Assembly: GCA_024207135.1 (NCBI GenBank)
Contig: CP042428.1
Span: forward strand, 3,844,001-3,908,000
Reading direction: 5' to 3'
Source of the DNA: Arthrobacter sp. C2
Lineage (GTDB): Bacteria; Actinomycetota; Actinomycetes; Actinomycetales; Micrococcaceae
DNA: 64,000 bases
Shown here: in pieces, positions 1-64,000 of the stretch
Numbering within the stretch: position 1 is the stretch's first letter
Layout: each line of letters begins with the position of its first letter
Position numbers and translations under genes: made by a program
Notes under the pieces: model-generated
Database searches by the model: none
Seen by the model: only the letters and a program-made list of their open reading frames with translations
Told to the model about the DNA's origin: nothing

Positions 1-2651
1 TCCGGGACCCGCTTGCCGGTCATGGTCCAGGCGGTGCCGCCGATCAGCGCGCCCTCCTCGGAATTCAGCAGTTCCTCCACCGCGTCGTCGGTGGTGCCGG
101 CCCACGGGACCTCGGTCTTGTCCCCGGCCTTCAGCTTCTTGGCGACCTGCTCGGGGTGCACCCCGGCGCCGGTGATGGCCTTGGTGAGCACGTTGTCGAT
201 GACCGCGTGGGACTGGGCCACGACCCCGACCTTCCAACCCTGTTTCACCAGGGCGGCAATGACGTGGGAGGCCACGAAGGTCTTGCCCGTCCCGGGAGGT
301 CCCTGGACCGCGAGGTAGGAATGGTCCAGGTCGTTCAGGGCCTCGACGATGGCGCCGACGACGTTGCGTTGCCCGTTGGCCAGCGCAGGGGCCGGCGGGG
401 CGGAAAGGGTCTTGAAGCGCGGGGGGGACTTGCGCAGGATGTCGATGCCCGGGTGCCTGGGCATCGAGGGCAGGGCGCCGCCCACGGTGCGCGCGAGCTC
501 CGCCAGGGCCTCGCGCAGCGAGGCGGTGTTGATGGGCTGGTCGGGGGTCAGCGCCACCGGCAGCGTCCCGAAGGGGGCCACCTTCTTGCTTGACTTCTCC
601 GCAACGACGAAGCGGTCCTCGTTTTCCCGCACCACGGCATTGAACAGCCCGGCCCGCTGCGCGTTGCTGGGTTCCAGTTCCGGCGGCAGGGGAGCGGAAT
701 ACATGGCAAACCAGGAGCTGCCGACCTTGAAGTCCGAGCCCTCGGCCATGGTGCCGGTCAGCTCGGTGACGCGGGTTTCCACCTGGGCGCGGGCGGTGGC
801 CTTGTGCCAGTCCTCAACCACCTGGGCGTCATCGACCAGGAACACGTTGCGGGTGTCGGCCCACGCGTCGAAGGGTTGGTCGAGGCGGTCGAAATGCTCC
901 CACCAGAATTGCTTGGCCTCGCGGCGGTGGTAGCCGGTGGCGGCGGCGACCATGGCGATGGCCCGCTCGTCGTTGCTCAGGGCGCGGTCCGCGGGCAGGG
1001 ATTCGAGGTATTCGCGCAGCGCGATTTCCTCCGCGCTGGGCTCGACGTCATCGACGCCGGGCAGGGCCGCCTCGTCCACCCATTGCGTGTGCGGTTGGTG
1101 CGGGACCAGGCCGAGCAGCCAGTCGCGCAGCCGCAGCGTGGAGAGGCAGTCGTATTCGTTGTAGTCGCGGATGGATTCCAGGATCCGTGCGGCGGCTGCC
1201 TCATCAACCTCGAGCTGCTCGCAGTACTTGGCGTAGGCGACCACGGAGGCTCCGGCGTCCTTGACGTCCCCGCCGCGCAGGTGCTCGCCCATGTACAGCG
1301 GCTCGAGCTTCTTGATGGAGTAGGAGCGTTCGGAGATCAGCAGGGAGTGGCGGACCGTGTCGTAGAGGTCCACCAGCAGTCCCTCGCGCAGCCACGCATC
1401 GATGGTGTCCTCGGCAACCACGTGGCGCAGCGAGAGGTTCCGCAGTGCGCTCTTCTCGTAGGGCGCGTAGTGGTAGATCTTCATCTTCGGGAAGATCGCG
1501 CGCCGGGCCTCGACGTAGGCGACGAAGTCGGTGAAGGCCTTGCGCTCGCCGGCCCGCGAGTGGGCCCAGAAGGGCTTGAAGACCGGTTCGGCGGTGTCGA
1601 TCTCGATGACGCCGAAGAGGTATTCCAGTCCCCAGGATTCGTCGAAGGGGTCCTGCCAGAGCGGGTCGCCCTCGAAGTCGAAGAAGATGTCCCCGGGATC
1701 GGCTTCCGGGAGCCGGGAAATGGTTTGGTTGGCGTTGATCTTGTAGGCGACCCCGCCGATGGTTCCGTCGGTGGCGCCGAGCCCGACCTGCATGCGGGCT
1801 TGTTCGGCGAGCTTGTGGTGCGGATCCCGGGCCTTGGTGTTGGAGGCGGCGAGCTCGTCGATGGTGGTGATGCCCGCCTCGAGGAGCTTCTTGCGCCGGG
1901 TGGAGCTCATGCCGGCGACCAGCAGCAGGTCGCGGTGGGCCGCGACCTGGGCGGCGCAGTAGTCGCAGCGGCCGCAGGCCCCGATGCCGTCCTGGCCCCA
2001 GGCGACCGGGTCGTCTCCGGCGCGGTGGGCGGCGGTGAGGGCCTTGAAGCGGGCGCGGCGGTCCCTGAACACCGGCAGCAGTTCGTGCATCTGGTGCACC
2101 GAGTGGGTCTTGTCCCCGAGCACCAGGGTGGTCTGCCCGGCCACCGGGATCCCGGCGCCGATGAGCTGGTCGCCGTAGGCGGCCAGCTGCAGCAGGGCGG
2201 TGACGCGGGCGTGGCGGGCCAGCTTGGTGTCCCACACCGCGTAGGAGCCGTCGGCCTCGCGGATGAGGAAGTCGGCAAAGCCCACGAATTCCCCGTCGAA
2301 GAAGGTTGCCTGGAAGACCACGTCGGCACCGTTGAGCAGCGCCTGGTGGGTTTCCTCGTGGGCGGCCACCAGGGAGGCGCGGTCCCCGCGGACCCCGGCG
2401 GCGAGCATCTTGACGCCCCGACCGGTGGCGGGGTCGTGGTCGCCGAATTGCGCGCGCAGTTCCTCGAGCACCTTGTGTTCGTGGGCATCACCGAGCACCG
2501 CGGTGCGTTCGAGCATTTCGTCGGGGCCGAAGTCGGCCTTGGCGCTGCGTCCCAGGCGTTCGTCGAGCTTGCTCAGGGAAGCGAACTCGCAGCCGGCCGC
2601 CACCACGAGGTCGGATGCGGAATAGATCAAGTCCTGATCGAGGAAAAACAC
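1..2651 (-). CDS. TM0106-family RecB-like nuclease fused to SF1 helicase (partial)
   Basis: A large nucleic-acid-processing enzyme read leftwards from a GTG start with GGAG about ten bases upstream. At least 883 residues lie in the window; the C-terminus is beyond base 1. Around residues 115-150 is a RecB-type PD-(D/E)XK core (GFADFL, VWDTK, QLAAY). A CGRCDYC cluster follows near residue 224, and FFDFEGDP near residue 320 marks the RNase H-like domain typical of the TM0106 family. GPPGTGKT near residue 784 opens a UvrD/Upf1-like ATPase, of which only the first part is seen. This nuclease-plus-helicase layout is known in the family. The biological role (repair, RNA processing or defence) is not established and nothing nearby settles it. 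Confidence 0.85.
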   Translation of the reverse strand, partial: MFFLDQDLIYSASDLVVAAGCEFASLSKLDERLGRSAKADFGPDEMLERTAVLGDAHEHKVLEELRAQFGDHDPATGRGVKMLAAGVRGDRASLVAAHEETHQALLNGADVVFQATFFDGEFVGFADFLIREADGSYAVWDTKLARHARVTALLQLAAYGDQLIGAGIPVAGQTTLVLGDKTHSVHQMHELLPVFRDRRARFKALTAAHRAGDDPVAWGQDGIGACGRCDYCAAQVAAHRDLLLVAGMSSTRRKKLLEAGITTIDELAASNTKARDPHHKLAEQARMQVGLGATDGTIGGVAYKINANQTISRLPEADPGDIFFDFEGDPLWQDPFDESWGLEYLFGVIEIDTAEPVFKPFWAHSRAGERKAFTDFVAYVEARRAIFPKMKIYHYAPYEKSALRNLSLRHVVAEDTIDAWLREGLLVDLYDTVRHSLLISERSYSIKKLEPLYMGEHLRGGDVKDAGASVVAYAKYCEQLEVDEAAAARILESIRDYNEYDCLSTLRLRDWLLGLVPHQPHTQWVDEAALPGVDDVEPSAEEIALREYLESLPADRALSNDERAIAMVAAATGYHRREAKQFWWEHFDRLDQPFDAWADTRNVFLVDDAQVVEDWHKATARAQVETRVTELTGTMAEGSDFKVGSSWFAMYSAPLPPELEPSNAQRAGLFNAVVRENEDRFVVAEKSSKKVAPFGTLPVALTPDQPINTASLREALAELARTVGGALPSMPRHPGIDILRKSPPRFKTLSAPPAPALANGQRNVVGAIVEALNDLDHSYLAVQGPPGTGKTFVASHVIAALVKQGWKVGVVAQSHAVIDNVLTKAITGAGVHPEQVAKKLKAGDKTEVPWAGTTDDAVEELLNSEEGALIGGTAWTMTGKRVP

Positions 2652-2804
2652 GGGGACGGTGCTCCTTTGGCGAAGTGTCGTAGCTTCGAAGCTAGCACTG
2701 AGGCGCCGACATATTGGATTCCAGTGACGGTTCCAGGTACTGGTGCAGCGAGGCGGAAAGCCCCGGCATGCGGTGCACGCCGGGACTTTCCACCTGGGCA
2801 CAGG

Positions 2805-4295
2805 TCAGCGGACGGGCTGGGCAGAACGCAGCTTTTGGGCGACCTCGATTGCGTCCCCGCTGGGGGCGTCGGATTTCTTGTCAGGCTGGGCAACAAAGAG
2901 GTACAGGGCGCCGGATCCGGCAACGACAGCCAGTCCGATCAGCACAATCCAGTCGGCGACAAAGTCACCGGTGGCCCCGGGCCTGGCCAGCAGCACCATG
3001 GCAAAGACACCGTAGACCAGGGCAAGAACATTGATCACGAGACCTGCTGCTCCCAGGCTGAAGGGCCCGGCTGGCTTCCAGCCCTTGAGGCGTTGGCGCA
3101 GCGCGGCCAGGACCACGGCCTGGAAGGAGACGTAGATACCGAGGATGGCGAAGCTCGTTACCTGGGTCAGCAGGGACTCGGGACCGAAGTAGATCATGAC
3201 GCAGATCAGCAACGGGATGGAGCAGGCCACGATAAGTGCGTTGGTGGGCACCTTGGTGGTTGGCGAGACCCGCGCCAGCCATCGGTGGCCGGGAACCATG
3301 CCGTCTCGGGCGAACGAATACATCAGCCGTGAAGCGGCCGCCTGCAGGGAGAGCACGCAAGACAAGAACGCGGTCAGTGCGACGAGCAGGAAAATCTTTG
3401 CTCCCACCGGGCCGAGGGAAGACTCCAGGATGGCCGGGATGGGATCGGTGTCCTCGCCGTTGACGATCGACTGCAGGTCCGGGGCTGCTAGCACGTAGCC
3501 GCCGAAGGAGAGCAGGGCGGAGATGCCGCCGACCAGGATGGTCATCATCATGGCGGTGGGAATGCGGCGTGCCGGGTTGCTGACTTCCTCGGCCACGTCG
3601 CCGCAGGCTTCGAAGCCGTAGAAGAGGAACAGCCCGGCCAAGGCCGCGCCCATGAAAGCCGCAGAGTAGCTGCCGCTGCCCTCTACCCCCATCGAATCAA
3701 TGAAGATGCTGAAGGGCTGCTTGCGGGCGAAGATGAGCAGGTAGAGTCCCACGGCGATCACGCCGATGAGTTCGGCCGCCAGGCCGATGCGGGCCACCCG
3801 GGCCAGGGTTTTGGTGCCGGTGAAGTTGAGTACCAGGGCGATCAGGAGCAGCGCGACGGAGAACGCCAGTGTGGTTCCTCGGTTCAATTCCGCCCCGAAG
3901 GTGCTGGCCACGAATCCTGAGCCGAACTGGGCAACTGCGGTGATGGTGACGACCATCGCCCAGATGTAGATCCAGGCGGCCATCCAGGCGTAGCGCCGTC
4001 CCCATAGACGCCGGGTCCAGGGGTAGATGCCGCCATGGATCGGGTACTGGGAGACGACCTCGCCGAAGACCAAGGACACCAGGAACTGGCCGCCGGCCAC
4101 GACGAGGATCCAAAATACCGAGGGCGGACCTCCAGTGGAAAGGGCTAGGGCGAATAGTGAGTAGACCCCGACCAAGGGGGAGAGATAGGTGAAGCCGAGG
4201 GCGAAGTTCGCCCAGAGGGACATCGAGCGATCAAAGGATTGCTCGTATCCCAGGACGGCGAGGTGGTTGCCGTCTTCGATATTTTGGCTGCTCAT
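2805..4295 (-). CDS. APC-superfamily amino acid / amine permease
   Basis: A 496-residue polytopic inner-membrane protein with about twelve hydrophobic segments. The sequence FYGFEACGDVAEE in the middle, followed by NPARRIPTA, is characteristic of the amino acid/choline/GABA branch of the APC superfamily, so it should import an amino acid or small amine by cation symport. The ATG giving MSSQNIEDGN was chosen because the N-terminal extension in the longer frame is low-complexity and poorly typical. It follows the cache-like protein and GntR regulator on the same strand (117 bases after the former), so the three may form one transcription unit. The exact substrate cannot be read from the sequence. 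Confidence 0.88.
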   Translation of the reverse strand: MSSQNIEDGNHLAVLGYEQSFDRSMSLWANFALGFTYLSPLVGVYSLFALALSTGGPPSVFWILVVAGGQFLVSLVFGEVVSQYPIHGGIYPWTRRLWGRRYAWMAAWIYIWAMVVTITAVAQFGSGFVASTFGAELNRGTTLAFSVALLLIALVLNFTGTKTLARVARIGLAAELIGVIAVGLYLLIFARKQPFSIFIDSMGVEGSGSYSAAFMGAALAGLFLFYGFEACGDVAEEVSNPARRIPTAMMMTILVGGISALLSFGGYVLAAPDLQSIVNGEDTDPIPAILESSLGPVGAKIFLLVALTAFLSCVLSLQAAASRLMYSFARDGMVPGHRWLARVSPTTKVPTNALIVACSIPLLICVMIYFGPESLLTQVTSFAILGIYVSFQAVVLAALRQRLKGWKPAGPFSLGAAGLVINVLALVYGVFAMVLLARPGATGDFVADWIVLIGLAVVAGSGALYLFVAQPDKKSDAPSGDAIEVAQKLRSAQPVR

Positions 4296-4406
4296 GGCGT
4301 GTGGGACCTTTGGTGGCTGCGAGTGGGATATGGCGGTGGACCATGGCCTGCGTAGCACCGGGAGCCCGCCTCGTGACCGTCGTCACAAGAGTTAGGCTAC
4401 ACGCTT

Positions 4407-4426
4407 ATCATCCTAAATAGAATGAT
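4407..4426. promoter_or_regulatory. imperfect 20-bp palindrome between cache-like gene and permease gene
   Basis: Half-sites ATCATCCTAA and TAGAATGAT flank a central axis; 8 of 10 positions are complementary. The site overlaps the stop codon of the cache-like gene and lies about 110 bases before the permease start in an A+T-rich patch. It could bind the adjacent GntR regulator or take part in termination. This is inference only. Confidence 0.3.
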
Positions 4427-5123
4427 TATTTTCTCCGGTGGCCACCACCAGTGTGGTTCCCGGGACTGGGCATCCCGAAAACTCCTTCAGGCTTGAACCC
4501 AGGTCCCAGTCGTCGGCGGTCGAGACGATGATGCGCCCTCCGGCGGTGGCAAGCGCCGCGGGTCCGTCAATGGCGCGCAGTAGCCGCAGGATTTGGGGCT
4601 CGATCTTCCGTACCAGGATGTCCAAGCCCACGATGCCAGCTCCCCGGGCGCCCACCGGGGTGGTCAGGGTGAGCATGTAGTCGCAGGTGCACAGGTGGTC
4701 TACATAGGGTCCGGTAATGTGTCGGGCACCCGTGGATTCGGGGACCGAATACCATTCCAGCGAACTGAAGTCCCGCAAATAGTCTGCGTATTCCCTGGCG
4801 GCAAGGTCCAGTCGGGTGACCTCGGTGGTGGTGCCGGACAGCGGGTTCTCGGCCAGCGGGCCGAGCCACCAGGCAAAGTGCATGGCCTTCGCGCCTCCGA
4901 CCCCGGGGGTGGGCGAGGAGCCGGGACCGCCGATGTATCCGGCCCCTGCCACCGTGGCCCCTTCGACCATGAGCCTGGGCTGCACGAAACCAAGAACGAG
5001 GGCGTCGAGATCCGCACCGCGTTCCATTCCGCCCTCGACCTGGGTGCGCAACGCGTCAAGCATGGAAAAATGTTCGTTGAAAAGTGCGCCGATGCGCTCA
5101 GCGGTTTCCTGGGTCGTGGTCAT
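4413..5123 (-). CDS. soluble cache-like sensory domain protein (paralogue of 54692-55423)
   Basis: A 236-residue protein without signal peptide or membrane segment, hence probably cytoplasmic. It looks like a stand-alone cache (PAS-like ligand-binding) domain: HFAWWLGP, EWYSVP, GPYVDHLCTCDYMLTLTTPV, then IVGLDILV. The same order of motifs occurs in the protein at 54692-55423. The start at 5123 was chosen because its ATG overlaps the stop of the upstream GntR gene by four bases, a translational-coupling arrangement also seen in the second copy. It may sense the amine or amino acid moved by the neighbouring APC permease and work with the regulator. It has no kinase, methyl-accepting or output domain, so signal transfer by protein contact is a guess. 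Confidence 0.72.
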   Translation of the reverse strand: MTTTQETAERIGALFNEHFSMLDALRTQVEGGMERGADLDALVLGFVQPRLMVEGATVAGAGYIGGPGSSPTPGVGGAKAMHFAWWLGPLAENPLSGTTTEVTRLDLAAREYADYLRDFSSLEWYSVPESTGARHITGPYVDHLCTCDYMLTLTTPVGARGAGIVGLDILVRKIEPQILRLLRAIDGPAALATAGGRIIVSTADDWDLGSSLKEFSGCPVPGTTLVVATGENNHSI

Positions 5124-5872
5124 GCCGCGCGCTCCAATCGTTCCTTGGTCTTCAGCAGCCATGTGGTCAGCGTCTTGAGCAGCCGGCGCACGGTGCTGCG
5201 CGCCAGGTCTATGTCCCCGGCGGAAATGGCCGCGACGATGGTTTCGTTGCAGCCGTAAACCTCATGGCGGATGGCCTGCTCGCCAAGCCCCAGCCACAGC
5301 AGCTGGCCGAACTCGGCCTGGAAACGGATCTGCTCCCGCACCAAGCGCGGAGATTGGGAGATCACCGCAAGTTCCAGCAGGAATCCGCCCTGGTTCCGTG
5401 CGGCGGTACGTGCGGTGGTGAAATCGGCATCCGCTAGCCAATGGGCGAGCCGGGTGGCTTCCTCGCCGGAAGCCAGTTCGGCGGCGCGTTCGGCCGCCCC
5501 GGCACACAGCGTGGCCTCGTAGGTGCCGACATCGGCCAGCTCGATTCGCGAAATGCCGCGCAGCCGCGCCGTGAGCACCTGGGTGGGGGTGTCGCTCGAG
5601 GCCAGGACGAAGGAGCCCCCGTCGCGTCCGCGTCGAGTTTCCACCAGCCCTGCCCTCCGGATCTCGCTCAGCGCCTCGCGCGCGGTGACCAGGGCAACGC
5701 CAAAGCGCTGGGCCAGCTCAGCCTCGGTCGGAAGTCGCTCGCCGGGGGAAATGACGCCCAGCAAGATGGCGTCGGTAAGGCGCCGGGCCACCTGCAGGGA
5801 CCGGGTAGCCCCGTCCAGCGGCGTAAACACGGCGCTGCGGGGCCCTCGCGGAGTGGAGGGACTTTGGGTCAT
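5120..5872 (-). CDS. GntR-family regulator, FadR/FCD-like
   Basis: A 250-residue transcription factor with an N-terminal winged helix (ERLPTEAELAQRFGV, then TAREALSEIRRAGLVETRRG) and an all-helical C-terminal domain resembling FCD. In FCD proteins a D-x-x-F-H stretch supplies metal ligands; here the corresponding stretch reads GGFLLELAVISQS, so the His appears replaced by Leu. The start MTQSPSTPRG is used; the longer frame adds an Arg/Pro-rich tail that looks like read-through. It overlaps the cache-like gene by four bases and probably controls that gene and the downstream permease. Confidence 0.85.
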   Translation of the reverse strand: MTQSPSTPRGPRSAVFTPLDGATRSLQVARRLTDAILLGVISPGERLPTEAELAQRFGVALVTAREALSEIRRAGLVETRRGRDGGSFVLASSDTPTQVLTARLRGISRIELADVGTYEATLCAGAAERAAELASGEEATRLAHWLADADFTTARTAARNQGGFLLELAVISQSPRLVREQIRFQAEFGQLLWLGLGEQAIRHEVYGCNETIVAAISAGDIDLARSTVRRLLKTLTTWLLKTKERLERAA

Positions 5873-5921
5873 GGCTGCAACTCTATCCGCAGCGCAACGG
5901 GCATGCCCCGGGACGCGGTGT

Positions 5922-6590
5922 TCAGTCCTTGGCCAGTTGCGTTCGGATGAATTCGGCCGTGGCTTCGGCGAGCCCGGCGCCATCTTCGGAAACGGTGCGG
6001 CCGGAGCGGGCCACCTTGAAGGAGTGGTCGCCGCCTTCGAACCAGAGAAGTTCGCTGTCCCGGTTGAGGTTGGAGAAAACGCGGGTCATGATGTCCCGGT
6101 TCGCGAACGGGTCGCGGGTGCCTTCGAGGAAGAGCATCGGCACCGCCAACGCGTAGAGGTGCTCGTCGCGCAGCTTGTCTTCCTTTTTAGGGGCATGCAG
6201 GGGGTATCCCAGGAAGACCAGGGACCGGGCGTCCATGCCTTCGGCGACGGCCAGGGACGCCATGCGGCCGCCAAAGGACTTGCCGGCGGCAAACACCGGA
6301 AGGTCCCCCGACAGGTTCGAGCCGACCCACGAACGCACCTGCTTCCACACCGTGACAGCAACGGGTGCACGGTCGGGGAATTTCCTGCCCGCGTCCATGT
6401 ACGGGAAGTTGAACCGCAGCACCGAGATGCCCTGGTTGGCCATCGCCCGGGCGTAGCCGGAGAGGAAATCGTGGTCCTTGCCGGCGCCGGAGCCGTGGGC
6501 GAGGACCAGGAAGACACGGGGGTTCTCGGCCTCGTCAAGCAACGCGGTGAGGGTTTCGTCGCCCCACGGGATGGTCAGTTCCTGGCTCAT
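5922..6590 (-). CDS. alpha/beta hydrolase (dienelactone hydrolase / KANL3-Tex30-like)
   Basis: A 222-residue cytoplasmic alpha/beta-hydrolase. The oxyanion strand is LVLAHGSGAG, the nucleophile elbow is GKSFGGR, the acid is probably the Asp of EGTRDPF, and the catalytic His is in GGDHSF. This short type without a lid resembles KANL3/Tex30-like hydrolases common in bacteria; substrate unknown. The ATG at 6590 removes a basic N-terminal tail that belongs to the intergenic region. It lies 49 bases upstream of the GntR gene on the same strand, but a functional link is not evident. Confidence 0.8.
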   Translation of the reverse strand: MSQELTIPWGDETLTALLDEAENPRVFLVLAHGSGAGKDHDFLSGYARAMANQGISVLRFNFPYMDAGRKFPDRAPVAVTVWKQVRSWVGSNLSGDLPVFAAGKSFGGRMASLAVAEGMDARSLVFLGYPLHAPKKEDKLRDEHLYALAVPMLFLEGTRDPFANRDIMTRVFSNLNRDSELLWFEGGDHSFKVARSGRTVSEDGAGLAEATAEFIRTQLAKD

Positions 6591-6806
6591 GCCTTCCAGC
6601 CTAGCGTTCGTGCCTGCGGTTGGATCGAACCGATCGCCCTGCCCGGCGGGCGATCCGGCGGGCACCCCCAAGCTAGATGGCCAAGTGGGACAACGGGATC
6701 CTGCTGGTGCAGGTCCCCGAACCCGGCCTGCCCCTTGCCGTTCCCGGCCGCCGCTCACCGCCTGGCCCCGCCCACGTGGGCGAAGCGGTGCTTGAAGCCG
6801 AGGAGA

Positions 6807-8594
6807 TCAGTGCAGCGGGTAGCTGGTGTCCTTTATGTTCGCCTCGACGCGGGTGTAGGCATCGCGCGCCACCGCCTTCCAGAAGCGCAAGGCGGTTCCC
6901 GGGTCATCGGCCTCCAGCCTGGCGATCGACGCGGCCGAAAGCACCTTCAGGTGCAGCCTGCCCACCGCGGTGACCCGGGTGGTCTGCTCGCCCTCGCCGC
7001 CCAGGGCGATCTCGCCGAAGGTCATGCCGGCCGAGAGCCTGGCGTGCCGCACCGGCTTGCCGTTCTGCAGGGTCGAGGTGACCACCTTGCCGCTGAGGAT
7101 GAAGTACACGCCGCCGAATTCCTGGCCGGGCCGGCGAATAATGCGTCCGTCCTCGATCCGGCTTTCCTCCATCAGGGACTCGAGCAGGTCGATGTCCGCG
7201 GAATCCAGCGGGTCCAGCGCCGCGAAGTCGCGGACCGCGACCTCGCTGGGCACCAGGTCCTCGCTGCCGTGGCGCTGCAGCAGCATGGTCTCGGCCCACT
7301 CCACCGCGTCGTTGCGGCTGGGGAAGCAGCGCAGGGACGCCAGCGGTTCGAAGGCCTTTTCCTGCACCAGTGCCAGGGTGCGTCCCTCGGCCTCCAGCTC
7401 CCGGCCCAGCTGGTGGATCATCTGCACCGCGATCCTGTCGATCTCGTCGACCCGGCGCAGGTCCAGGATCACCAGCTCCACGGACGGCTCCAGCCCGCTG
7501 ACCTCGCGCACCATGGACTCGGTGCCGGCGAAGAGCAGGTCCCCGGCCAGTTCCACCACATGTGCGCGCTCGCCGTACTCGGCCAGCAGCCGGTTGGCCG
7601 CATCGCTGTACCGGGTGTAGGACGGTGCCTCGGTGATGTCGTAGTTCTCGCGGATCGTCGAGCGGCCCAGCCTCGCGGCGCGCACGAAATGCAGGCCCAT
7701 GTCGGCGCTGATGCGCTCGCTGGCCGCGACCCCGCGCACCGAGGAGCCGTGCGCATCCAGCGCCGGGGAGTAGATGGCCAGGCCGAGCTGGCCCGGCAGC
7801 ACCGCGATCAGTCCGCCGCCGACCCCGGATTTCGCCGGCAGCCCCACCGCCGAAATCCAGGCCCCGGCGTCGTCGTACATTCCGCAGGTGGTCATGACCG
7901 ACAGGGTGCGCTGGACCGCTTCCTTGCCCATGACCTGCACCCCGGTGGCCGGCTGGGTGCCGCCGTTGGCCAGGGTCGCGGCCATCAGGGCCAGGTCCCG
8001 GGTGTTGACCATGACCGAGCAGGCGCGGAAGTAGTCCTCGAGCACCGGGGTCGGGTCGGTCTCGATGATGTCGAAGGAGCGCAGGAGGTAGGCCAGGGCG
8101 CGGTTGCGGTGCCCGGTCAGCGCCTCGGAGGCGTAGATCGAATCGCTCAGTTCCAGTTGCCGCCCGGCGGCCGCCGAGAAGTGCTGCAGGATGCGGCCGA
8201 AGCGCGGGGCCTCGGTGTCCCGGATCAAGGAGATCGTCGCGATGGCCCCGGCGTTGATCATGGCGTTGGCCGGACGACCGGAGTCCCTGGCCAGCGAGAT
8301 CTCATTGAACGCATCCCCGCTGGGTTCCACGTCGATCTTCTCATCCACCGCGTCCAGCCCGATGTCGTCCAGTGCCAGCGCGTAGGAGAAGGGCTTGGAG
8401 ATGGATTGGATGGAGAATTCCAGCTCGGCGTCCCCGACCTGGTAGACGTGCCCGTCGACGGTGGCGATGGCGATGGCGAACTTCGTGTTGTCCGCATCCT
8501 TCATCGCCGGGATGCCCTGGTAGGGGGTGCCGGAGGAACGGCCAAGCAGGTCGGCGTGCAGGTCGGCGAGGTAGCTGTCGATGGGGGAGCGCAT
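6807..8594 (-). CDS. glsA: glutaminase with C-terminal STAS and cyclic-nucleotide-binding domains
   Basis: A 595-residue protein. Residues 1 to about 310 are a serine-type glutaminase converting L-glutamine to glutamate and ammonia (SIQSISKPFSYALAL holds the S-x-x-K pair; PSGDAFNE and GRPANAMINAGA are family motifs). A STAS domain follows (AGDLLFAGTESMV, LVILDLRRVDEID), then a cyclic-nucleotide-binding fold (GGVYFILSGKV, MTFGEIALGGEG). The usual bacterial enzyme is about 310 residues, so both extra domains are regulatory additions seen in some actinobacterial glutaminases. FGEIAL plus a missing canonical Arg near TTRVTAVG leaves cNMP binding uncertain. The start follows the upstream hydrolase stop by five bases, so the two are translationally close. 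Confidence 0.93.
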   Translation of the reverse strand: MRSPIDSYLADLHADLLGRSSGTPYQGIPAMKDADNTKFAIAIATVDGHVYQVGDAELEFSIQSISKPFSYALALDDIGLDAVDEKIDVEPSGDAFNEISLARDSGRPANAMINAGAIATISLIRDTEAPRFGRILQHFSAAAGRQLELSDSIYASEALTGHRNRALAYLLRSFDIIETDPTPVLEDYFRACSVMVNTRDLALMAATLANGGTQPATGVQVMGKEAVQRTLSVMTTCGMYDDAGAWISAVGLPAKSGVGGGLIAVLPGQLGLAIYSPALDAHGSSVRGVAASERISADMGLHFVRAARLGRSTIRENYDITEAPSYTRYSDAANRLLAEYGERAHVVELAGDLLFAGTESMVREVSGLEPSVELVILDLRRVDEIDRIAVQMIHQLGRELEAEGRTLALVQEKAFEPLASLRCFPSRNDAVEWAETMLLQRHGSEDLVPSEVAVRDFAALDPLDSADIDLLESLMEESRIEDGRIIRRPGQEFGGVYFILSGKVVTSTLQNGKPVRHARLSAGMTFGEIALGGEGEQTTRVTAVGRLHLKVLSAASIARLEADDPGTALRFWKAVARDAYTRVEANIKDTSYPLH

Positions 8595-8599
8595 GGCTC

Positions 8600-9319
8600 C
8601 TAGCCTAGGGGCTGGGGCCCCTCGGTGTCGGCGATTGCGACGACGGGTTTCGTGCCCAGCGCCTGGCCGATGGCCGCTCCCAGGATCTTCGCGCCTTCCA
8701 CGTTGGGGTGCACCCCGTCGTCGCTGAGTCCGGCGGCGAAGGTGTTGGCGTCGCTGCGCAGCCCGGCGGCGGCGTCCACGAAGATCCACCCGCGCTCGGC
8801 GGCCAGGGATTGCAGGAAGCCGTTGTACTCCACGGTGGCTTCCACCGCGTCGTCGCGCGGCGGGACGCTGGAGAGCAGGACCCTCGGGGCCTGGACGATC
8901 TGTGAGATCCGGATGAGGTTTGCCGCGGTCCGCTCACGTTTGGTGTGCCGGGCCAGGTCGTTGGTCCCGGCCAGGAGCACCAGGGCGTCGGCGCTGCCGT
9001 GGCGCAGGGCCGCGGCCATGTCCCCGGTCTGGGCTCCGCCCAGCGCCCACCCGCCGGTCCAGGCCAGGGCCGGGGGTGCCCCGGGCGTGTTCACGTAGTT
9101 GATCCAGGAGGCCTCCCCGACATGCCCGTCGGCCACCGTGTGGCTGCCGGCGGCGGTGATCGAGTCCCCGGCGACCATGAACCTCACCTGGACCCCGCCG
9201 GCGGGCAGGGCAAAGGCCTGCGGCACCGTTTCATCGGCGCGCGGGCCTCCGGAGAGGCCGAGCAGGCCGGCAAAGACGGACACGATTGCGAGTATGAGCA
9301 AGGGTTTGCGAGTTCCCAA
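8600..9319 (-). CDS. secreted SGNH/GDSL-type hydrolase
   Basis: A 239-residue exported hydrolase. An N-terminal signal segment (LLILAIVSVFAGLLGLSGG) is followed by the SGNH blocks: VAGDSIT (nucleophile Ser), a Gly-containing middle segment, LLAGTNDL (oxyanion Asn) and DDGVHPN (Asp and His). The family hydrolyses esters of lipids or carbohydrates; substrate here unknown. The start is a TTG with GGGGG about seven bases upstream. It overlaps no gene but sits 66 bases after the acyl-CoA synthetase gene. Confidence 0.85.
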   Translation of the reverse strand: MGTRKPLLILAIVSVFAGLLGLSGGPRADETVPQAFALPAGGVQVRFMVAGDSITAAGSHTVADGHVGEASWINYVNTPGAPPALAWTGGWALGGAQTGDMAAALRHGSADALVLLAGTNDLARHTKRERTAANLIRISQIVQAPRVLLSSVPPRDDAVEATVEYNGFLQSLAAERGWIFVDAAAGLRSDANTFAAGLSDDGVHPNVEGAKILGAAIGQALGTKPVVAIADTEGPQPLG

Positions 9320-9385
9320 GGTATTGCCCCCTTCCTGGCCTTTAAGCCTAAGGGTGCACCATGCCCGGGAACGTGCGGGACGGAC

Positions 9386-10957
9386 TCAATCCTGCAACGA
9401 TTCGCGTTCGCGCAGGATGAAGCGCTGCAGCTTCCCCGAGGGGGTCTTGGGCAGCTCGGCGGCGTAGGTGATCTTCCGCGGGTAGGCGTGGGCCGCATAG
9501 CGGGTCTTGACCAGGGCCTGCAGCTCGGCGGTGAGCCGGTCGCTGCCGGTTGCCCCGTCCTTGAGCACCACGTGGGCGACCAGGACCTCGCCGCGCAGCT
9601 CGTCGGGGACCCCGATGACCGCGGATTCGAGCACCAACGGGTGTTCGGCCAGCACGGACTCGACCTCGAACGGGCCGATCCGGTAGCCGGCCATGATGAT
9701 CACGTCGTCGTCGCGCGAGGAGAAGAAGATGTAGCCGTCTTCGTCCATGGTCCCTGCGTCCCCGGTGAGGTACCAGCGGCCGTCGGCGGAATAGCGTTCG
9801 GCGGTGCGTGCCGGGTCCCCGGTGTATCCGTTGAACCAGAGCATCGGGGAGCCGGCGACGTTCAGCGCGACCCGTCCGCGGGTTCCGGCCGGTGCGCATT
9901 CGTCGGTGTCGGGCTGCAGCACGCAGGCCGAGTACCCGGGCATGGGCCGGCCCATGGATCCGGCCTTGACCGTGTCGATGACCTCCGGTGCCCAGCCGTT
10001 GACAATGCACATGCCCATCTCGGTCTGCCCGTAGTGGTCGCGCACCGGGACCCCGAGCACGGCCTGGGCCCAGGCGATGGTGGTGGCGTCCAGCGGTTCG
10101 CCGGCCGAGGAGGCCTTCGCGAGCGTGAGCCCGGGAACCCCCTTGGGCTTGGCGGCGCGCAGGGAGCGCACGATGGTGGGGGCGGCGGCGAAGTTGGTGA
10201 CGTTGAACTTTTCCAGCACGGCCCAGCAGGTCTCGGCACTGAACCCGGTGGACAGCAGCAGGTTCCGCCTACCGGCGTAGAGCGGGGCGAGGATCCCGTA
10301 GTACAGCCCGTAGGCCCAGCCGGGGTCGGCCACGTTCCAGAACGTGTCGTCCTGCGTGACGTCCAGGCCGTAGCGGAAGTACGTGTCGAAGGCTTCCAGC
10401 GCACGCACCGGAACGGCAACCCCCTTGGGGGTTCCGGTGGTGCCGGAGGTGAAGATCTCCACCAGCGGGTCATCCAGCGACCGGGTTGCCGGTGCGAAGC
10501 CGGCCGGCTGCGCCTCGAGCAGGGCCGCCAGCTCCCCGGTGCCCAGCACCGGGTGGGGCAGGGATGCGAGCTTGGGCGCCTGGGCGGTGTCGGCGACGAT
10601 GAGCTTGGCATCGGCCCCGGCAACCCGGACCTCGATGGCGGGCGTGGCGAATGCGGTGAACAGCGGCACATGCACTGCTCCCAGCCGCCAGAGCCCCAGC
10701 AACGTGTAGAGCAGCTCGGCGCTCTTGCCCATCAGCGTGGCCACGCGGTCCCCGGGCTTGATGCCGCGGGAGGCAAAGAGCGCCGCGGCCTGCTCGGAGC
10801 GCAGCTTCAGCGTCGCATAGTCAAGGTCCACCGAGCCCAGGTCCGCATCGATGACGGTGAAGGCGACCGCGTCGCCGGGGTGCCTGTCGCACAGGAGCAC
10901 CGCCGGTTGCACGTCCCGCGGCAGGGTGGAAAGGACCGGGATATTGAATGAATGCAT
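9386..10957 (-). CDS. AMP-forming acyl-CoA synthetase (acetyl-/medium-chain type)
   Basis: A 523-residue adenylate-forming ligase that activates a carboxylic acid with ATP and transfers it to CoA. It shows the phosphate loop TSGTTGTPKG, the aromatic motif DHYGQTEMG, the hinge YLTGDAGTMDEDGYIFFSSR with DDDVI, and the C-terminal catalytic Lys region KTPSGKLQRF. The overall pattern matches acetyl-CoA synthetase-like medium-chain enzymes rather than long-chain FadD. The start MHSFNIPVLS is used; a basic prefix in the longer frame is intergenic. The acid used cannot be predicted. Confidence 0.88.
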   Translation of the reverse strand: MHSFNIPVLSTLPRDVQPAVLLCDRHPGDAVAFTVIDADLGSVDLDYATLKLRSEQAAALFASRGIKPGDRVATLMGKSAELLYTLLGLWRLGAVHVPLFTAFATPAIEVRVAGADAKLIVADTAQAPKLASLPHPVLGTGELAALLEAQPAGFAPATRSLDDPLVEIFTSGTTGTPKGVAVPVRALEAFDTYFRYGLDVTQDDTFWNVADPGWAYGLYYGILAPLYAGRRNLLLSTGFSAETCWAVLEKFNVTNFAAAPTIVRSLRAAKPKGVPGLTLAKASSAGEPLDATTIAWAQAVLGVPVRDHYGQTEMGMCIVNGWAPEVIDTVKAGSMGRPMPGYSACVLQPDTDECAPAGTRGRVALNVAGSPMLWFNGYTGDPARTAERYSADGRWYLTGDAGTMDEDGYIFFSSRDDDVIIMAGYRIGPFEVESVLAEHPLVLESAVIGVPDELRGEVLVAHVVLKDGATGSDRLTAELQALVKTRYAAHAYPRKITYAAELPKTPSGKLQRFILRERESLQD

Positions 10958-11047
10958 GCCTGTTGCCTGCCTTGGTTCGTGAGGCGGGGATTGCTTCCCC
11001 GCCGCCAAAGCTACCAGCGCGGGGAGGCAAAACCACTGATTGTGAAC

Positions 11048-11344
11048 CTACTTGCGGCGCCCCGCCACCAGGGAAGCGAGCACGACCGCGGCGGTGACGG
11101 CGTTGACCGCCGGCCACGCACCGATCTTCTTGGCCAGCGGGTGCGAGGCGCCGAAGGCGGCCAGGTAGAGCCCGGTCAGCGCCGCGGCCCTGGGGGCCCC
11201 GACGTTGGCCTTCCAGGCCAGGAAGGCGCCGGTTCCCGCGACGGCGAGCACGGCCCCGCCGGCGGGGCGGTTCTTGGTGGTGCGGGCGGTGGCGAAGCCG
11301 CCGATGAGTCCGGTTCCGGCTAGTGCGGAGGGAAGCAGTGACAT
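11048..11344 (-). CDS. small membrane protein of unknown function
   Basis: A 98-residue hydrophobic protein with about three membrane segments (LLPSALAGTGLIGGF, GGAVLAVAGTGAFLAW, AVNAVTAAVVLASLVAG) and a C-terminal GRRK. It is preceded by AAGGAGAACACC, a good ribosome binding site. I do not recognise the family. It lies 35 bases after the DUF3105 gene on the same strand and may be the last gene of that run. Confidence 0.65.
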   Translation of the reverse strand: MSLLPSALAGTGLIGGFATARTTKNRPAGGAVLAVAGTGAFLAWKANVGAPRAAALTGLYLAAFGASHPLAKKIGAWPAVNAVTAAVVLASLVAGRRK

Positions 11345-11379
11345 GGTTCGGTGTTCTCCTTATTCCTTGTCCTTCAAGC

Positions 11380-11988
11380 TTAGAGGCCGATGCCGCCGGT
11401 GCACGGTGCGCCCGGCTCCGGGGTCTGGGGACCCTGGCGGTACTTCTTGACGAACGCGGCGATGCGCGGGTCGTCGGCGGAATCCACGCTGAGCTGCTCG
11501 CCCCAGGCGGTGAGCTTGATCTTGGCGCCCTGGTCCGGATACGGGCTCAGGAGCATGTAGGTCTTTTCGCCCACGTCCTGCTTCAGCGTGGCCAGCTCGG
11601 CGTCGGATACCCCGTCGTAGCTGACCCACACCGCGCCGTGTTCCAGGGAATGCACGGCGTTGTTTTCCGGCACCGGTTTTTCGTAGATGCCGCAATTGAG
11701 CCAGACGGGGTTGTGGTCCCCGCCGACACCGGGCTTCTGCGCGTAGGTCACCTTGGCATCGACGTGGTTGGCGGAGGCGACCTTGTAGTCCTTCACGCCC
11801 TCGATCGGGCTCGCGGCGGCCGCGGCGACCGCGGATTTCTCCTGGGCGGCACCGGTGAGCACCACCGCGGTGGGAACGATGATGGCCAGCGCAGCGGCGG
11901 CGACCAGCGCAACGGTGAGGAGCTTGGTGCGTTTTTCCTTGGCCTGGGCCTTGGCAAGGATTTCTTGGGCTTCTTGGCGCTTGTTCAT
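11380..11988 (-). CDS. DUF3105 membrane-anchored protein
   Basis: A 202-residue protein with one N-terminal membrane anchor (LLTVALVAAAALAIIVPTAV) after a charged, Lys-rich cytoplasmic tail, and an extracytoplasmic DUF3105 domain. Family hallmarks are NPVWLNCGIYEKP, HSLEHGAVWVSY and GAPCTGG; the conserved Cys and His residues suggest metal or redox chemistry, but the function is not established. It begins 14 bases after the DUF305 gene, in one transcription unit with it. Confidence 0.85.
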   Translation of the reverse strand: MNKRQEAQEILAKAQAKEKRTKLLTVALVAAAALAIIVPTAVVLTGAAQEKSAVAAAAASPIEGVKDYKVASANHVDAKVTYAQKPGVGGDHNPVWLNCGIYEKPVPENNAVHSLEHGAVWVSYDGVSDAELATLKQDVGEKTYMLLSPYPDQGAKIKLTAWGEQLSVDSADDPRIAAFVKKYRQGPQTPEPGAPCTGGIGL

Positions 11989-12002
11989 GGGAAGGGAATC
12001 CT

Positions 12003-12647
12003 TTAGCTCAGCTGCGCGAGCAGCTGGGTCAGGGCCGAGATCTCGGCCTGTTGGGTCATGACGATTTTGTTGGCGAACGCGGTGACCATCGGGTCGTTCC
12101 CGCGTTGCAGGTAGGCCTGTGCCATCTCGACCCCGCCTTTGTGGTGGGCGATCATCAGGGTCAGGAACTGGCGGTCGGCAGTGCTCCCGCGCGCGGCGGT
12201 GAGCTTGTCGATGTCGGCCGCACTGGCCATGCCCGTCGAGGCCATGGTGTGGGCTTTGCCGGGGGCAGCTGTCCGGTGCGCGGCATGGGTGCCGTCGTCG
12301 GTGAGCAGATTGCTCATCCAGGTCATCGATTCGCCGGTCTGGGGCAGGCCCCAGGTTTCGAGCCAGGCATACATCTGCCCGGATTGCTGTTGCTGGGTCA
12401 GGGCGATGTCGTAGGCCATGGAGCGCACCGCTTTGTTGGCGGAGTGCTCGCGGATGATCATGGACAGCTGCACGGCCTGGTGGTGGTGCGTCTGCATGTC
12501 GCGGGCAAAGCCGGCCTCGGGGGAGGCCTCGGAGGGGAAGGTGCCCCGTGGGTTGGCGGAGCCCAGGATCCAGCCGCCGGTGGCCATGGCAAGCATGAGC
12601 ACCACCACGGCGATGACCAGGGCACGGGAAGTTTTGGGTTCGGACAT
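12003..12647 (-). CDS. DUF305 His-rich exported protein
   Basis: A 214-residue membrane-anchored protein with an N-terminal hydrophobic segment (ALVIAVVVLMLAMATGGW). It is a DUF305 protein: DMQTHHHQAVQLSMI near residue 51 and LMIAHHKGGVEMAQ near residue 165 place clustered His residues on a four-helix ferritin-like bundle. Such proteins are often found with copper-handling genes, and metal binding is likely, not proven. AAGGA lies seven bases before the ATG. The gene sits between the small Cys/His protein and DUF3105, both co-directional. Confidence 0.88.
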   Translation of the reverse strand: MSEPKTSRALVIAVVVLMLAMATGGWILGSANPRGTFPSEASPEAGFARDMQTHHHQAVQLSMIIREHSANKAVRSMAYDIALTQQQQSGQMYAWLETWGLPQTGESMTWMSNLLTDDGTHAAHRTAAPGKAHTMASTGMASAADIDKLTAARGSTADRQFLTLMIAHHKGGVEMAQAYLQRGNDPMVTAFANKIVMTQQAEISALTQLLAQLS

Positions 12648-12721
12648 GAGCGGTCCTTGGAGAAACGGATGCGGTGCACCGCAAGGCGGCGCGCTGGCGG
12701 CAGGGGGGAAGGGGCCGCGTT

Positions 12722-13063
12722 CTACGTGCGTGAAATGGACAGTGCGTGCAAGTCGGGGGCCCGTGCCTGTTGCGCCCGCGGAGCCCCGGACGATGGGGCA
12801 AGGGTTGCCGGTAGCGCGCCGAAGGCCCCGGAGGAGTCCGGGCGCGGGGCGATCTGGGCGATGTTCAACTGCGGATCCGTGCTCGGGGCGCAGTGCTGCT
12901 TGTCCGGAGCATCCGTGGGGCAATGGGTGGCCCCGGTCGCTGCGGAGGCGCTCGCCGAGATGCCGAAGTGGGTGGCCGAATCGGCCACCGATGCCGGTGC
13001 CAGGGTGTGGCACAGCGGAAGCAGGACGCAGAGGGCAAGCAGCAGCCCCAGCAGTCGCTTCAC
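12722..13063 (-). CDS. small exported Cys/His protein, DUF6153-like
   Basis: A 113-residue protein with a strong signal or anchor segment (LLGLLLALCVLLPLCHTLA) and an extracytoplasmic tail holding THCPTDAPDKQHC. Size, layout and position directly ahead of a DUF305 gene fit the DUF6153 family of actinobacteria; the assignment rests on memory of the family, not a search. A GTG start is used; the longer frame begins in the intergenic region. It is the first gene of the DUF6153/DUF305/DUF3105 run. Confidence 0.65.
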   Translation of the reverse strand: MKRLLGLLLALCVLLPLCHTLAPASVADSATHFGISASASAATGATHCPTDAPDKQHCAPSTDPQLNIAQIAPRPDSSGAFGALPATLAPSSGAPRAQQARAPDLHALSISRT

Positions 13064-13097
13064 GTGTGCCGCCCTTCGGATCGCGGACCAGATGTTG

Positions 13098-13135
13098 GTT
13101 GAGGAATCAACGATATAAATGCGAGATGTGCATTT
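13098..13135. promoter_or_regulatory. two palindromes in the promoter region of the DUF305 cluster
   Basis: GTTGA-GGAA-TCAAC (13098-13111) and AAATGC-N7-GCATTT (13117-13135) are perfect inverted repeats 35-72 bases upstream of the GTG start of the small exported protein and within the divergent region shared with the M50 protease gene. They are candidate operator sites; the cognate regulator is unknown and no regulator gene is adjacent. Confidence 0.4.
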
Positions 13136-13215
13136 GCTGTGAGCCAGGTGCGCAGACCCGGGCTCCGGCTGCCCGGCTGCAAAGGGCATGCATGATCGCG
13201 GCATAGGGTTGGGGG

Positions 13216-13947
13216 ATGGAAATCATTGACCGCTGGTGGCAGGCGGTGCTGGCCGGGTTCGGCGGCACCGAACCGTTGGTGCTGGCGCCGTGGCCGGTGC
13301 TCGGCCTGCTGGCGTTGTGCGTGCTGCTGACCGTGCCGCGGGCCACCTGGCGGATCTTCGGGCTGTATGTGACCTTCGTGCACGAATTGGGCCACGCCTT
13401 TGCCGCGCTGGCCACCGGGCGCTTCGTCCATGGACTGAAGATCCGGCTGGATCATTCCGGAGAACTGGTCAGCAGCGGGAAGCCCGGGTTCTCCGCGGTT
13501 TTCAGCGGCTTCTGGGGCTATCCGGCACCCGCCGCGGTCGGCCTGGGCCTGGTTGCCTCGACGTACTTCGGCCATGCCTCCGCGGCCCTGTCCATCGGGG
13601 CACTGGTGCTGTTGGGGTCGCTGGTGTTCCTGCGCAACTGGGCCGGGATTGCGGTGGCGCTGTGTTCCGCGCTGGCGGCCCAGCTGCTGGTGCTCTACAC
13701 CCCGGCCCAGGCCATGGGCTGGGTGGTTCTCGGCCTGGGGCTGATGCTGCTGGTGGGCTCGGTGCGAGACCTGTTCAAGGTGATCGGGGTCCACACCCGC
13801 CGGCGCGAGCTGGTTTCTTCCTCCGACGCGTACATCCTGGCCACGCGCAGCTGGCTGCCGGCCTGGTTCTGGCTCCTGGGCTTCACCGTGGTGGTGGGCG
13901 GCTCGGTCGTGCTCTCCGGCTGGATGCTCGCGGGTATGCTGGCCTGA
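13216..13947 (+). CDS. M50-family membrane metallopeptidase
   Basis: A 243-residue integral membrane protein with about six hydrophobic segments. TFVHELGHAFAAL at residue 53 is the HExxH zinc site (H56, E57, H60), placed within a membrane segment as in M50B site-2-type proteases. The second metal ligand region is not obvious, so activity is probable rather than certain. Substrate unknown. It is transcribed divergently from the DUF305 cluster and stands 92 bases upstream of the 582-residue gene. Confidence 0.83.
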   Translation: MEIIDRWWQAVLAGFGGTEPLVLAPWPVLGLLALCVLLTVPRATWRIFGLYVTFVHELGHAFAALATGRFVHGLKIRLDHSGELVSSGKPGFSAVFSGFWGYPAPAAVGLGLVASTYFGHASAALSIGALVLLGSLVFLRNWAGIAVALCSALAAQLLVLYTPAQAMGWVVLGLGLMLLVGSVRDLFKVIGVHTRRRELVSSSDAYILATRSWLPAWFWLLGFTVVVGGSVVLSGWMLAGMLA

Positions 13948-14039
13948 GACAACCCTGGCCCATCCATCAGGCGCGTCGCTCCGGTAGGTTTGGAAACACA
14001 CGGGAACGGTGCCGGGCCAAGCCAGGGAGGTGAATCCGG

Positions 14040-15788
14040 ATGGGAGTCCACCGCTGGACGCGCTCCGGGGAAGACCTCGCCCTGCACCTCATGCAACCGA
14101 GACGCCTGCATTCGGTCGTCATCACCCTCAGCGCACGGGCGGAAGCGGCCGGGTTCGATGCCCAGGCGATCTACGAGGAAGTCAAGGACTGGGCCGAGGT
14201 CATCGTGGTTCCCACGGGCTGGCTGACCTACGAGCTGCGCGACCACCTGCCCTACGGGTGGGAGGTGTTCGGCACCGCTGCCCGCGTCTATCCCACCGGG
14301 CCCGGCAGCCAAGGGATCGCGCCCGGGCGGCCGCACGTGGTGCGCGCCGGGGACTCGATCGAGCGGATCAGCAATGAGCTGATCGATGAGGTGCTCTTCC
14401 TGCCCGACCCCCGCACGTTGGTGGTTTCGGCGTCCCCGACCCCCGGACCCGGGCGGCACGCCGCGGACCCGGTGCGCACCGTGGGCTCCCCGGTGCCGGT
14501 GTCGACGGGCACCGGAAGCCACTCGGTGCTGGTGGCCGGAGCGGTTGCCGGATTCCGGAACCACGGCTTCACCGCCGTCATTGCCCTGGACAACGGCGCA
14601 AGCGCCGAGATCCACAGCGAGGACATCTATCCGCACGCCCCGTTGACCTGGATGCTGGAAACCGGAAGCCGTCTCGCCGGCGCCCGGGAACCGGGCAGCG
14701 GGCGCCTGCTGATCCGCGAATCCCTGCTGCACCCGCGCCTGCTGCAGCACTACTCCTGGAACCAGGTCGTCCCGTGCCTGGTGTTCGAGGCCGGGAAAGA
14801 TGCAGCGGTGCTGGTCCCGGTGCCGGGGGAGAACATCACGGTGCACCGCGCAGATGTCTCCTCCAACGAACTGGACGACGTCGACTCGCTGCTGGCACCG
14901 GGGCAGGTCGTTGCGGCGCGGCTGGTCAATGCCTCCGGGGTGCGCAAGCTCGTGCTGGTGGATGTCGATGACAACGAACCGGTGGCCGTAGCCCCGGCCC
15001 TGGTGCGCGGCGGCACCCCCTGGCTGGTCGTCGACCGGGACCACGTCCCGGAACCCGGAGAACCGCCGGCCGCAGAATCCACGACCGGAATGCCGGTGGT
15101 TCCGACGCCGGAAAAGCAGCGCGAGGCCCTGCGCCAGGCGTTGCTGCAGATCGATGCGCTCAAGTCCGAACTGAAGGCGTTGCGCCAACAGCAGGCCGGC
15201 AATGCGGAACCCGAGTTGGCCTCCGCGCTGCAACAGCTGGGCCGGTACCGTGCCGAGGCGCTCAAACTGCGGACCCTGCTGCGCAACAAGTCCGAGGCGC
15301 TGAACCAGAACCACCGGATGGCCCGGCGGAAGGCCCGCACCACCGTGGAGCCGGCGCCGAGCGACGCCCGGGACCTGTTCACCACCGCGGAGGCGGCATT
15401 GCGCCACGAGCTGTACCTGGAGTGGGCACACCGCGTCCCGGCGAACGAGAAGGCCGTCTATCCCTGGGACCCGGGCTTCGTCATCGGCCCGAAGTTCGCC
15501 GCCTCGTTCTACGCGCACGGTGCCGCGCTGCGCGGCAAGACCCTCAAGGCCCTGACCCAGCTGCTGACCGGGAGGGCGGACCGGATGGCCGCGCGCGAGG
15601 TGCACCCCAAGCGGACCGGTCCCGGAGGGGACGACCCGCAGGAGATCCGGGAGACGGACGGGGCAACCTGTTGGCGGATGAGCGTGGAGATCGGGGTGGC
15701 CGCGGCCCGCCGCGTGCATTACTGGAAGCTGCCCGACGGGCGCATCGAACTCCACGAGCTCGTCTCCCACGACACCTTCGGCATCTGA
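14040..15788 (+). CDS. 582-residue multidomain protein of unknown function (S1-like, coiled coil)
   Basis: Not recognised. Residues about 20-110 form an alpha/beta-looking domain (VVITLSARAEAAGFD, AEVIVVPTGWLTYEL, VFGTAARVYP). Two stretches look like S1/OB folds: VLVAGAVAGFRNHGFTAVI with HSEDIYPH, and VVPCLVFEAGKDAAVLVP ending LVDVDDNEP. A long coiled coil follows (REALRQALLQIDALKSELK through AEALKLRTLLRNKSEALN). The C-terminal 140 residues (YPWDPGFVIGPKFAASF, ATCWRMSVEIGVAAARRVHYWKLPDGRIELHELVSHDTF) form a compact domain I cannot place. No signal peptide or membrane segment. GGGAGGTG precedes the ATG. Nucleic-acid binding through the S1-like part is an inference. Confidence 0.75.
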   Translation: MGVHRWTRSGEDLALHLMQPRRLHSVVITLSARAEAAGFDAQAIYEEVKDWAEVIVVPTGWLTYELRDHLPYGWEVFGTAARVYPTGPGSQGIAPGRPHVVRAGDSIERISNELIDEVLFLPDPRTLVVSASPTPGPGRHAADPVRTVGSPVPVSTGTGSHSVLVAGAVAGFRNHGFTAVIALDNGASAEIHSEDIYPHAPLTWMLETGSRLAGAREPGSGRLLIRESLLHPRLLQHYSWNQVVPCLVFEAGKDAAVLVPVPGENITVHRADVSSNELDDVDSLLAPGQVVAARLVNASGVRKLVLVDVDDNEPVAVAPALVRGGTPWLVVDRDHVPEPGEPPAAESTTGMPVVPTPEKQREALRQALLQIDALKSELKALRQQQAGNAEPELASALQQLGRYRAEALKLRTLLRNKSEALNQNHRMARRKARTTVEPAPSDARDLFTTAEAALRHELYLEWAHRVPANEKAVYPWDPGFVIGPKFAASFYAHGAALRGKTLKALTQLLTGRADRMAAREVHPKRTGPGGDDPQEIRETDGATCWRMSVEIGVAAARRVHYWKLPDGRIELHELVSHDTFGI

Positions 15789-15809
15789 TCCCGGCGCCCG
15801 GAGGCATTG

Positions 15810-15983
15810 CTACGTCCCGGCGGGCGGAATCCTGCCGGCCGGGGCCCCGTGGAGGAAATGCCAGGTGAGCACGTCCTGGATCGCAGGTTCCTCGACCCCG
15901 TAGGTGCTCGCTATTTGTTCCAGCGTCCACCCGGCGGTGCGCAGCTCCATGAGGGTTGGATAGGCCGGCATGCCGATACCCAT
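15810..15983 (-). CDS. small helix-turn-helix protein
   Basis: A 57-residue protein, MGIGMPAYPTLMELRTAGWT and onwards, in which AGWTLEQIASTYGVEEPAIQD reads as a helix-turn-helix resembling DUF433-type or resolvase-like small DNA-binding domains. GGGAG lies five bases before the ATG. It is convergent with the 582-residue gene. Could be an antitoxin-like or regulatory protein; no toxin partner is visible. Confidence 0.55.
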   Translation of the reverse strand: MGIGMPAYPTLMELRTAGWTLEQIASTYGVEEPAIQDVLTWHFLHGAPAGRIPPAGT

Positions 15984-16154
15984 TTTCGCTCCCCCTGACT
16001 TGACGATGGATCGATGCCACCAGCAAACCACGTCCCTAGGACAATTTGGTTCCGCCGGAGCCCCGCCGCCGCCGGGGCCTGACCGAAGAGACGGATTTCG
16101 CCTAGTGTGGGTGGAAGGGGGCAACGAACACGACACCTAGGGATGGGCACGGCC

Positions 16155-17645
16155 ATGGCAACCTTTGAATACACCACGCATCTGCCCTACCCGCGCCAGA
16201 TGGTGTTCGACTGGTTTGCCCGCCCCGGGGCCCTGCCCCGGCTGGCCGCACCCTTTACCGGAACCATCAGGCAGGAACCCGACAAGGGCCTGGCCGTGGG
16301 CTCGCGTGCCGTCATGGACATCGCGGCCCCCGGAACCATGGGCACCTCGCTGGCCGCGGCCGTCGAGACCGGCGTCCGGACCCTCGGGCTTCCCGGGTGG
16401 GTGCGGGCACAAGTCCCGTGGCACGCCAAGCACATCGCGCTGAACCCCGGGCACGCCTTCACCGACATCATGGAATCGGGCCCGCTGGTCCGATGGGAAC
16501 ACCGGCACCTCTTTGCCGACGACGGCTCCCCGGCAACGCCCGGCACGGTGATGCGCGACGTGGTGGAGTACGAACTGCCGGTGCTCAACCGGCTGCCGTG
16601 GCAGCAGGCGCACCGGCTCACCGAGAAGGCCTTCAGGCACGAGCTGATCCAGGTCTTCCGCTACCGCGAACGAATGCTCCGGGCCGATTTGGCCTTCCAC
16701 GCCGGCCACCGGGCCCGGCCCCTGGTGGTTGCCGTGGCCGGGGCCTCCGGAATGATCGGCACCCAGCTCTGCGCCCTGCTCGGCGGGGGAGGACACCGCG
16801 TCATCCGGCTGGTCCGGGACCGGGCCGCGGCCGACGGGAAGGAGCGGATCTTCTGGGACCCCGAGAACGCGGTGCTGGACCCGGAGGATTTGCGCGGGGT
16901 CGACGCGGTGGTGAACCTGGCCGGGCACACCATTGGCGGTCGGTTCACGCAGGGAACCAAGGAGTCGATCCGCTCCTCGCGCGTGCTGGGCACCGGTCTG
17001 CTTGCCCGCGCCCTGGCGTCGCTGGCGGGGGACGGGAAGCCACGCAGCTTCATCGTTGCCTCCGCCATCGGCATCTACGGGGCGAACCCGCATGGCACGT
17101 CCCCGGCCGTGCCATTGGCAGAGAACGCGAAGCCCGGCACCGACTTCCTCGCAGGGGTCTGCACGGCCTGGGAGGAATCCTGCGCGCCGGCCGCCGCGGC
17201 GGGTGTCCGGGTGGTCAATGTGCGCACCGGGCTGGTGCAGTCCCCGGCCGGAGGCATCCTGGCGCAAATGCTGCCGCTCTTCGCCCTGGGCCTGGGCGGG
17301 CCCCTGGCCGCGGACGCCTGGCAGTCCTGGATCGGGCTCGATGACGTGGTGGGCATCTACGCGCATGCGCTGCTGACCGATTCACTGTCCGGTCCGGTCA
17401 ATGCCGTGGCACCGAACCCCGTGCAGGGGCGCGAATACGCCAGGGTCCTGGGCAAGGTGGTGCGCCGCCCGGCACGGGTCCCGGTCCCGGCCTTCGGGCC
17501 CCGGCTGCTGCTGGGCCGCGAGGGCGCCGCCGAGCTGGCCTTTGCCAACCAGCTGGTGGACAGCGGAAAGGTCGAGGCCAGCGGCTACGAATTCCGGCAG
17601 CCGGACCTGGAGTCGGCCTTGCGCCACGTGCTGGGCCGGTCCTGA
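16155..17645 (+). CDS. SRPBCC domain fused to TIGR01777 NAD-dependent epimerase
   Basis: A 496-residue fusion. Residues 1-180 form an SRPBCC ligand-binding domain (YPRQMVFDWFARPGALPRL; VRWEHRHLF). The rest is a TIGR01777-type short-chain dehydrogenase-like epimerase with the dinucleotide motif VAGASGMIGTQLC, VDAVVNLAGHTIGGRF, and the C-terminal DUF1731 segment ending FRQPDLESAL. Usual YfcH-like epimerases are about 300 residues; the fused N-terminal domain is common in actinobacteria. Substrate unknown. An alternative ATG lies four codons upstream. Confidence 0.88.
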   Translation: MATFEYTTHLPYPRQMVFDWFARPGALPRLAAPFTGTIRQEPDKGLAVGSRAVMDIAAPGTMGTSLAAAVETGVRTLGLPGWVRAQVPWHAKHIALNPGHAFTDIMESGPLVRWEHRHLFADDGSPATPGTVMRDVVEYELPVLNRLPWQQAHRLTEKAFRHELIQVFRYRERMLRADLAFHAGHRARPLVVAVAGASGMIGTQLCALLGGGGHRVIRLVRDRAAADGKERIFWDPENAVLDPEDLRGVDAVVNLAGHTIGGRFTQGTKESIRSSRVLGTGLLARALASLAGDGKPRSFIVASAIGIYGANPHGTSPAVPLAENAKPGTDFLAGVCTAWEESCAPAAAAGVRVVNVRTGLVQSPAGGILAQMLPLFALGLGGPLAADAWQSWIGLDDVVGIYAHALLTDSLSGPVNAVAPNPVQGREYARVLGKVVRRPARVPVPAFGPRLLLGREGAAELAFANQLVDSGKVEASGYEFRQPDLESALRHVLGRS

Positions 17646-17658
17646 GCCAAGGGGCCTG

Positions 17659-18816
17659 CTAACGCCCCGCGCCGTGCCGCCGCCCGGCCAGGTACGCGCC
17701 CACGGCACCCAGGGTCCCGGCCAGCAGTCCCCAGGGGATGCGCGGCCCGGGAAGATCCACGTCGGGGTGGGCCTCCCCGCCCGCCCGCATCCGCAGCGCC
17801 CGGGCGTCCTGGTGGTCATCGAGCATCGCCAGGCGCGCCTTGGCGATCCCGGTGTCGTCGCGGGCCGGCAACGCCAACTCGTCTTCCACGGCCAGGCCCT
17901 GGCGCAGTTCCCGGGCGCGCTCCAGCTCGGCGTCCAGTTCCGAGCCCAGCAGCAGGGAGATGTTCGCCAGCCAGATCCACAGCAGCAGGATGATCACCCC
18001 GGCCAGCGCCCCGTAGCCGCTCTGGTACGTCCCGAACGCCACATAGAAGAAGAACCCCGCGGTGGCCAAGGCCAGCACACACAGCGCACCCAGGGACCCG
18101 GCGCTGATCCAGCGGAACCTCGGCTGGCGGATGTTCGGGGTGAAGTGGTAGAGCAGGGCAACCATGAACACGGCGATCAGCACCAGCACGGGCCACTTGG
18201 CGATGTTCCAGGCCAGCAGCGTCGCCTCGCCCAGCCCCAGCACGTCCCCGATGCCGCGGGCCACCGGCCCGGAGAGCACCAGCAGGGCCAGCGCGAGCAC
18301 CGCCAGGACCACGATGACCAGGGTCAGCAGGTACATCTGCGGCCGCAGCTTCCACAACGGGCGCCCCTCGGTGGTGGCGTAGGTGCGGTTAAGCGCCCTC
18401 CCGAAGGCCCCCACGTACGCGGAGGCCGACCACAGGGCACCGAGCAGGCCAACGAGCAGGGCCCATCCTGCCCCGGTCTGCTCGCCGAGCTGCTTCAGCA
18501 GCGCCTCGGCATTCGTTCGCATCTCCGGGGTGCCGACCGCGCCGATGGCCTGGACCATCCAGTCCCGGGCCTCGGACCCGCCGCTGACCAGGGAGAGCAG
18601 CGAGAGGATCGCCAGCAGCCCGGGCACCAGGGACAGGACCGCGTAGTAGGTCAGGGCGGCGGCGAGGTCGGTGGCCCCGTCGCGGGAAAACTCGCGCACG
18701 GTTCGCTTCAGGGCATAGAGCCAGGAATCCCGGCGTAGCGTCGGATCGTTGTGTTCTGGTTTCTCCACTGGGGAAATCACCGGCTTTCGGCGGGCTTGGC
18801 TTGGACTTTTTCCCAC
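17659..18816 (-). CDS. YihY/BrkB-family membrane protein
   Basis: A 385-residue inner-membrane protein with six hydrophobic segments and the family signature LAAALTYYAVLSLVPGLLAI near residue 50, PNIRQPRFRWISAGSLGA in the middle and SGYGALAGVIILLLWIWLAN near the end. The YihY/BrkB (formerly ribonuclease BN) family has no agreed function. It is convergent with the epimerase gene and immediately downstream of rarD on the same strand (18 bases). Confidence 0.88.
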   Translation of the reverse strand: MGKSPSQARRKPVISPVEKPEHNDPTLRRDSWLYALKRTVREFSRDGATDLAAALTYYAVLSLVPGLLAILSLLSLVSGGSEARDWMVQAIGAVGTPEMRTNAEALLKQLGEQTGAGWALLVGLLGALWSASAYVGAFGRALNRTYATTEGRPLWKLRPQMYLLTLVIVVLAVLALALLVLSGPVARGIGDVLGLGEATLLAWNIAKWPVLVLIAVFMVALLYHFTPNIRQPRFRWISAGSLGALCVLALATAGFFFYVAFGTYQSGYGALAGVIILLLWIWLANISLLLGSELDAELERARELRQGLAVEDELALPARDDTGIAKARLAMLDDHQDARALRMRAGGEAHPDVDLPGPRIPWGLLAGTLGAVGAYLAGRRHGAGR

Positions 18817-18834
18817 CCTACGGCCTTGGCCCCC

Positions 18835-19695
18835 TCAACGCAGGGAACGCGACGCGCGAAATCCGTCGGCGGCCAGCAGGACCAGCGCCAGGATGATCGG
18901 TGCGTAGGTGAAGGCATCGCGGGCGACGAGTTGTTCGCCCATGGCCACCGCTGCCACCAGCAGGAGCACAGGTTCGACGTAGCTCAACAGCCCGAAGACC
19001 GACAGGGACAGCAGCGAGGCGGCGCCCAGGTAGAGGAACATGGCCAGTGCCCCCAGCACTCCGATGGAGAGCACCGGCAGCAGTTCGGCCCCGGGTCCGC
19101 GTGCCCCGGTGAGGATGAACCAGAGCGCCAGCGGGGTCAGCAGCAGGATCTCCAGGGTGAAGGCGGCATTGGATTCGAAGCGTGCCCGTCGCCTGGCGGC
19201 GAAGTAGATGGGGTAGCCCAGGCAGATCAGCAGGGTGGGCAAGGCCAGCCCTCCGGCGAAGACCAGTTGGTGTGCCACCCCGAGAGCAGCCAGCGCCACC
19301 GCGATCTTCTGTCCCCGGGAGAGCCGCTCGGCGAAGGCCGCCCGCCCCACTACGACCATGACCAGCGGCAGCAGGAAGTAGCCCAGCGAGGTCGCCAGGG
19401 CGTACCCGTTCATGGGTGCGTACATGAACAGCCAGAGCTGGACGCCGACCAGGGCACTGGCGATGACCCCGAAGAACAGCAGCGAGGGCCGGGCCCTGAT
19501 GCGTCCGAGAAGGGCGAGCATCTGGGCCCGGCGGGAGGGAACCAACGCGTAGACCGGGGCGATGATCGCCAGCGTCAGCACGATCCGCCAGCCGTAGACC
19601 TCGGTGTGCCCGATGTCCTTGAGGGACCCGGAGACCAGGAAGATCACGGCGAACAACGCCGAGGCAACAAGGGAGGCAAGAACGCCACGATTCAC
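18835..19695 (-). CDS. rarD: RarD-type EamA-family permease
   Basis: A 286-residue transporter with ten membrane segments. The N-terminal YGWRIVLTLAIIAPVYAL and later GYFLLPLVMVVVGRAAFAERL match RarD, a subfamily of drug/metabolite transporters of unknown physiological substrate. The frame stays open upstream through the phnE region, but the GTG at 19695 preceded by GGAG eight bases away is the only sensible start. It lies 59 bases downstream of phnE, but it is not obviously part of the phosphonate operon. Confidence 0.87.
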   Translation of the reverse strand: MNRGVLASLVASALFAVIFLVSGSLKDIGHTEVYGWRIVLTLAIIAPVYALVPSRRAQMLALLGRIRARPSLLFFGVIASALVGVQLWLFMYAPMNGYALATSLGYFLLPLVMVVVGRAAFAERLSRGQKIAVALAALGVAHQLVFAGGLALPTLLICLGYPIYFAARRRARFESNAAFTLEILLLTPLALWFILTGARGPGAELLPVLSIGVLGALAMFLYLGAASLLSLSVFGLLSYVEPVLLLVAAVAMGEQLVARDAFTYAPIILALVLLAADGFRASRSLR

Positions 19696-19754
19696 CGACG
19701 ACGCTCCGTCTCTGGGGTTTTGACTGTTCCTCCATCCTAATTCACCGGCCTTGG

Positions 19755-20573
19755 CTAGACCTCGAGCTTGCGCCTGATGAAGGAGGAGAGCTGGTCGACC
19801 AGGATGATCAGCACCAGCACCACGATGATCTGCGTGGCCATCGCGTCGAAGCGGAAGGACTTGATGGACTGGTTGATCAGCAGCCCGATGCCGCCCGCCC
19901 CCACGAGCCCCAGCACCAGCGAGGAGCGTACGTTCACGTCGAAGCGGTAGAGCAGCAACCCGACGAACTGGCCCAGCACCATGGGCAGGGCAGCATGGGT
20001 GACCTGCTGCAGGCGCGAGGCCCCGGCGGTGGACAGCGCCTGTTGCGGACCGTTGTCGGCCTCCTCCATGGACTCCGCCCAGAGCTTGCCCATGACCCCG
20101 GTGTTGTGGCAGATCAGCGCGAGCACCCCGGCGAAGGGGCCAAGGCCCACCGCGGTGACGAAGATCAGCGCGAAGACGATGTCGGGGACCGCGCGGAAGA
20201 AGGACAGGACCGCGCGGGAAAGCTGGTACACGGCCCGGTGCGGGGTGGTGGTGCGCGAGGCGAACACCGCCAGCAGGAGGGCGGAAGGGATCGAGAGCGT
20301 GGTGCCCAGCAGGCCGATCCACAACGTCACCGTGGTGGCCTTCAGTGCCGGGGCCAGCACCCCTTCCCAGTCCAGGTCCGGCGGGAAGGCATCGGCCAGG
20401 AAGGAGGCCATGCCCTCGGCGCCGGTGACCAGTGCCGCGACCTCGAAGTCGGTGCCGCGCAGCGCGAAGACGTGCAGCACGACGAAGACCGCGATGGCGG
20501 TGAGGATCGAGGTGATCCGCCACCCGGCGTTGGGGAGCTTGGGGACCGAGAGGCGTGCGACCGGCGCGCTCAT
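19755..20573 (-). CDS. phnE: phosphonate ABC transporter permease PhnE
   Basis: A 272-residue inner-membrane permease with about six segments and the coupling-helix region (LSTAGASRLQQVTHAALPMV) expected of importer permeases. VPDIVFALIFVTAVGLGPFAG and FDVNVRSSLVLGLVGAGGIG are typical of PhnE. It overlaps phnC by four bases and completes a phnD-phnC-phnE transporter for phosphonates or phosphite. Confidence 0.92.
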   Translation of the reverse strand: MSAPVARLSVPKLPNAGWRITSILTAIAVFVVLHVFALRGTDFEVAALVTGAEGMASFLADAFPPDLDWEGVLAPALKATTVTLWIGLLGTTLSIPSALLLAVFASRTTTPHRAVYQLSRAVLSFFRAVPDIVFALIFVTAVGLGPFAGVLALICHNTGVMGKLWAESMEEADNGPQQALSTAGASRLQQVTHAALPMVLGQFVGLLLYRFDVNVRSSLVLGLVGAGGIGLLINQSIKSFRFDAMATQIIVVLVLIILVDQLSSFIRRKLEV

Positions 20574-21379
20574 GCCGCTGCCCGGTTCGGGGTGTAGAGG
20601 CGGGCCTGCATGGACGCATCCAGGCCGGAGATGTCCCCGGAGTATTCGATGCGGCCGTCTATCAGGCCGATCACGGTGTCGGCGTGGCGCAGCGCCAGGT
20701 CCGGCTGGTGCAGCACCGCGGCCACGGCCAGGTTTTCCTCGTGGGCCAGTTCGGCCAGCAGCGCCATGACTTCCTCGGCGGCGCGCGGGTCAAGGGCGGA
20801 GACCGGTTCGTCGGCCAGCAACACGGAAGCGCGCTGGCACAGGGCGCGGGCGACCGCCACGCGCTGGGCCTGCCCGCCCGAAAGGCGGCCGGCCTTCTCG
20901 TGGGCGCGGTCGGCCATGCCGACGCGGGCCAGCGCAGCCATGGCCTCCTCCTTCAGCTCGCGGGGGAAAAACATCGGGCTGATGGACGCCGGTCCGCCGA
21001 GCCTGCCCAGGGCGCCGGCGCACACGTTTTCCAGTGCGGTGCGGCGCGGGACCAGGTGGATCTTCTGGAAGACCATGGCCACCGAGGACCTGGCCCTGGC
21101 CAATTCGGTTCCGCGCAGCGCTGACAGCTCGGTCCCGGCCAGCTTGATGGAACCGGCCTCGGGGGTCTCCAGGCCCATGACGCACTTGAGAGTGGTGGAC
21201 TTGCCCGAGCCGTTGGCGCCCAGGAAGGCGACCACGGAGCCGCGGGCCAGGGTGAAGCCGACCCCGTCCAGCACGGTGCGTCCGCCGAAGGACTTGGTGA
21301 GGTGTTCCACCTCAAGGATCGGTTCGCCGGGCACGGTGGCTTCGGCCAGCCGGGGGACTGGAAGATGCAGGGTGGTCAT
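20570..21379 (-). CDS. phnC: phosphonate ABC transporter ATPase PhnC
   Basis: A 269-residue ATPase with Walker A (GANGSGKSTT), Q-loop region (VFQKIHLVPRRTALENV), ABC signature (LSGGQAQRVAVARAL) and Walker B (SVLLADEPVSALD). The Q-loop and the characteristic NVCAGALGRLG segment match PhnC. Its ATG shares one base with the phnD stop and its stop overlaps phnE, so the three genes are tightly coupled. Confidence 0.93.
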   Translation of the reverse strand: MTTLHLPVPRLAEATVPGEPILEVEHLTKSFGGRTVLDGVGFTLARGSVVAFLGANGSGKSTTLKCVMGLETPEAGSIKLAGTELSALRGTELARARSSVAMVFQKIHLVPRRTALENVCAGALGRLGGPASISPMFFPRELKEEAMAALARVGMADRAHEKAGRLSGGQAQRVAVARALCQRASVLLADEPVSALDPRAAEEVMALLAELAHEENLAVAAVLHQPDLALRHADTVIGLIDGRIEYSGDISGLDASMQARLYTPNRAAA

Positions 21380-22293
21380 TAGATGTCCTTTTCGGTCAGG
21401 CCCATGGTTTCGGCCAGGTCGAAGAGCGGGCTGTAGGTTTCCTTGGTGACCTCGATCAGGGGTCCGGCCGGGGTGACGTCCAGGAACTTGCCCACGGCCT
21501 CGATGTCGGCCGGGGCCAGGTTCAGCAGCGCGTCCTTCACCGCTGCCTTGAAGGCCGGGTCCGCGTCCGCCGAGACGGTGATCGGGTCGTTGGGGATGGA
21601 TTCGCTTTCCCAGACCTGGCGGAATCCGGCCGGGTCGAAGTTGCCCGATTCGGTGGCGCTGGCCAGGGTCTGCGAGTTGATCTGGGCCGCGTCCACGGTG
21701 CCCTTGGCCAGGGCCAGCAGGGCCTCGGGGTGCCCGCCGGCGTAGTTCATGTTCAGTTCGTCCTCGGCGATTCCGGCCTTCTTCAGGCCGAAGCGCGGAA
21801 GCACGTCCCCGCTGGTGGAACCGACCGAGCCCAGGGCCAGGTCCTTGCCGCGCAAGTCCTCGATGGAGCGGATGTCCGAGTCCTTCGGAACCCAGATGCC
21901 GGCGGTGTAGGAGGAGAGCTTGCCGTCGGAGGTGCCGAAGGACGCCAGCGGCTCGGCGTTGGCCTTGGTGGAGGCGAAGACGTAGCCCATGGGACCGAAC
22001 TGGCCGATGTCCAGCTTCCCGTTGCGCATCGAGAGCACCTCGGCGGCGTAGTCCTCCACGACCTGGACCTCGATGCTGCAATCCAGTTCCTTGCCCAGGG
22101 CGGAGGCCAGGACCTGGTAGGCGGGTTCGAGCTTGGTGGGGTCCTCGAACGGTTCGATGCCGAATTTCAGTTCCCCGGTGGGGCAGTAGGCATTGGAATC
22201 GGCGCTGGCCGGGGCCTCGGTGGAGGAGCAGCCCGCCAGCGTGAAGGCGGCGAGGGCGGCCAGGGACAGGGCGAGGGTGCGAGTGGTTTTCAT
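21379..22293 (-). CDS. phnD: phosphonate/phosphite ABC transporter substrate-binding lipoprotein PhnD
   Basis: A 304-residue lipoprotein: signal peptide with lipobox TLAGC (Cys22), then a PhnD-type periplasmic-binding fold (LKFGIEPFEDPTKLEPAYQV, KLDIGQFGPMGYVFAS, LRGKDLALGSVGSTSGDVLP). GPMGYV is the region that contacts the phosphonate in PhnD relatives. Starts 14 bases after the FAD oxidoreductase gene. Ligand specificity (2-aminoethylphosphonate, N-methyl derivative or other) is not readable. Confidence 0.92.
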   Translation of the reverse strand: MKTTRTLALSLAALAAFTLAGCSSTEAPASADSNAYCPTGELKFGIEPFEDPTKLEPAYQVLASALGKELDCSIEVQVVEDYAAEVLSMRNGKLDIGQFGPMGYVFASTKANAEPLASFGTSDGKLSSYTAGIWVPKDSDIRSIEDLRGKDLALGSVGSTSGDVLPRFGLKKAGIAEDELNMNYAGGHPEALLALAKGTVDAAQINSQTLASATESGNFDPAGFRQVWESESIPNDPITVSADADPAFKAAVKDALLNLAPADIEAVGKFLDVTPAGPLIEVTKETYSPLFDLAETMGLTEKDI

Positions 22294-22307
22294 GGAAAGT
22301 CTGGTCC

Positions 22308-23504
22308 TTAGCGGGTGGTGGAGGCGGTGGGCCGGGAGACGGGACGGGAGTTGAGGTTTGCCTCGGCCAGGCCGAAGGAGAGCGTCATGCCGATGCCACT
22401 GGTCACCGAGACCAGGGTGATGGCCTCCGTGATGTCGCGGACCAGGAGCGGGGAGACCTCGGAGGAGGCGTAGATGCCCTGCCAGCGTTCGGAGGGGGCG
22501 AAGGAATCGACGTCGAGCACCTTTGCCGCGGCCTGCAGGAGCGTCTGGGTCGTGGATTCGTTCAGGAACGGGTCCTGGGACAGGTCGTAGGAGTGCGAGT
22601 CCCCGAGCAGCAAGGTGCCGTCCGGACGCTGGGTGAACATCACGTTGGCGCCGATCTCCAGCAGGTCGGGGCGTGCGGCGGCGACCTGGGCGCGCAGTGC
22701 GCTCGCCGAGGGCAGCTGCGTGAACGCGTCGTAGCGCAGCATTGAGGTCGCGGTGAGCACGGCCGGGATGATGGTGGTGGATTCCGGGGCGGGGGCCGCG
22801 GCCATCTGCAGGGCGCAGCGGGTGATTCGGTGCTCGGCGGCGATCTGCGGGAACAGGTAATCCACGTCGTGGCCGACGCAGATGAATACCCTGTCCGCCT
22901 CGAAGGCGCCGCGGCCGGTGTCCACCCGGGCCTTGCGCGAGGTGCCGGCGCCGAGGCCCAGGGCGGCGGTGTTGAAGTGCACCGCTGCGTCGTCCTGGGC
23001 GTCGAGCCAGCCTGCCAGGGTGGCGACGGTGGTGCGCGGGTCGACACGCAGGTCGTCGGCCAGGAAGGCGCCGCCGCGGATGCCGTCGGTGTTTTCGCGG
23101 CCGAGCCTGGCCCGCACGGCGTCCGGGTCCAGGACGGTGACCTGGCCCTCGGGGCGCGAGGCGGAGAATTCGCGCAGCAGCTGCAGCTCGGTCTCGGTCG
23201 CGGCCACCACCAGGGCGCCGGACTCGATGGCCCAGAATCCTGCCTTGGCCGCGAAGTCGAGCCAATGCTTCCGGCCGGCCTGGGCAAGTTCGTAGAGCTC
23301 GCCGTGCTGGGCGGTGATGCAGGCATGGCCGAAGTTGCGCACCGAGGCGCCCACCGCACGGTGGTCGCGTTCGATGACGGTGACGCTCAAGCCCGCTTTC
23401 AGGGCCAGTGCTGCGTGGGCCAGGCCAATGATGCCTGCCCCGACGACCAGGACGTCGGTGCTTGCCACCGGTTCTGCGGTGGCCTCGGAATTTGTTTTGA
23501 TCAT
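22308..23504 (-). CDS. TIGR03364-type FAD oxidoreductase linked to phosphonate degradation
   Basis: A 398-residue DAO-family flavoprotein with the FAD-binding motif VLVVGAGIIGLAHAALALK and VRNFGHACITAQHGE. The context (phnDCE plus a phosphonatase-like hydrolase) matches the TIGR03364/HpnW subfamily, proposed to oxidise an aminophosphonate such as N-methyl-aminoethylphosphonate to phosphonoacetaldehyde. That role is family knowledge; here it is inference from neighbourhood. The ATG at 23504 was used rather than one eleven codons upstream because the residues between look like leader. Confidence 0.85.
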   Translation of the reverse strand: MIKTNSEATAEPVASTDVLVVGAGIIGLAHAALALKAGLSVTVIERDHRAVGASVRNFGHACITAQHGELYELAQAGRKHWLDFAAKAGFWAIESGALVVAATETELQLLREFSASRPEGQVTVLDPDAVRARLGRENTDGIRGGAFLADDLRVDPRTTVATLAGWLDAQDDAAVHFNTAALGLGAGTSRKARVDTGRGAFEADRVFICVGHDVDYLFPQIAAEHRITRCALQMAAAPAPESTTIIPAVLTATSMLRYDAFTQLPSASALRAQVAAARPDLLEIGANVMFTQRPDGTLLLGDSHSYDLSQDPFLNESTTQTLLQAAAKVLDVDSFAPSERWQGIYASSEVSPLLVRDITEAITLVSVTSGIGMTLSFGLAEANLNSRPVSRPTASTTR

Positions 23505-23558
23505 GTTCACGGCATTGATGTTTGCCGCTCGGGGCACCCGGGATCAAGCCAGAACGGC

Positions 23559-23574
23559 ACTTGTCCAAACAAGT
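23559..23574. promoter_or_regulatory. operator-like palindrome 1 in phosphonate divergent promoter
   Basis: A perfect inverted repeat ACTTGT-CCAA-ACAAGT, 55 bases upstream of the FAD oxidoreductase start. The second copy at 23659 has the same half-sites. Together they suggest binding by the adjacent GntR/UTRA regulator. Confidence 0.6.
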
Positions 23575-23658
23575 TCACCAACGGTTCATTTGGTCGACAA
23601 TTACTTCATGACCTGTTCATTTGCAGTTCACTCAGGACCCCGGATTGTCGCGGAATCC

Positions 23659-23674
23659 ACTTGTATGCTCAAGT
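23659..23674. promoter_or_regulatory. operator-like palindrome 2, overlapping the regulator start codon
   Basis: ACTTGT-ATGC-TCAAGT; the ATG inside the spacer is the chosen start codon of the GntR/UTRA gene. Matches copy 1 at 11 of 12 half-site positions with identical spacing. Placement suggests negative autoregulation. Confidence 0.55.
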
Positions 23675-24435
23675 ACGTGCCGTCAATATCCGATGAACCC
23701 ATCCACCAGCAACTCAGCGAACTCTTCCGCGAGAAGATCTCCTCCGGCGACTGGAAAGAGGGCAGGCCGCTGCCCAGCGAGGCGGAGCTTTGCGCCCAGC
23801 ACGGTGTTTCCCGTGGAACGGTCCGCCAGGCGTTGGCAAGCCTGCGCAGCGAGGGGATGGTCACCGGTGGCCGGGGAAAACCCCCGGTGGTCGCCCGCCC
23901 GGTGCCGTCCCAGTCGTTTGCCACCTTCATGTCCTTTTCCGAGTGGGCCCATTCGCTGGGCCGGGAACCGGGGCAACGGACCGTGGAGATCGCCCGGCGC
24001 CCGGCCGGCGAGGACCTGGCGGGAAAGATGGGGCTCCGGCCCGGGGAGCCGGTCATCCAGGTGCTGCGGCTGCGGTCCCTCGACGGGAAACCGACCATGG
24101 TCGAACGCAGCAACTTCATTGCGGAGGTCGGCAACGCCCTTTTTGGCTTCGACACCGACAGCGGCTCGATCTTCGGATACCTGACGAGCCGGGGCGTGGA
24201 CCTGACCCGGGGCCGGCACGTGATTGATGCGGTCGGCGCGGACGCCACCGACGCAGAGCTGTTGGGCGTGGAGCCGGGCGCGGCGCTGCTGCGCGAGCAC
24301 CGGCTGACCTATGCGGCCGACGGCCGCATCCTTGAATGCTCGGATGACCGGTACCTGCCGCACCTTGCAAACTTCGTCATCGAAAACACCAGGGCATCCA
24401 GGGCCGCGCTGGTACGCGTCCCGCTGGTTGCCTGA
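23665..24435 (+). CDS. GntR-family regulator with UTRA domain (PhnF-like)
   Basis: A 256-residue regulator. The N-terminal winged helix (GRPLPSEAELCAQHGVSRGTVRQ) is followed by a UTRA ligand-binding domain (PVIQVLRLRSLDGKPTMVERSNF; ALLREHRLTYAADGRILECSDD). It is divergent from the phosphonate transporter operon and 31 bases upstream of the phosphonatase-like gene, so it most likely controls both. Two matching palindromes in the divergent region are candidate binding sites. ATG 23665 was chosen because the protein from there starts LKYVPSISDEPIHQQL, the usual GntR entry. Confidence 0.88.
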   Translation: MLKYVPSISDEPIHQQLSELFREKISSGDWKEGRPLPSEAELCAQHGVSRGTVRQALASLRSEGMVTGGRGKPPVVARPVPSQSFATFMSFSEWAHSLGREPGQRTVEIARRPAGEDLAGKMGLRPGEPVIQVLRLRSLDGKPTMVERSNFIAEVGNALFGFDTDSGSIFGYLTSRGVDLTRGRHVIDAVGADATDAELLGVEPGAALLREHRLTYAADGRILECSDDRYLPHLANFVIENTRASRAALVRVPLVA

Positions 24436-24466
24436 CACCTGAACCACCAACATAAGGATGAAAACA

Positions 24467-25156
24467 ATGATTGAACTTGTCGTCTTGGACATGGCCGGCA
24501 CCACCGTGAACGAGCACGGGATCGTCTACCGCGCCCTTGAGGATTCGGTCACGGCCACGGGGGCCACCGTGGATGCAGCCGACCTGCAGACCTGGATGGG
24601 GGCGGACAAGACCGAGGCCATTGCCGCACTGATGGAACTCGGCGGCGTGAAGGCGGACCCCGGGGTCGTTGCCAAGCAGTTTGCCCACTTCCGGGCCATG
24701 CTGGCCGAGCGCTACGCGGCGAACCCGCCGGAGGCCCTGCCAGGCGTCGAGGACGCGCTGCGCGCACTCAAGGCCCGCGGAATCAAGATCGGCCTGACCA
24801 CTGGTTTTTCGCGCGACGTTGCCGCACCCATCCTGGAAACGCTGGGGTGGGAAATCGGCCAAGGCCAGCTGCTCGATGCCGTGGTCACCAGCGACGAAGT
24901 GGCCGCCGGCCGGCCGGCGCCGTACATGATCCACCGGGTCATGGAGGCCACCGGAGTGCACGATGTGCGCGCCGTCGTGGCCGGCGGGGACACCGTGGTC
25001 GACCTCCTGGCGGCCCACCATGCCGGCGTGAAGGGACTCGGCGTGCTCACCGGGGCGCTGGGCCGCGAGGAGCTTGAGCGACACCCGCACAGCTGGGTGT
25101 TGGAAGGCGCCAAGGACCTTCCCAGCGTTCTCGAGTCTGCACTAGTCAGCCGCTAA
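24467..25156 (+). CDS. phosphonatase-like HAD hydrolase (TIGR03351 type)
   Basis: A 229-residue HAD-superfamily enzyme closely resembling phosphonoacetaldehyde hydrolase. It has the diverged motif I VLDMAGTT (nucleophile Asp8), a cap-domain Lys48 in WMGADKTE, the position of the Schiff-base Lys of PhnX, Arg149 in AAGRPAPYM in place of the usual HAD Lys, and GGDTVVDLLAA as the metal-binding end. It probably cleaves the C-P bond of phosphonoacetaldehyde or a related aldehyde. AAGGA lies nine bases before the ATG. Smaller than PhnX proper (about 270 residues). Confidence 0.88.
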   Translation: MIELVVLDMAGTTVNEHGIVYRALEDSVTATGATVDAADLQTWMGADKTEAIAALMELGGVKADPGVVAKQFAHFRAMLAERYAANPPEALPGVEDALRALKARGIKIGLTTGFSRDVAAPILETLGWEIGQGQLLDAVVTSDEVAAGRPAPYMIHRVMEATGVHDVRAVVAGGDTVVDLLAAHHAGVKGLGVLTGALGREELERHPHSWVLEGAKDLPSVLESALVSR

Positions 25157-25174
25157 TAATATCGTTTTGGTAAC

Positions 25175-25213
25175 AGCGTCCCGGGAGCCAGTGTGGTCGC
25201 CGGGACGCTTTTT
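25175..25213 (+). terminator. intrinsic terminator after the phosphonatase-like gene
   Basis: A ten-base-pair stem AGCGTCCCGG / CCGGGACGCT with a 15-base loop, followed by five T. Confidence 0.85.
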
Positions 25214-26181
<968 letters not shown>

Positions 26182-26219
26182 ACCGGTCCCTCGCATGAGC
26201 GGACGAACGGCCAGGAGGG

Positions 26220-26265
26220 CTGTTCCCTAGCCAAACCCCCAAGTGGCTAGGGAGCAGTCCTTTTG
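26220..26265 (+). terminator. intrinsic terminator after the Rpf gene
   Basis: A 14-base stem CTGTTCCCTAGCCA / TGGCTAGGGAGCAG, with one T-G pair, and a ten-base loop, followed by TCCTTTTG. Sits between convergent genes. Confidence 0.8.
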
Positions 26266-26303
26266 CGTGTCCGCTCCCCGCTTCCCGATGCCGGGGCCGC
26301 GGC

Positions 26304-27653
26304 TCAGGCGAACGCGAAGACCGGCGGGAAAACGAACACCACCACGGCCGCCCACAGGCCATAGACGGGCAGGTACCTGGTCTGCCAGCGTTCGAGCTCC
26401 GCGAACCGGCACCTGCCGCGCAGGAACCCGGCCGAGAGCCAGGCTGCCCGAAGCAGGTGGACAAGCAGCAGCAGGTTTAACCCCAGAGCGGCGATCTTGT
26501 TGGGGCTGGAGCCGAACTCGGCGATCCGCGCCAGCATGGCGGTAAGCATCACCGCGTCCACGGCCAGGGCGGCGACCAGCAGTACCAGCTGCAGGACATC
26601 GAAGATGCCCGCCGGAGCCAGCGGCTCGCGCGCCGACAGCGCATAGAGCAGCAGGCACAGCACCAGCACCAGGACAGCATTCATGAGGATCAGCAGGCCG
26701 CGGTCGACATCGATGAGCCCGCCCGCGGTGGTGAGCACGACCAACATGGCCAGCAGCATGGCGATGGTCAGCGGCGTGAAGATGCGCGTGAGCACCGGCG
26801 CGATGTTCTCGATGACGTCCTGCTTGGCCTCCACCAGCCAGGCGGCGACGACCAGGGCCCCGGGGACGGCGAAAGGCAGGATCCAGGCCTCCATGATCGG
26901 TTCCAGGTCCAGGCCCACCAGCTGCAGCACCGCGGCGGTGAGCCCGATGAGCACCCCGCCGCCGAGGCCCAGCAGCGTGAAGTAGATGGCCAACTCGCCG
27001 GTGAACCTCACGAAGTCCATGCGCCGCCCGTCGCTTCGCCACCGCCCGCCGACGTACGCCACGCCGGCCAACAGCCACAGGAGCACCGGTGCGTGCAGTG
27101 CCGCCAACAGCCCGGTGGAACCCTCCGGGGCGAACGGGTAGGCGTTCAGCACCACGGCCAACGCGGCGAAGGGAACAACCAGCGCGAGCAGGAGCCGCAC
27201 GGCGAGCCGCCGCTTCCACGCGAAGTAGGCGGCCAGGAAGGGGAAGACCAACAGGCCCGTGTTGCGCAACAGCACCTCGTCCCCGCCCAGCCAGGATAGC
27301 CCGGCCTTCAGGGCCAGGCCCGCGCCCACTGCCAGTGACAGCACGACGGCAAGCTCGCGCCACGGCGGAACGCCGGTTGCCGCAGGGTCCTCGGGAAGCA
27401 GCACCAGCTGCTTCCACAGCCTTTCGGAGTGTTCCCGGGCAAATTCGCGTGAAACGGCGTCCAGATTGCCCATGCGCTTGATGGCCACCAGGAAGGATTC
27501 ATCCTCGTCCAGCCCGCCGGCCCGCCGTTCGGCGATTTGTTCACGCAGGTGGTCCTCGAGCTCGTCGAGGTCGGCGGGCGAGATGGCACGGCGTCGGGCG
27601 ACGTAGCCGCGCCAGTGTGCGATTTGGGCTTCGAGCCCCTCATGCGGTTCCAT
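26304..27653 (-). CDS. permease-prefix-domain membrane protein
   Basis: A 449-residue protein. The first 75 residues are a soluble permease prefix (HAAS-like) domain: LDELEDHLREQIAERRAGGLDEDESFLVAIKRMG. About ten to twelve membrane segments follow. Such proteins are nearly always paired with a PadR repressor, as here: its ATG shares one base with the PadR stop. The transmembrane part may act as a membrane-stress or transport protein; the function is not established. Confidence 0.82.
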   Translation of the reverse strand: MEPHEGLEAQIAHWRGYVARRRAISPADLDELEDHLREQIAERRAGGLDEDESFLVAIKRMGNLDAVSREFAREHSERLWKQLVLLPEDPAATGVPPWRELAVVLSLAVGAGLALKAGLSWLGGDEVLLRNTGLLVFPFLAAYFAWKRRLAVRLLLALVVPFAALAVVLNAYPFAPEGSTGLLAALHAPVLLWLLAGVAYVGGRWRSDGRRMDFVRFTGELAIYFTLLGLGGGVLIGLTAAVLQLVGLDLEPIMEAWILPFAVPGALVVAAWLVEAKQDVIENIAPVLTRIFTPLTIAMLLAMLVVLTTAGGLIDVDRGLLILMNAVLVLVLCLLLYALSAREPLAPAGIFDVLQLVLLVAALAVDAVMLTAMLARIAEFGSSPNKIAALGLNLLLLVHLLRAAWLSAGFLRGRCRFAELERWQTRYLPVYGLWAAVVVFVFPPVFAFA

Positions 27654-28018
27654 CACGCCCACCCCGTTTCCATCGCCGGCGGCAGCTGCGCGTTGTGCCA
27701 GACCTGCCGCAGCGCCTTGGCCACCACGCTCCACTGTTCCTGACGCTCGGCCAGGGCCTCACGTCCGGAGGGTGTGATGGCGTAGTGCTTGCGCCGACGC
27801 CCGGTCTCCGGGGAGTGGCCCCAGCTCGCCTCGAGGTGGCCGAGCCGTTCGAGGCGGTGCAGCAAGGGGTATAGCATTCCGTCGGTCCATTGCATGTCCC
27901 CGCCGGAAAGCTCCCCGACCTTCTTGATGATGGCATAGCCGTGCAACTCGCCTTCGGCGAGGATTCCCAGCACGAGCGGGGTCGCCGATGCGGCGACCAG
28001 GTCCTTGTCGATGCGCAC
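27653..28018 (-). CDS. PadR-family transcriptional regulator
   Basis: A 121-residue winged-helix repressor (LVLGILAEGELHGYAIIKKV; WTDGMLYPLLHRLERLGHL; GRRRKHYAITPSGREAL). A GTG start with AGGAGG four bases upstream is used. Overlaps the membrane protein gene and probably represses it and itself through the perfect palindrome just upstream. Confidence 0.92.
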   Translation of the reverse strand: MRIDKDLVAASATPLVLGILAEGELHGYAIIKKVGELSGGDMQWTDGMLYPLLHRLERLGHLEASWGHSPETGRRRKHYAITPSGREALAERQEQWSVVAKALRQVWHNAQLPPAMETGWA

Positions 28019-28028
28019 GATTCCTCCT

Positions 28029-28049
28029 ATACATAGATCTTCTATGTAT
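28029..28049. promoter_or_regulatory. perfect 9-3-9 palindrome upstream of padR gene
   Basis: ATACATAGA, three bases, TCTATGTAT. It ends eleven bases before the PadR start codon and includes the ATACAT/ATGTAT half-sites typical of PadR operators. Strong candidate for autoregulation. Confidence 0.75.
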
Positions 28050-28100
28050 TGAACGCCCGTGCGTCCCTGAAAGCAAGCCAAGGCGGTGTCGATTCAACGG

Positions 28101-28149
28101 CAAAGGTCCCTTTTGCCCCCACTTTGTGGGGAGAAACGGGACCTTTGCG
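28101..28149. terminator. nested hairpin downstream of the flavin monooxygenase
   Basis: An 11-bp outer stem GCAAAGGTCCC / GGGACCTTTGC encloses a second stem CCCCAC-TTT-GTGGGG. It lies 27 bases after the monooxygenase stop and before padR. No T-tract, so termination is likely but unproven. Confidence 0.6.
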
Positions 28150-28175
28150 ATGTGGCCCGGTGATGGGCCTGTTGC

Positions 28176-29585
28176 CTACTTGCCCTTGGCCAGGATGGCG
28201 TTGGCATCCACGGTAGCCATGGCGTTGGTGTCCATGTTCTGGGAAGGGCCGTTGAGGAAGCGCTCCAGCGAGTCGTCCATGGCGTTGATCCAGCGCGTGT
28301 GGTGGATCTCTGCCATGGTTCCGGTGATCACCGAACGGTGGGCCTTGTCGCGGTAGCCCAGGATGTCCTCCGACTTGTGGCGCATCCAGTCCTTGAACAG
28401 GGTACTGACGGCGTCAAGGTCGAATTCCGGGTAATCGGTCGCGTTGATCAAGTCGCGGACGTAGTCGGTCTGGAAATCGGCCTCGGCGTCGTGGTCGGCC
28501 AGGGCGGCCTGCGCATCGAGCCAGGACTGGATGTCGGCGGCACGGGCTTCGGCCGAGGGCAAGGCGATCTTGCCGGTCATGGCATCGCGGGCAAACCATG
28601 CCTGCGCATCGAACATGTTGAAGGTGTAGTACTGGTCTTGGGCGCCCAGGTAGAACAGGTTGGTGTTCTGCTGCCACACCACACCCTTGTAGAGGTTGCC
28701 CGGGTACAAGACGTTGGGGGAGCTTACCGCCAGGTCCGAGGGCAGGAACGGGTACTTGTGCAGGTAGCCGGTGCACATGATGACAGCATCGAATTCGCCG
28801 CTGGTGCCGTCGGCGAAGTGGGCCGTGGTGCCCTCGAAGCGGGTGACCAGAGGACGCTCGACGGTGGTCGAAGGCCAGTCGAATCCCATGGGTCCGCTGC
28901 GGTAGCTCAGGGTGATCGAGGCGGCGCCCATCTTGTGCGCCTGCATGCCGATGTCCTCCGCGGAATACGAGGACCCGATCATCAGCAGTCGCTTGCCGCC
29001 GAAGCGCTCGGCGCCGCGGAAATCGTGGGCGTGCAGCACCTCGCCGGGGAAGGTGTTGATCCCGTCGAAGTCCGGGATGTTGGGGGTGGAGAAATGCCCG
29101 GTGGAGACGACCAGCTTGTCGAAGACATGGGTCTTGGATTCGCCGGTCTTCACGTCCTGGCTGAAGAGCGTGAACTCCTCGGTTGCCTCGTCGTAGTTGA
29201 CCCAGCGAACGGCGGTGTTGAACTGGATGTACTTGCGCACGTCGGACTTTTCGACGCGGCCGGCAATGTAATCGAAAAGGACCTCGCGCGGAGGGAACGA
29301 GGAAATCGGCCGGCCGAAGTGCTCGTCGAAGGTGTAATCGGAGAATTCGAGGCATTCCTTGGGCCCGTTGGACCACAGGTGCCGGTACATCGATGAGTGG
29401 GCCGATTCCCCCGAGCCGTCGATGCCGGTGTGCCAGCTGTAGTTCCACTGGCCTCCCCAGTCGGATTGCTTTTCGAAGCAAACGATTTCGGGCATGTCCG
29501 CACCCTTGGCGCGCGCGGCCTCGAATGCCCGCAGCTGTGCCATGCCGCTGGGTCCTGCACCAATGATTCCGACTCGCAAGCTCAT
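28176..29585 (-). CDS. tmm: flavin-containing monooxygenase, trimethylamine monooxygenase type
   Basis: A 469-residue FMO that uses NADPH, FAD and O2 to N-oxygenate a substrate, probably trimethylamine to trimethylamine N-oxide. It has FAD motif GIIGAGPSGMAQL, the FMO fingerprint FPGEVLHAHDF, the NADPH motif MIGSSYSAEDIG and family-typical HLWSNGPKECLEFSDYTFDE, PMGFDWP, CTGYLHKYPFLP and FNMFDAQAWFARD. These match Tmm closely. GAGGAG precedes the ATG. Other FMO substrates (dimethylsulfide, other tertiary amines) are possible. Confidence 0.85.
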   Translation of the reverse strand: MSLRVGIIGAGPSGMAQLRAFEAARAKGADMPEIVCFEKQSDWGGQWNYSWHTGIDGSGESAHSSMYRHLWSNGPKECLEFSDYTFDEHFGRPISSFPPREVLFDYIAGRVEKSDVRKYIQFNTAVRWVNYDEATEEFTLFSQDVKTGESKTHVFDKLVVSTGHFSTPNIPDFDGINTFPGEVLHAHDFRGAERFGGKRLLMIGSSYSAEDIGMQAHKMGAASITLSYRSGPMGFDWPSTTVERPLVTRFEGTTAHFADGTSGEFDAVIMCTGYLHKYPFLPSDLAVSSPNVLYPGNLYKGVVWQQNTNLFYLGAQDQYYTFNMFDAQAWFARDAMTGKIALPSAEARAADIQSWLDAQAALADHDAEADFQTDYVRDLINATDYPEFDLDAVSTLFKDWMRHKSEDILGYRDKAHRSVITGTMAEIHHTRWINAMDDSLERFLNGPSQNMDTNAMATVDANAILAKGK

Positions 29586-30346
29586 GCTTTTCTCCTCATT
29601 CCGGGGCCGATTCAATTACCCGTGGCAAAGGGAAATTCGGGACCGCGCCAATGAAAGGCGACAGCGGAAGTACGACCCTTGAAAGAAGAAGTGCTCTCCT
29701 CCGAATACAAGGCCAGGCGCTTCGTGCGCCGCAAGGTCAAATGCTCCCGGGCCTCGATCCCCACAAGGGGAGAGGCGCCGCAATAACAGAAAAAGACCGG
29801 CAGATAGCGGTCATTGCGGTTCCGAATGAACCAGCGTTCGGCCCGATGTGGGTGGACTGGTTCTCTCTCCATAACAACAGTAGCGGACCAATTAGTCAAA
29901 TCTTGTGCCCTAATTCAAGGCTGCGAACCCAGCCAAGGGCAAGAGTTCCAAATAGTTATATGTCGGAATATTCCCCGGGATCCTGAGGCTGATCGGCAGA
30001 TGGGATAAGCGTTCCCGTGCGTCCATGTTCCAACGTCACGATTTTGACAATGACATGAGTGAATTGGCGGATATTTGAAATGCTAAATTGCTCGTCCGAG
30101 TTCGGTTGCCGAAGGCGTTGTGGCTGACTTCGGGCACATCCCGGGCGCGCGGGCGGGCCCGAAACGCAGCTGGTGGCCTGGCGGGACGAACCCGGCTGCA
30201 CCGGACAGCTGCTATTGGAACCGCCAAGCGGAAAACTGCCCCGGCCGGTGGATTCCTCCCCCCTGCCCACCGTGGGTTTCGCTTTGTCCTATGCTCGGGT
30301 GCACCGGGATGCCGCGGCAGGGCAGGCACCCCGGGACACCTGCTGG
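29586..30346. other. 760-base region without a convincing gene, upstream of tmm
   Basis: Lower G+C than the flanks, with only weak ORFs. The minus-strand sequence near tmm holds hairpins: CCGCAAT / ATTGCGG (29778-29819) around GACCG / CGGTC (29795-29812), a T5 run on the minus strand just after the inner stem, CCCC-ACAA-GGGG at 29759-29770 and GGCGC-TTCGT-GCGCC at 29716-29730. Reads as a structured 5' leader or attenuator for tmm. The rest shows nothing I can name. Confidence 0.5.
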
Positions 30347-30820
30347 TCAACGGGCGGCGAGCAAGGTTTCCAGCCGTTCGTAGCCCTGCGACATGCCCTC
30401 TTCCATGCCGGATGCGGCCATGCCGTCGCGTGCTTCGATCGAGGGGTAGACCGAGTGGCCCACCAGCCGGCAACGGTTGCCATCAAGGGCCTCGAAACGC
30501 ATGTAGTCCATGGCGACGACATCGGGCTGGCCGTCGTACTCGAAGGTCTGGATGGCGAAATCGTTCTCGCGCACGGTGTGGAACACCCCGGTGAAGCCGT
30601 ACGAGCCGATCTCGTTGGAGTGCGTGTACTTGTAGGAACCGCCTGTGCGGAAATCGTAGTGGTCGATGGTCATTTCCATGCCGTTCGGCCCGAGCCACTG
30701 GGCGACCAATGCGGGATCGCGATGTGCCTCGAACACGGCCCCGACGGGGAAGTTGAACTCCCGGGAGAAATCGATGAAGGGAGTGCCTTCGGGGATGCTG
30801 AGGTTCAATGGGGTGCTCAT
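30347..30820 (-). CDS. SRPBCC / AHSA1-family protein
   Basis: A 157-residue START-like protein with FIDFSREFNFPVGAVFEAHRDP at the N-terminus, WLGPNGMEM and DFRTGGSYKY in the middle and GMEEGMSQGYERLETLL at the end, the AHSA1/SRPBCC pattern. Twelve bases downstream of the ArsR gene and probably in its operon. These pairs are very common in actinobacteria; the ligand is unknown. Confidence 0.88.
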   Translation of the reverse strand: MSTPLNLSIPEGTPFIDFSREFNFPVGAVFEAHRDPALVAQWLGPNGMEMTIDHYDFRTGGSYKYTHSNEIGSYGFTGVFHTVRENDFAIQTFEYDGQPDVVAMDYMRFEALDGNRCRLVGHSVYPSIEARDGMAASGMEEGMSQGYERLETLLAAR

Positions 30821-30832
30821 GATGAGACTTTC

Positions 30833-31174
30833 CTAAAATTGTCCGCGGCGTGCGGAATGCTTTTGGAGCACGGCATCCAAGCGGTCGTATTTTGCCTCGG
30901 CAAGTATCCGGTACTTGTCGATCCAGCCGGTCAGTTCCGTGAGTAGTGCAGGATTCAGGTGGACCGGGCGGCGTTGCGCCTCGCGTGTGCGGGTCACCAA
31001 GTGCGCCTGTTCCAGGACCTGAATGTGCTTCGAGATGCCTTGGATGGACATCTTGAACGGTTCGGCGAGTTCGTTGACGGTGGCCGGCCCGGCAGAGAGC
31101 CGGACGATGATCTGCCGCCGCGTCGGGTCAGCGAGGGCGAGGAACGCCCTGTTGAGGTCCTGCTCGTCAAACAT
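30833..31174 (-). CDS. ArsR-family regulator (SRPBCC-paired type)
   Basis: A 113-residue winged-helix regulator (ALADPTRRQIIVRLSAG, VNELAEPFKMSIQGISKHIQ, VTRTREAQRRPVHLN). It lacks the metal-binding Cys pair of true ArsR/SmtB sensors, as is usual for this subgroup. Controls itself and the SRPBCC gene; the palindrome at 31197 is a probable operator. Confidence 0.9.
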   Translation of the reverse strand: MFDEQDLNRAFLALADPTRRQIIVRLSAGPATVNELAEPFKMSIQGISKHIQVLEQAHLVTRTREAQRRPVHLNPALLTELTGWIDKYRILAEAKYDRLDAVLQKHSARRGQF

Positions 31175-31196
31175 CGCGTATTCAACTCATTCCTTT

Positions 31197-31214
31197 ATCA
31201 ACCTTTCGGTTGAT
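31197..31214. promoter_or_regulatory. 7-4-7 palindrome upstream of the ArsR gene
   Basis: ATCAACC-TTTC-GGTTGAT, 23 bases before the ATG. The CAACC-N4-GGTTG core is a usual type of operator for ArsR regulators paired with SRPBCC genes. Confidence 0.65.
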
Positions 31215-31366
31215 TACTAGGATCCGCCGATGCCCGTCCGGAGTCAAGGGGCGGGCGGAAGGAATCCTGTAAAATTTCCCGATTCGGCACGATCCGGGAC
31301 GCGGCCGGTGCGGATGTTGCCGCGGTGAATCCCCAGGGCAGCGCCCGCAGCCATGCACCGTGCCGT

Positions 31367-32191
31367 CTATGCAACAGAGCGCATGAATTCGCGGGCCGCA
31401 ACAGCATGGCGCCCCTGGATTCCCAGGAACAGCTCGGCACTTCGGTGCCCGGGCCAGTTGCCGGGCAGGTAGCCATCGGGCAGGCCGGGATCAAGGTAGG
31501 GGATGGTCCGCCAAGAGTCGATGGCCCGCACGTAGGCCGCGAAGCTGTCGCCGGCGTTGGGGAAGCCGGCCTTGGCCACCGCCCCGTTCTGCTCGAGGAA
31601 CCCGTGGTGCAGGGCGGCCAGCGCATCCAGGTCCCACCATGAAGCTGCCAGGGCCTGCGGCGTGCCGGTGAACTCCAAAACGTTGGAAACGATGATGGTC
31701 GCGTGGTCCTCCAGGCCGAGCACGCGCAGGATCTCCCACACCTCGGCGCGCAGGTAGTCGGGGAAGATCCACAGCCCCGGGGCCACCAGCCCGCCGCCGA
31801 TTCCCTGCAGGTACTTGCGCAGTTGGTGGCGGCGTTCGCGTTCGGACTCCGGGATCGAGTAGGAAGCCAGGCACCACGAATCGCCCGCTGCCATGGAGCG
31901 TGGCTCGAAGATGCGCCGGTCCCCGCGGGCCAGGATGCGTTCGCCGGTGGCCGTGAGCTCGAGCCCTGTGGTCCCGTCCCGTTCCTGCTGGTCCAGGATC
32001 CCCTTCTTTTTCAGGCGGGAGATCGCCGTCCGGGTCACCTGCGGTTTGGTGCCCAGGGCATCCATCAACGCAATCAGGTGCGCCGAGGAAATCCAGCCGC
32101 CCAGTTCGCGCAGGTACAGCCCCACGATGGTGCGGACCAAGGACGTGGTGCTGCCCGGGCGGGCGTCCAGGTCGTCGAGTTCGGAAAGCAC
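31367..32191 (-). CDS. PaaX-family transcriptional regulator
   Basis: A 274-residue regulator: winged helix (ISSAHLIALMDALGTKPQVT and TRTAISRLKKKGIL), central PaaX segment (SWCLASYSIPESERERRHQL) and C-terminal region (YLDPGLPDGYLPGNWPG). PaaX regulators usually sense CoA thioesters of aromatic acids. The GTG start lies ten bases after the tryptophan dioxygenase stop on the same strand, so it may regulate that gene. Confidence 0.88.
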   Translation of the reverse strand: MLSELDDLDARPGSTTSLVRTIVGLYLRELGGWISSAHLIALMDALGTKPQVTRTAISRLKKKGILDQQERDGTTGLELTATGERILARGDRRIFEPRSMAAGDSWCLASYSIPESERERRHQLRKYLQGIGGGLVAPGLWIFPDYLRAEVWEILRVLGLEDHATIIVSNVLEFTGTPQALAASWWDLDALAALHHGFLEQNGAVAKAGFPNAGDSFAAYVRAIDSWRTIPYLDPGLPDGYLPGNWPGHRSAELFLGIQGRHAVAAREFMRSVA

Positions 32192-32200
32192 GTCTTTAGG

Positions 32201-33070
32201 CTACTTGCCGATCTCGGTGCGCACGGCGTACAGCTCAGGGAAGAACGTCAGGTCCAGGGCGCGCCTGAGGAAATCCACTCCGGAAGATCCGCCGGTGCCC
32301 TTCTTGAATCCGATTGTGCGCTGCACGACGCGCATGTGGCGGAAGCGCCAGGCCTGGAAGTTGTCCTCCAGGTCGACGAGGTCCTCGCAGGCCTGGTACA
32401 GGCTCCAGGTGGTGTCGTCGGATTCGTAGATGTCCTTGTAGATGGGAACCAGGGCCTCGTGGAACACCCAGGGCTTGGTGACGTCGCGGCCCAGGATTTC
32501 CTCGGGAATCGCGTAACCGGCGCGGGCAAGTGCATGCAGGAAGGCGTCGTAGACGGTCGGTTCGTGCAGGACCTGGGTGAGCAGCTGGTGCGCCTCCGGA
32601 TCGGACTCGAAGACCTTGAGCATGCCCTCGTGCTTGTTGCCCAGGATGAACTCGACGGCCCGGTACTGGAAGGACTGGAAGCCGGAGGACGATCCGAGGA
32701 ACCCGCGGAACTGTGCATACTCGCGCGGGGTCAGCGTGGCCAGCACGGCCCACTGCTCGGTGAGCGTCTTTTGGATGTGCTTGACGCGGGCCAGGCATTT
32801 GAGCGACTTGCCGATTTCGTCGTTGTCCATCAGCCGGCGCGACTCCGTGAGCTCGTGCAGCATCAGCTTGAGCCAGAGTTCGCTGGTCTGGTGCTGGATG
32901 ATGAACAGCATCTCGTCGTGGTGCTCGGGAACGCTGACCGGGTGCTGGGCCGAGAGCAGTCGTTCGAGGTCCAGGTAGCTTCCGTACGACATGGCATTGT
33001 GAAAATCGGTGCGGACGGTGTCTTCGATTTCGCGGGCACCCTCGGGTGTCTGTGCGTGTGGGCAGGCCAT
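32201..33070 (-). CDS. kynA: tryptophan 2,3-dioxygenase
   Basis: A 289-residue heme enzyme that opens the indole ring of L-tryptophan with O2 to give N-formylkynurenine, the first step of the kynurenine route. Signature stretches are SYGSYLDLERLL, FIIQHQTSELWLKLMLHEL, FRGFLGSSSGFQSFQYRAVE and WRFRHMRVVQRTIGFKKGTG. A -35 TTGACG and -10 TACGCT end seven bases before the A of the ATG, so the mRNA may be leaderless. No kynureninase is nearby; an alpha/beta hydrolase at 37610 is a possible formamidase. Confidence 0.95.
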   Translation of the reverse strand: MACPHAQTPEGAREIEDTVRTDFHNAMSYGSYLDLERLLSAQHPVSVPEHHDEMLFIIQHQTSELWLKLMLHELTESRRLMDNDEIGKSLKCLARVKHIQKTLTEQWAVLATLTPREYAQFRGFLGSSSGFQSFQYRAVEFILGNKHEGMLKVFESDPEAHQLLTQVLHEPTVYDAFLHALARAGYAIPEEILGRDVTKPWVFHEALVPIYKDIYESDDTTWSLYQACEDLVDLEDNFQAWRFRHMRVVQRTIGFKKGTGGSSGVDFLRRALDLTFFPELYAVRTEIGK

Positions 33071-33076
33071 GGAAAT

Positions 33077-33104
33077 AGCGTATCAGTATCTCAACGTGCG
33101 TCAA
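33077..33104 (-). promoter_or_regulatory. promoter of tryptophan 2,3-dioxygenase, leaderless layout
   Basis: On the minus strand: -35 TTGACG (33104-33099), 16-base spacer, -10 TACGCT (33082-33077). The predicted transcription start falls on the ATG at 33070. Confidence 0.6.
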
Positions 33105-33317
33105 GAGAGTGAAATAAGCCGGATCTGGATCCCCGGGGCAAAAAATGCTGGACGGATGTCTGGTCTCGTCGGGTCAGTAGAGTTGCGAGGTCTGTTCGGG
33201 GCCGTCGCCGGTCCGCCCCATGTCGAGCGCCTTTCCCGGGCGTTGTCATGGTTTGATTGAAGTTTGTATCGAGATCGTGGGCCGCAGAGAAAACGCGCCC
33301 GAAAACATGGGGGATTC

Positions 33318-33917
33318 ATGAAGACTTTCACTCGCACGCTCACTGCCCTTGCCGCGGCGGTGTCGATCGCGTTTTCCGGGGCCGCCGTGGCAACTGCCGC
33401 ACCCGTGGCACCCGTGCAGGGGGCCGCCGTCGTTGCTGCCAAGAAGGCGCCGGCCGTTGCGATCGGGAAGATTCCCACCAAGACCGTCAAGGGATCGGCG
33501 AAGGCCACCATCAAGCCGTTGGCCAAGGCGGCCAAGGGCGTGAAAGTCACCTCCAAGGTGCTGACGGTCAAGCAGGGGAAGAAGACCGTTGCCAAGAACA
33601 AGACTTCGGTCAAGCTGAAAACCGGCACCTACAAGGTGACGACAAAGGTGAGCTACAAAATCGGCAAGAAGAAGGGGACCATCTCCAAGACGCAAACCCT
33701 GATCGTCAAGAAGGCCGCGGCGAAGAAGTCGTGGGCAGCACCGAAGGGCAAGAGCTGCCCGGCAGGGTTCCCGGTCAAGGGCAATAAGACCGGCAGCAAC
33801 AAGGAGTGGAAGTACCACGTTCGCGGTGGCCAGTACTACACCCGCACGGTTCCGGAGCAGTGCTTCAAGAACACCTCCGACGCGCGGAAGGCCGGATACC
33901 GCGCTTCCAAGCGCTAA
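33318..33917 (+). CDS. secreted sunset-domain protein
   Basis: A 199-residue exported protein with a signal peptide (LTALAAAVSIAFSGAAVATA), a Lys-rich repetitive middle (about 25% Lys between residues 40 and 135) and a C-terminal Cys-containing module: CPAGFPVKGN, EWKYHVRGGQYYTRTVPEQC, GYRASKR. The last part matches the sunset domain found at the end of secreted nucleases and wall proteins. Function unknown. Followed by a secreted nuclease on the same strand. Confidence 0.75.
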   Translation: MKTFTRTLTALAAAVSIAFSGAAVATAAPVAPVQGAAVVAAKKAPAVAIGKIPTKTVKGSAKATIKPLAKAAKGVKVTSKVLTVKQGKKTVAKNKTSVKLKTGTYKVTTKVSYKIGKKKGTISKTQTLIVKKAAAKKSWAAPKGKSCPAGFPVKGNKTGSNKEWKYHVRGGQYYTRTVPEQCFKNTSDARKAGYRASKR

Positions 33918-33942
33918 AGCCGTTCCGGCAATCTCATGACGG

Positions 33943-33973
33943 CCGTGGCCCGCAGTCAAACTGTGGGCCACGG
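33943..33973 (+). terminator. hairpin after the sunset-domain gene
   Basis: CCGTGGCCCGCAG / CTGTGGGCCACGG with a five-base loop; one mismatch. No clear T-tract. Confidence 0.55.
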
Positions 33974-34028
33974 GTGTTTACATGTACCTTTGGCGCCGTG
34001 CCTCGTTGAGTCATCTTGAAAGAGCGAT

Positions 34029-35015
34029 TTGAAACACCTGATTTCCTTTATTCTCACCGTGTTGATCCTGACCGGATCCCTGGTCGTGGACCCCGCTGTC
34101 ATGGACGGAGCTTCTCCGTCGGAGGCCGCGAGCGGTGCCTCGGCATCCGTCAGCGTTCCCGCCGCGAAGGCCAAGCCCAAGGCGCCGGCCGGGGTCGCAA
34201 AAGTCCTCCCGGGTGCCAGGCTCGACGGCCCTGCCGCGATGACCGTCCTGAATTCCTTGCCGGTCAAGGGCAAGGCGCCGGCTACCGGGTATGACCGGAA
34301 CAAGAAGTTCGGGAACGGCTGGAAGGACTTCGACCGAAACAAGTGCGACGAGCGTCAAGACACCCTTACGCGGGACATGTCGAAGGTGAAGTACAAGGAC
34401 GCCAGAAAATGCCAGCTGGCCTCGGGCGTCCTGGCCGACTCCTACACCGGAACCTCGATCAAGTGGAAGGTGAACAGCGGATCCGTTGACATCGACCACG
34501 TGGTTGCGCTGAAGAACGTCTGGATCTCCGGGGGCCAGAAGCTTTCCCAGGACCAGCGGCTGGCGGTCGCCAACGACCCGTTGAACCTGATGGCTTCGCA
34601 GGCCTCCGCAAACAGGTCCAAGGGCGATGCCAATGCCGCCGAATGGTTGCCGACCCACAAGCCTTTCCGCTGCCAGTACGTGGCCACCCAGGTCAGCGTG
34701 AAGAAAAAGTATGCCCTTTCGGTGACCGCTGCCGAGAAGACTGCCATGAAGCGCGTCCTCAACTCCTGCCCGAAGCAAAAGGCCGCAAAGGTGGCACCAA
34801 TCAAGGTGGTTGCGGCCAAGGCTCCACCCGCCGCACCGAAGAACACCGCGGCACCGACCCAGAAGCGGCCAACCAGCGTGGCCGCGCCCAAGCAGGTGTC
34901 GCCCGGCGCATACTGCGCGAAGGCCGACAAGGGTTCCAGAGGCATCGGCAAGAAGAACGGCAAGAGCTACACCTGCAAGACCGGCAGCTCCGACACACGG
35001 TTGCGTTGGCGCTAG
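34029..35015 (+). CDS. secreted HNH (DUF1524/GmrSD-like) endonuclease
   Basis: A 328-residue exported protein. The signal segment (ISFILTVLILTGSLVV) is followed by a DUF1524-type HNH fold: DIDHVVALKNVW with D156/H157, then NDPLNLMASQASANRSKGD with the ligand Asn/His region and WLPTHKPF. A proline/alanine/lysine-rich linker leads to a short Cys module (GAYCAKADKGSRGIGKKNGK, YTC), resembling small surface-binding modules. Likely a secreted nuclease for scavenging or competition. The Cys module occurs in other secreted actinobacterial nucleases. Confidence 0.86.
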   Translation: MKHLISFILTVLILTGSLVVDPAVMDGASPSEAASGASASVSVPAAKAKPKAPAGVAKVLPGARLDGPAAMTVLNSLPVKGKAPATGYDRNKKFGNGWKDFDRNKCDERQDTLTRDMSKVKYKDARKCQLASGVLADSYTGTSIKWKVNSGSVDIDHVVALKNVWISGGQKLSQDQRLAVANDPLNLMASQASANRSKGDANAAEWLPTHKPFRCQYVATQVSVKKKYALSVTAAEKTAMKRVLNSCPKQKAAKVAPIKVVAAKAPPAAPKNTAAPTQKRPTSVAAPKQVSPGAYCAKADKGSRGIGKKNGKSYTCKTGSSDTRLRWR

Positions 35016-35056
35016 CCCCCGCAACCAATTGCCGTACCGATATCCGGTACGAACGT

Positions 35057-35094
35057 GAAATTGCCGCCCATGCGCTTGCAGGGGCGGCAATTTC
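35057..35094. terminator. bidirectional terminator between convergent genes
   Basis: A perfect 13-bp stem GAAATTGCCGCCC / GGGCGGCAATTTC with a 12-base loop between the HNH gene and the Cys-rich gene. Confidence 0.82.
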
Positions 35095-35119
35095 GCTTCA
35101 TCCCGCGGTTGGCCCGGGA

Positions 35120-35293
35120 CTACCTGGCCGAGAAGAGCCTCCCAAGCCAACCGCCCTTCTTTTCCTTGGGCGCATTCGGGTCGCAGCCGCATCGTTCGGT
35201 GCGCGGGACGTGCTTCATGACCTGCTGGACGTGTTGCCCGCACCCGGCCCAGGTCGTCTTTGAGCATTTGCGGCAGGTGACTGCTCGACACAT
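35120..35293 (-). CDS. small Cys-rich protein of the MCRAVTC type
   Basis: A 57-residue protein beginning MCRAVTCRKC and containing TWAGCGQHV and ERCGCDPN, seven Cys/His residues in all, resembling a zinc-ribbon. This start pattern is widespread among actinobacteria (from memory), with no assigned function. GGAG lies seven bases before the ATG. The CsoR/CstR-type palindrome at 35360 lies 66 bases upstream, suggesting control by copper or by sulfur stress. Confidence 0.75.
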   Translation of the reverse strand: MCRAVTCRKCSKTTWAGCGQHVQQVMKHVPRTERCGCDPNAPKEKKGGWLGRLFSAR

Positions 35294-35359
35294 ATTCGTT
35301 CTCCAGGAATAGGTCCAAGGCGAAGGCCGATTGGATGACGCCCAAACCAACGATCTCAT

Positions 35360-35375
35360 ATACCCCAGGGGGTAT
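35360..35375. promoter_or_regulatory. CsoR/CstR-type operator
   Basis: ATACCC-CAGG-GGGTAT, a perfect 6-4-6 palindrome in the layout typical of CsoR-family operators. It lies upstream of the Cys-rich gene at 35293. The same element is found at 57202. Confidence 0.6.
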
Positions 35376-35457
35376 CAAAATGGGTGGCGTGGCCGTCCTT
35401 GCGGGCGCCCCGCCCCCGCTACTCCGACGCCGCCGGGGACCCCGGTTCGAACGCAGT

Positions 35458-36417
35458 CTATTGGACCTGGAAGTGGCGGCCGGTGCGCAAGGGGAGCACC
35501 TTGCCCAGATCCACGCCCTCCGCAGCGATTTGCAGCATCAAGCGCTGGCGTTCGCCGGCGGTGATGTCCGCCGCGTAGCAACGCCTGGCCACCAGTGCCA
35601 ACCTGTCGGCCAGCTCATTCATGGGATCGCCCGCGTGTGCCTTGACCCAGCTGTACCGTACCTCCGAGCGGGACAGCAGCTCATGGATCCTGTGGACGAT
35701 GGACCGGGCCGCCTGCGACCTGCTGCGTGCGTGGCTGGCCGGATTGTTGAGCAGGTCGATGGCCATGAGGGAATCGGATCGGATGTGGAAGCGAACCCGT
35801 CCGGTGAACAGATCCTCGCGGTACCTGCTGGCATCCAGCAGGGCGTAGTGGATCGAGTTCAGTTCGCCTTGCAGTATTTCCTTGCCGGTGGCCGCATAGG
35901 CATTGATCGTTGGCGACGAGCCCCTGCCGTAGTCAAGGATCCAGCCATGGCCCATCAACGGGCTGTGCCAACTGCGCGAGGCGTCGGTGGTGATCGTCAG
36001 TTCGGAATGGAAGTCGTCGATGCTTTCACGCAGCAGTGCGGCGGCGGCGCGGGCTCCAACCAGCGGACGGAATTGCTCGGAGACCTCGAAACCCATCCGT
36101 GCCAGCGCCTCGGGCAACCTCAGGTGCCCCTCGAGCAGCACGTTGTCGCAAAAGACGGACTCCGCCGCGTTGCAACGCACCGCACGAATGGCCTTGTCGA
36201 TATGCGCCATGAGCACGCCGAGCTTTTGCCCGGATTCGTGGACGGGAAGCACCCCGTTCCTTTGCCCAACCACCTCGATGGCCTGGGTCCGCACGACGGC
36301 CCAGAAGAGGTTCTGGTTGTGGGGCACCACCTCGACGGTGACCCCGGAGCGTTCGGTGACCTCTTGGACAGCAGGGATGAACCGCATGGCAGGAGGCATG
36401 GGGCGTGGTGCCTGCAT
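35458..36417 (-). CDS. RNase H-like protein with N-terminal extension
   Basis: A 319-residue protein. Residues about 140-275 form a ribonuclease HI fold with the four acidic residues in place: D145 (TTDASRS), E185 (GELNSIH), D215 (IRSDSLMAI) and D271 (HAGDPMNELAD, with H261). It should cleave RNA in RNA-DNA hybrids. The first 140 residues match no domain I recognise. Usual RNase HI is about 155 residues. AGGAGG lies five bases before the ATG. Confidence 0.85.
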   Translation of the reverse strand: MQAPRPMPPAMRFIPAVQEVTERSGVTVEVVPHNQNLFWAVVRTQAIEVVGQRNGVLPVHESGQKLGVLMAHIDKAIRAVRCNAAESVFCDNVLLEGHLRLPEALARMGFEVSEQFRPLVGARAAAALLRESIDDFHSELTITTDASRSWHSPLMGHGWILDYGRGSSPTINAYAATGKEILQGELNSIHYALLDASRYREDLFTGRVRFHIRSDSLMAIDLLNNPASHARSRSQAARSIVHRIHELLSRSEVRYSWVKAHAGDPMNELADRLALVARRCYAADITAGERQRLMLQIAAEGVDLGKVLPLRTGRHFQVQ

Positions 36418-36782
36418 GGTCTCCTCCTCGGTTCGGCGCTCGGGTATTTCCGCATCCGGAAACCCCCGTCTCCCAAAGCTACCCAAAATATTCCGTCGTG
36501 TGGATAGAAGACACTTCCCGGACCACGGAAGTTGTCGACTTCGCTCGGCCGTCTCCTGGCCCGGTCCGGCCTTGATGCCACCGCAGGGATTGCGGAAAAC
36601 AAAGGGAGGTGAAGACGGCAGCGATGCTTCGGGTGCCACGAACATCGAATCCTGAAGGCGATGCCGGCATTCCACGGGCAACGCGATCGACCGCTGACGG
36701 GCTTGGTATGCCGGGCATTGGGTCGGGCTGTCTAGGATGGTCCTAGGAGCAAGAGAGTCTAGATAAGTGAGCGCGCACAGGC
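36418..36782. other. 365-base divergent intergenic region (RNase H-like / PaaX)
   Basis: No gene seen. The clearest element is the palindrome CTAGGA-TGG-TCCTAG (36732-36746) 36 bases before the PaaX start, a candidate operator or promoter element for that gene. Confidence 0.45.
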
Positions 36783-37688
36783 ATGGATCCACGGCCGTCC
36801 AGGTTGCAACACCAGCAGCTGATCGTCACCCTGTTTGGGCTCTATGGCCGCGCGGGCGAAGGCGTCTTTCCGGTGTCGGTACTGGTGGACATGCTTGGTG
36901 CCCTGGGCATCGAGGGTCCCGCGGTCCGCTCGACCGTTTCTCGGTTGAAGCGCAATGGCGTGCTCGTGAGCCGTCGGCAAGCTGGCGCGGCCGGCTACTC
37001 GCTCGCCGGCGATGTGCGTGATGCCTTCGAGGAGGGCGACCAGCGAATCTATGCCCCCGAGCGGTCGCGCCCAGGGGATCAGTGGTCGTTGGTGATTTTT
37101 TCCGTACCCGAGGCAGAACGCAATCGCCGCTACGAGTTGAGAACGGAATTGACGAGCCTGGGATTTGGGGCGGTCGGGGCCGGTGTGGCCATCGCGCCGA
37201 GCAACGTGCTTTCGCAGGCGGTGCGGCGGCTCAAGGACCGGGGTCTCGATGGGTATGTCGAATACTTCAGCGCCGATTACCTGAGCGCGCACGACATCAA
37301 GTCCAAGGTTCCCCAATGGTGGGACCTCCAGGGCCTGGATGACCAGTACCAGGAATTCCTCGACCTGTACGGTGCCGCCGAGGGGGAATGGGCGGCGCGA
37401 ATCGACGCGGTCGATGGCGACATCGAATCCGGCACTGAACTGGCCCGGGAGGCCTTCGCCTACTACGTCCCCATGCTGACGTTGTGGCGGCGTTTCCCCT
37501 ACCGGGACCCGAACCTGCCGCTGGAATTCCTTCCGGACGGGTGGAAGGCCCCGGCGGCCAAGCAGGCGTTCTGGGCCTTGGATGCCTTGTTGGCACCCAT
37601 TGCCAAGTCCTATGCGCTCTCGCTTCTGGGCTCGCGGGGTGTGGGGCCGGACGCCGCGGACATCCAGGAGAGTGCGTTGGGCCAGTGA
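36783..37688 (+). CDS. PaaX-family transcriptional regulator (second)
   Basis: A 301-residue PaaX-type regulator: winged helix (FPVSVLVDMLGALGIEGPAV, RSTVSRLKRNGVLVSRR), central domain (WSLVIFSVPEAERNRRYELR) and C-terminal part (FPYRDPNLPLEFLPDGWKA). Its 3' end overlaps the convergent alpha/beta hydrolase gene by 79 bases. It probably governs the hydrolase/cupin and MBL/MFS operons that follow. Confidence 0.87.
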   Translation: MDPRPSRLQHQQLIVTLFGLYGRAGEGVFPVSVLVDMLGALGIEGPAVRSTVSRLKRNGVLVSRRQAGAAGYSLAGDVRDAFEEGDQRIYAPERSRPGDQWSLVIFSVPEAERNRRYELRTELTSLGFGAVGAGVAIAPSNVLSQAVRRLKDRGLDGYVEYFSADYLSAHDIKSKVPQWWDLQGLDDQYQEFLDLYGAAEGEWAARIDAVDGDIESGTELAREAFAYYVPMLTLWRRFPYRDPNLPLEFLPDGWKAPAAKQAFWALDALLAPIAKSYALSLLGSRGVGPDAADIQESALGQ

Positions 37689-38377
37689 TCGGCCAGCGGG
37701 TCGATGGCCTCCAAGTGGCCCAGGTGGCTGTATTCGACCAGCGACACCCTCGCTGCTTGCCTGTTCGCTGCAGCCACGAAGTCGCGGGAATGCGACAGGG
37801 GCACGCGGTCATCGTTGATGCCGTGCAGGACCAGTATCTGTGTGTTGCCCAGTGGTTGCCGCATGGGTGAGGCTGCGCGATAGGCCTCCGGGGCGTCCTC
37901 GGGGGAAACCCCGAAGTATTCGGCGGCCGCATCGTCTCCCAGCCGTTCCCGATAGGTCCGCTCGACGTCGGTGACCGGAGCCAGCGCCACGACCGCGTCG
38001 ACGAGTGGGGCCGTGAGCAGGGCGAGCTGGCCACCCACCGAGTGCCCCACCGCGACCAGGGGCCCGCCGATCCTTTCGGCCTGCTTGAGCTCGGACACCA
38101 ACGCCAGTGCCGTGCGAACATCGTCCAGGGGTGCCGGCCACGGCCCGGTGGTGCCGCGGCGGTATTCGACGTTGGCGGTGACCCAGCCGTTCTCCCTCAG
38201 TGAGGCCGCCAAGGGATCCATGAGCGAGGCGTGCAGGTGCGAGCGCCAGTAGCCGCCATGGATCAGCGCGGTGATGCCGCGAGGGGTGATCCCGGGTGCC
38301 GGCCACTCGATCGAAACGTGCTGTGCCGCATCGAGGCCGTAGGGCATGGGAACAGTGCCCGGTGCGCGAGGTGCCAT
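37610..38377 (-). CDS. alpha/beta hydrolase with HGGYW motif (kynurenine formamidase-like)
   Basis: A 255-residue hydrolase. ALIHGGYWRS carries the HGGxW oxyanion motif of arylformamidases; the nucleophile is in VAVGHSVGGQLA, the acid in HGINDDRVPL and the His in YSHLGHLEAID. Kynurenine formamidase is a fair suggestion given tryptophan dioxygenase 5 kb away, but carboxylesterase-type alternatives are equally possible. Downstream of the cupin gene on the same strand. Confidence 0.8.
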   Translation of the reverse strand: MAPRAPGTVPMPYGLDAAQHVSIEWPAPGITPRGITALIHGGYWRSHLHASLMDPLAASLRENGWVTANVEYRRGTTGPWPAPLDDVRTALALVSELKQAERIGGPLVAVGHSVGGQLALLTAPLVDAVVALAPVTDVERTYRERLGDDAAAEYFGVSPEDAPEAYRAASPMRQPLGNTQILVLHGINDDRVPLSHSRDFVAAANRQAARVSLVEYSHLGHLEAIDPLADHWPNALSWMSAASGPTPREPRSESA

Positions 38378-38461
38378 TGTGTGGGCTCCTTGGTGGAAAT
38401 GGGTGACGGGAAGGGCGGGCCAGGGGGTGGGGTCCGCGCTTCCCGTCCGCGGTTGTGGCGC

Positions 38462-38947
38462 CTAGGCTCCCGGGACCGAGCCCGGTGGCAGGAAATTGAC
38501 ATCGCGCAGGGCAGAGAGCCGGACGACTTCCTCGGGGTCCGTCAGGTTGTGCAATTCGTCAAAGAGGGTCGAAAGCTGCCCCGACGGGCTGACCCAGAAG
38601 AGGGACTTGCCCGGGGTTTCGTGCTTGTTGTAATACGCGTGCGGCAGGCCCATCGGCATGCGCACGGTGTCGCCGGGGCCCGCGGTGGTCCACTCCCCGT
38701 CGAGGTAGAGCGTGTAGACGCCCTCCATGATGTAGATGTGCTCGTCCTGTGTGGGATGCACGTGCGGGGGAACACCGGTGCCGACCGGATCCAGGGACAG
38801 CCACGCAAAGGACGACGAGCTTTCGACCTTGGACAGATAGGTGTGCCCCAGGACGTTCCAGGTCTTGTTTCCCATCGCCTCGCTGGCGAGCGTGATTCCC
38901 TTGGGCAGATCGCCCAGGATGATTTCTTGGCCTTCTTGGATTTCCAT
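38462..38947 (-). CDS. cupin-domain protein
   Basis: A 161-residue single cupin. The metal site is in PPHVHPTQDEHIYIMEG (two His and a Glu) and GLPHAYYN; the second conserved block GDTVRMPMGLPHAY is intact. The family includes quercetin dioxygenase-like and auxin-binding-type proteins; the substrate is unknown. AAGGAG precedes the ATG by nine bases. First gene of the unit leading to the alpha/beta hydrolase (84 bases downstream), and divergent from the MBL gene. Confidence 0.85.
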   Translation of the reverse strand: MEIQEGQEIILGDLPKGITLASEAMGNKTWNVLGHTYLSKVESSSSFAWLSLDPVGTGVPPHVHPTQDEHIYIMEGVYTLYLDGEWTTAGPGDTVRMPMGLPHAYYNKHETPGKSLFWVSPSGQLSTLFDELHNLTDPEEVVRLSALRDVNFLPPGSVPGA

Positions 38948-39010
38948 GGTGGCTCTCCTTGTCGAACGTTCTCTTGATGTCCCCAGCATGGCAGAGGATC
39001 GATCCACTAT

Positions 39011-39049
39011 GCAATAGGTATTGCGATCGCAAGTTTCACTGCATATGAT
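39011..39049. promoter_or_regulatory. overlapping palindromes and promoter between cupin and MBL genes
   Basis: GCAATA-GG-TATTGC (39011-39024) overlaps TTGCGATCGCAA (39021-39032). On the plus strand a -35-like TTGCGA (39021-39026) and -10 TATGAT (39044-39049), 17 bases apart, suggest a promoter for the MBL-MFS operon with an operator over its -35. The PaaX at 36783 is a candidate ligand. Confidence 0.5.
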
Positions 39050-39166
39050 GTGGATCACGCTTGGGGGCGTGTTCTGCGGCAGGGACAACCTGCCGGGGTG
39101 CGCACAACCCACAAAGATACCGGGCACCAATCCGACTGCCCTTCAACGACGAAGTGAGGCACCAGC

Positions 39167-40234
39167 GTGAGTAGCAAGAAATTCAACGGAATGAGCGTGC
39201 ATACCCTGGGAACCGGAGGCGGACCGATCGTTTCCAGCTCCCGGGCGGGCACCAGCACCGCGGTGCGCGTCGACGATGCAACCTACGTCTTCGACGCCGG
39301 CATGGGCAGCATCCGAAACTACCGCTCGCACTGCGAATGGGGCCAGCTGCGCGGAATCTTCCTGACCCACCACCACTCCGACCACATCTACGACCTCGGC
39401 TCCTTCCTGGTCACCGGCTGGCAGGTGCCCGGCGAGTCCTTCGCCGCACCCATCGAGGTCTTCGGGCCCGGCAGGCCCGCCCGCATTCCGGCATTGGACG
39501 AGGCGCACGCCAAGGACATCGACGCGCGGGTGGGCACGCGCGAGATGAGCAGCACCACGCAGATCGTCGACGCGCTCCTGGACACGGTCTTCGCCTCCGA
39601 CATCGCCATCCGCATGGCCGACGAGGGCCGCGGGGAGCCGCACGAATGGGTGCGCGCCCACGACATCGAGATCCCGGAAACGGCGGGCGCCGACCCGGTG
39701 GCCAACCGGCACCCGGAGATGGAGCCGTTCGAGGTCTACCGCGACGACCTGGTGGTCGTCTCGGCGATCCTGGTCGACCACCGGTTGTGTTTCCCGGCCT
39801 TCGGCTTCCGCATCGAATCGCGCCACGGCTCGGTGGTGGTCTCCGGGGACACCGCCTATTCGGAAAACTGCATCAAGCTGGCCAAGGACGCCGACATGCT
39901 GCTGCACGAAGTCATCGACCTGCCCTCGATCCTGGCAACCTTTCCCGAGGGCCCCACCCGCGAGGGGATCGAGGTGCACCTGCGCGAATCGCACACGCCC
40001 TTCGCCGACGTCGGCAAGGTCGCCGCCGCCGCGGGTGTCAAGACCCTGGTCCTGCACCACATCGTGCCCAACACCCCCGGCACCGCGGACCTCGAGGCCA
40101 TGGACGCGGCGGTGCGCCGCGACTTCGCCGGCACCGTGCACATCGCCGAAGACAACGATGTCTTCTTCCCACGGGGCACCGATTCCGGGATCATTGAAAC
40201 CGCAGCAATCCGCCATGCGGGAGTGAACGCATGA
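39167..40234 (+). CDS. MBL-fold metallo-hydrolase
   Basis: A 355-residue metallo-beta-lactamase-fold enzyme with the dinuclear site FLTHHHSDHIYDLG (H68-D72-H73) and later VVVSGDTAYSENCI and LVLHHIVP. No signal peptide. Pattern resembles RNase Z-like/lactonase hydrolases. GTG start. Overlaps the MFS gene by four bases, so it probably acts on the compound that the transporter moves. Confidence 0.87.
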   Translation: MSSKKFNGMSVHTLGTGGGPIVSSSRAGTSTAVRVDDATYVFDAGMGSIRNYRSHCEWGQLRGIFLTHHHSDHIYDLGSFLVTGWQVPGESFAAPIEVFGPGRPARIPALDEAHAKDIDARVGTREMSSTTQIVDALLDTVFASDIAIRMADEGRGEPHEWVRAHDIEIPETAGADPVANRHPEMEPFEVYRDDLVVVSAILVDHRLCFPAFGFRIESRHGSVVVSGDTAYSENCIKLAKDADMLLHEVIDLPSILATFPEGPTREGIEVHLRESHTPFADVGKVAAAAGVKTLVLHHIVPNTPGTADLEAMDAAVRRDFAGTVHIAEDNDVFFPRGTDSGIIETAAIRHAGVNA

Positions 40235-41700
40235 GCACCTCCGAACAAATCCAGCCGCACACCCTGCGCGCGGCGGTCAAGCACGGCAAGATGAACCGAC
40301 GCGCCTGGGTCGTCACGTTCCTGCTGGTCATCTTCCAGATCATCAACTTCGCCGACAAGGCGGTCCTGGGCCTGGTCGCCGACTCCGCCATCAAGGACCT
40401 CGGGCTCACCGCCGGCCAGTTCGGCTTCATCGGCAGCGCCTTCTTCTTCCTCTTCGCCATCGCGGCGGTTGCCGTGGGCTTCCTGGCCGGAAAGGTCCCC
40501 ACCCGCTGGATCCTGCTGACCATGGGGATCAGCTGGGCCGTGCTGCAGTTCCCGATGCTCTTCGGCGGCGGAGCCGCGGTCCTGCTGGTCACCCGCATCC
40601 TGCTCGGCGGGGCCGAGGGGCCCGCCACGCCCATCTCCCTGCAGCACGTCCACGGCTGGTTCCCGGCCAAGGAACGCGGGTTCCCCTCCAGCATCATCGC
40701 CGTCGGCTCGACCCTCGGGCCCATCATCGCCGCACCGATCCTGGCCGGGATCATTGCCCACCCGGACCTCGGCTGGCGCTGGGCGTTCGGGTTCCTGGGC
40801 ATCGCCGGGCTCGCCTGGTCCGTCCTGTGGTTCCTGCTGGGCCGCGACGGGCCCTACTCCCACACCGCGAAGAAGCATGCGGGCGTGGAGGCCGCCCCGG
40901 CCACCGATTCGACCCCCGCGCAGCGCGAGGTGCAGCGGCCGAAGGCGCCCGCTGCCACCGGGCGCTCCGGCAGCATCACCGAACGCGCCGACCTGCTCAA
41001 GATCGTGCCCATCCGCCGGGTGCTGGGGTCGAGGATGTTCCTGGCCGCGGTGCTGGCCGGCGCCGGATGCTTCTGGGCGCAGGGCTTCCTGACCACCTGG
41101 TCGCCGAAGTACCTCGGCTCGGTGGTGGCGCTCTCGCCGGAAATGATCGGCCTGGTCTCGACCTTCCCGTGGGTCATCGGAGCCCTGGCGCTGCTGGTGC
41201 TTGGCTACGCCTCGCGGCTGTTGATGCGCCGCGGCGTCACCGTGCGCTGGGCCATGGGCGCCCTGTTCGGGGTCTCGCTGCTGGTCTCGGGCATCTGCTT
41301 CACCGTGCTGCCGCACCTGCACGGCTACGCCGCCGTGACGGCGCTGACCCTGGGGGCGGGGCTGGCGATGATCTACCCGCTGGCTCCCACCGCGATTGCC
41401 TTCTGCGTGTGTTCCAGGCAGCGCGCCGCCATCATGGCGACGCTGACCGGGCTCGCCTCCATCGGCGGTGTCATCGCCCCGGCCATGGTGGGCATGCTGA
41501 TGGACCGTGCCGGATACGTCCCGGGTCCCAAGGGGATGCGCGACAGCGCCGAGATGGCCTCGCTGCTGGCCCAGGGCATGAACTCCTCCTTTGCGATGAT
41601 CGGGGTCTACCTGATCGTGGTGGGCATCATCTGCGTACTGCTGCTGAACCCGGACCGCACCGCGGAGAGGCTGCAGACCCGCTTCGCCTTCAACGGGTAG
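40231..41700 (+). CDS. MFS transporter, anion:cation symporter type
   Basis: A 489-residue twelve-helix transporter. INFADKAVLGLVADSAI, LLGGAEGPATPISLQHVH and FFFLFAIAAVAVGFLAGK match the ACS branch of the major facilitator superfamily, which takes up organic anions. A charged cytoplasmic loop falls near residue 220. Four-base overlap with the MBL gene; likely imports the substrate of this cluster (probably an aromatic or organic acid, by analogy). Confidence 0.9.
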   Translation: MSTSEQIQPHTLRAAVKHGKMNRRAWVVTFLLVIFQIINFADKAVLGLVADSAIKDLGLTAGQFGFIGSAFFFLFAIAAVAVGFLAGKVPTRWILLTMGISWAVLQFPMLFGGGAAVLLVTRILLGGAEGPATPISLQHVHGWFPAKERGFPSSIIAVGSTLGPIIAAPILAGIIAHPDLGWRWAFGFLGIAGLAWSVLWFLLGRDGPYSHTAKKHAGVEAAPATDSTPAQREVQRPKAPAATGRSGSITERADLLKIVPIRRVLGSRMFLAAVLAGAGCFWAQGFLTTWSPKYLGSVVALSPEMIGLVSTFPWVIGALALLVLGYASRLLMRRGVTVRWAMGALFGVSLLVSGICFTVLPHLHGYAAVTALTLGAGLAMIYPLAPTAIAFCVCSRQRAAIMATLTGLASIGGVIAPAMVGMLMDRAGYVPGPKGMRDSAEMASLLAQGMNSSFAMIGVYLIVVGIICVLLLNPDRTAERLQTRFAFNG

Positions 41701-41800
41701 CCGCCCGCCGGCGAGCCCCGGCCGGATGCGCCGGGAGCGGGGGAGAGGCCAATCTTCCGCGCTCCCCGCGCGTGCTTGGCGGGCAGGCAAGGGGCAATGG

Positions 41801-42955
41801 CTACCGACCGCCTTCCCCGCGGGTCATCGTGAAGGTGGAGGCGACCGCGGCGGAAAACCTGTCCGAGGCAAACAGCGCACGGGCCAGGGCATCGCGCACA
41901 CCCGTTGCCGGGCGCCACAGCGGCCTGCCCAGCGCCATGTTCACGTGCGCCTGCACCGCCGCGCGGCGGGCCGCGGCCAGCCGGAGCCGGGAAAAGGCAT
42001 CCAATTCCTCCCGGAGGCCGGTCCCGGCGATCCGTCCGCCCAATGCGGCATCCAGGATCCCCGCCAGCCCGGCGGCATCAAGCAGGCCAAGGGTCATGCC
42101 CTGCCCGCCGATGGGGCTGACCTCGTGGGCGGCATCCCCGATGAGCAGCACGTCCCCGGGATTCATGGAGCGGACCGCCAGGTTTGCGGTCGTGAACCGG
42201 CTGAGCATGGAGTTACGCCCGGCATCCACCGTGTGCCCGGTCCGCCGAACGATGAGCTCGGGCAGCGACGCGGTCTCCGTTTCCCTGATCCAGCACACCC
42301 AGCGCCGCGTGTTCCCGGGCAGCGGAAAGGACTCGGTGATCCCCTTCTCGTGTAGGAACAGCGCGGCAATGGACCCGAATTCCGTGCTCTCGGGGAAGTC
42401 GCCCATCAGGTAGGTGTCCGGCAGCCGGTGGCCGGCAAACGGCGCCCCGGCGCCCCGGCGCACCTCCGAGCGCGTGCCGTCGGCCCCGACGAGGAAGCGG
42501 CATTGCACGGTGCCCGCGTTCCCGCCGCTGTCCCGCGTGTGGGCGAGCAGGTGACGGGGGTGCGCATCCACGGAAGCGAACGCGGTTCCGGTGGCCAGCG
42601 CGCCGGGATCCAGCGAGCGCAGCCGCGCCCGCAGCAGCGCGACGGTGTCGTTTTGCGGCAGCGAGAGCACAAAGCGGTGCTCCGCCTCGATCGAACCGAA
42701 GGACAGCTCGGCCACGATCTTCCCGCGCGAGATGCCCACCCCGTGCCCGATCCGCACCCCGCGTGCCGCCGCCTCGGCACCGACGCCCAGCCGGTCAAGC
42801 ACCGCCAGGCCCGGGGGATGGATGCCGATGGCCCGGGAGTGCCCGCCGATGGCGGTCCGGGATTCGAGCACCTTCACCCGGTGTCCGGATTCCAGCAGCA
42901 GGATCGCCAGGGCCAGCCCGCTGGGCCCGCCGCCGACGATGGCCACATCGATCAT
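41801..42955 (-). CDS. FAD-dependent monooxygenase (UbiH/PHBH type)
   Basis: A 384-residue aromatic-ring hydroxylase-like flavoprotein: VAIVGGGPSGLALAILLLES (FAD), VGADGTRSEVRRGAGAPF and LLIGDAAHEVSPIGGQGMTL (second FAD/NADPH regions). Last gene of the type III PKS operon; overlaps the methyltransferase by four bases. Probably hydroxylates the polyketide ring, in the way proposed for SrsC. Confidence 0.88.
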   Translation of the reverse strand: MIDVAIVGGGPSGLALAILLLESGHRVKVLESRTAIGGHSRAIGIHPPGLAVLDRLGVGAEAAARGVRIGHGVGISRGKIVAELSFGSIEAEHRFVLSLPQNDTVALLRARLRSLDPGALATGTAFASVDAHPRHLLAHTRDSGGNAGTVQCRFLVGADGTRSEVRRGAGAPFAGHRLPDTYLMGDFPESTEFGSIAALFLHEKGITESFPLPGNTRRWVCWIRETETASLPELIVRRTGHTVDAGRNSMLSRFTTANLAVRSMNPGDVLLIGDAAHEVSPIGGQGMTLGLLDAAGLAGILDAALGGRIAGTGLREELDAFSRLRLAAARRAAVQAHVNMALGRPLWRPATGVRDALARALFASDRFSAAVASTFTMTRGEGGR

Positions 42956-43662
42956 GGGGCCATCCGTGCCCCGGCGTGCCAGATCGCCAGGTTCCGGTAC
43001 GGGCCCTGGGGGTGCACGTGCCAACCGGGCGGCAGCACGCGGGCCAGTTCGCCCGGCGTATAGCTTCGCCGGATGGAGGTCAGCCCGTCGCGCCGGATGA
43101 AGGAGGAACCGGCCAGCGGCAACGTGGCCAAACCGAACAGGAGCAGCGCGCTGCGCCGGCGCCGGATGTCGCTGTGGATCGCCAGGCCGCGGGCGAGGCC
43201 CTGGCTGTCGGCCAGGACACCGGCCAGCTGCGGGGGGTCGAGGTGGTGCAGGACATGGTTGGAAACCACCACGTCGAAGCGTGCGCCCTCGGCCACCAGC
43301 GCCGAGCTTGTGGTCCGCCGGAATTCGATCCCCGGTTCCCCGAACCCGGCGGACGCGGCGGCCCGGGTGGCGAAATCGTGGGCGCGGGCATCGGGGTCGA
43401 TGCCCAGGACCCTGACGTCGTGGCCGTCGGCCCGCGCCCAGCGCAGCAACGCCAGCGCAATGTCCCCGCCGCCGCACCCGATGTCCAGGATGGTGCCGGT
43501 GCCCCGGCGCGGCAGCTGCGGGCGGACCAGGCGCACGTAGGTGCCGCGCCACCCGGATACGGCTCGGTTCACCCAGCGGAACTGGGCGTAGGTGCGTTCG
43601 AGCAGGGCGGGATCGGCGTCGGGACGGTCCATTTCCTCGGTGGCCGCGATGTCCCGTTGCAT
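42952..43662 (-). CDS. class I SAM-dependent methyltransferase
   Basis: A 236-residue cytoplasmic methyltransferase with motif I ILDIGCGGGDIALALLRWA, VLGIDPDARAHDF and VVVSNHVLHHLD. Nine bases downstream of the type III PKS and overlapping the monooxygenase gene. Likely methylates a hydroxyl of the product. Confidence 0.88.
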   Translation of the reverse strand: MQRDIAATEEMDRPDADPALLERTYAQFRWVNRAVSGWRGTYVRLVRPQLPRRGTGTILDIGCGGGDIALALLRWARADGHDVRVLGIDPDARAHDFATRAAASAGFGEPGIEFRRTTSSALVAEGARFDVVVSNHVLHHLDPPQLAGVLADSQGLARGLAIHSDIRRRRSALLLFGLATLPLAGSSFIRRDGLTSIRRSYTPGELARVLPPGWHVHPQGPYRNLAIWHAGARMAP

Positions 43663-43671
43663 GGGCGCGGC

Positions 43672-44811
43672 CTAGCCCCGCTGCCCGGTGTCTAGGGTCA
43701 TCAGCGCGGTCTCGACCGTGAGCCCGGGGCCGAAGGCCATGGAGCAGACGCGCTGCCCGGATGCCGCGTCCCTGGAGAGGTTCTCGTCCATGATGTCCTT
43801 GAGCACGAACATCACCGTGGCGCTGGACATGTTCCCGTAGTCGTTCAGCACCCGGCGGGCCGGCATCAGCTGTTCGTCGCGCAGCTCGAGGCGCTTTTGC
43901 ACGCGGTCGAGGATCGCCCGGCCCCCGGGGTGGATGCCCCAGTGCTCGATGTCCGCATAGTCGGGGCCCAGCGACCCGTCGCGGGCCAGCAGCGGTTCCA
44001 GCGCCCCGATGATGTGGTCGTCGATGATGTGCGGGACGTAGGTCCCCAGCACCATCTCGAAGCCCTCGTCGCCGATGTTCCAGGCCATGGCCTCCTCGCC
44101 CACGGGGGTCAGGACCGTCTCGAAGTGGTCCAGCCGAAGGCCCGTCCCGGCGTGCGGACGGGCCGTGACGATGGCAGCGGCGGCACCGTCGGCGAAGAGC
44201 GCCGAGCCCATGATGGTGTCCGGGTCGTTGGAACTGCGCACATGGATCGAGCACAGCTCGGCGCAGACCACCAGCACCACGGCCTCCGGGTCCGCCTCGC
44301 AAAAGCTCTTGGCCGCACGCAGTGCCGGGAACGCGGCGTAGCAGCCCATGAACCCCAGGTGGTAGCGCTGCGTGGAGGGGCGCAGGCCGAGCGCCCTGAC
44401 CAGCTGGTAGTCGGGGCCGGGATTGTAGAAGCCGGTGCAGGACACCGTGACCACGTGGGTGACATCGCCCGGGCCGAGGTCGGGGCAGGCCTCGAGGGCC
44501 TTGTGCGCCGACTCGATGTAGAGCCCCGGGGCGGTGGCCACGAAGACCTCGTTGCGTTCCTTGGTGCTGGGGCTCAGCAGGAGCCCGGAATCCGCATCGA
44601 AGAACAGCGGGTTCTCGGCCACAGTCTCGGTGGTGAACTCGGTGACGGCGGTGTGCCGGGTGGAGATCTGGGCCGAATCAAACGACGTGCTGATCAGGCG
44701 CTGGCCCAACCGGGTCAGCCCTGGTTGGGCGCCAAAGACATCCCTGGCCTTGTCTTGGTACAGGATGGTGGGCGGAACGGCTGTTTGGATGGTTCTGAGC
44801 ATCACCGGCAT
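43672..44811 (-). CDS. type III polyketide synthase
   Basis: A 379-residue chalcone/stilbene-synthase-fold enzyme with the full triad: Cys125 (VTVSCTGFYNPGPD), His294 (WGIHPGG) and Asn327 (NDYGNMSSAT). It should condense malonyl units on an acyl starter to give an alkylresorcinol, pyrone or similar phenolic product. With the methyltransferase and monooxygenase it forms a three-gene biosynthetic operon analogous to srsABC of Streptomyces. Confidence 0.93.
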   Translation of the reverse strand: MPVMLRTIQTAVPPTILYQDKARDVFGAQPGLTRLGQRLISTSFDSAQISTRHTAVTEFTTETVAENPLFFDADSGLLLSPSTKERNEVFVATAPGLYIESAHKALEACPDLGPGDVTHVVTVSCTGFYNPGPDYQLVRALGLRPSTQRYHLGFMGCYAAFPALRAAKSFCEADPEAVVLVVCAELCSIHVRSSNDPDTIMGSALFADGAAAAIVTARPHAGTGLRLDHFETVLTPVGEEAMAWNIGDEGFEMVLGTYVPHIIDDHIIGALEPLLARDGSLGPDYADIEHWGIHPGGRAILDRVQKRLELRDEQLMPARRVLNDYGNMSSATVMFVLKDIMDENLSRDAASGQRVCSMAFGPGLTVETALMTLDTGQRG

Positions 44812-45007
44812 AGTGCTGAGCCTATGGCCGGACGCGGTGCGGGTAAAGGGCGGGGCCCGGCAGCTGCCTGTGAATCGGAAGGCCAATGCCCCTGAAACCG
44901 GGCACTTCCAGAAAATGCTGGATTCCGCGCGGGCTCAGGAGTATCGTGATTTTTGGGAGACCAGCATCGGTCGTAATTGATCCCCGCCCCAGGGTGAGAG
45001 GTAATTG

Positions 45008-45145
45008 ATGCCAGACAAATCACCACATAGACACGAACACAAAAAGCCTGCAGGCAAGTCGATCAAGGCGCGACGCGCGGAGAAGCGCTCGAAGAACGCA
45101 CCGGAGTCGGACACCGAGCAGGTAACCCACATCAAGAAACACTGA
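45008..45145 (+). CDS. small basic protein, 45 residues
   Basis: [20 protein letters not shown] continuing to THIKKH. Highly charged, no hydrophobic segment, no Cys. GAGAGG lies about six bases before the ATG. Similar tiny proteins with KKPAGKSLK-type sequences are common in Arthrobacter relatives (from memory); function unknown. Confidence 0.65.
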
Positions 45146-45275
45146 GCAACTTGATGATTGGAGATATCTTCAAGGGAAGCGGAGAAGAACAGACATCTTC
45201 TCCGCTTCTTCCATGTCCGCCGGCATGCGGGAACGCGGGACCCCTGCGCCGGCGAAAAAGTTTTTTGGCATGTTT

Positions 45276-45304
45276 CCAATCCGTTTGCGGACCGGCACCG
45301 AATG
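45276..45304 (+). promoter_or_regulatory. SigK-type promoter for the fasciclin gene
   Basis: CCAATCC (45276-45282), 16-base spacer, CGAATG (45299-45304). The same elements at the same spacing occur upstream of the molybdopterin gene (47725). Likely recognised by the adjacent SigK. Confidence 0.65.
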
Positions 45305-45380
45305 CTCCATGACAGCCCGAACCAACAGTGGTCGGGAAGGCGCGGAGGCCCAGGGGCCGACGCCAAGCAAGGAGCATGAC

Positions 45381-46058
45381 ATGAAGCGCATGAACAGCAA
45401 GTTTGCCGCAGCACTCGGACTGATTGCAGTTGCCACCGTGGGCCTGACCGCTTGCTCGGCGGGCACCGGGGCCAACGAATCGATGGCACCGTCCTCCTCG
45501 GCCGCCCCGTCCAGCAGCGCGGCGGCCCCGAGCAGCTCGGCCGCGGCCATGGACCCGGCAGCCAACCTCGTGGGCTCCGGCTGCGCCGCCTACGCCGAGG
45601 CCGTCCCGAGCGGCGATGGCTCGGTTGCCGGAATGGCGAAGGATCCGGTGGCCGTTGCAGCCTCGAACAACCCGCTGCTCAAGACCCTCACTGCGGCGGT
45701 GTCCGGCAAGCTCAACCCGAAGGTCGACCTGGTTGACACCCTCAACGGCGGCGAGTTCACCGTCTTCGCACCGGTTGACGAGGCCTTCGCCGCCATCCCG
45801 GAAAAGGATCTCAACGCGGTGGTCGCCGACGCCGATACGCTGAGCACCATCCTGACGTACCACGTGATCCCCGGCCAGATCGCCCCGAGCGACATCGCCG
45901 GATCTCACAAGACCGTCGAAGGACAGGACGTGAAGGTCACCGGCAGCGGCGACAAGCTCATGGTCAACGGCGCCTCGGTGATCTGCGGCGGTGTCCAGAC
46001 CGCCAACGCAACCGTCTACCTGGTGGACACCGTGCTGATGCCCCCGGCCAAGAAGTAG
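45381..46058 (+). CDS. fasciclin-domain lipoprotein (MPT70/MPT83-like)
   Basis: A 225-residue lipoprotein: lipobox VGLTAC with Cys25, a Ser/Ala linker ([17 protein letters not shown]), then one FAS1 domain ([42 protein letters not shown]). Orthologous in layout to M. tuberculosis MPT83/MPT70, which belong to the SigK regulon. Candidate SigK promoter 77 bases upstream. AAGGAG precedes the ATG. Confidence 0.92.
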
Positions 46059-46092
46059 TAGCAGCGCCTCGCACTGCGGCAGGTCAACCCAC

Positions 46093-46140
46093 CAGGGGGT
46101 TGGCAACCGGTGGAACCCTCCACCGGTTGCCGGCCCCCTG
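46093..46140 (+). terminator. hairpin after the fasciclin gene
   Basis: CAGGGGG / CCCCCTG outside and GGCAACCGGTGG / CCACCGGTTGCC inside (46102-46131). No T-tract. Confidence 0.65.
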
Positions 46141-46168
46141 CGGTCTACTTGCCCCGGTCGGAAATTTC

Positions 46169-46199
46169 GGCGGGCAGGAAACCTGGATTCCTGCCCGCC
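46169..46199 (+). repeat. perfect 12-bp hairpin upstream of sigK
   Basis: GGCGGGCAGGAA / TTCCTGCCCGCC with a seven-base loop, 52 bases before the sigK start. Could affect its transcription or translation. Confidence 0.5.
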
Positions 46200-46251
46200 G
46201 CACCAGAACGGATGAATGGCGGGGCCCGGAATGCATGAGACGCTATATCGC

Positions 46252-46833
46252 ATGAGCTCACACCTACCCGGTGGCACGGACCAAACCTCCGCCCCCACCA
46301 CCGAAGAACTGATGCTCGGGATCGCCACAGGTGACGAGAACGCCTTTGAGGAACTCTACGACCGGCTCTCGCCCCAGGTCTTCGGCCTGATCCGGCGCAT
46401 CCTGAAGGACCAGGCACAAAGCGAGGAAATCACCCAGGAGGTGTTCGTCGAAGCCTGGCAGCAGGCGGCGCGCTATGACGCGGCCCGCGGCAAGGCAATC
46501 ACCTGGCTGCTGACCTTGGCGCACCGCCGGGCGGTTGACAGGGTCCGCGCCAGCCAGGCCAGCAAGGACCGTGACCTGCGCGAAGGCATCAAGGACTTCC
46601 AGGCGAGCTACGATGACGTTGAGGAAACTGCCATCGCCCACGATGAGGGACAGCGCGTCACCCGGGCGCTGGAAAAACTCAGCGCAAACCAACGCGATGC
46701 GATCCAACTGGCTTATTTCGGCGGCTATACACACCTTGAAGTCGCCGAGCTGCTCAAGATCCCGGTGGGAACGGCAAAGACACGAATACGCGACGGAATG
46801 AACAAACTTCGAGACCTGATGGGAGTGGCGTGA
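46252..46833 (+). CDS. sigK: ECF sigma factor SigK
   Basis: A 193-residue ECF sigma factor: region 2 (GDENAFEELYDRLSPQVFGL; EVFVEAWQQAARYD) and region 4 (RDAIQLAYFGGYTHLEVAEL). Directly followed by RskA, with the fasciclin and molybdopterin genes on either side, the actinobacterial SigK arrangement. The ATG giving MSSHLPGG is used; an upstream ATG twelve codons earlier is possible. Confidence 0.92.
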   Translation: MSSHLPGGTDQTSAPTTEELMLGIATGDENAFEELYDRLSPQVFGLIRRILKDQAQSEEITQEVFVEAWQQAARYDAARGKAITWLLTLAHRRAVDRVRASQASKDRDLREGIKDFQASYDDVEETAIAHDEGQRVTRALEKLSANQRDAIQLAYFGGYTHLEVAELLKIPVGTAKTRIRDGMNKLRDLMGVA

Positions 46834-47696
46834 TGGACAAGCACCAGAACGAGCTGACCGGCAGCTTCGCCCTGAACGCACTGGGCGACGCGGAACGCGA
46901 GGAACTCCTCCGTCACGCCGAAACCTCCGAAGAGGTCCGCCAGGAAGTGGAGTCACTGCAGGAAACCGCTGCGCTCCTGGGGCTCTCCGCCGCACCCGTG
47001 GCCCCTCCGGCCCGGGTCAAGGCCAACATCATGGCCTCCATCCGCAACACCCCGCAGCTGCCGCCGCTTGTCTCCCCGCAGGACGTTCCGTCCGGTGCCA
47101 CATCCGGGTCCGCGGAACAATCCGCCCCGGTTGCCCCCGAGGCGGCAACCGACGCCGCCGCGGAACCCGTGTCCGGGACGGCGCAGAGCGCTGGATCCGC
47201 ATCGCACCCGGTCCAGGGGAAGTCCAGCCAAAGGATGTTCGCCCTGGCGGCAAGCGTGCTGCTGGTGGCCGCCGGAGTGCTCAGCGGCGTCGTGGTCAAC
47301 CAGAATGCCGAGCAGCAAAAGCTCGAGGAACAGCTGGCCGCGCTGAGCACCCAGCAGTCCGAGCTGACCCGCATCCTGACCGCTGCCGATGCCCAGTCCA
47401 AGAGCCAGAAGCTGGAGGACGGGGCGACCGTCACCCTGGCCTATTCGGCCTCGGAAGGCAAGATGGCGGTGACCACAGCCGGCCTGCCCGCCCTGCCCAG
47501 CGACAAGGCCTACGAACTCTGGCTGATCTCCGGCACGGATGCCGTGCCGGCGGGCATGGTCCCCGGGACCCAGGCCGATGGCATGGTCATGGTTTCCGGT
47601 GCCATGGAGGGCGTGACGCACTTTGGCATCACGGTGGAACCGGCGTCCGGTTCCCCGGCACCGACCACCGAACCGATCCTGGTCCAGGAGCTCTAG
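46833..47696 (+). CDS. rskA: anti-sigma-K factor RskA
   Basis: A 287-residue membrane anti-sigma factor. The cytoplasmic N-terminus (LTGSFALNALGDAEREELLR) resembles the SigK-binding domain, a single membrane segment lies near residue 135 (MFALAASVLLVAAGVLSGVVV), and the extracytoplasmic part ends in the RskA domain (AYELWLISGTDAVPAGMV). Its ATG shares one base with the sigK stop. A GTG one codon earlier is an alternative start. Confidence 0.92.
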   Translation: MDKHQNELTGSFALNALGDAEREELLRHAETSEEVRQEVESLQETAALLGLSAAPVAPPARVKANIMASIRNTPQLPPLVSPQDVPSGATSGSAEQSAPVAPEAATDAAAEPVSGTAQSAGSASHPVQGKSSQRMFALAASVLLVAAGVLSGVVVNQNAEQQKLEEQLAALSTQQSELTRILTAADAQSKSQKLEDGATVTLAYSASEGKMAVTTAGLPALPSDKAYELWLISGTDAVPAGMVPGTQADGMVMVSGAMEGVTHFGITVEPASGSPAPTTEPILVQEL

Positions 47697-47724
47697 GATT
47701 TCTTGGGGAAAAGGCGCCTTGCGT

Positions 47725-47753
47725 CCAATCCGCCGATGGTAGCGTTCCGAATA
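47725..47753 (+). promoter_or_regulatory. SigK-type promoter for the molybdopterin oxidoreductase gene
   Basis: CCAATCC (47725-47731), 16-base spacer, CGAATA (47748-47753), identical in spacing to the fasciclin promoter. A stable hairpin CCTCCCCGC-AACC-GCGGGGAGG (47769-47790) lies in the predicted 5' leader. Confidence 0.68.
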
Positions 47754-47820
47754 CGTAGTGGACAGGTTCCTCCCCGCAACCGCGGGGAGGAAGCATCACA
47801 ACGTACGGGTGGGTGAAATC

Positions 47821-49380
47821 ATGAACAAGTCAACAGCATCGAGGATGCGGGACCTGGGGGCCTTCGGGCTCGCGGGCTTCGCGGCGGCTGCCGTGCTCTT
47901 TTCCGTGGCTCAATTTGTGTCGGCCTTCTTCGCCACGGCGTCGGCTCCCATGGTGGCGATGGGCTCGGTGTTCATCGACCTGACACCGCCATGGCTCAAG
48001 GACTTCGCCATCGCCACCTTCGGCACGAACGACAAGCTCGCGTTGTTCATCTCCATCGGCGTGATCGCAGCGATCGCCGCGGTGCTGGTCGGGATCCTGG
48101 CCAGGCGCAGCTATGCCCTGGCGGCGACCTGCATCGTCCTCCTCGCCGTGGCGATCGGTGCGGCGGTGCTGTCCCGGCCGGCCACCGGGGTCGTTGACCT
48201 CACGCCGACCATCCTGGGGTCCGTTGCGGGGTTGGCCGCGTTGCGCTGGCTCACCGCCCTTGCCGCCAAGGCCCGTCCGCCGGTGCCCGGCGGCACCCCC
48301 GTCCACGGGGCCTCACGCAGGAACTTCCTGATCGGCACGGCCGTGTCGCTGGTGGGTGCCGCGGTGGCCACCGGCGTCGGCAAGTCCCTGGCGACCGCGC
48401 GCAATGTCGCGGACGCCGCCCGTTCGGCCCTGGGACTTCCGCCGGCCGCGGTCACGGCACCGCCCCCGCCGGCCAACGCCCAGGTCGAACTCGCCGGCAT
48501 GCCGAAGTTCATCACGCCGAACAAGGATTTCTACCGGATCGACACGGCACTTTCGGTGCCGCGCATCAATCCGTCCGAGTGGTCGTTGCGGGTCCACGGC
48601 ATGGTGGAGAAGGAATTCACCATGGGCTTCGAGGAGCTGTTGGCCGAGGACCTGGTGGAAAGCTACCTGACCCTGACCTGTGTTTCGAACCCCGTCGGCG
48701 GCCAGCTGGTGGGCAACGCCAAGTGGCTGGGCTACCCGTTGCGCCTCCTGCTGGAGCGGGCGGTGCCGCGGGACGGCGCGGACATGGTGCTCTCGACCTC
48801 GATTGACGGCTTCAGCGCGTCCACTCCGCTGGAGGTCCTCACCGACGACCGCATGGCACTGCTGGCGGTCGGCATGAACGGGGAACCGCTGCCGCTGGAG
48901 CACGGATTCCCGGTCCGCATGGTGGTTCCCGGTCTCTACGGATACGTTTCGGCCACCAAGTGGGTCGTTGACCTGGAGGTCACCCGCTTCGCCGACAAGA
49001 CCGCCTACTGGACCACGCGTGGCTGGTCCGATCACGGGCCCATCAAGCTCTCCTCGCGGGTCGACGTGCCCCGGTCCTTCGCCAGCGTTCCGTCCGGAAA
49101 GGTTGTCATGGGCGGAACCGCCTGGGCACAGACCCGGGGGATCTCCAAGGTCCAGGTGCAAATCGACGAGGGTGAGTGGCAGGACACGGAACTGGGCGCC
49201 GAAGCCTCCGTGGACACCTGGCGCCAGTGGCGCTACGAATGGGACGGCGGTTCCACGGGAAACCACGTGGTCAGCGTCCGTGCCTTTGACGGAGACGGGA
49301 CAATGCAAACCAGCGAGAAGGCCGACCCCGTGCCCGACGGAGCCAGCGGCTGGCAGCGCGTCCAGTTCTCGGTTGGCTAG
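47821..49380 (+). CDS. molybdopterin-dependent oxidoreductase, SUOX/YedY-type with membrane segments
   Basis: A 519-residue protein. The first 170 residues hold about four membrane segments; a Tat-like RRNFLIGTAVSLVGA follows near residue 165. The catalytic sulfite-oxidase-type domain contains SLRVHGMVEKEFTMGFEELL, YLTLTCVSNPVGG (Cys Mo ligand) and PVRMVVPGLYGYVSATKWV, then a Mo-co dimerisation domain. Extracytoplasmic active site expected. Linked to SigK in actinobacteria, which fits the promoter found. Confidence 0.9.
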   Translation: MNKSTASRMRDLGAFGLAGFAAAAVLFSVAQFVSAFFATASAPMVAMGSVFIDLTPPWLKDFAIATFGTNDKLALFISIGVIAAIAAVLVGILARRSYALAATCIVLLAVAIGAAVLSRPATGVVDLTPTILGSVAGLAALRWLTALAAKARPPVPGGTPVHGASRRNFLIGTAVSLVGAAVATGVGKSLATARNVADAARSALGLPPAAVTAPPPPANAQVELAGMPKFITPNKDFYRIDTALSVPRINPSEWSLRVHGMVEKEFTMGFEELLAEDLVESYLTLTCVSNPVGGQLVGNAKWLGYPLRLLLERAVPRDGADMVLSTSIDGFSASTPLEVLTDDRMALLAVGMNGEPLPLEHGFPVRMVVPGLYGYVSATKWVVDLEVTRFADKTAYWTTRGWSDHGPIKLSSRVDVPRSFASVPSGKVVMGGTAWAQTRGISKVQVQIDEGEWQDTELGAEASVDTWRQWRYEWDGGSTGNHVVSVRAFDGDGTMQTSEKADPVPDGASGWQRVQFSVG

Positions 49381-49502
49381 CTCGTCCCCGGACGAACTCC
49401 TGCGGGCGAGGGGGCGGGCCCCACGGCCCGCATCGACCAGCACCACACCGCCGTCACTCACCGCCCCGGCCCGCGGGGTTCGCCGTGGAACCGGGGGCTT
49501 GG

Positions 49503-50306
49503 CTACTTCTTGTCGTCTCCGGTCAGTCGCTGGCTCAGGTACACCGGGATCATCGAGGCGAGCACCAGCACCGCGGCGATCACGTTGACCACCGGGGCCT
49601 GGTTGGGGCGGGACATGTTGTTGAAGATCCAGATCGGCAGGGTCTCGGTGCCGGGGGCCGCGGTGAACGTGGTGACCACGATCTCGTCGAAGCTCAACGC
49701 GAAGGCCAGCAGGCCGCCGGCGATGAAGGCCGAGCGGAACCCGGGGAAGGTGACGTGGAAGAAGGTCTTGAACATGTTGGCCCCCATGTCCATGGCCGCT
49801 TCCTCGAGGCCGCGGTTCATCCGCCCCATGCGTGCCTGGACGTTGTTGAACACCATCACGATGGAGAACGTGGCGTGACCGACGATCACCGAGAACAGCC
49901 CGAGCCCGATGCCCAGGGGTTCCAGCACGGTCTTGAAGGTGTTGTTCAGTGCAACACCGGTGACGATGCCCGGCAGGGCGATGGGCAGGACCACCAGCAG
50001 GTTGACGGTGTTCTTGCCGAAGAACTCGTAGCGGGACAGGGCGAAGGCAACCATCGAGCCGAGCACCAGGGAGATGGCGGTGGCCACCGAGGCTACCTTG
50101 AGGGAGGTCCACAACGCCTCGCGGACGCCCTCGTTGTGCCAGGCGGCAACCCACCACTTGGTGGTGAATTCCTTGATGGGGAAGGCCCCGGAGGTGGTGG
50201 CGTTGAACGAGTTGGTGATGACCAGCACCAGCGGCAGGTAGATGGCCGCCATGACGATGCCGGCAAAAACACGCAGGGTGACCTTGGCGGGGGCAGAGAG
50301 TCTCAT
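49503..50306 (-). CDS. spermidine/putrescine-type ABC permease (PotC-like)
   Basis: A 267-residue permease with six segments and the EAA-type coupling loop (RGLEEAAMDMGANMFKTFFH). FDEIVVTTFT near the end is typical of PotC-like permeases. Ten bases downstream of the PotB-like gene. Confidence 0.9.
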   Translation of the reverse strand: MRLSAPAKVTLRVFAGIVMAAIYLPLVLVITNSFNATTSGAFPIKEFTTKWWVAAWHNEGVREALWTSLKVASVATAISLVLGSMVAFALSRYEFFGKNTVNLLVVLPIALPGIVTGVALNNTFKTVLEPLGIGLGLFSVIVGHATFSIVMVFNNVQARMGRMNRGLEEAAMDMGANMFKTFFHVTFPGFRSAFIAGGLLAFALSFDEIVVTTFTAAPGTETLPIWIFNNMSRPNQAPVVNVIAAVLVLASMIPVYLSQRLTGDDKK

Positions 50307-50316
50307 GACGGTCTCC

Positions 50317-51246
50317 TTACAGGGCCTTCAGGGCGCCGGTCTTGCGCGCCAGGAAGAGGTAGATGACAACAACGACGATCGGCACGATGCCGAACGCCGC
50401 GGCCAGGGGCGGGTTGAGGTTGATGTTGGAAGCGATCACGGTGCCGATCACCTGGGTCTTGCCGCCGACGAACTGGGCGGCGATGTAGTCGCCCAGGGAC
50501 AGCGAGAAGGTGAAGATGGATCCGGCGATGAAGGCGGGCTTCAGCAGCGGGATGGCCACGGTGCGCACCGTCGCCCAGGACCTGGCGCCCAGGTCGGCGG
50601 AGGCGTCAAAGAGGTTGTCGGGGATCTGCCGGAAGGCCGAGTACACCGGGACCGCCATGTAGGGGAACCAGAGGTAGGCCAGGGTGACCACGAGGGCTGC
50701 GGTGCCGTAGCCCGGGCCGGTGGCACCGAAGGGGGCGAGCAGCCAATCCAGCGGGCCGCCGGTGGAGAAGGTGATGCGCCAGGAGAACACCTTGACCAGG
50801 TAGCCGGCCCAGAGCGGCAGGGTGATGCCGATGGCCAGCACCGCGCGCATCCTGGGGGAGGCGACCTTGGCCATGTACAGGCCCAGCGGCAGCGCGAGCG
50901 CCGCACAAAGCACGGTGACGGCCAGGGCGATGCCGATGGTGCGCAGCGCGGTGGCCTGGTAAGCGGGTTGGGTGAGGATCTCGGTGAAGTTCTCCAGCGT
51001 GAAGGCCGGGATGACCTTGGAGGTGAAGGAGTCGGTTCTCCAGAACGCGGTGATGAACAGCAGCGCGAGCGAGCCGATGTAGAGCACCCCGAGCCAGAGC
51101 AGGGGCAGCAGCAGCAACCCGGTGACCCGCATCTTGGGGCGGACGTAGAGGTAGCGGGAGATCTTGTCCCCGAGCGAGTTGCGTGCCGGGGCGGTGGAAC
51201 GGATGGGTGCTGCCGCCGTGTCCGGCGGGGATTTCAGTGCGGTCAT
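50317..51246 (-). CDS. spermidine/putrescine-type ABC permease (PotB-like)
   Basis: A 309-residue permease with six membrane segments and the coupling loop DASADLGARSWATVRTVAIP. FITAFWRTDSFTSKVIPAFT near residue 75 and SLSLGDYIAAQFVGGKTQVI support a PotB-like assignment. Pairs with the PotC-like protein to form the transmembrane channel. Confidence 0.9.
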   Translation of the reverse strand: MTALKSPPDTAAAPIRSTAPARNSLGDKISRYLYVRPKMRVTGLLLLPLLWLGVLYIGSLALLFITAFWRTDSFTSKVIPAFTLENFTEILTQPAYQATALRTIGIALAVTVLCAALALPLGLYMAKVASPRMRAVLAIGITLPLWAGYLVKVFSWRITFSTGGPLDWLLAPFGATGPGYGTAALVVTLAYLWFPYMAVPVYSAFRQIPDNLFDASADLGARSWATVRTVAIPLLKPAFIAGSIFTFSLSLGDYIAAQFVGGKTQVIGTVIASNINLNPPLAAAFGIVPIVVVVIYLFLARKTGALKAL

Positions 51247-51383
51247 GGCGGTTGCCGACGAAGCTCGTCGATCCTCCTCGTTGCTGGGAGTGAAGAATGC
51301 GGGGGTGCGGGGAAGGCCGGCGCGGGAAGGTGCTTGGGGGTCACCTTCCCGCGCCGGCAGTCGGGGCGAGGCTCAGGGAACCG

Positions 51384-52583
51384 CTATCCCTTGACCTCGG
51401 TCCAGGCCTTGGTCCATTCCTGGTAGTTGGTGCAGGTGACGTCCGTGCGGCCGTCGATGCACTGCTCGACCGGGGTGGTCCACATCCAGACCTGCTTGTA
51501 GTAGTCCTCGTCGGTTGCGTGGAAGGTCTCGCAGTGGGCTTCGTTCTCCTTGGAGCCTTCGCATGCGAGCTTGTTGGCCGGGGCCATGCCGAAGTTCTGG
51601 GCGATCTTGGCGTTGACCTCGGCGCTGGAGGCCCAGTCCATCCACTTGTAGGCGCAGTTCGGGTTCTTGGACTTCGCGGAGATCATCCAGGTGTCGGACC
51701 AGCCGGTGGCACCTTCCTTCGGGAGCACGGATTCGACCTTGCCACCGTCGCCCCGTGCCAGGTTGACCACGACCTGCCAGCCGGTGCCCAGGGAGGAGGT
51801 GCCCGAGGAGATCGAAGAGACGGCCTTCAGCGCGTCGTTCCAGTATTCGCCCACGACGCCGTTTTGGGTCTTGAGCAGTTCGACCGCGGCGGCCAGCTGG
51901 TCCTTGTCCAGTGCGTAGGGGTTGGTGATGCCCAGCTCGGGTTGTGTGGCCATCAGGTAGACGGCCGCGTCGGCGATGAAGATGGGCGAATCGTAGGCCA
52001 TGACCGATCCCTTGTAGGGGGAGTCCGCCGCCCAGGTGTCGGCCCAGGAGGTGGGGGCCTGGGCGACCTTGTCGGTGTTGTACATCAGCACGTTGGCGCC
52101 GCGGCCGATCGGGACCCCATAGCTCTTGCCGTTGAGGGTGTCATAGATCTGCCCCTTGAGCCCCTCGACGATGTGCCCGAAGTTCGGGATCAGCTCGGTG
52201 TTCACCGGGGCCACGTCGCCGCCGGCGATCAGGCGCAGCGAGGCATCGCCCGAGGCCGAGACCAGGTCGTACTCGCCGCCGCGCATGAGCTGGACCATTT
52301 CGTCGCTCGTGGCGCCGACCTTGCGGTTGACCTTGCAGCTGGTTTCCTGCTCGAACGCGGAGACCCAGTCGGCGTCGGGGTTGGTGGAGCCGTCCTCGAC
52401 GAAGCCGGCCCACGCGATGATGTTGACCTGGCCCTCGGACTCGCCTATTTCGGTGGCGGCCGGGAGGTCGGGGACCTGGATGCCGCCGCCGGAAGTGGCT
52501 CCGGAGCTGGCGCCACCGCAGGCCGCCAGGACGAGGGAGAGCGAGGCTAATGCTGCGAGGGGAAGTGCCTTGGAGATCTTCAT
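51384..52583 (-). CDS. spermidine/putrescine-type ABC substrate-binding lipoprotein (PotD-like)
   Basis: A 399-residue lipoprotein: lipobox LVLAAC (Cys22), then GQVNIIAWAGFVEDG, the start of the PotD-type fold, and KLACEGSKENEAHCETFHA. Binds a polyamine or related amine (putrescine, spermidine, GABA, ectoine-like compounds). The spread of acidic residues expected to coordinate the amine cannot be confirmed by eye. Confidence 0.9.
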   Translation of the reverse strand: MKISKALPLAALASLSLVLAACGGASSGATSGGGIQVPDLPAATEIGESEGQVNIIAWAGFVEDGSTNPDADWVSAFEQETSCKVNRKVGATSDEMVQLMRGGEYDLVSASGDASLRLIAGGDVAPVNTELIPNFGHIVEGLKGQIYDTLNGKSYGVPIGRGANVLMYNTDKVAQAPTSWADTWAADSPYKGSVMAYDSPIFIADAAVYLMATQPELGITNPYALDKDQLAAAVELLKTQNGVVGEYWNDALKAVSSISSGTSSLGTGWQVVVNLARGDGGKVESVLPKEGATGWSDTWMISAKSKNPNCAYKWMDWASSAEVNAKIAQNFGMAPANKLACEGSKENEAHCETFHATDEDYYKQVWMWTTPVEQCIDGRTDVTCTNYQEWTKAWTEVKG

Positions 52584-52662
52584 GATCGTGGCCTTTCTGG
52601 GTGAATGATGCTGCGGCCGGGTTGCAAGCGGGCGAAAGCCCCGGCCGTTGGGGGGAAATGGA

Positions 52663-53727
<1,065 letters not shown>

Positions 53728-53897
53728 GGTGTCCGTCCTTTCTCGGTGGGGTTGTGGTGCGGGTTACTTCTGGGCTGTTACCTATAGAACCAGATGTTAG
53801 ATGTAATAGCCATCACTTTCGCAAAATAATCTGTGAGAAGATCTTTGGGAGCGAGTCGCCGATGCCCAAACTCCCGGCATTCGAAAGGATGGTGAGC

Positions 53898-54695
53898 ATG
53901 CCTCGAGATTCTTCCCCGTACCAGCGCCAGCTCTCCTCCGTCTTCGCGTCGCTGGGAGACGAGGGTCGCGCCAAGCGCGTCGAGGACCGCATAATTTCGG
54001 GTATCGCCGCAGGCATCCTGCTCGATGGCGACCGGCTGCCCAGCGAGTCCGAGCTGGCTGCCTCACTCGGGGTGGCCACCATGACAGCACGCGAAGCGCT
54101 GGTCTCCCTGCGCGCCCGGGGACTGGTGAAGACCACCCGGGGCCGCGAGGGCGGAACGTTCATCACGCTGCCGCTTGGGGATCGGACCGGCATCCTGCAA
54201 GACCGGCTGGCGGCCATGAGCCGGGTTGAATTGCGGGACCTGGCGATCCACTACGTGGCCATCGCCTCCACGGCGGCCGAGCTTGCGGCGAATGCCGCGG
54301 ACGAGCATGACGTGGTTATCCTGCGTCAGCTGCTGGAAGGCAGGATCGAGGGCAATGGCGCCCGCGGATCGGTGGTGGGTGACTTCCTGCTGGAGCTGGC
54401 CGCGCTGAGCCAGTCGGCGCGGCTCACACGTGAGCATGTCCGGCTGCACACGGACTTTGGTTCGTTGTTGGCCCTGGCGCACGCCGACCCGGAGTTTGAC
54501 GCCCGGATGATCCAGCTTTGCGGTGACATTCTTGATGCGATTTCCGCCAGGGATCCGGCCAGGGCGCGAAAACTGGTCGGGGACTATGTCAGGGAGGGTG
54601 TCGTCTGGCTCATCGCCGACCAGTCCCGGGCCGGGATCCGGGCCGTGAAGCCAGAGAAGACCAAGCCCGAACGCCCCGTCCGGAGGACCTCATGA
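53898..54695 (+). CDS. GntR-family regulator, FadR/FCD-like (second copy)
   Basis: A 265-residue GntR regulator: winged helix (LLDGDRLPSESELAASLGVA, TMTAREALVSLRARGLVKTT) and an FCD-like helical domain. The D-x-x-F-H stretch that supplies metal ligands in most FCD proteins here reads GDFLLELAALSQSARLTREH, so the His is absent, exactly as in the paralogue at 5120-5872. Divergent from the ABC operon and overlapping the cache-like gene by four bases. Confidence 0.86.
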   Translation: MPRDSSPYQRQLSSVFASLGDEGRAKRVEDRIISGIAAGILLDGDRLPSESELAASLGVATMTAREALVSLRARGLVKTTRGREGGTFITLPLGDRTGILQDRLAAMSRVELRDLAIHYVAIASTAAELAANAADEHDVVILRQLLEGRIEGNGARGSVVGDFLLELAALSQSARLTREHVRLHTDFGSLLALAHADPEFDARMIQLCGDILDAISARDPARARKLVGDYVREGVVWLIADQSRAGIRAVKPEKTKPERPVRRTS

Positions 54696-55423
54696 GCCAA
54701 GACAAGACCACCGGCACCGGTGCCGATGTTTCCTACTTCTTCGAATCCCTGCTTCGAGACTTGCACGAGTGGGCCGGCAGGATGGGCAAGGTCTTTGAAT
54801 CCCACGACGGAGCCCCCGGTCCGCAGGAGCTCGATGCGGCGATCCATCCTCTGGTCAACGAGTTCCTGGATCGGAAGGAGCTTCCGCTGGTTGGTGCGGG
54901 GTTCGTTGCCGCCCGGGACGCGTTGGCCGGTACGCCGTGGCACATGGCCTGGTGGCAGGGGCCGGCCAAGGAGCGGCTGCTCATGCTCACCATTGAATCG
55001 GCCGGCGAGACGTATTCGCGACGCGAATGGTTCACCGTCCCCATGGAATCGGGCGAAGGGCACGTCACCGGGCCATACGTGGACTTCCTGTGCACCGACG
55101 AATACACCTTGACGCTCACCGTCCCGGTGACGGCCCGTGGGACCATCGTGGGTGTTGCCGGTGCCGACGTCCTGGTCGAGACCATCGAGCTGCTGCTCAT
55201 GGACCGGCTCAAGGACATCGACCCGCGGGCCACGCTTGTCAACGGCAGCGGCCGAGTCATCGTTTCGGCCGATCCGCAACTGGCCGCCGGAGCGCTGCTG
55301 GTCCGCGGTTGGCAGGGATCCGACGCTGCCAACCTGTCGGTTGCCGACAAGGACCTTGGCTTTGACAAGGTTGCCGTCGGCCGCTGCGGGACGTTGCCGC
55401 TGGCTATTGCCGTACCGGCCTGA
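54692..55423 (+). CDS. soluble cache-like sensory domain protein (second copy)
   Basis: A 243-residue soluble protein, paralogous to 4413-5123: HMAWWQGP, EWFTVP, GPYVDFLCTDEYTLTLTVPV, IVGVAGADVLVETIE occur in the same order. No signal peptide, membrane segment or output domain. Beside the PotABCD-type importer, it may sense the imported amine and work with the adjacent GntR regulator. Confidence 0.72.
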   Translation: MSQDKTTGTGADVSYFFESLLRDLHEWAGRMGKVFESHDGAPGPQELDAAIHPLVNEFLDRKELPLVGAGFVAARDALAGTPWHMAWWQGPAKERLLMLTIESAGETYSRREWFTVPMESGEGHVTGPYVDFLCTDEYTLTLTVPVTARGTIVGVAGADVLVETIELLLMDRLKDIDPRATLVNGSGRVIVSADPQLAAGALLVRGWQGSDAANLSVADKDLGFDKVAVGRCGTLPLAIAVPA

Positions 55424-55795
55424 TCCGGGCCCCCAAGCACCCATAAACCTAGCTAGCCCAGCCATATCGGCGTAGTCTCGGATGTAGGTCGTTGCAGCGA
55501 ACGCGCGCTCAAGCGGCCACCCTAAGGAACGCGGGGACTTCATATGGATGACGCAAAGAACTCGGTGCCAACGGCCATTCGGCCGTAGCCAGGTCCGGGG
55601 TGTGCGCAACATGGACCCCCGTTCGAGTTCGGGGTTTTACGGCTTCCTTCCTTGGCGGAGCGCCTTGACCCCGAAGGATCCCCGGCCCATTGCTTTGATT
55701 CCACGGACGGGCCCGACTGTCGGCACCCACCCGGGATGGCCCGGAAACCACCACCGAAAATCATTGCCCATGCTTTGGCGACTAAGGAGCGCATG
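55424..55795. other. 370-base region after the cache-like gene without a convincing gene
   Basis: Contains the small hairpins ACGGCC-ATTC-GGCCGT (55571-55586) and CCCCG-N8-CGGGG followed by TTTT (55617-55638), the latter a weak intrinsic terminator. The small ORFs here have no ribosome-binding site or recognisable sequence. Confidence 0.45.
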
Positions 55796-55960
55796 ATGAG
55801 CAAAGAAACCACGGTCCAGCCAGCCACGGACGTCCTGCCCGACGACTCCGCGGATGCCCGGCCCAGGAGGCTGTCGCCGGATGAACTGCCGGACGGCTCG
55901 GGAAATGACGCACCCAAGCACCCGGAACTTGGCGACGAAAACCGATTCGACGCGGGATAA
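55796..55960 (+). CDS. small acidic protein, 54 residues
   Basis: MSKETTVQPATDVLPDDSAD and on to NRFDAG. Very acidic and Pro-rich, probably disordered. AAGGAG lies six bases before the ATG. Family unknown. Confidence 0.55.
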   Translation: MSKETTVQPATDVLPDDSADARPRRLSPDELPDGSGNDAPKHPELGDENRFDAG

Positions 55961-56046
55961 CCCCGCATCACGACGGAGGTCTCGCGCCCGATAGGCGCGT
56001 GTGACAGCAACATCCGGCCTGGAAAACATGAAGGGAGTGAAAAGTC

Positions 56047-56334
56047 ATGACTCAAGATGCACACATTCCGGCACCACGTGAGGAGCCCGAGGCAACGCCG
56101 AGGATTCCGAAGAGGCACCCTGCCCGCGGATTTATCGTAGGAGGGTCACTCACCGCACTGCTCTTCCTGCTGTTCATCATCACCGGCGGCGCCACGATGG
56201 GCGATGCGGTCAGCCCGCTGTGGATCGGATTCATCATCGGCGTCCTGGTCGCGCTCCTCGGAGTCTTCCGCCTCGTGGGCGGCACCGAGGCCTTCGGCCT
56301 GGGCGACACGGAGCACAAACACCCGACGGCATGA
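56047..56334 (+). CDS. small two-segment membrane protein
   Basis: A 95-residue protein with a soluble N-terminus and two membrane segments (GGSLTALLFLLFIITGG; LWIGFIIGVLVALLGVFRLV). AAGGGAG precedes the ATG. No family recognised. Followed by a strong terminator. Confidence 0.65.
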   Translation: MTQDAHIPAPREEPEATPRIPKRHPARGFIVGGSLTALLFLLFIITGGATMGDAVSPLWIGFIIGVLVALLGVFRLVGGTEAFGLGDTEHKHPTA

Positions 56335-56357
56335 CGTCGTTCGGGCACACCACCGCG

Positions 56358-56400
56358 AAAGGCCACCGTTCGGCACCCACCGGTCCGAACGGTGGCCTTT
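56358..56400. terminator. strong symmetric terminator
   Basis: A perfect 16-bp stem AAAGGCCACCGTTCGG / CCGAACGGTGGCCTTT with an 11-base loop. Confidence 0.85.
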
Positions 56401-56515
56401 CCCCTGCCCGGCGCGGGGAAAGTACTTGTGAAAGCCAAAGTGTCTTGGCCATGGTGTAGCGCCGTGGCGGTTTAGGCTGGGCAGCACAGTACCTAGAAAG
56501 GGACCTGCACCCGAT

Positions 56516-57181
56516 ATGAGACGCGTCTTGGCCTACCTGCTGCGAATTGGCGGAAGCATCGCCATCAGCGCCGCAGTGGTTGTGCAATTGCAACGAAGCA
56601 TCACCAATGAGGGGTCGGGCCAGGGGGAAGTCGGCTTTGTCATCCAGAACTTCTTCTCGTTCTTCACCATTGAATCCAACGTCCTGGCGGCGATCGTCCT
56701 GTTCGTGGGCATCTTCACCCTGTCCGGACGACCCGAGCCCCGCGGCTGGAGCATGTTCCGGGCGGCCGTGACCGCATACATGGCAACCACAGGGGTGGTC
56801 TACAACCTGCTCTTGCGCGGCATCGAGCTTCCCCAGGGTGCCACCGTTCCCTGGTCCAACGAAGTCCTCCACGTCGTGGGGCCCGCCATCATGGTGCTCG
56901 ATTGGCTCATCGCCCCCGGGCGCCGGCGGCTGCACGCCAAGGCGCTCTGGGGGATCGTCGCCTTCCCCCTCCTGTGGGCCGGGTACACCTTGGCGCGTGG
57001 CCTGATGGTTCTCGACCCGCGCACGGACAAGCCGTGGTACCCCTATCCGTTCCTGGATCCGAACACGAGCCCCAACGGGTACTACTCCGTCGGATTCTAC
57101 GTGGTGCTGATCGCCATGGTCATCGGCGTTGTCGGCTCGGGCGTCTTGTGGGTCAGCAGGGTCCGGCGCCGCACCGCGTAG
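56516..57181 (+). CDS. Pr6Pr-family membrane protein
   Basis: A 221-residue six-segment membrane protein with FFSFFTIESNVLAAIVLFVG, TTGVVYNLLLRGIEL and the H/D positions near LHVVGPAIMVLDWLIAPG, the Pr6Pr (FAR-17a/AIG1-like) pattern. Function not established. Confidence 0.82.
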   Translation: MRRVLAYLLRIGGSIAISAAVVVQLQRSITNEGSGQGEVGFVIQNFFSFFTIESNVLAAIVLFVGIFTLSGRPEPRGWSMFRAAVTAYMATTGVVYNLLLRGIELPQGATVPWSNEVLHVVGPAIMVLDWLIAPGRRRLHAKALWGIVAFPLLWAGYTLARGLMVLDPRTDKPWYPYPFLDPNTSPNGYYSVGFYVVLIAMVIGVVGSGVLWVSRVRRRTA

Positions 57182-57201
57182 CCGTTCCGTCGGACCCCGG
57201 G

Positions 57202-57217
57202 ATACCCTTGGGGGTAT
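57202..57217. promoter_or_regulatory. CsoR/CstR-type operator, second copy
   Basis: ATACCC-TTGG-GGGTAT, 6-4-6 like the element at 35360 and 49 bases before the 78-residue membrane protein. Confidence 0.6.
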
Positions 57218-57250
57218 GCATCTCGGCTTTTCCGGGGACTTCAAGCGGCA

Positions 57251-57487
57251 ATGGCGGGACGTGGCGAAATGCGGGATCGGGTGATCTGGCTGGTGGTAGG
57301 CGTGGTCCTTGCCGCCATGGCGGCATCGCTGTGGCCCGATGCGTGGGTTGCCGCCCTGGGCGCCGGGTCCGCGGCGGCCCATTGCCTGCTGGCAGCCATC
57401 CGCGGACGCTGCTTCGGCGACGCGTGCACGCTTTCGGCCATCGATGCGCCACCGGCGGAAAAGGCCCAGGAAACCGCCCGGGAATGA
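57251..57487 (+). CDS. small Cys-containing membrane protein
   Basis: A 78-residue protein with two hydrophobic stretches (VIWLVVGVVLAAMAASLWP; AWVAALGAGSAAAHCLLAAI) and CFGDAC. Resembles DUF2892-type membrane proteins found with CstR/rhodanese genes, a comparison made by eye. The CsoR/CstR-type palindrome upstream fits control by copper or persulfide. Confidence 0.55.
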   Translation: MAGRGEMRDRVIWLVVGVVLAAMAASLWPDAWVAALGAGSAAAHCLLAAIRGRCFGDACTLSAIDAPPAEKAQETARE

Positions 57488-57507
57488 AACGGCGACCTTC
57501 GTGGTTT

Positions 57508-57525
57508 TACATGCAAACACATGTA
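57508..57525. promoter_or_regulatory. 6-6-6 palindrome upstream of the FMN reductase
   Basis: TACATG-CAAACA-CATGTA, perfect, 22 bases before the ATG. A candidate operator. Confidence 0.55.
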
Positions 57526-57547
57526 CTCCATGAAAGGGAACCACACC

Positions 57548-58228
57548 ATGAGCCAAAACATCGTAGTCATCTCCGGCGGCCTGGGCACTCCTTCTACCTC
57601 CGGCCTGCTTGGCCGCCAGCTCGGCGAATCCGCCGTCAAGGAACTTGCAGCGATGGGCGTCCAGGCGGACCTGACGGTGCTGGAGCTGCGTGACTACGCC
57701 GCGGACATCACCAACAACCTGCTCACCGGCTACGCCCCGCCGCGCCTGGCCGAGGCCATCGAAGCGGTCCGCAACGCCGGCGGGTTGATCGCGGTGTCCC
57801 CGGTCTTCACCGCCTCGGTCTCCGGGCTCTTCAAGTCGTTCATCGACGTCCTTGACCCCACCTCGCTCGACGACAAGCCCATGATCCTGGCCGCCACGGG
57901 CGGAAGCGCCCGGCACAACCTGGTCGTCGACTACGCGATGCGCCCGATCTTCGCCTACCTGCGCGCCCGCATCATGCCCACCTCCATCTTTGCCTCGCCC
58001 GAGGACTGGGGAGCGGACCAGGGCCACGGTGCCCTGGCCGAACGCGAGCGCCGAGCCGGAATCGAACTGGCGCAGGCCATCGCCGGGCCGAACGGGGCTG
58101 CCGCGCAGGCCCAGGACCTCGGCGACACCCGCTCAATCGCCCCGCGCGTGAGCGAGACCGCGAACCCGCGGGACAACATGACCTCGCTGCCCTTCGAGCA
58201 GCTGCTGGCCAACATCCAGGCGGGCTAA
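57548..58228 (+). CDS. FMN reductase, CE1759 type
   Basis: A 226-residue NAD(P)H-dependent flavin reductase: VVISGGLGTPSTSGLLGRQL (FMN phosphate region), SPVFTASVSGLFKSFIDVL and LAATGGSARHNLVVDYAM. The CE1759 subfamily usually works with a luciferase-like (LLM) monooxygenase, which is not seen in this window. AAAGGGAACC precedes the ATG. Confidence 0.85.
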   Translation: MSQNIVVISGGLGTPSTSGLLGRQLGESAVKELAAMGVQADLTVLELRDYAADITNNLLTGYAPPRLAEAIEAVRNAGGLIAVSPVFTASVSGLFKSFIDVLDPTSLDDKPMILAATGGSARHNLVVDYAMRPIFAYLRARIMPTSIFASPEDWGADQGHGALAERERRAGIELAQAIAGPNGAAAQAQDLGDTRSIAPRVSETANPRDNMTSLPFEQLLANIQAG

Positions 58229-58244
58229 GGAGCCGGCACCCGGG

Positions 58245-59450
58245 TCACTGGGCAAACTCCGGGTCGGTTGCGTCCTTGTTGTCGCAGCCGTCGACCGCGG
58301 CCCCCATGCGGTGGATCATCCCGCCCAGGACCGGGTGCGGGGTGGCGAAGTTCAGCCGGACGAATCCGCGGCCACCGCTGCCGCAGGCGCTTCCGTTGAT
58401 CAACGCGACCTGCGCCTCCTTGAGGAAGAACTGGGCCGGGCCGGGCTCCAGCACCAGCCGGGAGACGTCCAGCCACGCCAGGTAGGTGCCCTGCGGGGGA
58501 GCGTAGCGAACCTGCGGCAGGTGCTCGGTGATGATCTCGCCAAGCAGCATCCTGGACTCGTCCAGGTAGCCGATCACCGAATCGAGCCAGCCTGTGCCCG
58601 TGCGGTAGGCGGCGGTGGTGGCCGCCAGCCCCACGTTTGCCGCCCCGTGCTCGGGGACTTCGCCCACCCGCGCCCACACCATGCGGTCCACGTCGTTGGT
58701 CAGCACCAGTTGCGCGCACTTGAGCCCGGGCAGGTTGAACGCCTTGGTGGCGGCGACCGCCGTGATCGAATGCGCTGCGGCCGCATCCGACACCGTGGCA
58801 TAGGGAATGTGCGTGGCACCGGCGAACACCAGCGGCGCATGGACCTCGTCGGCAAACACCCGTGAACCGGTGGCCTCGACCAGCGTGGCGATCCCCAGCA
58901 GTTCCTCGCGCGTGTAGACCTTGCCGAGGGGATTGTGCGGATTGACCAACACCAGCAGCGCGCCTCCGGCCAGGGCGCGTTCCAGGGCGCTCCAGTCGAT
59001 CTCCCAGCCGGTGGGCGTGGGAACCATGGCCACCTGGATCGAATCCCGCCCGAAGCGCGAGGCCGTGGAAATGAACGGCATGTAGGCCGGGGTGAGCAGC
59101 ACCAGCGGTGCATCCGGACGGTACCTGGGGGAAAAGTGCATGACCGCCGCATCCAGGGCCGAGGCCACGGAGTTCAGCGGCCGCACCTGCTCGGGGTCCA
59201 CCTTCCACTCAAACCGGTTGTCCAGCCAGGCCGCGGTGGCCTCCTGCATGTCGTGGATCAGGCGGGTCGGCGCGTAGCCGATCAGGCCGTTGGCAAGGGT
59301 TTCCTGGGCCGCCGCGATGACGCCCGGAGCGGTTCCGAAATCCATTTCCGCCACCCAGGCACCCAGTGACCCGTGGTACTCGGACCACTTCAGCGATCCG
59401 GTCTGGCGCAGTTGGTCAACGGTCAGCAGGTCGAATGGGTGGGCGCTCAT
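58245..59450 (-). CDS. PLP-dependent MalY/PatB-type aminotransferase or cystathionine beta-lyase
   Basis: A 401-residue class I/II aminotransferase-fold protein with the PLP-Lys in ATKAFNLPGLK, VWARVGEVPEHGAANV and PHNPLGKVYTREEL. MalY/PatB relatives cleave cystathionine or similar C-S bonds. Convergent with the FMN reductase gene. Confidence 0.88.
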   Translation of the reverse strand: MSAHPFDLLTVDQLRQTGSLKWSEYHGSLGAWVAEMDFGTAPGVIAAAQETLANGLIGYAPTRLIHDMQEATAAWLDNRFEWKVDPEQVRPLNSVASALDAAVMHFSPRYRPDAPLVLLTPAYMPFISTASRFGRDSIQVAMVPTPTGWEIDWSALERALAGGALLVLVNPHNPLGKVYTREELLGIATLVEATGSRVFADEVHAPLVFAGATHIPYATVSDAAAAHSITAVAATKAFNLPGLKCAQLVLTNDVDRMVWARVGEVPEHGAANVGLAATTAAYRTGTGWLDSVIGYLDESRMLLGEIITEHLPQVRYAPPQGTYLAWLDVSRLVLEPGPAQFFLKEAQVALINGSACGSGGRGFVRLNFATPHPVLGGMIHRMGAAVDGCDNKDATDPEFAQ

Positions 59451-59627
59451 CTAGCCAGCTTAGACGCGTTCGCCGGCGAATGCGCCTGCCGATTTTCTTT
59501 TCTTCTGCCCCCGGGGCGGCTTCTTCGGTAGGTTGGGAAGTCAAGAGGGCAAAAGACGGATCCGGCTATACCTCCCGGATCCGTTTCGGGCCCCGGTCCA
59601 CGGGTTGGTTGCCCGGGAGGGAGCGCA

Positions 59628-60119
59628 ATGAACGGGCGAAATGAAAGTGTCGAGGAGCGTCTGGACCGGAACTGGAACGAGCTGATGCAGGAGCTGCGTG
59701 TCATGCAGACCGGTGCCCAGATCCTTGCCGCGTTCCTGGTGGTGCTGCCGTTCCAGACCGGGTTCGCCTCGCTGGGACATCCGGAACGGACCTTCTACCT
59801 GGTTCTTTTGGTGTTCTCCGCACTGCTCATCGTCCTGCTGGTCACCCCGGTGGCGGTGCACCGGCATTTATTCGGCCAGCGCGTCAAGGTCACCACGGTG
59901 CGCATGGGCCACCTGATTTCCAAGATCGTGATCATCGGGGTGGGGGTCCTCGTGGCCGGTTGCGTGTGGTTCGTGGTGCAGGTCCTCTACGGCTGGGCGG
60001 CCGGGGCGCTCGTGGGTGGGCTGGTGATGCTGGCGGTGGTATTCTTGCTGGTCGTCCTGCCGCGGATCATCAAGCCCAAGTCCTCTGTCCCGGTCCTGCC
60101 GGCCGACGGGCAGTTGTAG
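59628..60119 (+). CDS. DUF6328-family membrane protein
   Basis: A 163-residue protein with about four membrane segments; RLDRNWNELMQELRVMQTGA followed by QILAAFLVVLPFQTGF is the DUF6328 pattern. Unknown function. GGGAGG precedes the ATG. Confidence 0.82.
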   Translation: MNGRNESVEERLDRNWNELMQELRVMQTGAQILAAFLVVLPFQTGFASLGHPERTFYLVLLVFSALLIVLLVTPVAVHRHLFGQRVKVTTVRMGHLISKIVIIGVGVLVAGCVWFVVQVLYGWAAGALVGGLVMLAVVFLLVVLPRIIKPKSSVPVLPADGQL

Positions 60120-60120
60120 C

Positions 60121-60146
60121 GCGGACAAGTTCCCCGCGGTGTCCGC
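60121..60146. terminator. hairpin between convergent genes
   Basis: GCGGACA / TGTCCGC with a 12-base loop; no T-tract. Confidence 0.4.
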
Positions 60147-60167
60147 CGAAGCGGGCACCGGGAGGAA

Positions 60168-61067
60168 TCAGGCGTGCCGGCTGATGAACCGTGATGCGCC
60201 GATGGCCACCGCGTCGGCACCCAGTTCGCTGCGCAGGATGCTGATGGGGTTTCCAGAGATCGGCGGAGAGGCACGCAGGGTGCTCTCCATCGCCGGAAGC
60301 AGCAGGTCCCAGGCGCTGGCCACACCGCCGCCGACCACCAAAGCGGAGATGTCCAGGATCCCGGAGATCATCAGCGCAGCCCTTGCCACGCCCGCCCCGG
60401 CCCGTTCGAAGAGCGCGGCCGCAACCTCGTCGCCCTCGCGTGCCAGCGCGGCGACGGCCTTGGTGCTGTGCATGTTGCCCGTTTCCTCGGCATACCGGGC
60501 GGAGATGGATCGCCCGGCGGCGATGGTCTCCAGGTGGCCGACCCGTCCACAGGTGCAATGGCGCTTGCCGAAGCCCGGGATGTGGCCGATCTCGGCGGCC
60601 GCCCCGTGCTCGCCGGTGTGCAGGAGGGAATTGAGGACCAACCCGCCGCCCACGCCGGTTCCCAGGGCAATGCCAAAGAAATTCTCGATGCCGCGCCCGG
60701 CACCGAATTGCTGTTCGCCCAGCACGAAGGCGGCAACGTCGTTGCCGACCTGCACCGGCATGGCCAGGGCCTCTCGGAGCTTTTGCCCCAGCGCATAGCC
60801 TTCCCAACCGGTGAACGAGTCGCTGGCCGCCAGCACCACGCCGTTGGCGTCGATGATTCCGGCCGCACCGACGCCGGCGGCGGCCGGGGCCAGCCCCGAC
60901 TGCCCGGCGGCGTCGGTGGCGACCTGCAGGCAGGCGGCCACCATCGCATCCCCGCCGTGCTCGGCGGGCGTGGGCACGGAGGCGCGTCCGCGCACGATTC
61001 CGGCGCCGTCCAGGACGACCGCGGAAATCCCGGTTCCGCCGATGTCTATTCCGAGTCGTGGGTACAC
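60168..61067 (-). CDS. ROK-family sugar kinase or regulator-type protein
   Basis: A 299-residue ROK protein: LGIDIGGTGISAVVLDG, VQVGNDVAAFVLGEQ, ALGTGVGGGLVLNS, the zinc-type segment HCTCGRVGHLETIAAG and VVGGGVASAW. No N-terminal DNA-binding domain, so a kinase (glucose, N-acetylglucosamine or similar). GTG start two bases after the ATPase stop, AAGGA nine bases upstream. Coupled to the ABC importer, suggesting that the transporter delivers a sugar or sugar-peptide. Confidence 0.86.
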   Translation of the reverse strand: MYPRLGIDIGGTGISAVVLDGAGIVRGRASVPTPAEHGGDAMVAACLQVATDAAGQSGLAPAAAGVGAAGIIDANGVVLAASDSFTGWEGYALGQKLREALAMPVQVGNDVAAFVLGEQQFGAGRGIENFFGIALGTGVGGGLVLNSLLHTGEHGAAAEIGHIPGFGKRHCTCGRVGHLETIAAGRSISARYAEETGNMHSTKAVAALAREGDEVAAALFERAGAGVARAALMISGILDISALVVGGGVASAWDLLLPAMESTLRASPPISGNPISILRSELGADAVAIGASRFISRHA

Positions 61068-61069
61068 CG

Positions 61070-62800
61070 TCAGGAATCCTTGGACGACAGCAGGGCAAAG
61101 CGGGCCTCGCGGCGCCGCTTTTGCATGATCGGGTTGGGGGAGGGGACCGAGGCCAGCAGATGTCGGGTGTAGGAAGCCTCGGGATGCTGGAGCACCCGGG
61201 AGGTTGCCCCGCTCTCGATCACGTTGCCGTGCTGCATCACCGTCACGCGCTGCGAGACCGAGTGGACCACAGCCAGGTCGTGGCTGATGAACAGGCAGCC
61301 GAAGCCGTGTTCCTTTTGCAGTTCCAGCAGCAGCGTGAGGACCTCGTCCTGCACCGAGACATCCAGCGCACTGGTGGGCTCGTCGGCGATCAGTAGCTCG
61401 GGGGCCAGCGCCAGGGCACGGGCCAGGCCGATGCGCTGGCGCTGGCCGCCGGAGAGCTCGTGCGGGTAGCGCTGGGCGTTGGCGGCGGGCAGCCGAACGG
61501 CCTCGAGCAGCTCGGCGACACGGGCCTCGCGCACCGACCGGACCGGGCGCCTGCCATCGACCCCGTGCATCACCAGCGGCTCGGCGATCGAGTCGCCGAC
61601 GGTCATGCGCGGGTCCAGGGATCCGCCCGGATCCTGGAAGATGATGCCGATCCTCGAGCGCAGTGTGCGGATCTGCCGCTTCGAGGCCTTCAACGCGTTC
61701 CCGCCAAAGAGGGTGATGGAGCCGCCGGTGACCGGAACCAGTCCCAGCGGGGCGCGGCCCAGGGTGGACTTGCCGGAACCGGATTCGCCGACCAACCCGA
61801 CGATCTCGCCGCGGTTGATCAGCAAGTCGGCGTCGTTCACGGCGCGCAGCTTGCGCCCGCCGCTGGCGTAGTCCACGCAGATCCCGCGCATGTCCAGGAC
61901 CGGGTCCACCGCCACGATTTCCTTCACCTCGGCCTCGGGGAAGGAGGCCTTCGTGCGTTCCGCAGCGATGACGGTGTCCCACTGTGCCTCGGGCAGCGTG
62001 GGGACAGCGGCCAGCAGTGCCCGGGTGTAGGGCTGTTCCGGGGCGGTGAGGACCTGCACTGTGGTGCCGGTTTCCACGATCTTGCCCGCGTTCATCACGA
62101 CGACGCGATCCGAGAGGTCGGCCACCACGCCCATGTTGTGGGTGATCAGCAGCAGCGCGGTGTTGGTTTCCTGCACCAGGTTGCGCAGCAGCTCGAGGAT
62201 CTCGGCTTGGACCGTGACATCCAGGGCCGTTGTGGGCTCGTCGGCGATGATCAGCCTTGGTTCGCAGGCCAAGGCGATTGCGATGACCACGCGCTGGCGC
62301 TGGCCGCCGGAGAGCTGGTGCGGGTAGTTCCGCGCCTTCACCTCGGGGTCGGGGATCCCGACCTTCTCCAGAAGGGCCACGGCACGGGCGTGGGCCTCGG
62401 CCTTGGAGACGCCGCGGTGGTTCAGGATGGCCTCGGCGACCTGCTTGTCGACCTTCATGGACGGGTTCAGCGCCGTCATCGGCTCCTGGAAGACCATCGA
62501 GACCACGTTGCCGCGCTTGGCATCCATGGCGGACGCGGAGGCGTTGAGCACGTCGTGGCCATCGACCTCGACGACCCCGGAGGTGCGGGCCGTGGAGGGC
62601 AGCAGCGCCATGGAGGTCAGCGAGGTGATGGTCTTGCCGGACCCGGATTCGCCGACCACGGCCAGCACCTCGCCGGGGGCCACGGAGAAGGAGACCCCGC
62701 GCACCGCGTTGACGGTGCCGTTCTTGGTCTTGAAATCCACGACGAGGTTCTCGACCTTCAGCGCCGGGACCTGGCGGGTTTCTACGATGGTGGTGCTCAT
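61070..62800 (-). CDS. dipeptide-type ABC ATPase, two nucleotide-binding domains fused
   Basis: A 576-residue fusion of DppD- and DppF-like ATPases. Walker A GESGSGKTI and GESGSGKSTL; signatures LSGGQRQRVVIAIALA and LSGGQRQRIGLARALA; LLITHNMGVVADL and LFISHDLAVVHSV hold the switch His. Energises the DppBC-type permease genes that precede it. Overlaps the DppC-like gene by four bases. Confidence 0.92.
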   Translation of the reverse strand: MSTTIVETRQVPALKVENLVVDFKTKNGTVNAVRGVSFSVAPGEVLAVVGESGSGKTITSLTSMALLPSTARTSGVVEVDGHDVLNASASAMDAKRGNVVSMVFQEPMTALNPSMKVDKQVAEAILNHRGVSKAEAHARAVALLEKVGIPDPEVKARNYPHQLSGGQRQRVVIAIALACEPRLIIADEPTTALDVTVQAEILELLRNLVQETNTALLLITHNMGVVADLSDRVVVMNAGKIVETGTTVQVLTAPEQPYTRALLAAVPTLPEAQWDTVIAAERTKASFPEAEVKEIVAVDPVLDMRGICVDYASGGRKLRAVNDADLLINRGEIVGLVGESGSGKSTLGRAPLGLVPVTGGSITLFGGNALKASKRQIRTLRSRIGIIFQDPGGSLDPRMTVGDSIAEPLVMHGVDGRRPVRSVREARVAELLEAVRLPAANAQRYPHELSGGQRQRIGLARALALAPELLIADEPTSALDVSVQDEVLTLLLELQKEHGFGCLFISHDLAVVHSVSQRVTVMQHGNVIESGATSRVLQHPEASYTRHLLASVPSPNPIMQKRRREARFALLSSKDS

Positions 62801-63678
62801 GACTGGCCTCGTACATCAAACATGTCGCGCAGGCCGTCACCAATGAAGTTGAAGGCGCTGACGATCAAAACTATGGCAATACCTGCCGGGAAAATGAGCC
62901 ACCAGGCTCCGGAGTACACCGAGGAAATGCCGTCGGTGAGCATGGCTCCCCAGTCGGTGGCCGGCGGTTGCAGGCCCATGCCCAGGAAGCTCACGTAGGC
63001 GATCAGCAAGATCGCGTCGGCGACCTGGAAAGTCGCATTGACCACCACGGTGCCGATGGTGTTGGGGATGATGTGGCGCAGGATGGCCCGGGAGTTCGAG
63101 CCTCCGGTGGCCTTGATCGCCAAGACGTAGTCCCGGCTCTTCAGCGACAGCGCCTCGGCGCGGGTCAGCCGGGCCGGGACCAGCCAGGAGACGGCCCCGA
63201 TGATCAGCACCATCATCCATTCGCTGGGCCGCACGATCGCGGAGATGACCAGCAGCAGGAAGATGCCTGGGATGGCGATGCCGGCATCGACGATGCGCAT
63301 CATGGTGGCATCGACCCAGCCGCCGAGGTAGCCGGCGACCGAGCCCCACAGGGTGCCCAGGATGGTGGCGAGCACGCCGGCGGCCAGGCCGACCAGGATG
63401 GAGGTGCGCCCGGCGATCATCAGCCGGCCCAGCACGTCGTAGCCCAGCCCGTCGGTGCCCAGCGGGTGGCCGTCCTCGCCCGGCTTCAGGTCGGCCTGCA
63501 TGAGGTTGGTGGAGACCTGCTCCGTTTGGTAGAGCAGCGGTCCGATGAAGCTGAAGACCATCAGGGCGACCACGATGACCACGCCGATGACGGCGAGCTT
63601 GTTGGAGAAGAATTCGTGCGCGGCTCGGGCGGCCGGGGACTTCGGGGGAGCGGTTCGGCTCAGGGTTGCGGTACTCAC
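62797..63678 (-). CDS. dipeptide-type ABC permease (DppC-like)
   Basis: A 293-residue permease with six segments: HPLGTDGLGYDVLGRLMIAG near residue 70, then the coupling loop EALSLKSRDYVLAIKATGGS. GTG start; overlaps the DppB-like gene by four bases. Confidence 0.9.
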   Translation of the reverse strand: MSTATLSRTAPPKSPAARAAHEFFSNKLAVIGVVIVVALMVFSFIGPLLYQTEQVSTNLMQADLKPGEDGHPLGTDGLGYDVLGRLMIAGRTSILVGLAAGVLATILGTLWGSVAGYLGGWVDATMMRIVDAGIAIPGIFLLLVISAIVRPSEWMMVLIIGAVSWLVPARLTRAEALSLKSRDYVLAIKATGGSNSRAILRHIIPNTIGTVVVNATFQVADAILLIAYVSFLGMGLQPPATDWGAMLTDGISSVYSGAWWLIFPAGIAIVLIVSAFNFIGDGLRDMFDVRGQS

Positions 63679-64000
63679 TTGACTCCTCCACGGGCGCGGG
63701 GATCGAGAATGAATTGGGTGATGTCGGCCAGCAGCGAGCCGATGACGGTGGCCACGGAGATGACCAGCACGCAGCCGAGCAGCACCGGGAAATCGGTGGT
63801 CTGTGCCGCGTTCCAGAAGAGCAGGCCCATGCCGGGATAGTTGAAGAGCTGCTCGACGACCAGGGCACCGCCGAACATGACCGGCAGGTAGTAGCCGAGC
63901 ATGGTGACCACGGGGGTCAGCGAGTTGCGCAGCACATGGCGGGAGATGACCTTGTTCATCGGGGTTCCCTTGGCCCGGGCGGTGCGGACGTAGTCCTCGT
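63675..64000 (-). CDS. dipeptide-type ABC permease (DppB-like), C-terminal part only
   Basis: About 108 residues, the C-terminal third: EDYVRTARAKG (coupling loop) then VMFGGALVVEQLFNYPGMGL and ADITQFILDPRAR. The start lies beyond base 64000. Confidence 0.9.
   Translation of the reverse strand, partial: EDYVRTARAKGTPMNKVISRHVLRNSLTPVVTMLGYYLPVMFGGALVVEQLFNYPGMGLLFWNAAQTTDFPVLLGCVLVISVATVIGSLLADITQFILDPRARGGVK

Follow-up and report, generated by a model that had tools for sequence, protein, structure and literature searches.

Paired genes for GntR/FCD regulators and stand-alone cache proteins in Arthrobacter sp. C2: a candidate split amine-responsive transcriptional switch

Does a GntR-type regulator whose gene overlaps that of a cache protein work together with this neighbor as its sensor, and if so, to which compounds would the pair respond? 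The question is raised by two gene pairs in a 64-kb window, i.e., the whole stretch of DNA analyzed here, of the soil bacterium Arthrobacter sp. C2 (GCA_024207135.1, CP042428.1, positions 3,844,001–3,908,000).

Two related gene pairs and their conservation

In the first pair (copy 1), the GntR/FCD regulator P0002 (positions 5120–5872, minus strand, 250 amino acids) precedes the stand-alone cache protein P0001 (4413–5123, minus strand, 236 amino acids), after which the APC-superfamily permease P0005 is encoded (2805–4295, minus strand; AA_permease_2, 145.9 bits). An earlier note on this DNA had described a four-base overlap of the GntR and cache genes ahead of an APC permease, which was found again at 5872–4413, with the correction that the cache gene stops at 4413 and not at 4407. 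The same note had placed an equivalent pair at 53898–55423 next to a PotABCD-type importer. This pair (copy 2) was likewise confirmed and consists of the regulator P0004, taken without 14 extra N-terminal codons (53898–54695, plus strand), and the cache protein P0003 (54692–55423, plus strand, 243 amino acids), the importer being encoded divergently at 49503–53727 (minus strand). Both copies share an identical junction, ATGA, constituting the 4-base overlap. Furthermore, the motif order AWW, EWF, GPYVD and LCTDEY is real and, with variations, family-wide in a 54-row alignment.

Based on BLASTP comparisons, the two caches are 36% identical over 200 columns (E 1e-28) and the two regulators 37% identical over 235 columns (E 3e-36). 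Two related pairs are therefore present, as the earlier note had assumed; however, they represent distant paralogues of one family and no independent inventions. A third cache member of the genome was not obtained in whole-genome searches with P0001 and PF22673, which returned both window copies only.

Of 100 genomes from the window's family, 31 contain cache homologues; at class level, a distant query recovered them from 33 of 296 genomes, and at phylum level, an alignment search of 396 genomes, in which part of each genome's candidates was scored, gave at least nine. In total, 93 distinct caches were compared, resulting from 96 flanked loci and the two window copies after exclusion of the frameshifted L017, of L189, which is a chemoreceptor, and of three identical rows; the sample is uneven, with 36 of the 96 loci originating from similarity to copy 2. 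The GntR gene is located directly upstream on the same strand in 87 relatives, is reversed (downstream) in one and is fused to the cache in two (L147 and L170). The three relatives without GntR are L016, which starts at a contig edge, L157, which carries a GntR fragment, and L006, a near relative of copy 2 in which the cache frame is broken and GntR is missing. Within the first set of loci, the most frequent junction was again the 4-base overlap (21 of 54). Pairwise distances of the regulators and of the caches correlate at 0.94 over 89 pairs, as expected for co-inherited genes. Moreover, one genome (G651) harbors three paralogous pairs (L150, L175 and L184) with different neighbors, indicating that the unit multiplies as a pair.

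Searches of a further 37 and 21 related genomes yielded no fused chain, and among 394 genomes of the class (at most three candidates scored each) the only stop-free match spanning both domains was L170, re-found; two further spanning matches are interrupted by stops. Frames of 503–540 amino acids at L048, L057, L058 and L064 were rejected as fusions, the cache frame being open alongside a separate GntR frame.

The earlier note had envisaged that the caches might prove unrelated in a profile search or that the pair might be absent from relatives; neither applies, given the identities above and the retention of the pair across Actinobacteria. As judged from the sequences, the GntR-cache pair is a real, conserved unit. 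That unrelated genes became linked by chance or hitch-hiking is extremely improbable and is contradicted by the survey: the two are adjacent or fused in 90 of the 93 relatives, and they share a common context and a common site, both described below.

Neighboring genes and a predicted operator

The importer beside copy 2 comprises an ATPase of the PotA subfamily (52663–53727; TIGR01187, 371.3 bits vs. a cut-off of 355.6), a substrate-binding protein with YdcS as its nearest NCBIfam model (51384–52583; 332.2 bits, under the cut-off of 725), a PotB/PotH-like permease (50317–51246) and a PotC/PotI-like permease (49503–50306), all encoded on the minus strand and both permeases scoring under the cut-offs. 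It is probably a YdcSTUV/PotABCD-type importer, for which only the PotA model passed and the YdcS, PotB and PotC equivalogs remained under cut-off. Beside the importer, a molybdopterin oxidoreductase is encoded (47758–49380, plus strand; Oxidored_molyb, 144.5 bits; nearest NCBIfam model SorA, under cut-off). The second gene upstream of copy 1 (6807–8789, minus strand) encodes a 660-residue chain with Pfam matches to Glutaminase (361.7 bits) and a C-terminal cNMP_binding domain (43.8 bits).

In order to describe the context of the pairs, the window importer and representative catabolic proteins served as queries within 5.6 kb of the pair at 91 loci (L006 and L016 excluded). An importer substrate-binding protein together with a permease was found beside 58 of the 91 pairs vs. 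none of 17 FCD regulators taken as controls from the same genome, the usual layout being a divergent operon of ATPase, binding protein, permease and permease adjoining the GntR gene. Any amine-type transport or catabolism gene was present beside 84 of the 91 pairs vs. one of the 17 control regulators, this set comprising importer binding protein/permease, APC permease, glutamine-synthetase-like, PuuD-like, aminotransferase and aldehyde dehydrogenase genes, where enzyme names denote NCBIfam matches under cut-off and two of the families, the aldehyde dehydrogenases and the APC permeases, are broad. In the less biased subset from class and phylum, the corresponding values were 19 and 31 of 37 pairs. 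The neighbor is not always a transporter: other pairs adjoin permeases or catabolic genes in place of the importer, and seven of the 91 lack all of the amine-type genes sought. For copy 1, the adjoining APC permease (2805–4295) is the probable target. At L004, a near relative of copy 2, the pair is present (GntR match in two frames), and importer and site are absent.

Palindromic motif discovery on 39 non-redundant ATPase-GntR intergenic regions yielded a 22-bp consensus, AAACcTaTGaattCAtAgGTTt, with a log-likelihood of 409.6 at width 22; for the motif of width 20, the value was 355.0 vs. 31.5–39.5 in eight dinucleotide-shuffled sets. An initial search including coding sequence had picked up palindromes that belong to the ATPase reading frame; these were rejected and the search was redone on intergenic regions. 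Scores of at least 20 bits were reached in 51 of 56 ATPase-GntR intergenic regions. Among 88 loci (the two fused loci and L157 excluded), a site of at least 12 bits occurs near the pair in all 58 importer loci, which include the training set of the matrix, and in 13 of the 30 others, the remaining 17 having no 12-bit site; random control windows contained such a site in 15 of 2000 cases, and away from the pairs nine were counted in 925,337 positions. With a matrix built from 17 outside-family intergenic regions, scores of 15 bits or higher were obtained for 35 of the remaining 39; one control locus reaches 20.5 bits with this matrix.

The predicted copy 2 operator, TTACCTATAGAACCAGATGTTA, is located at 53778–53799 between the importer and GntR genes (25.2 bits). 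It represents the top score of the 64-kb window with the full matrix as well as with the outside-family matrix (25.7 bits). A possible second site at 53825–53846 is weaker (13.7 bits; 7.6 bits with the outside-family matrix). For copy 1, a site predicted with moderate confidence extends over the cache stop codon before the permease (4406–4427; 15.7 bits), being second-best of the window by the full matrix and third by the outside-family matrix (11.0 bits). Similarly placed sites, starting no more than 2 bp from the cache end, were found at L130, L040, L184 and L186 (12.7–16.3 bits), and L185 has a weak one at +74 from the cache end (7.8 bits). One of 17 control 15-kb regions outscores 4406–4427 (16.7 vs. 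15.7 bits), so that, together with its third rank by the outside-family matrix, the copy 1 site constitutes weaker evidence. The best match of this control locus, L192, is AAACATCAGACGTCTAATGTTT (G000:C1:3456439–3456460, 16.7 bits), at a distance of approximately 1.6 kb from the FCD match of a different GntR. A further palindrome, TGTGA-N6-TCACG, which we take to be Crp/GlxR-like, is located at 4372–4387, after the copy 1 site and ahead of the permease.

Four plasmid loci had no part in training. In three of them, the best site adjoins the pair (20.9, 33.6 and 16.8 bits) and in the fourth the second-best one does (10.9 bits), the 33.6-bit site being placed between the GntR gene and a divergent importer. 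At L232 (Gordonia sp. KTR9 plasmid pGKT2, 7132–14143), a cytochrome P450 gene directly follows the FCD and cache genes, and beyond it come a stretch resembling glutamine synthetase, an FAD oxidoreductase and another P450; the 20.9-bit site is situated between the cache gene and the adjoining P450 gene. Such a placement hints that other catabolic clusters, too, can recruit the pair. A search under one name for a regulator of the P450 cluster in strain KTR9 gave no match.

Genome-wide, a degenerate pattern of the site gave 13 matches vs. 15 for the reversed control, so that no further regulon member is called. Scans of both intergenic regions for sigma-70 promoters and terminators returned nothing informative.

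The copy 2 site lies between divergent start codons, and the sequence data are compatible with either sign of control. The cache might be a co-repressor or co-activator required for DNA binding, with the amine lowering importer expression in a homeostatic manner. This reading is rather unlikely, since other pairs adjoin catabolic genes, and catabolic genes are usually induced by their substrates.

Cache pockets and the FCD metal site

Among the window caches, P0003 scores above the Pfam MCP-like_PDC_1 cut-off (33.1 vs. 27 bits) and P0001 below it (21.8 vs. 27 bits); P0003 also stays under the dCache_1 cut-off (39.8 vs. 45 bits). The structural model of the copy 2 cache (mean pLDDT 91.8) displays a double-cache fold. 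Its best PDB match by Foldseek is McpX (6d8v; E 1.6e-11, query TM 0.63), and this amine receptor is followed, in second and third place, by PctA, a receptor for amino acids, and McpU, a receptor for putrescine. For copy 1, the dCache fold is assigned by way of its 36% identity to the modeled copy 2. Neither window cache possesses an output domain, each being a stand-alone protein in a two-gene operon with a GntR factor.

Both window caches are predicted to be cytoplasmic. Within the first 60 residues, hydropathy (19-residue mean) peaks at 1.25 in the copy 1 cache and at 0.13 in the copy 2 cache, and the single peak of the latter (1.82 at residues 152–170) corresponds to a core strand and helix in the model. 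A hydropathy window of at least 1.6 occurs in 22 of the 93 relatives.

Pocket residues were mapped by alignment to McpX and the residue numbers of PMC11245519; positions 188 and 190 are accurate to ±1 owing to an alignment gap, and the alignments covering the pocket leave out the cation-pi aromatic (PctD W155, McpX Y139) and the R103-D133 pair. The amine-motif positions W161, Y162, Y177, M188, S190 and D208 of McpX correspond to W113, F114, Y129, L140, T141 and D159 in copy 2 and to W124, Y125, Y140, L151, T152 and D168 in copy 1, T replacing S190 in both window caches. Across the 93 relatives (copy 2 numbering), D159, D131 and an aromatic residue at each of W113 and Y129 are invariant, and T141 is conserved in 92; overall, both window caches and almost all of the 93 relatives retain the aromatic, hydrophobic and aspartate residues of the amine motif. 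The position of the amino-acid-specific arginine of PctA (R126) is occupied by L in copy 1, by R111 in copy 2 and by R in 24 of the 93 relatives; a PctA R126-type arginine is no family feature.

It is likely that the cache ligands are amines, even though D131 is invariant and sequence profiles rank PctA (6e-11) over PctD (4e-6) and McpX (8e-6). The alternative, rated as unlikely, retains the split architecture but has some members, among them copy 2, bind an amino acid in a dCache_1AA-like pocket. Beyond the profile ranking, it can refer to copy 2 residues R111, D131 and D159, which align with R126, D146 and D173 of PctA; D146, aligned to the invariant D131, is an amino-acid-motif position. 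It is opposed by the confinement of R111 to about a quarter of the relatives, by the polyamine/GABA-like gene context and by the first rank of McpX in the fold comparison.

The partner proteins are GntR regulators of the FCD type. Pfam scores of the copy 1 and copy 2 regulators amount to 59.8 and 54.2 bits for the GntR helix-turn-helix (cut-off 27) and to 26.1 and 32.8 bits for FCD (cut-off 24.3). The model of the copy 2 regulator (265 amino acids, mean pLDDT 87.3) matched best to the GntR regulators NanR, PmiR and VanR. In the passages of PMC4746285 drawn on here, metal binding is presumed for most, not all, FCD proteins and is attributed in LldR to His148/196/218 in the effector pocket. In the window regulators, the FCD tetrad D-H-H-H is changed to Q-L-N-L in copy 1 and to V-L-C-Y in copy 2, i.e., none of the three histidines is kept in either copy.

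Counted over 89 paired GntRs (L026, which contains a run of N, and three loci without GntR excluded), none of the histidines is kept in 45, one in 11, two in six and three in 27; for the 17 control FCD regulators, three are kept in 12, two in four, one in one and none in no case. Since the GntR tree requires only two to three changes and both window copies fall within one 54-row clade, the 45 histidine-less regulators are not independent, and the loss represents a lineage trait and no locus-by-locus decay. Nor is it general, all three residues being retained in 27 paired regulators. The loss fits outsourced sensing and is no proof of it.

The retained triads, together with the importer adjoining 58 of the 91 pairs, would agree with GntR sensing a carboxylate/metal complex by its own FCD domain and with a separate role of the cache, e.g., gating the importer from inside. 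This combination is considered quite improbable: it is at odds with the missing histidines of both window regulators, with the 33 of 91 loci at which the cache still accompanies GntR and no importer binding protein with permease was found, and with the two fused chains linking cache and GntR.

A split switch and its relation to known systems

The claim of the earlier note that a regulator is paired here with a separate ligand-sensing protein is supported by retention of the pair across Actinobacteria, two fusions, the amine-gene context and the common palindrome. Based on these features, each pair probably constitutes a split amine-responsive transcriptional switch, in which the cache senses and GntR binds DNA. 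The GntR dimer would bind the AAACcTaTGaattCAtAgGTTt-type palindrome, its presumed operator, at promoters of an amine importer, a permease or a catabolic operon. In both window regulators, the FCD part has lost its usual metal/effector ligands, and sensing may have been handed to the cytoplasmic dCache protein encoded by the overlapping gene. An incoming amine, the presumed ligand, would occupy the dCache pocket, and the loaded protein would bind the C-terminal domain of GntR and alter its DNA binding; contact between the two proteins is inferred. Most likely, the loaded dCache would relieve repression; induction as the direction of control is a guess.

The broader proposal is that a GntR repressor lineage ceded its FCD pocket and that a trans-acting cytoplasmic dCache protein from the chemoreceptor sensor superfamily took its place, resulting in a 'split one-component system' controlling amine import and breakdown via one conserved operator. 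We regard this proposal as evenly poised between being right and being wrong. What the sequences themselves show are family, predicted fold, linkage, context, palindrome and loss of FCD ligands. If the proposal is true, it illustrates how a one-component regulator can forfeit its effector site and come to rely on a partner, and cache domains, known chiefly as extracytoplasmic sensors, would here provide a transcription factor with a separate sensor subunit in the cytoplasm. Furthermore, a possible role is suggested for proteins annotated merely as 'cache domain-containing protein', and with an operator, target genes and a ligand class predicted, the mechanism becomes directly testable.

Stand-alone intracellular dCache_1AM proteins in two-gene operons with GntR regulators were already described for Actinobacteria, Arthrobacter being named, by Cerna-Vargas et al. 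(2023; PMC10104139), who in the passages covered regard them as an extracellular domain repurposed to sense inside the cell. The window pairs are thus members of a reported kind. The passages covered contain no operator or context analysis and no mechanism, and the words transporter, importer, FCD and fusion are absent from the main text of the preprint. The arrangement itself is already reported, and the predicted operator, the target genes and a possible reason for the separate sensor are added here. Other descriptions of the pair were not recognized in a literature search whose scope lay largely outside subscription journals. Streptomyces EpuRI/EpuRII were considered as characterized kin and dropped, the words GntR and cache being absent from the main text of PMC8998196.

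The predicted fold and most pocket positions of the window caches resemble those of the dCache_1 amine chemoreceptors McpX, PctD and PacA and of the putrescine receptor McpU; however, the latter caches are sensor domains of membrane chemoreceptors, whereas the window caches stand alone without output domain. With respect to transport, the E. coli YdcSTUV importer provides, with YdcS, the nearest curated model for the copy 2 binding protein. YdcSTUV is adjoined by the GntR-type regulator YdcR, which is of the MocR type, i.e., fused to an aminotransferase-like domain, and is not known to have a cache partner. The FCD regulators LldR/CGL2915, TM0439 and CitO combine a winged helix with an FCD domain as the window GntRs do; according to the passages drawn on, they keep a metal site in the effector pocket, for which the window GntRs have no matching histidines. 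A GntR regulator touching separate signaling proteins is likewise found in the cyanobacterial PlmA-PII-PipX system, according to the abstract of PMC5083789; the partners of PlmA are PipX/PII, whereas the candidate partner of the window GntRs is a cache domain protein.
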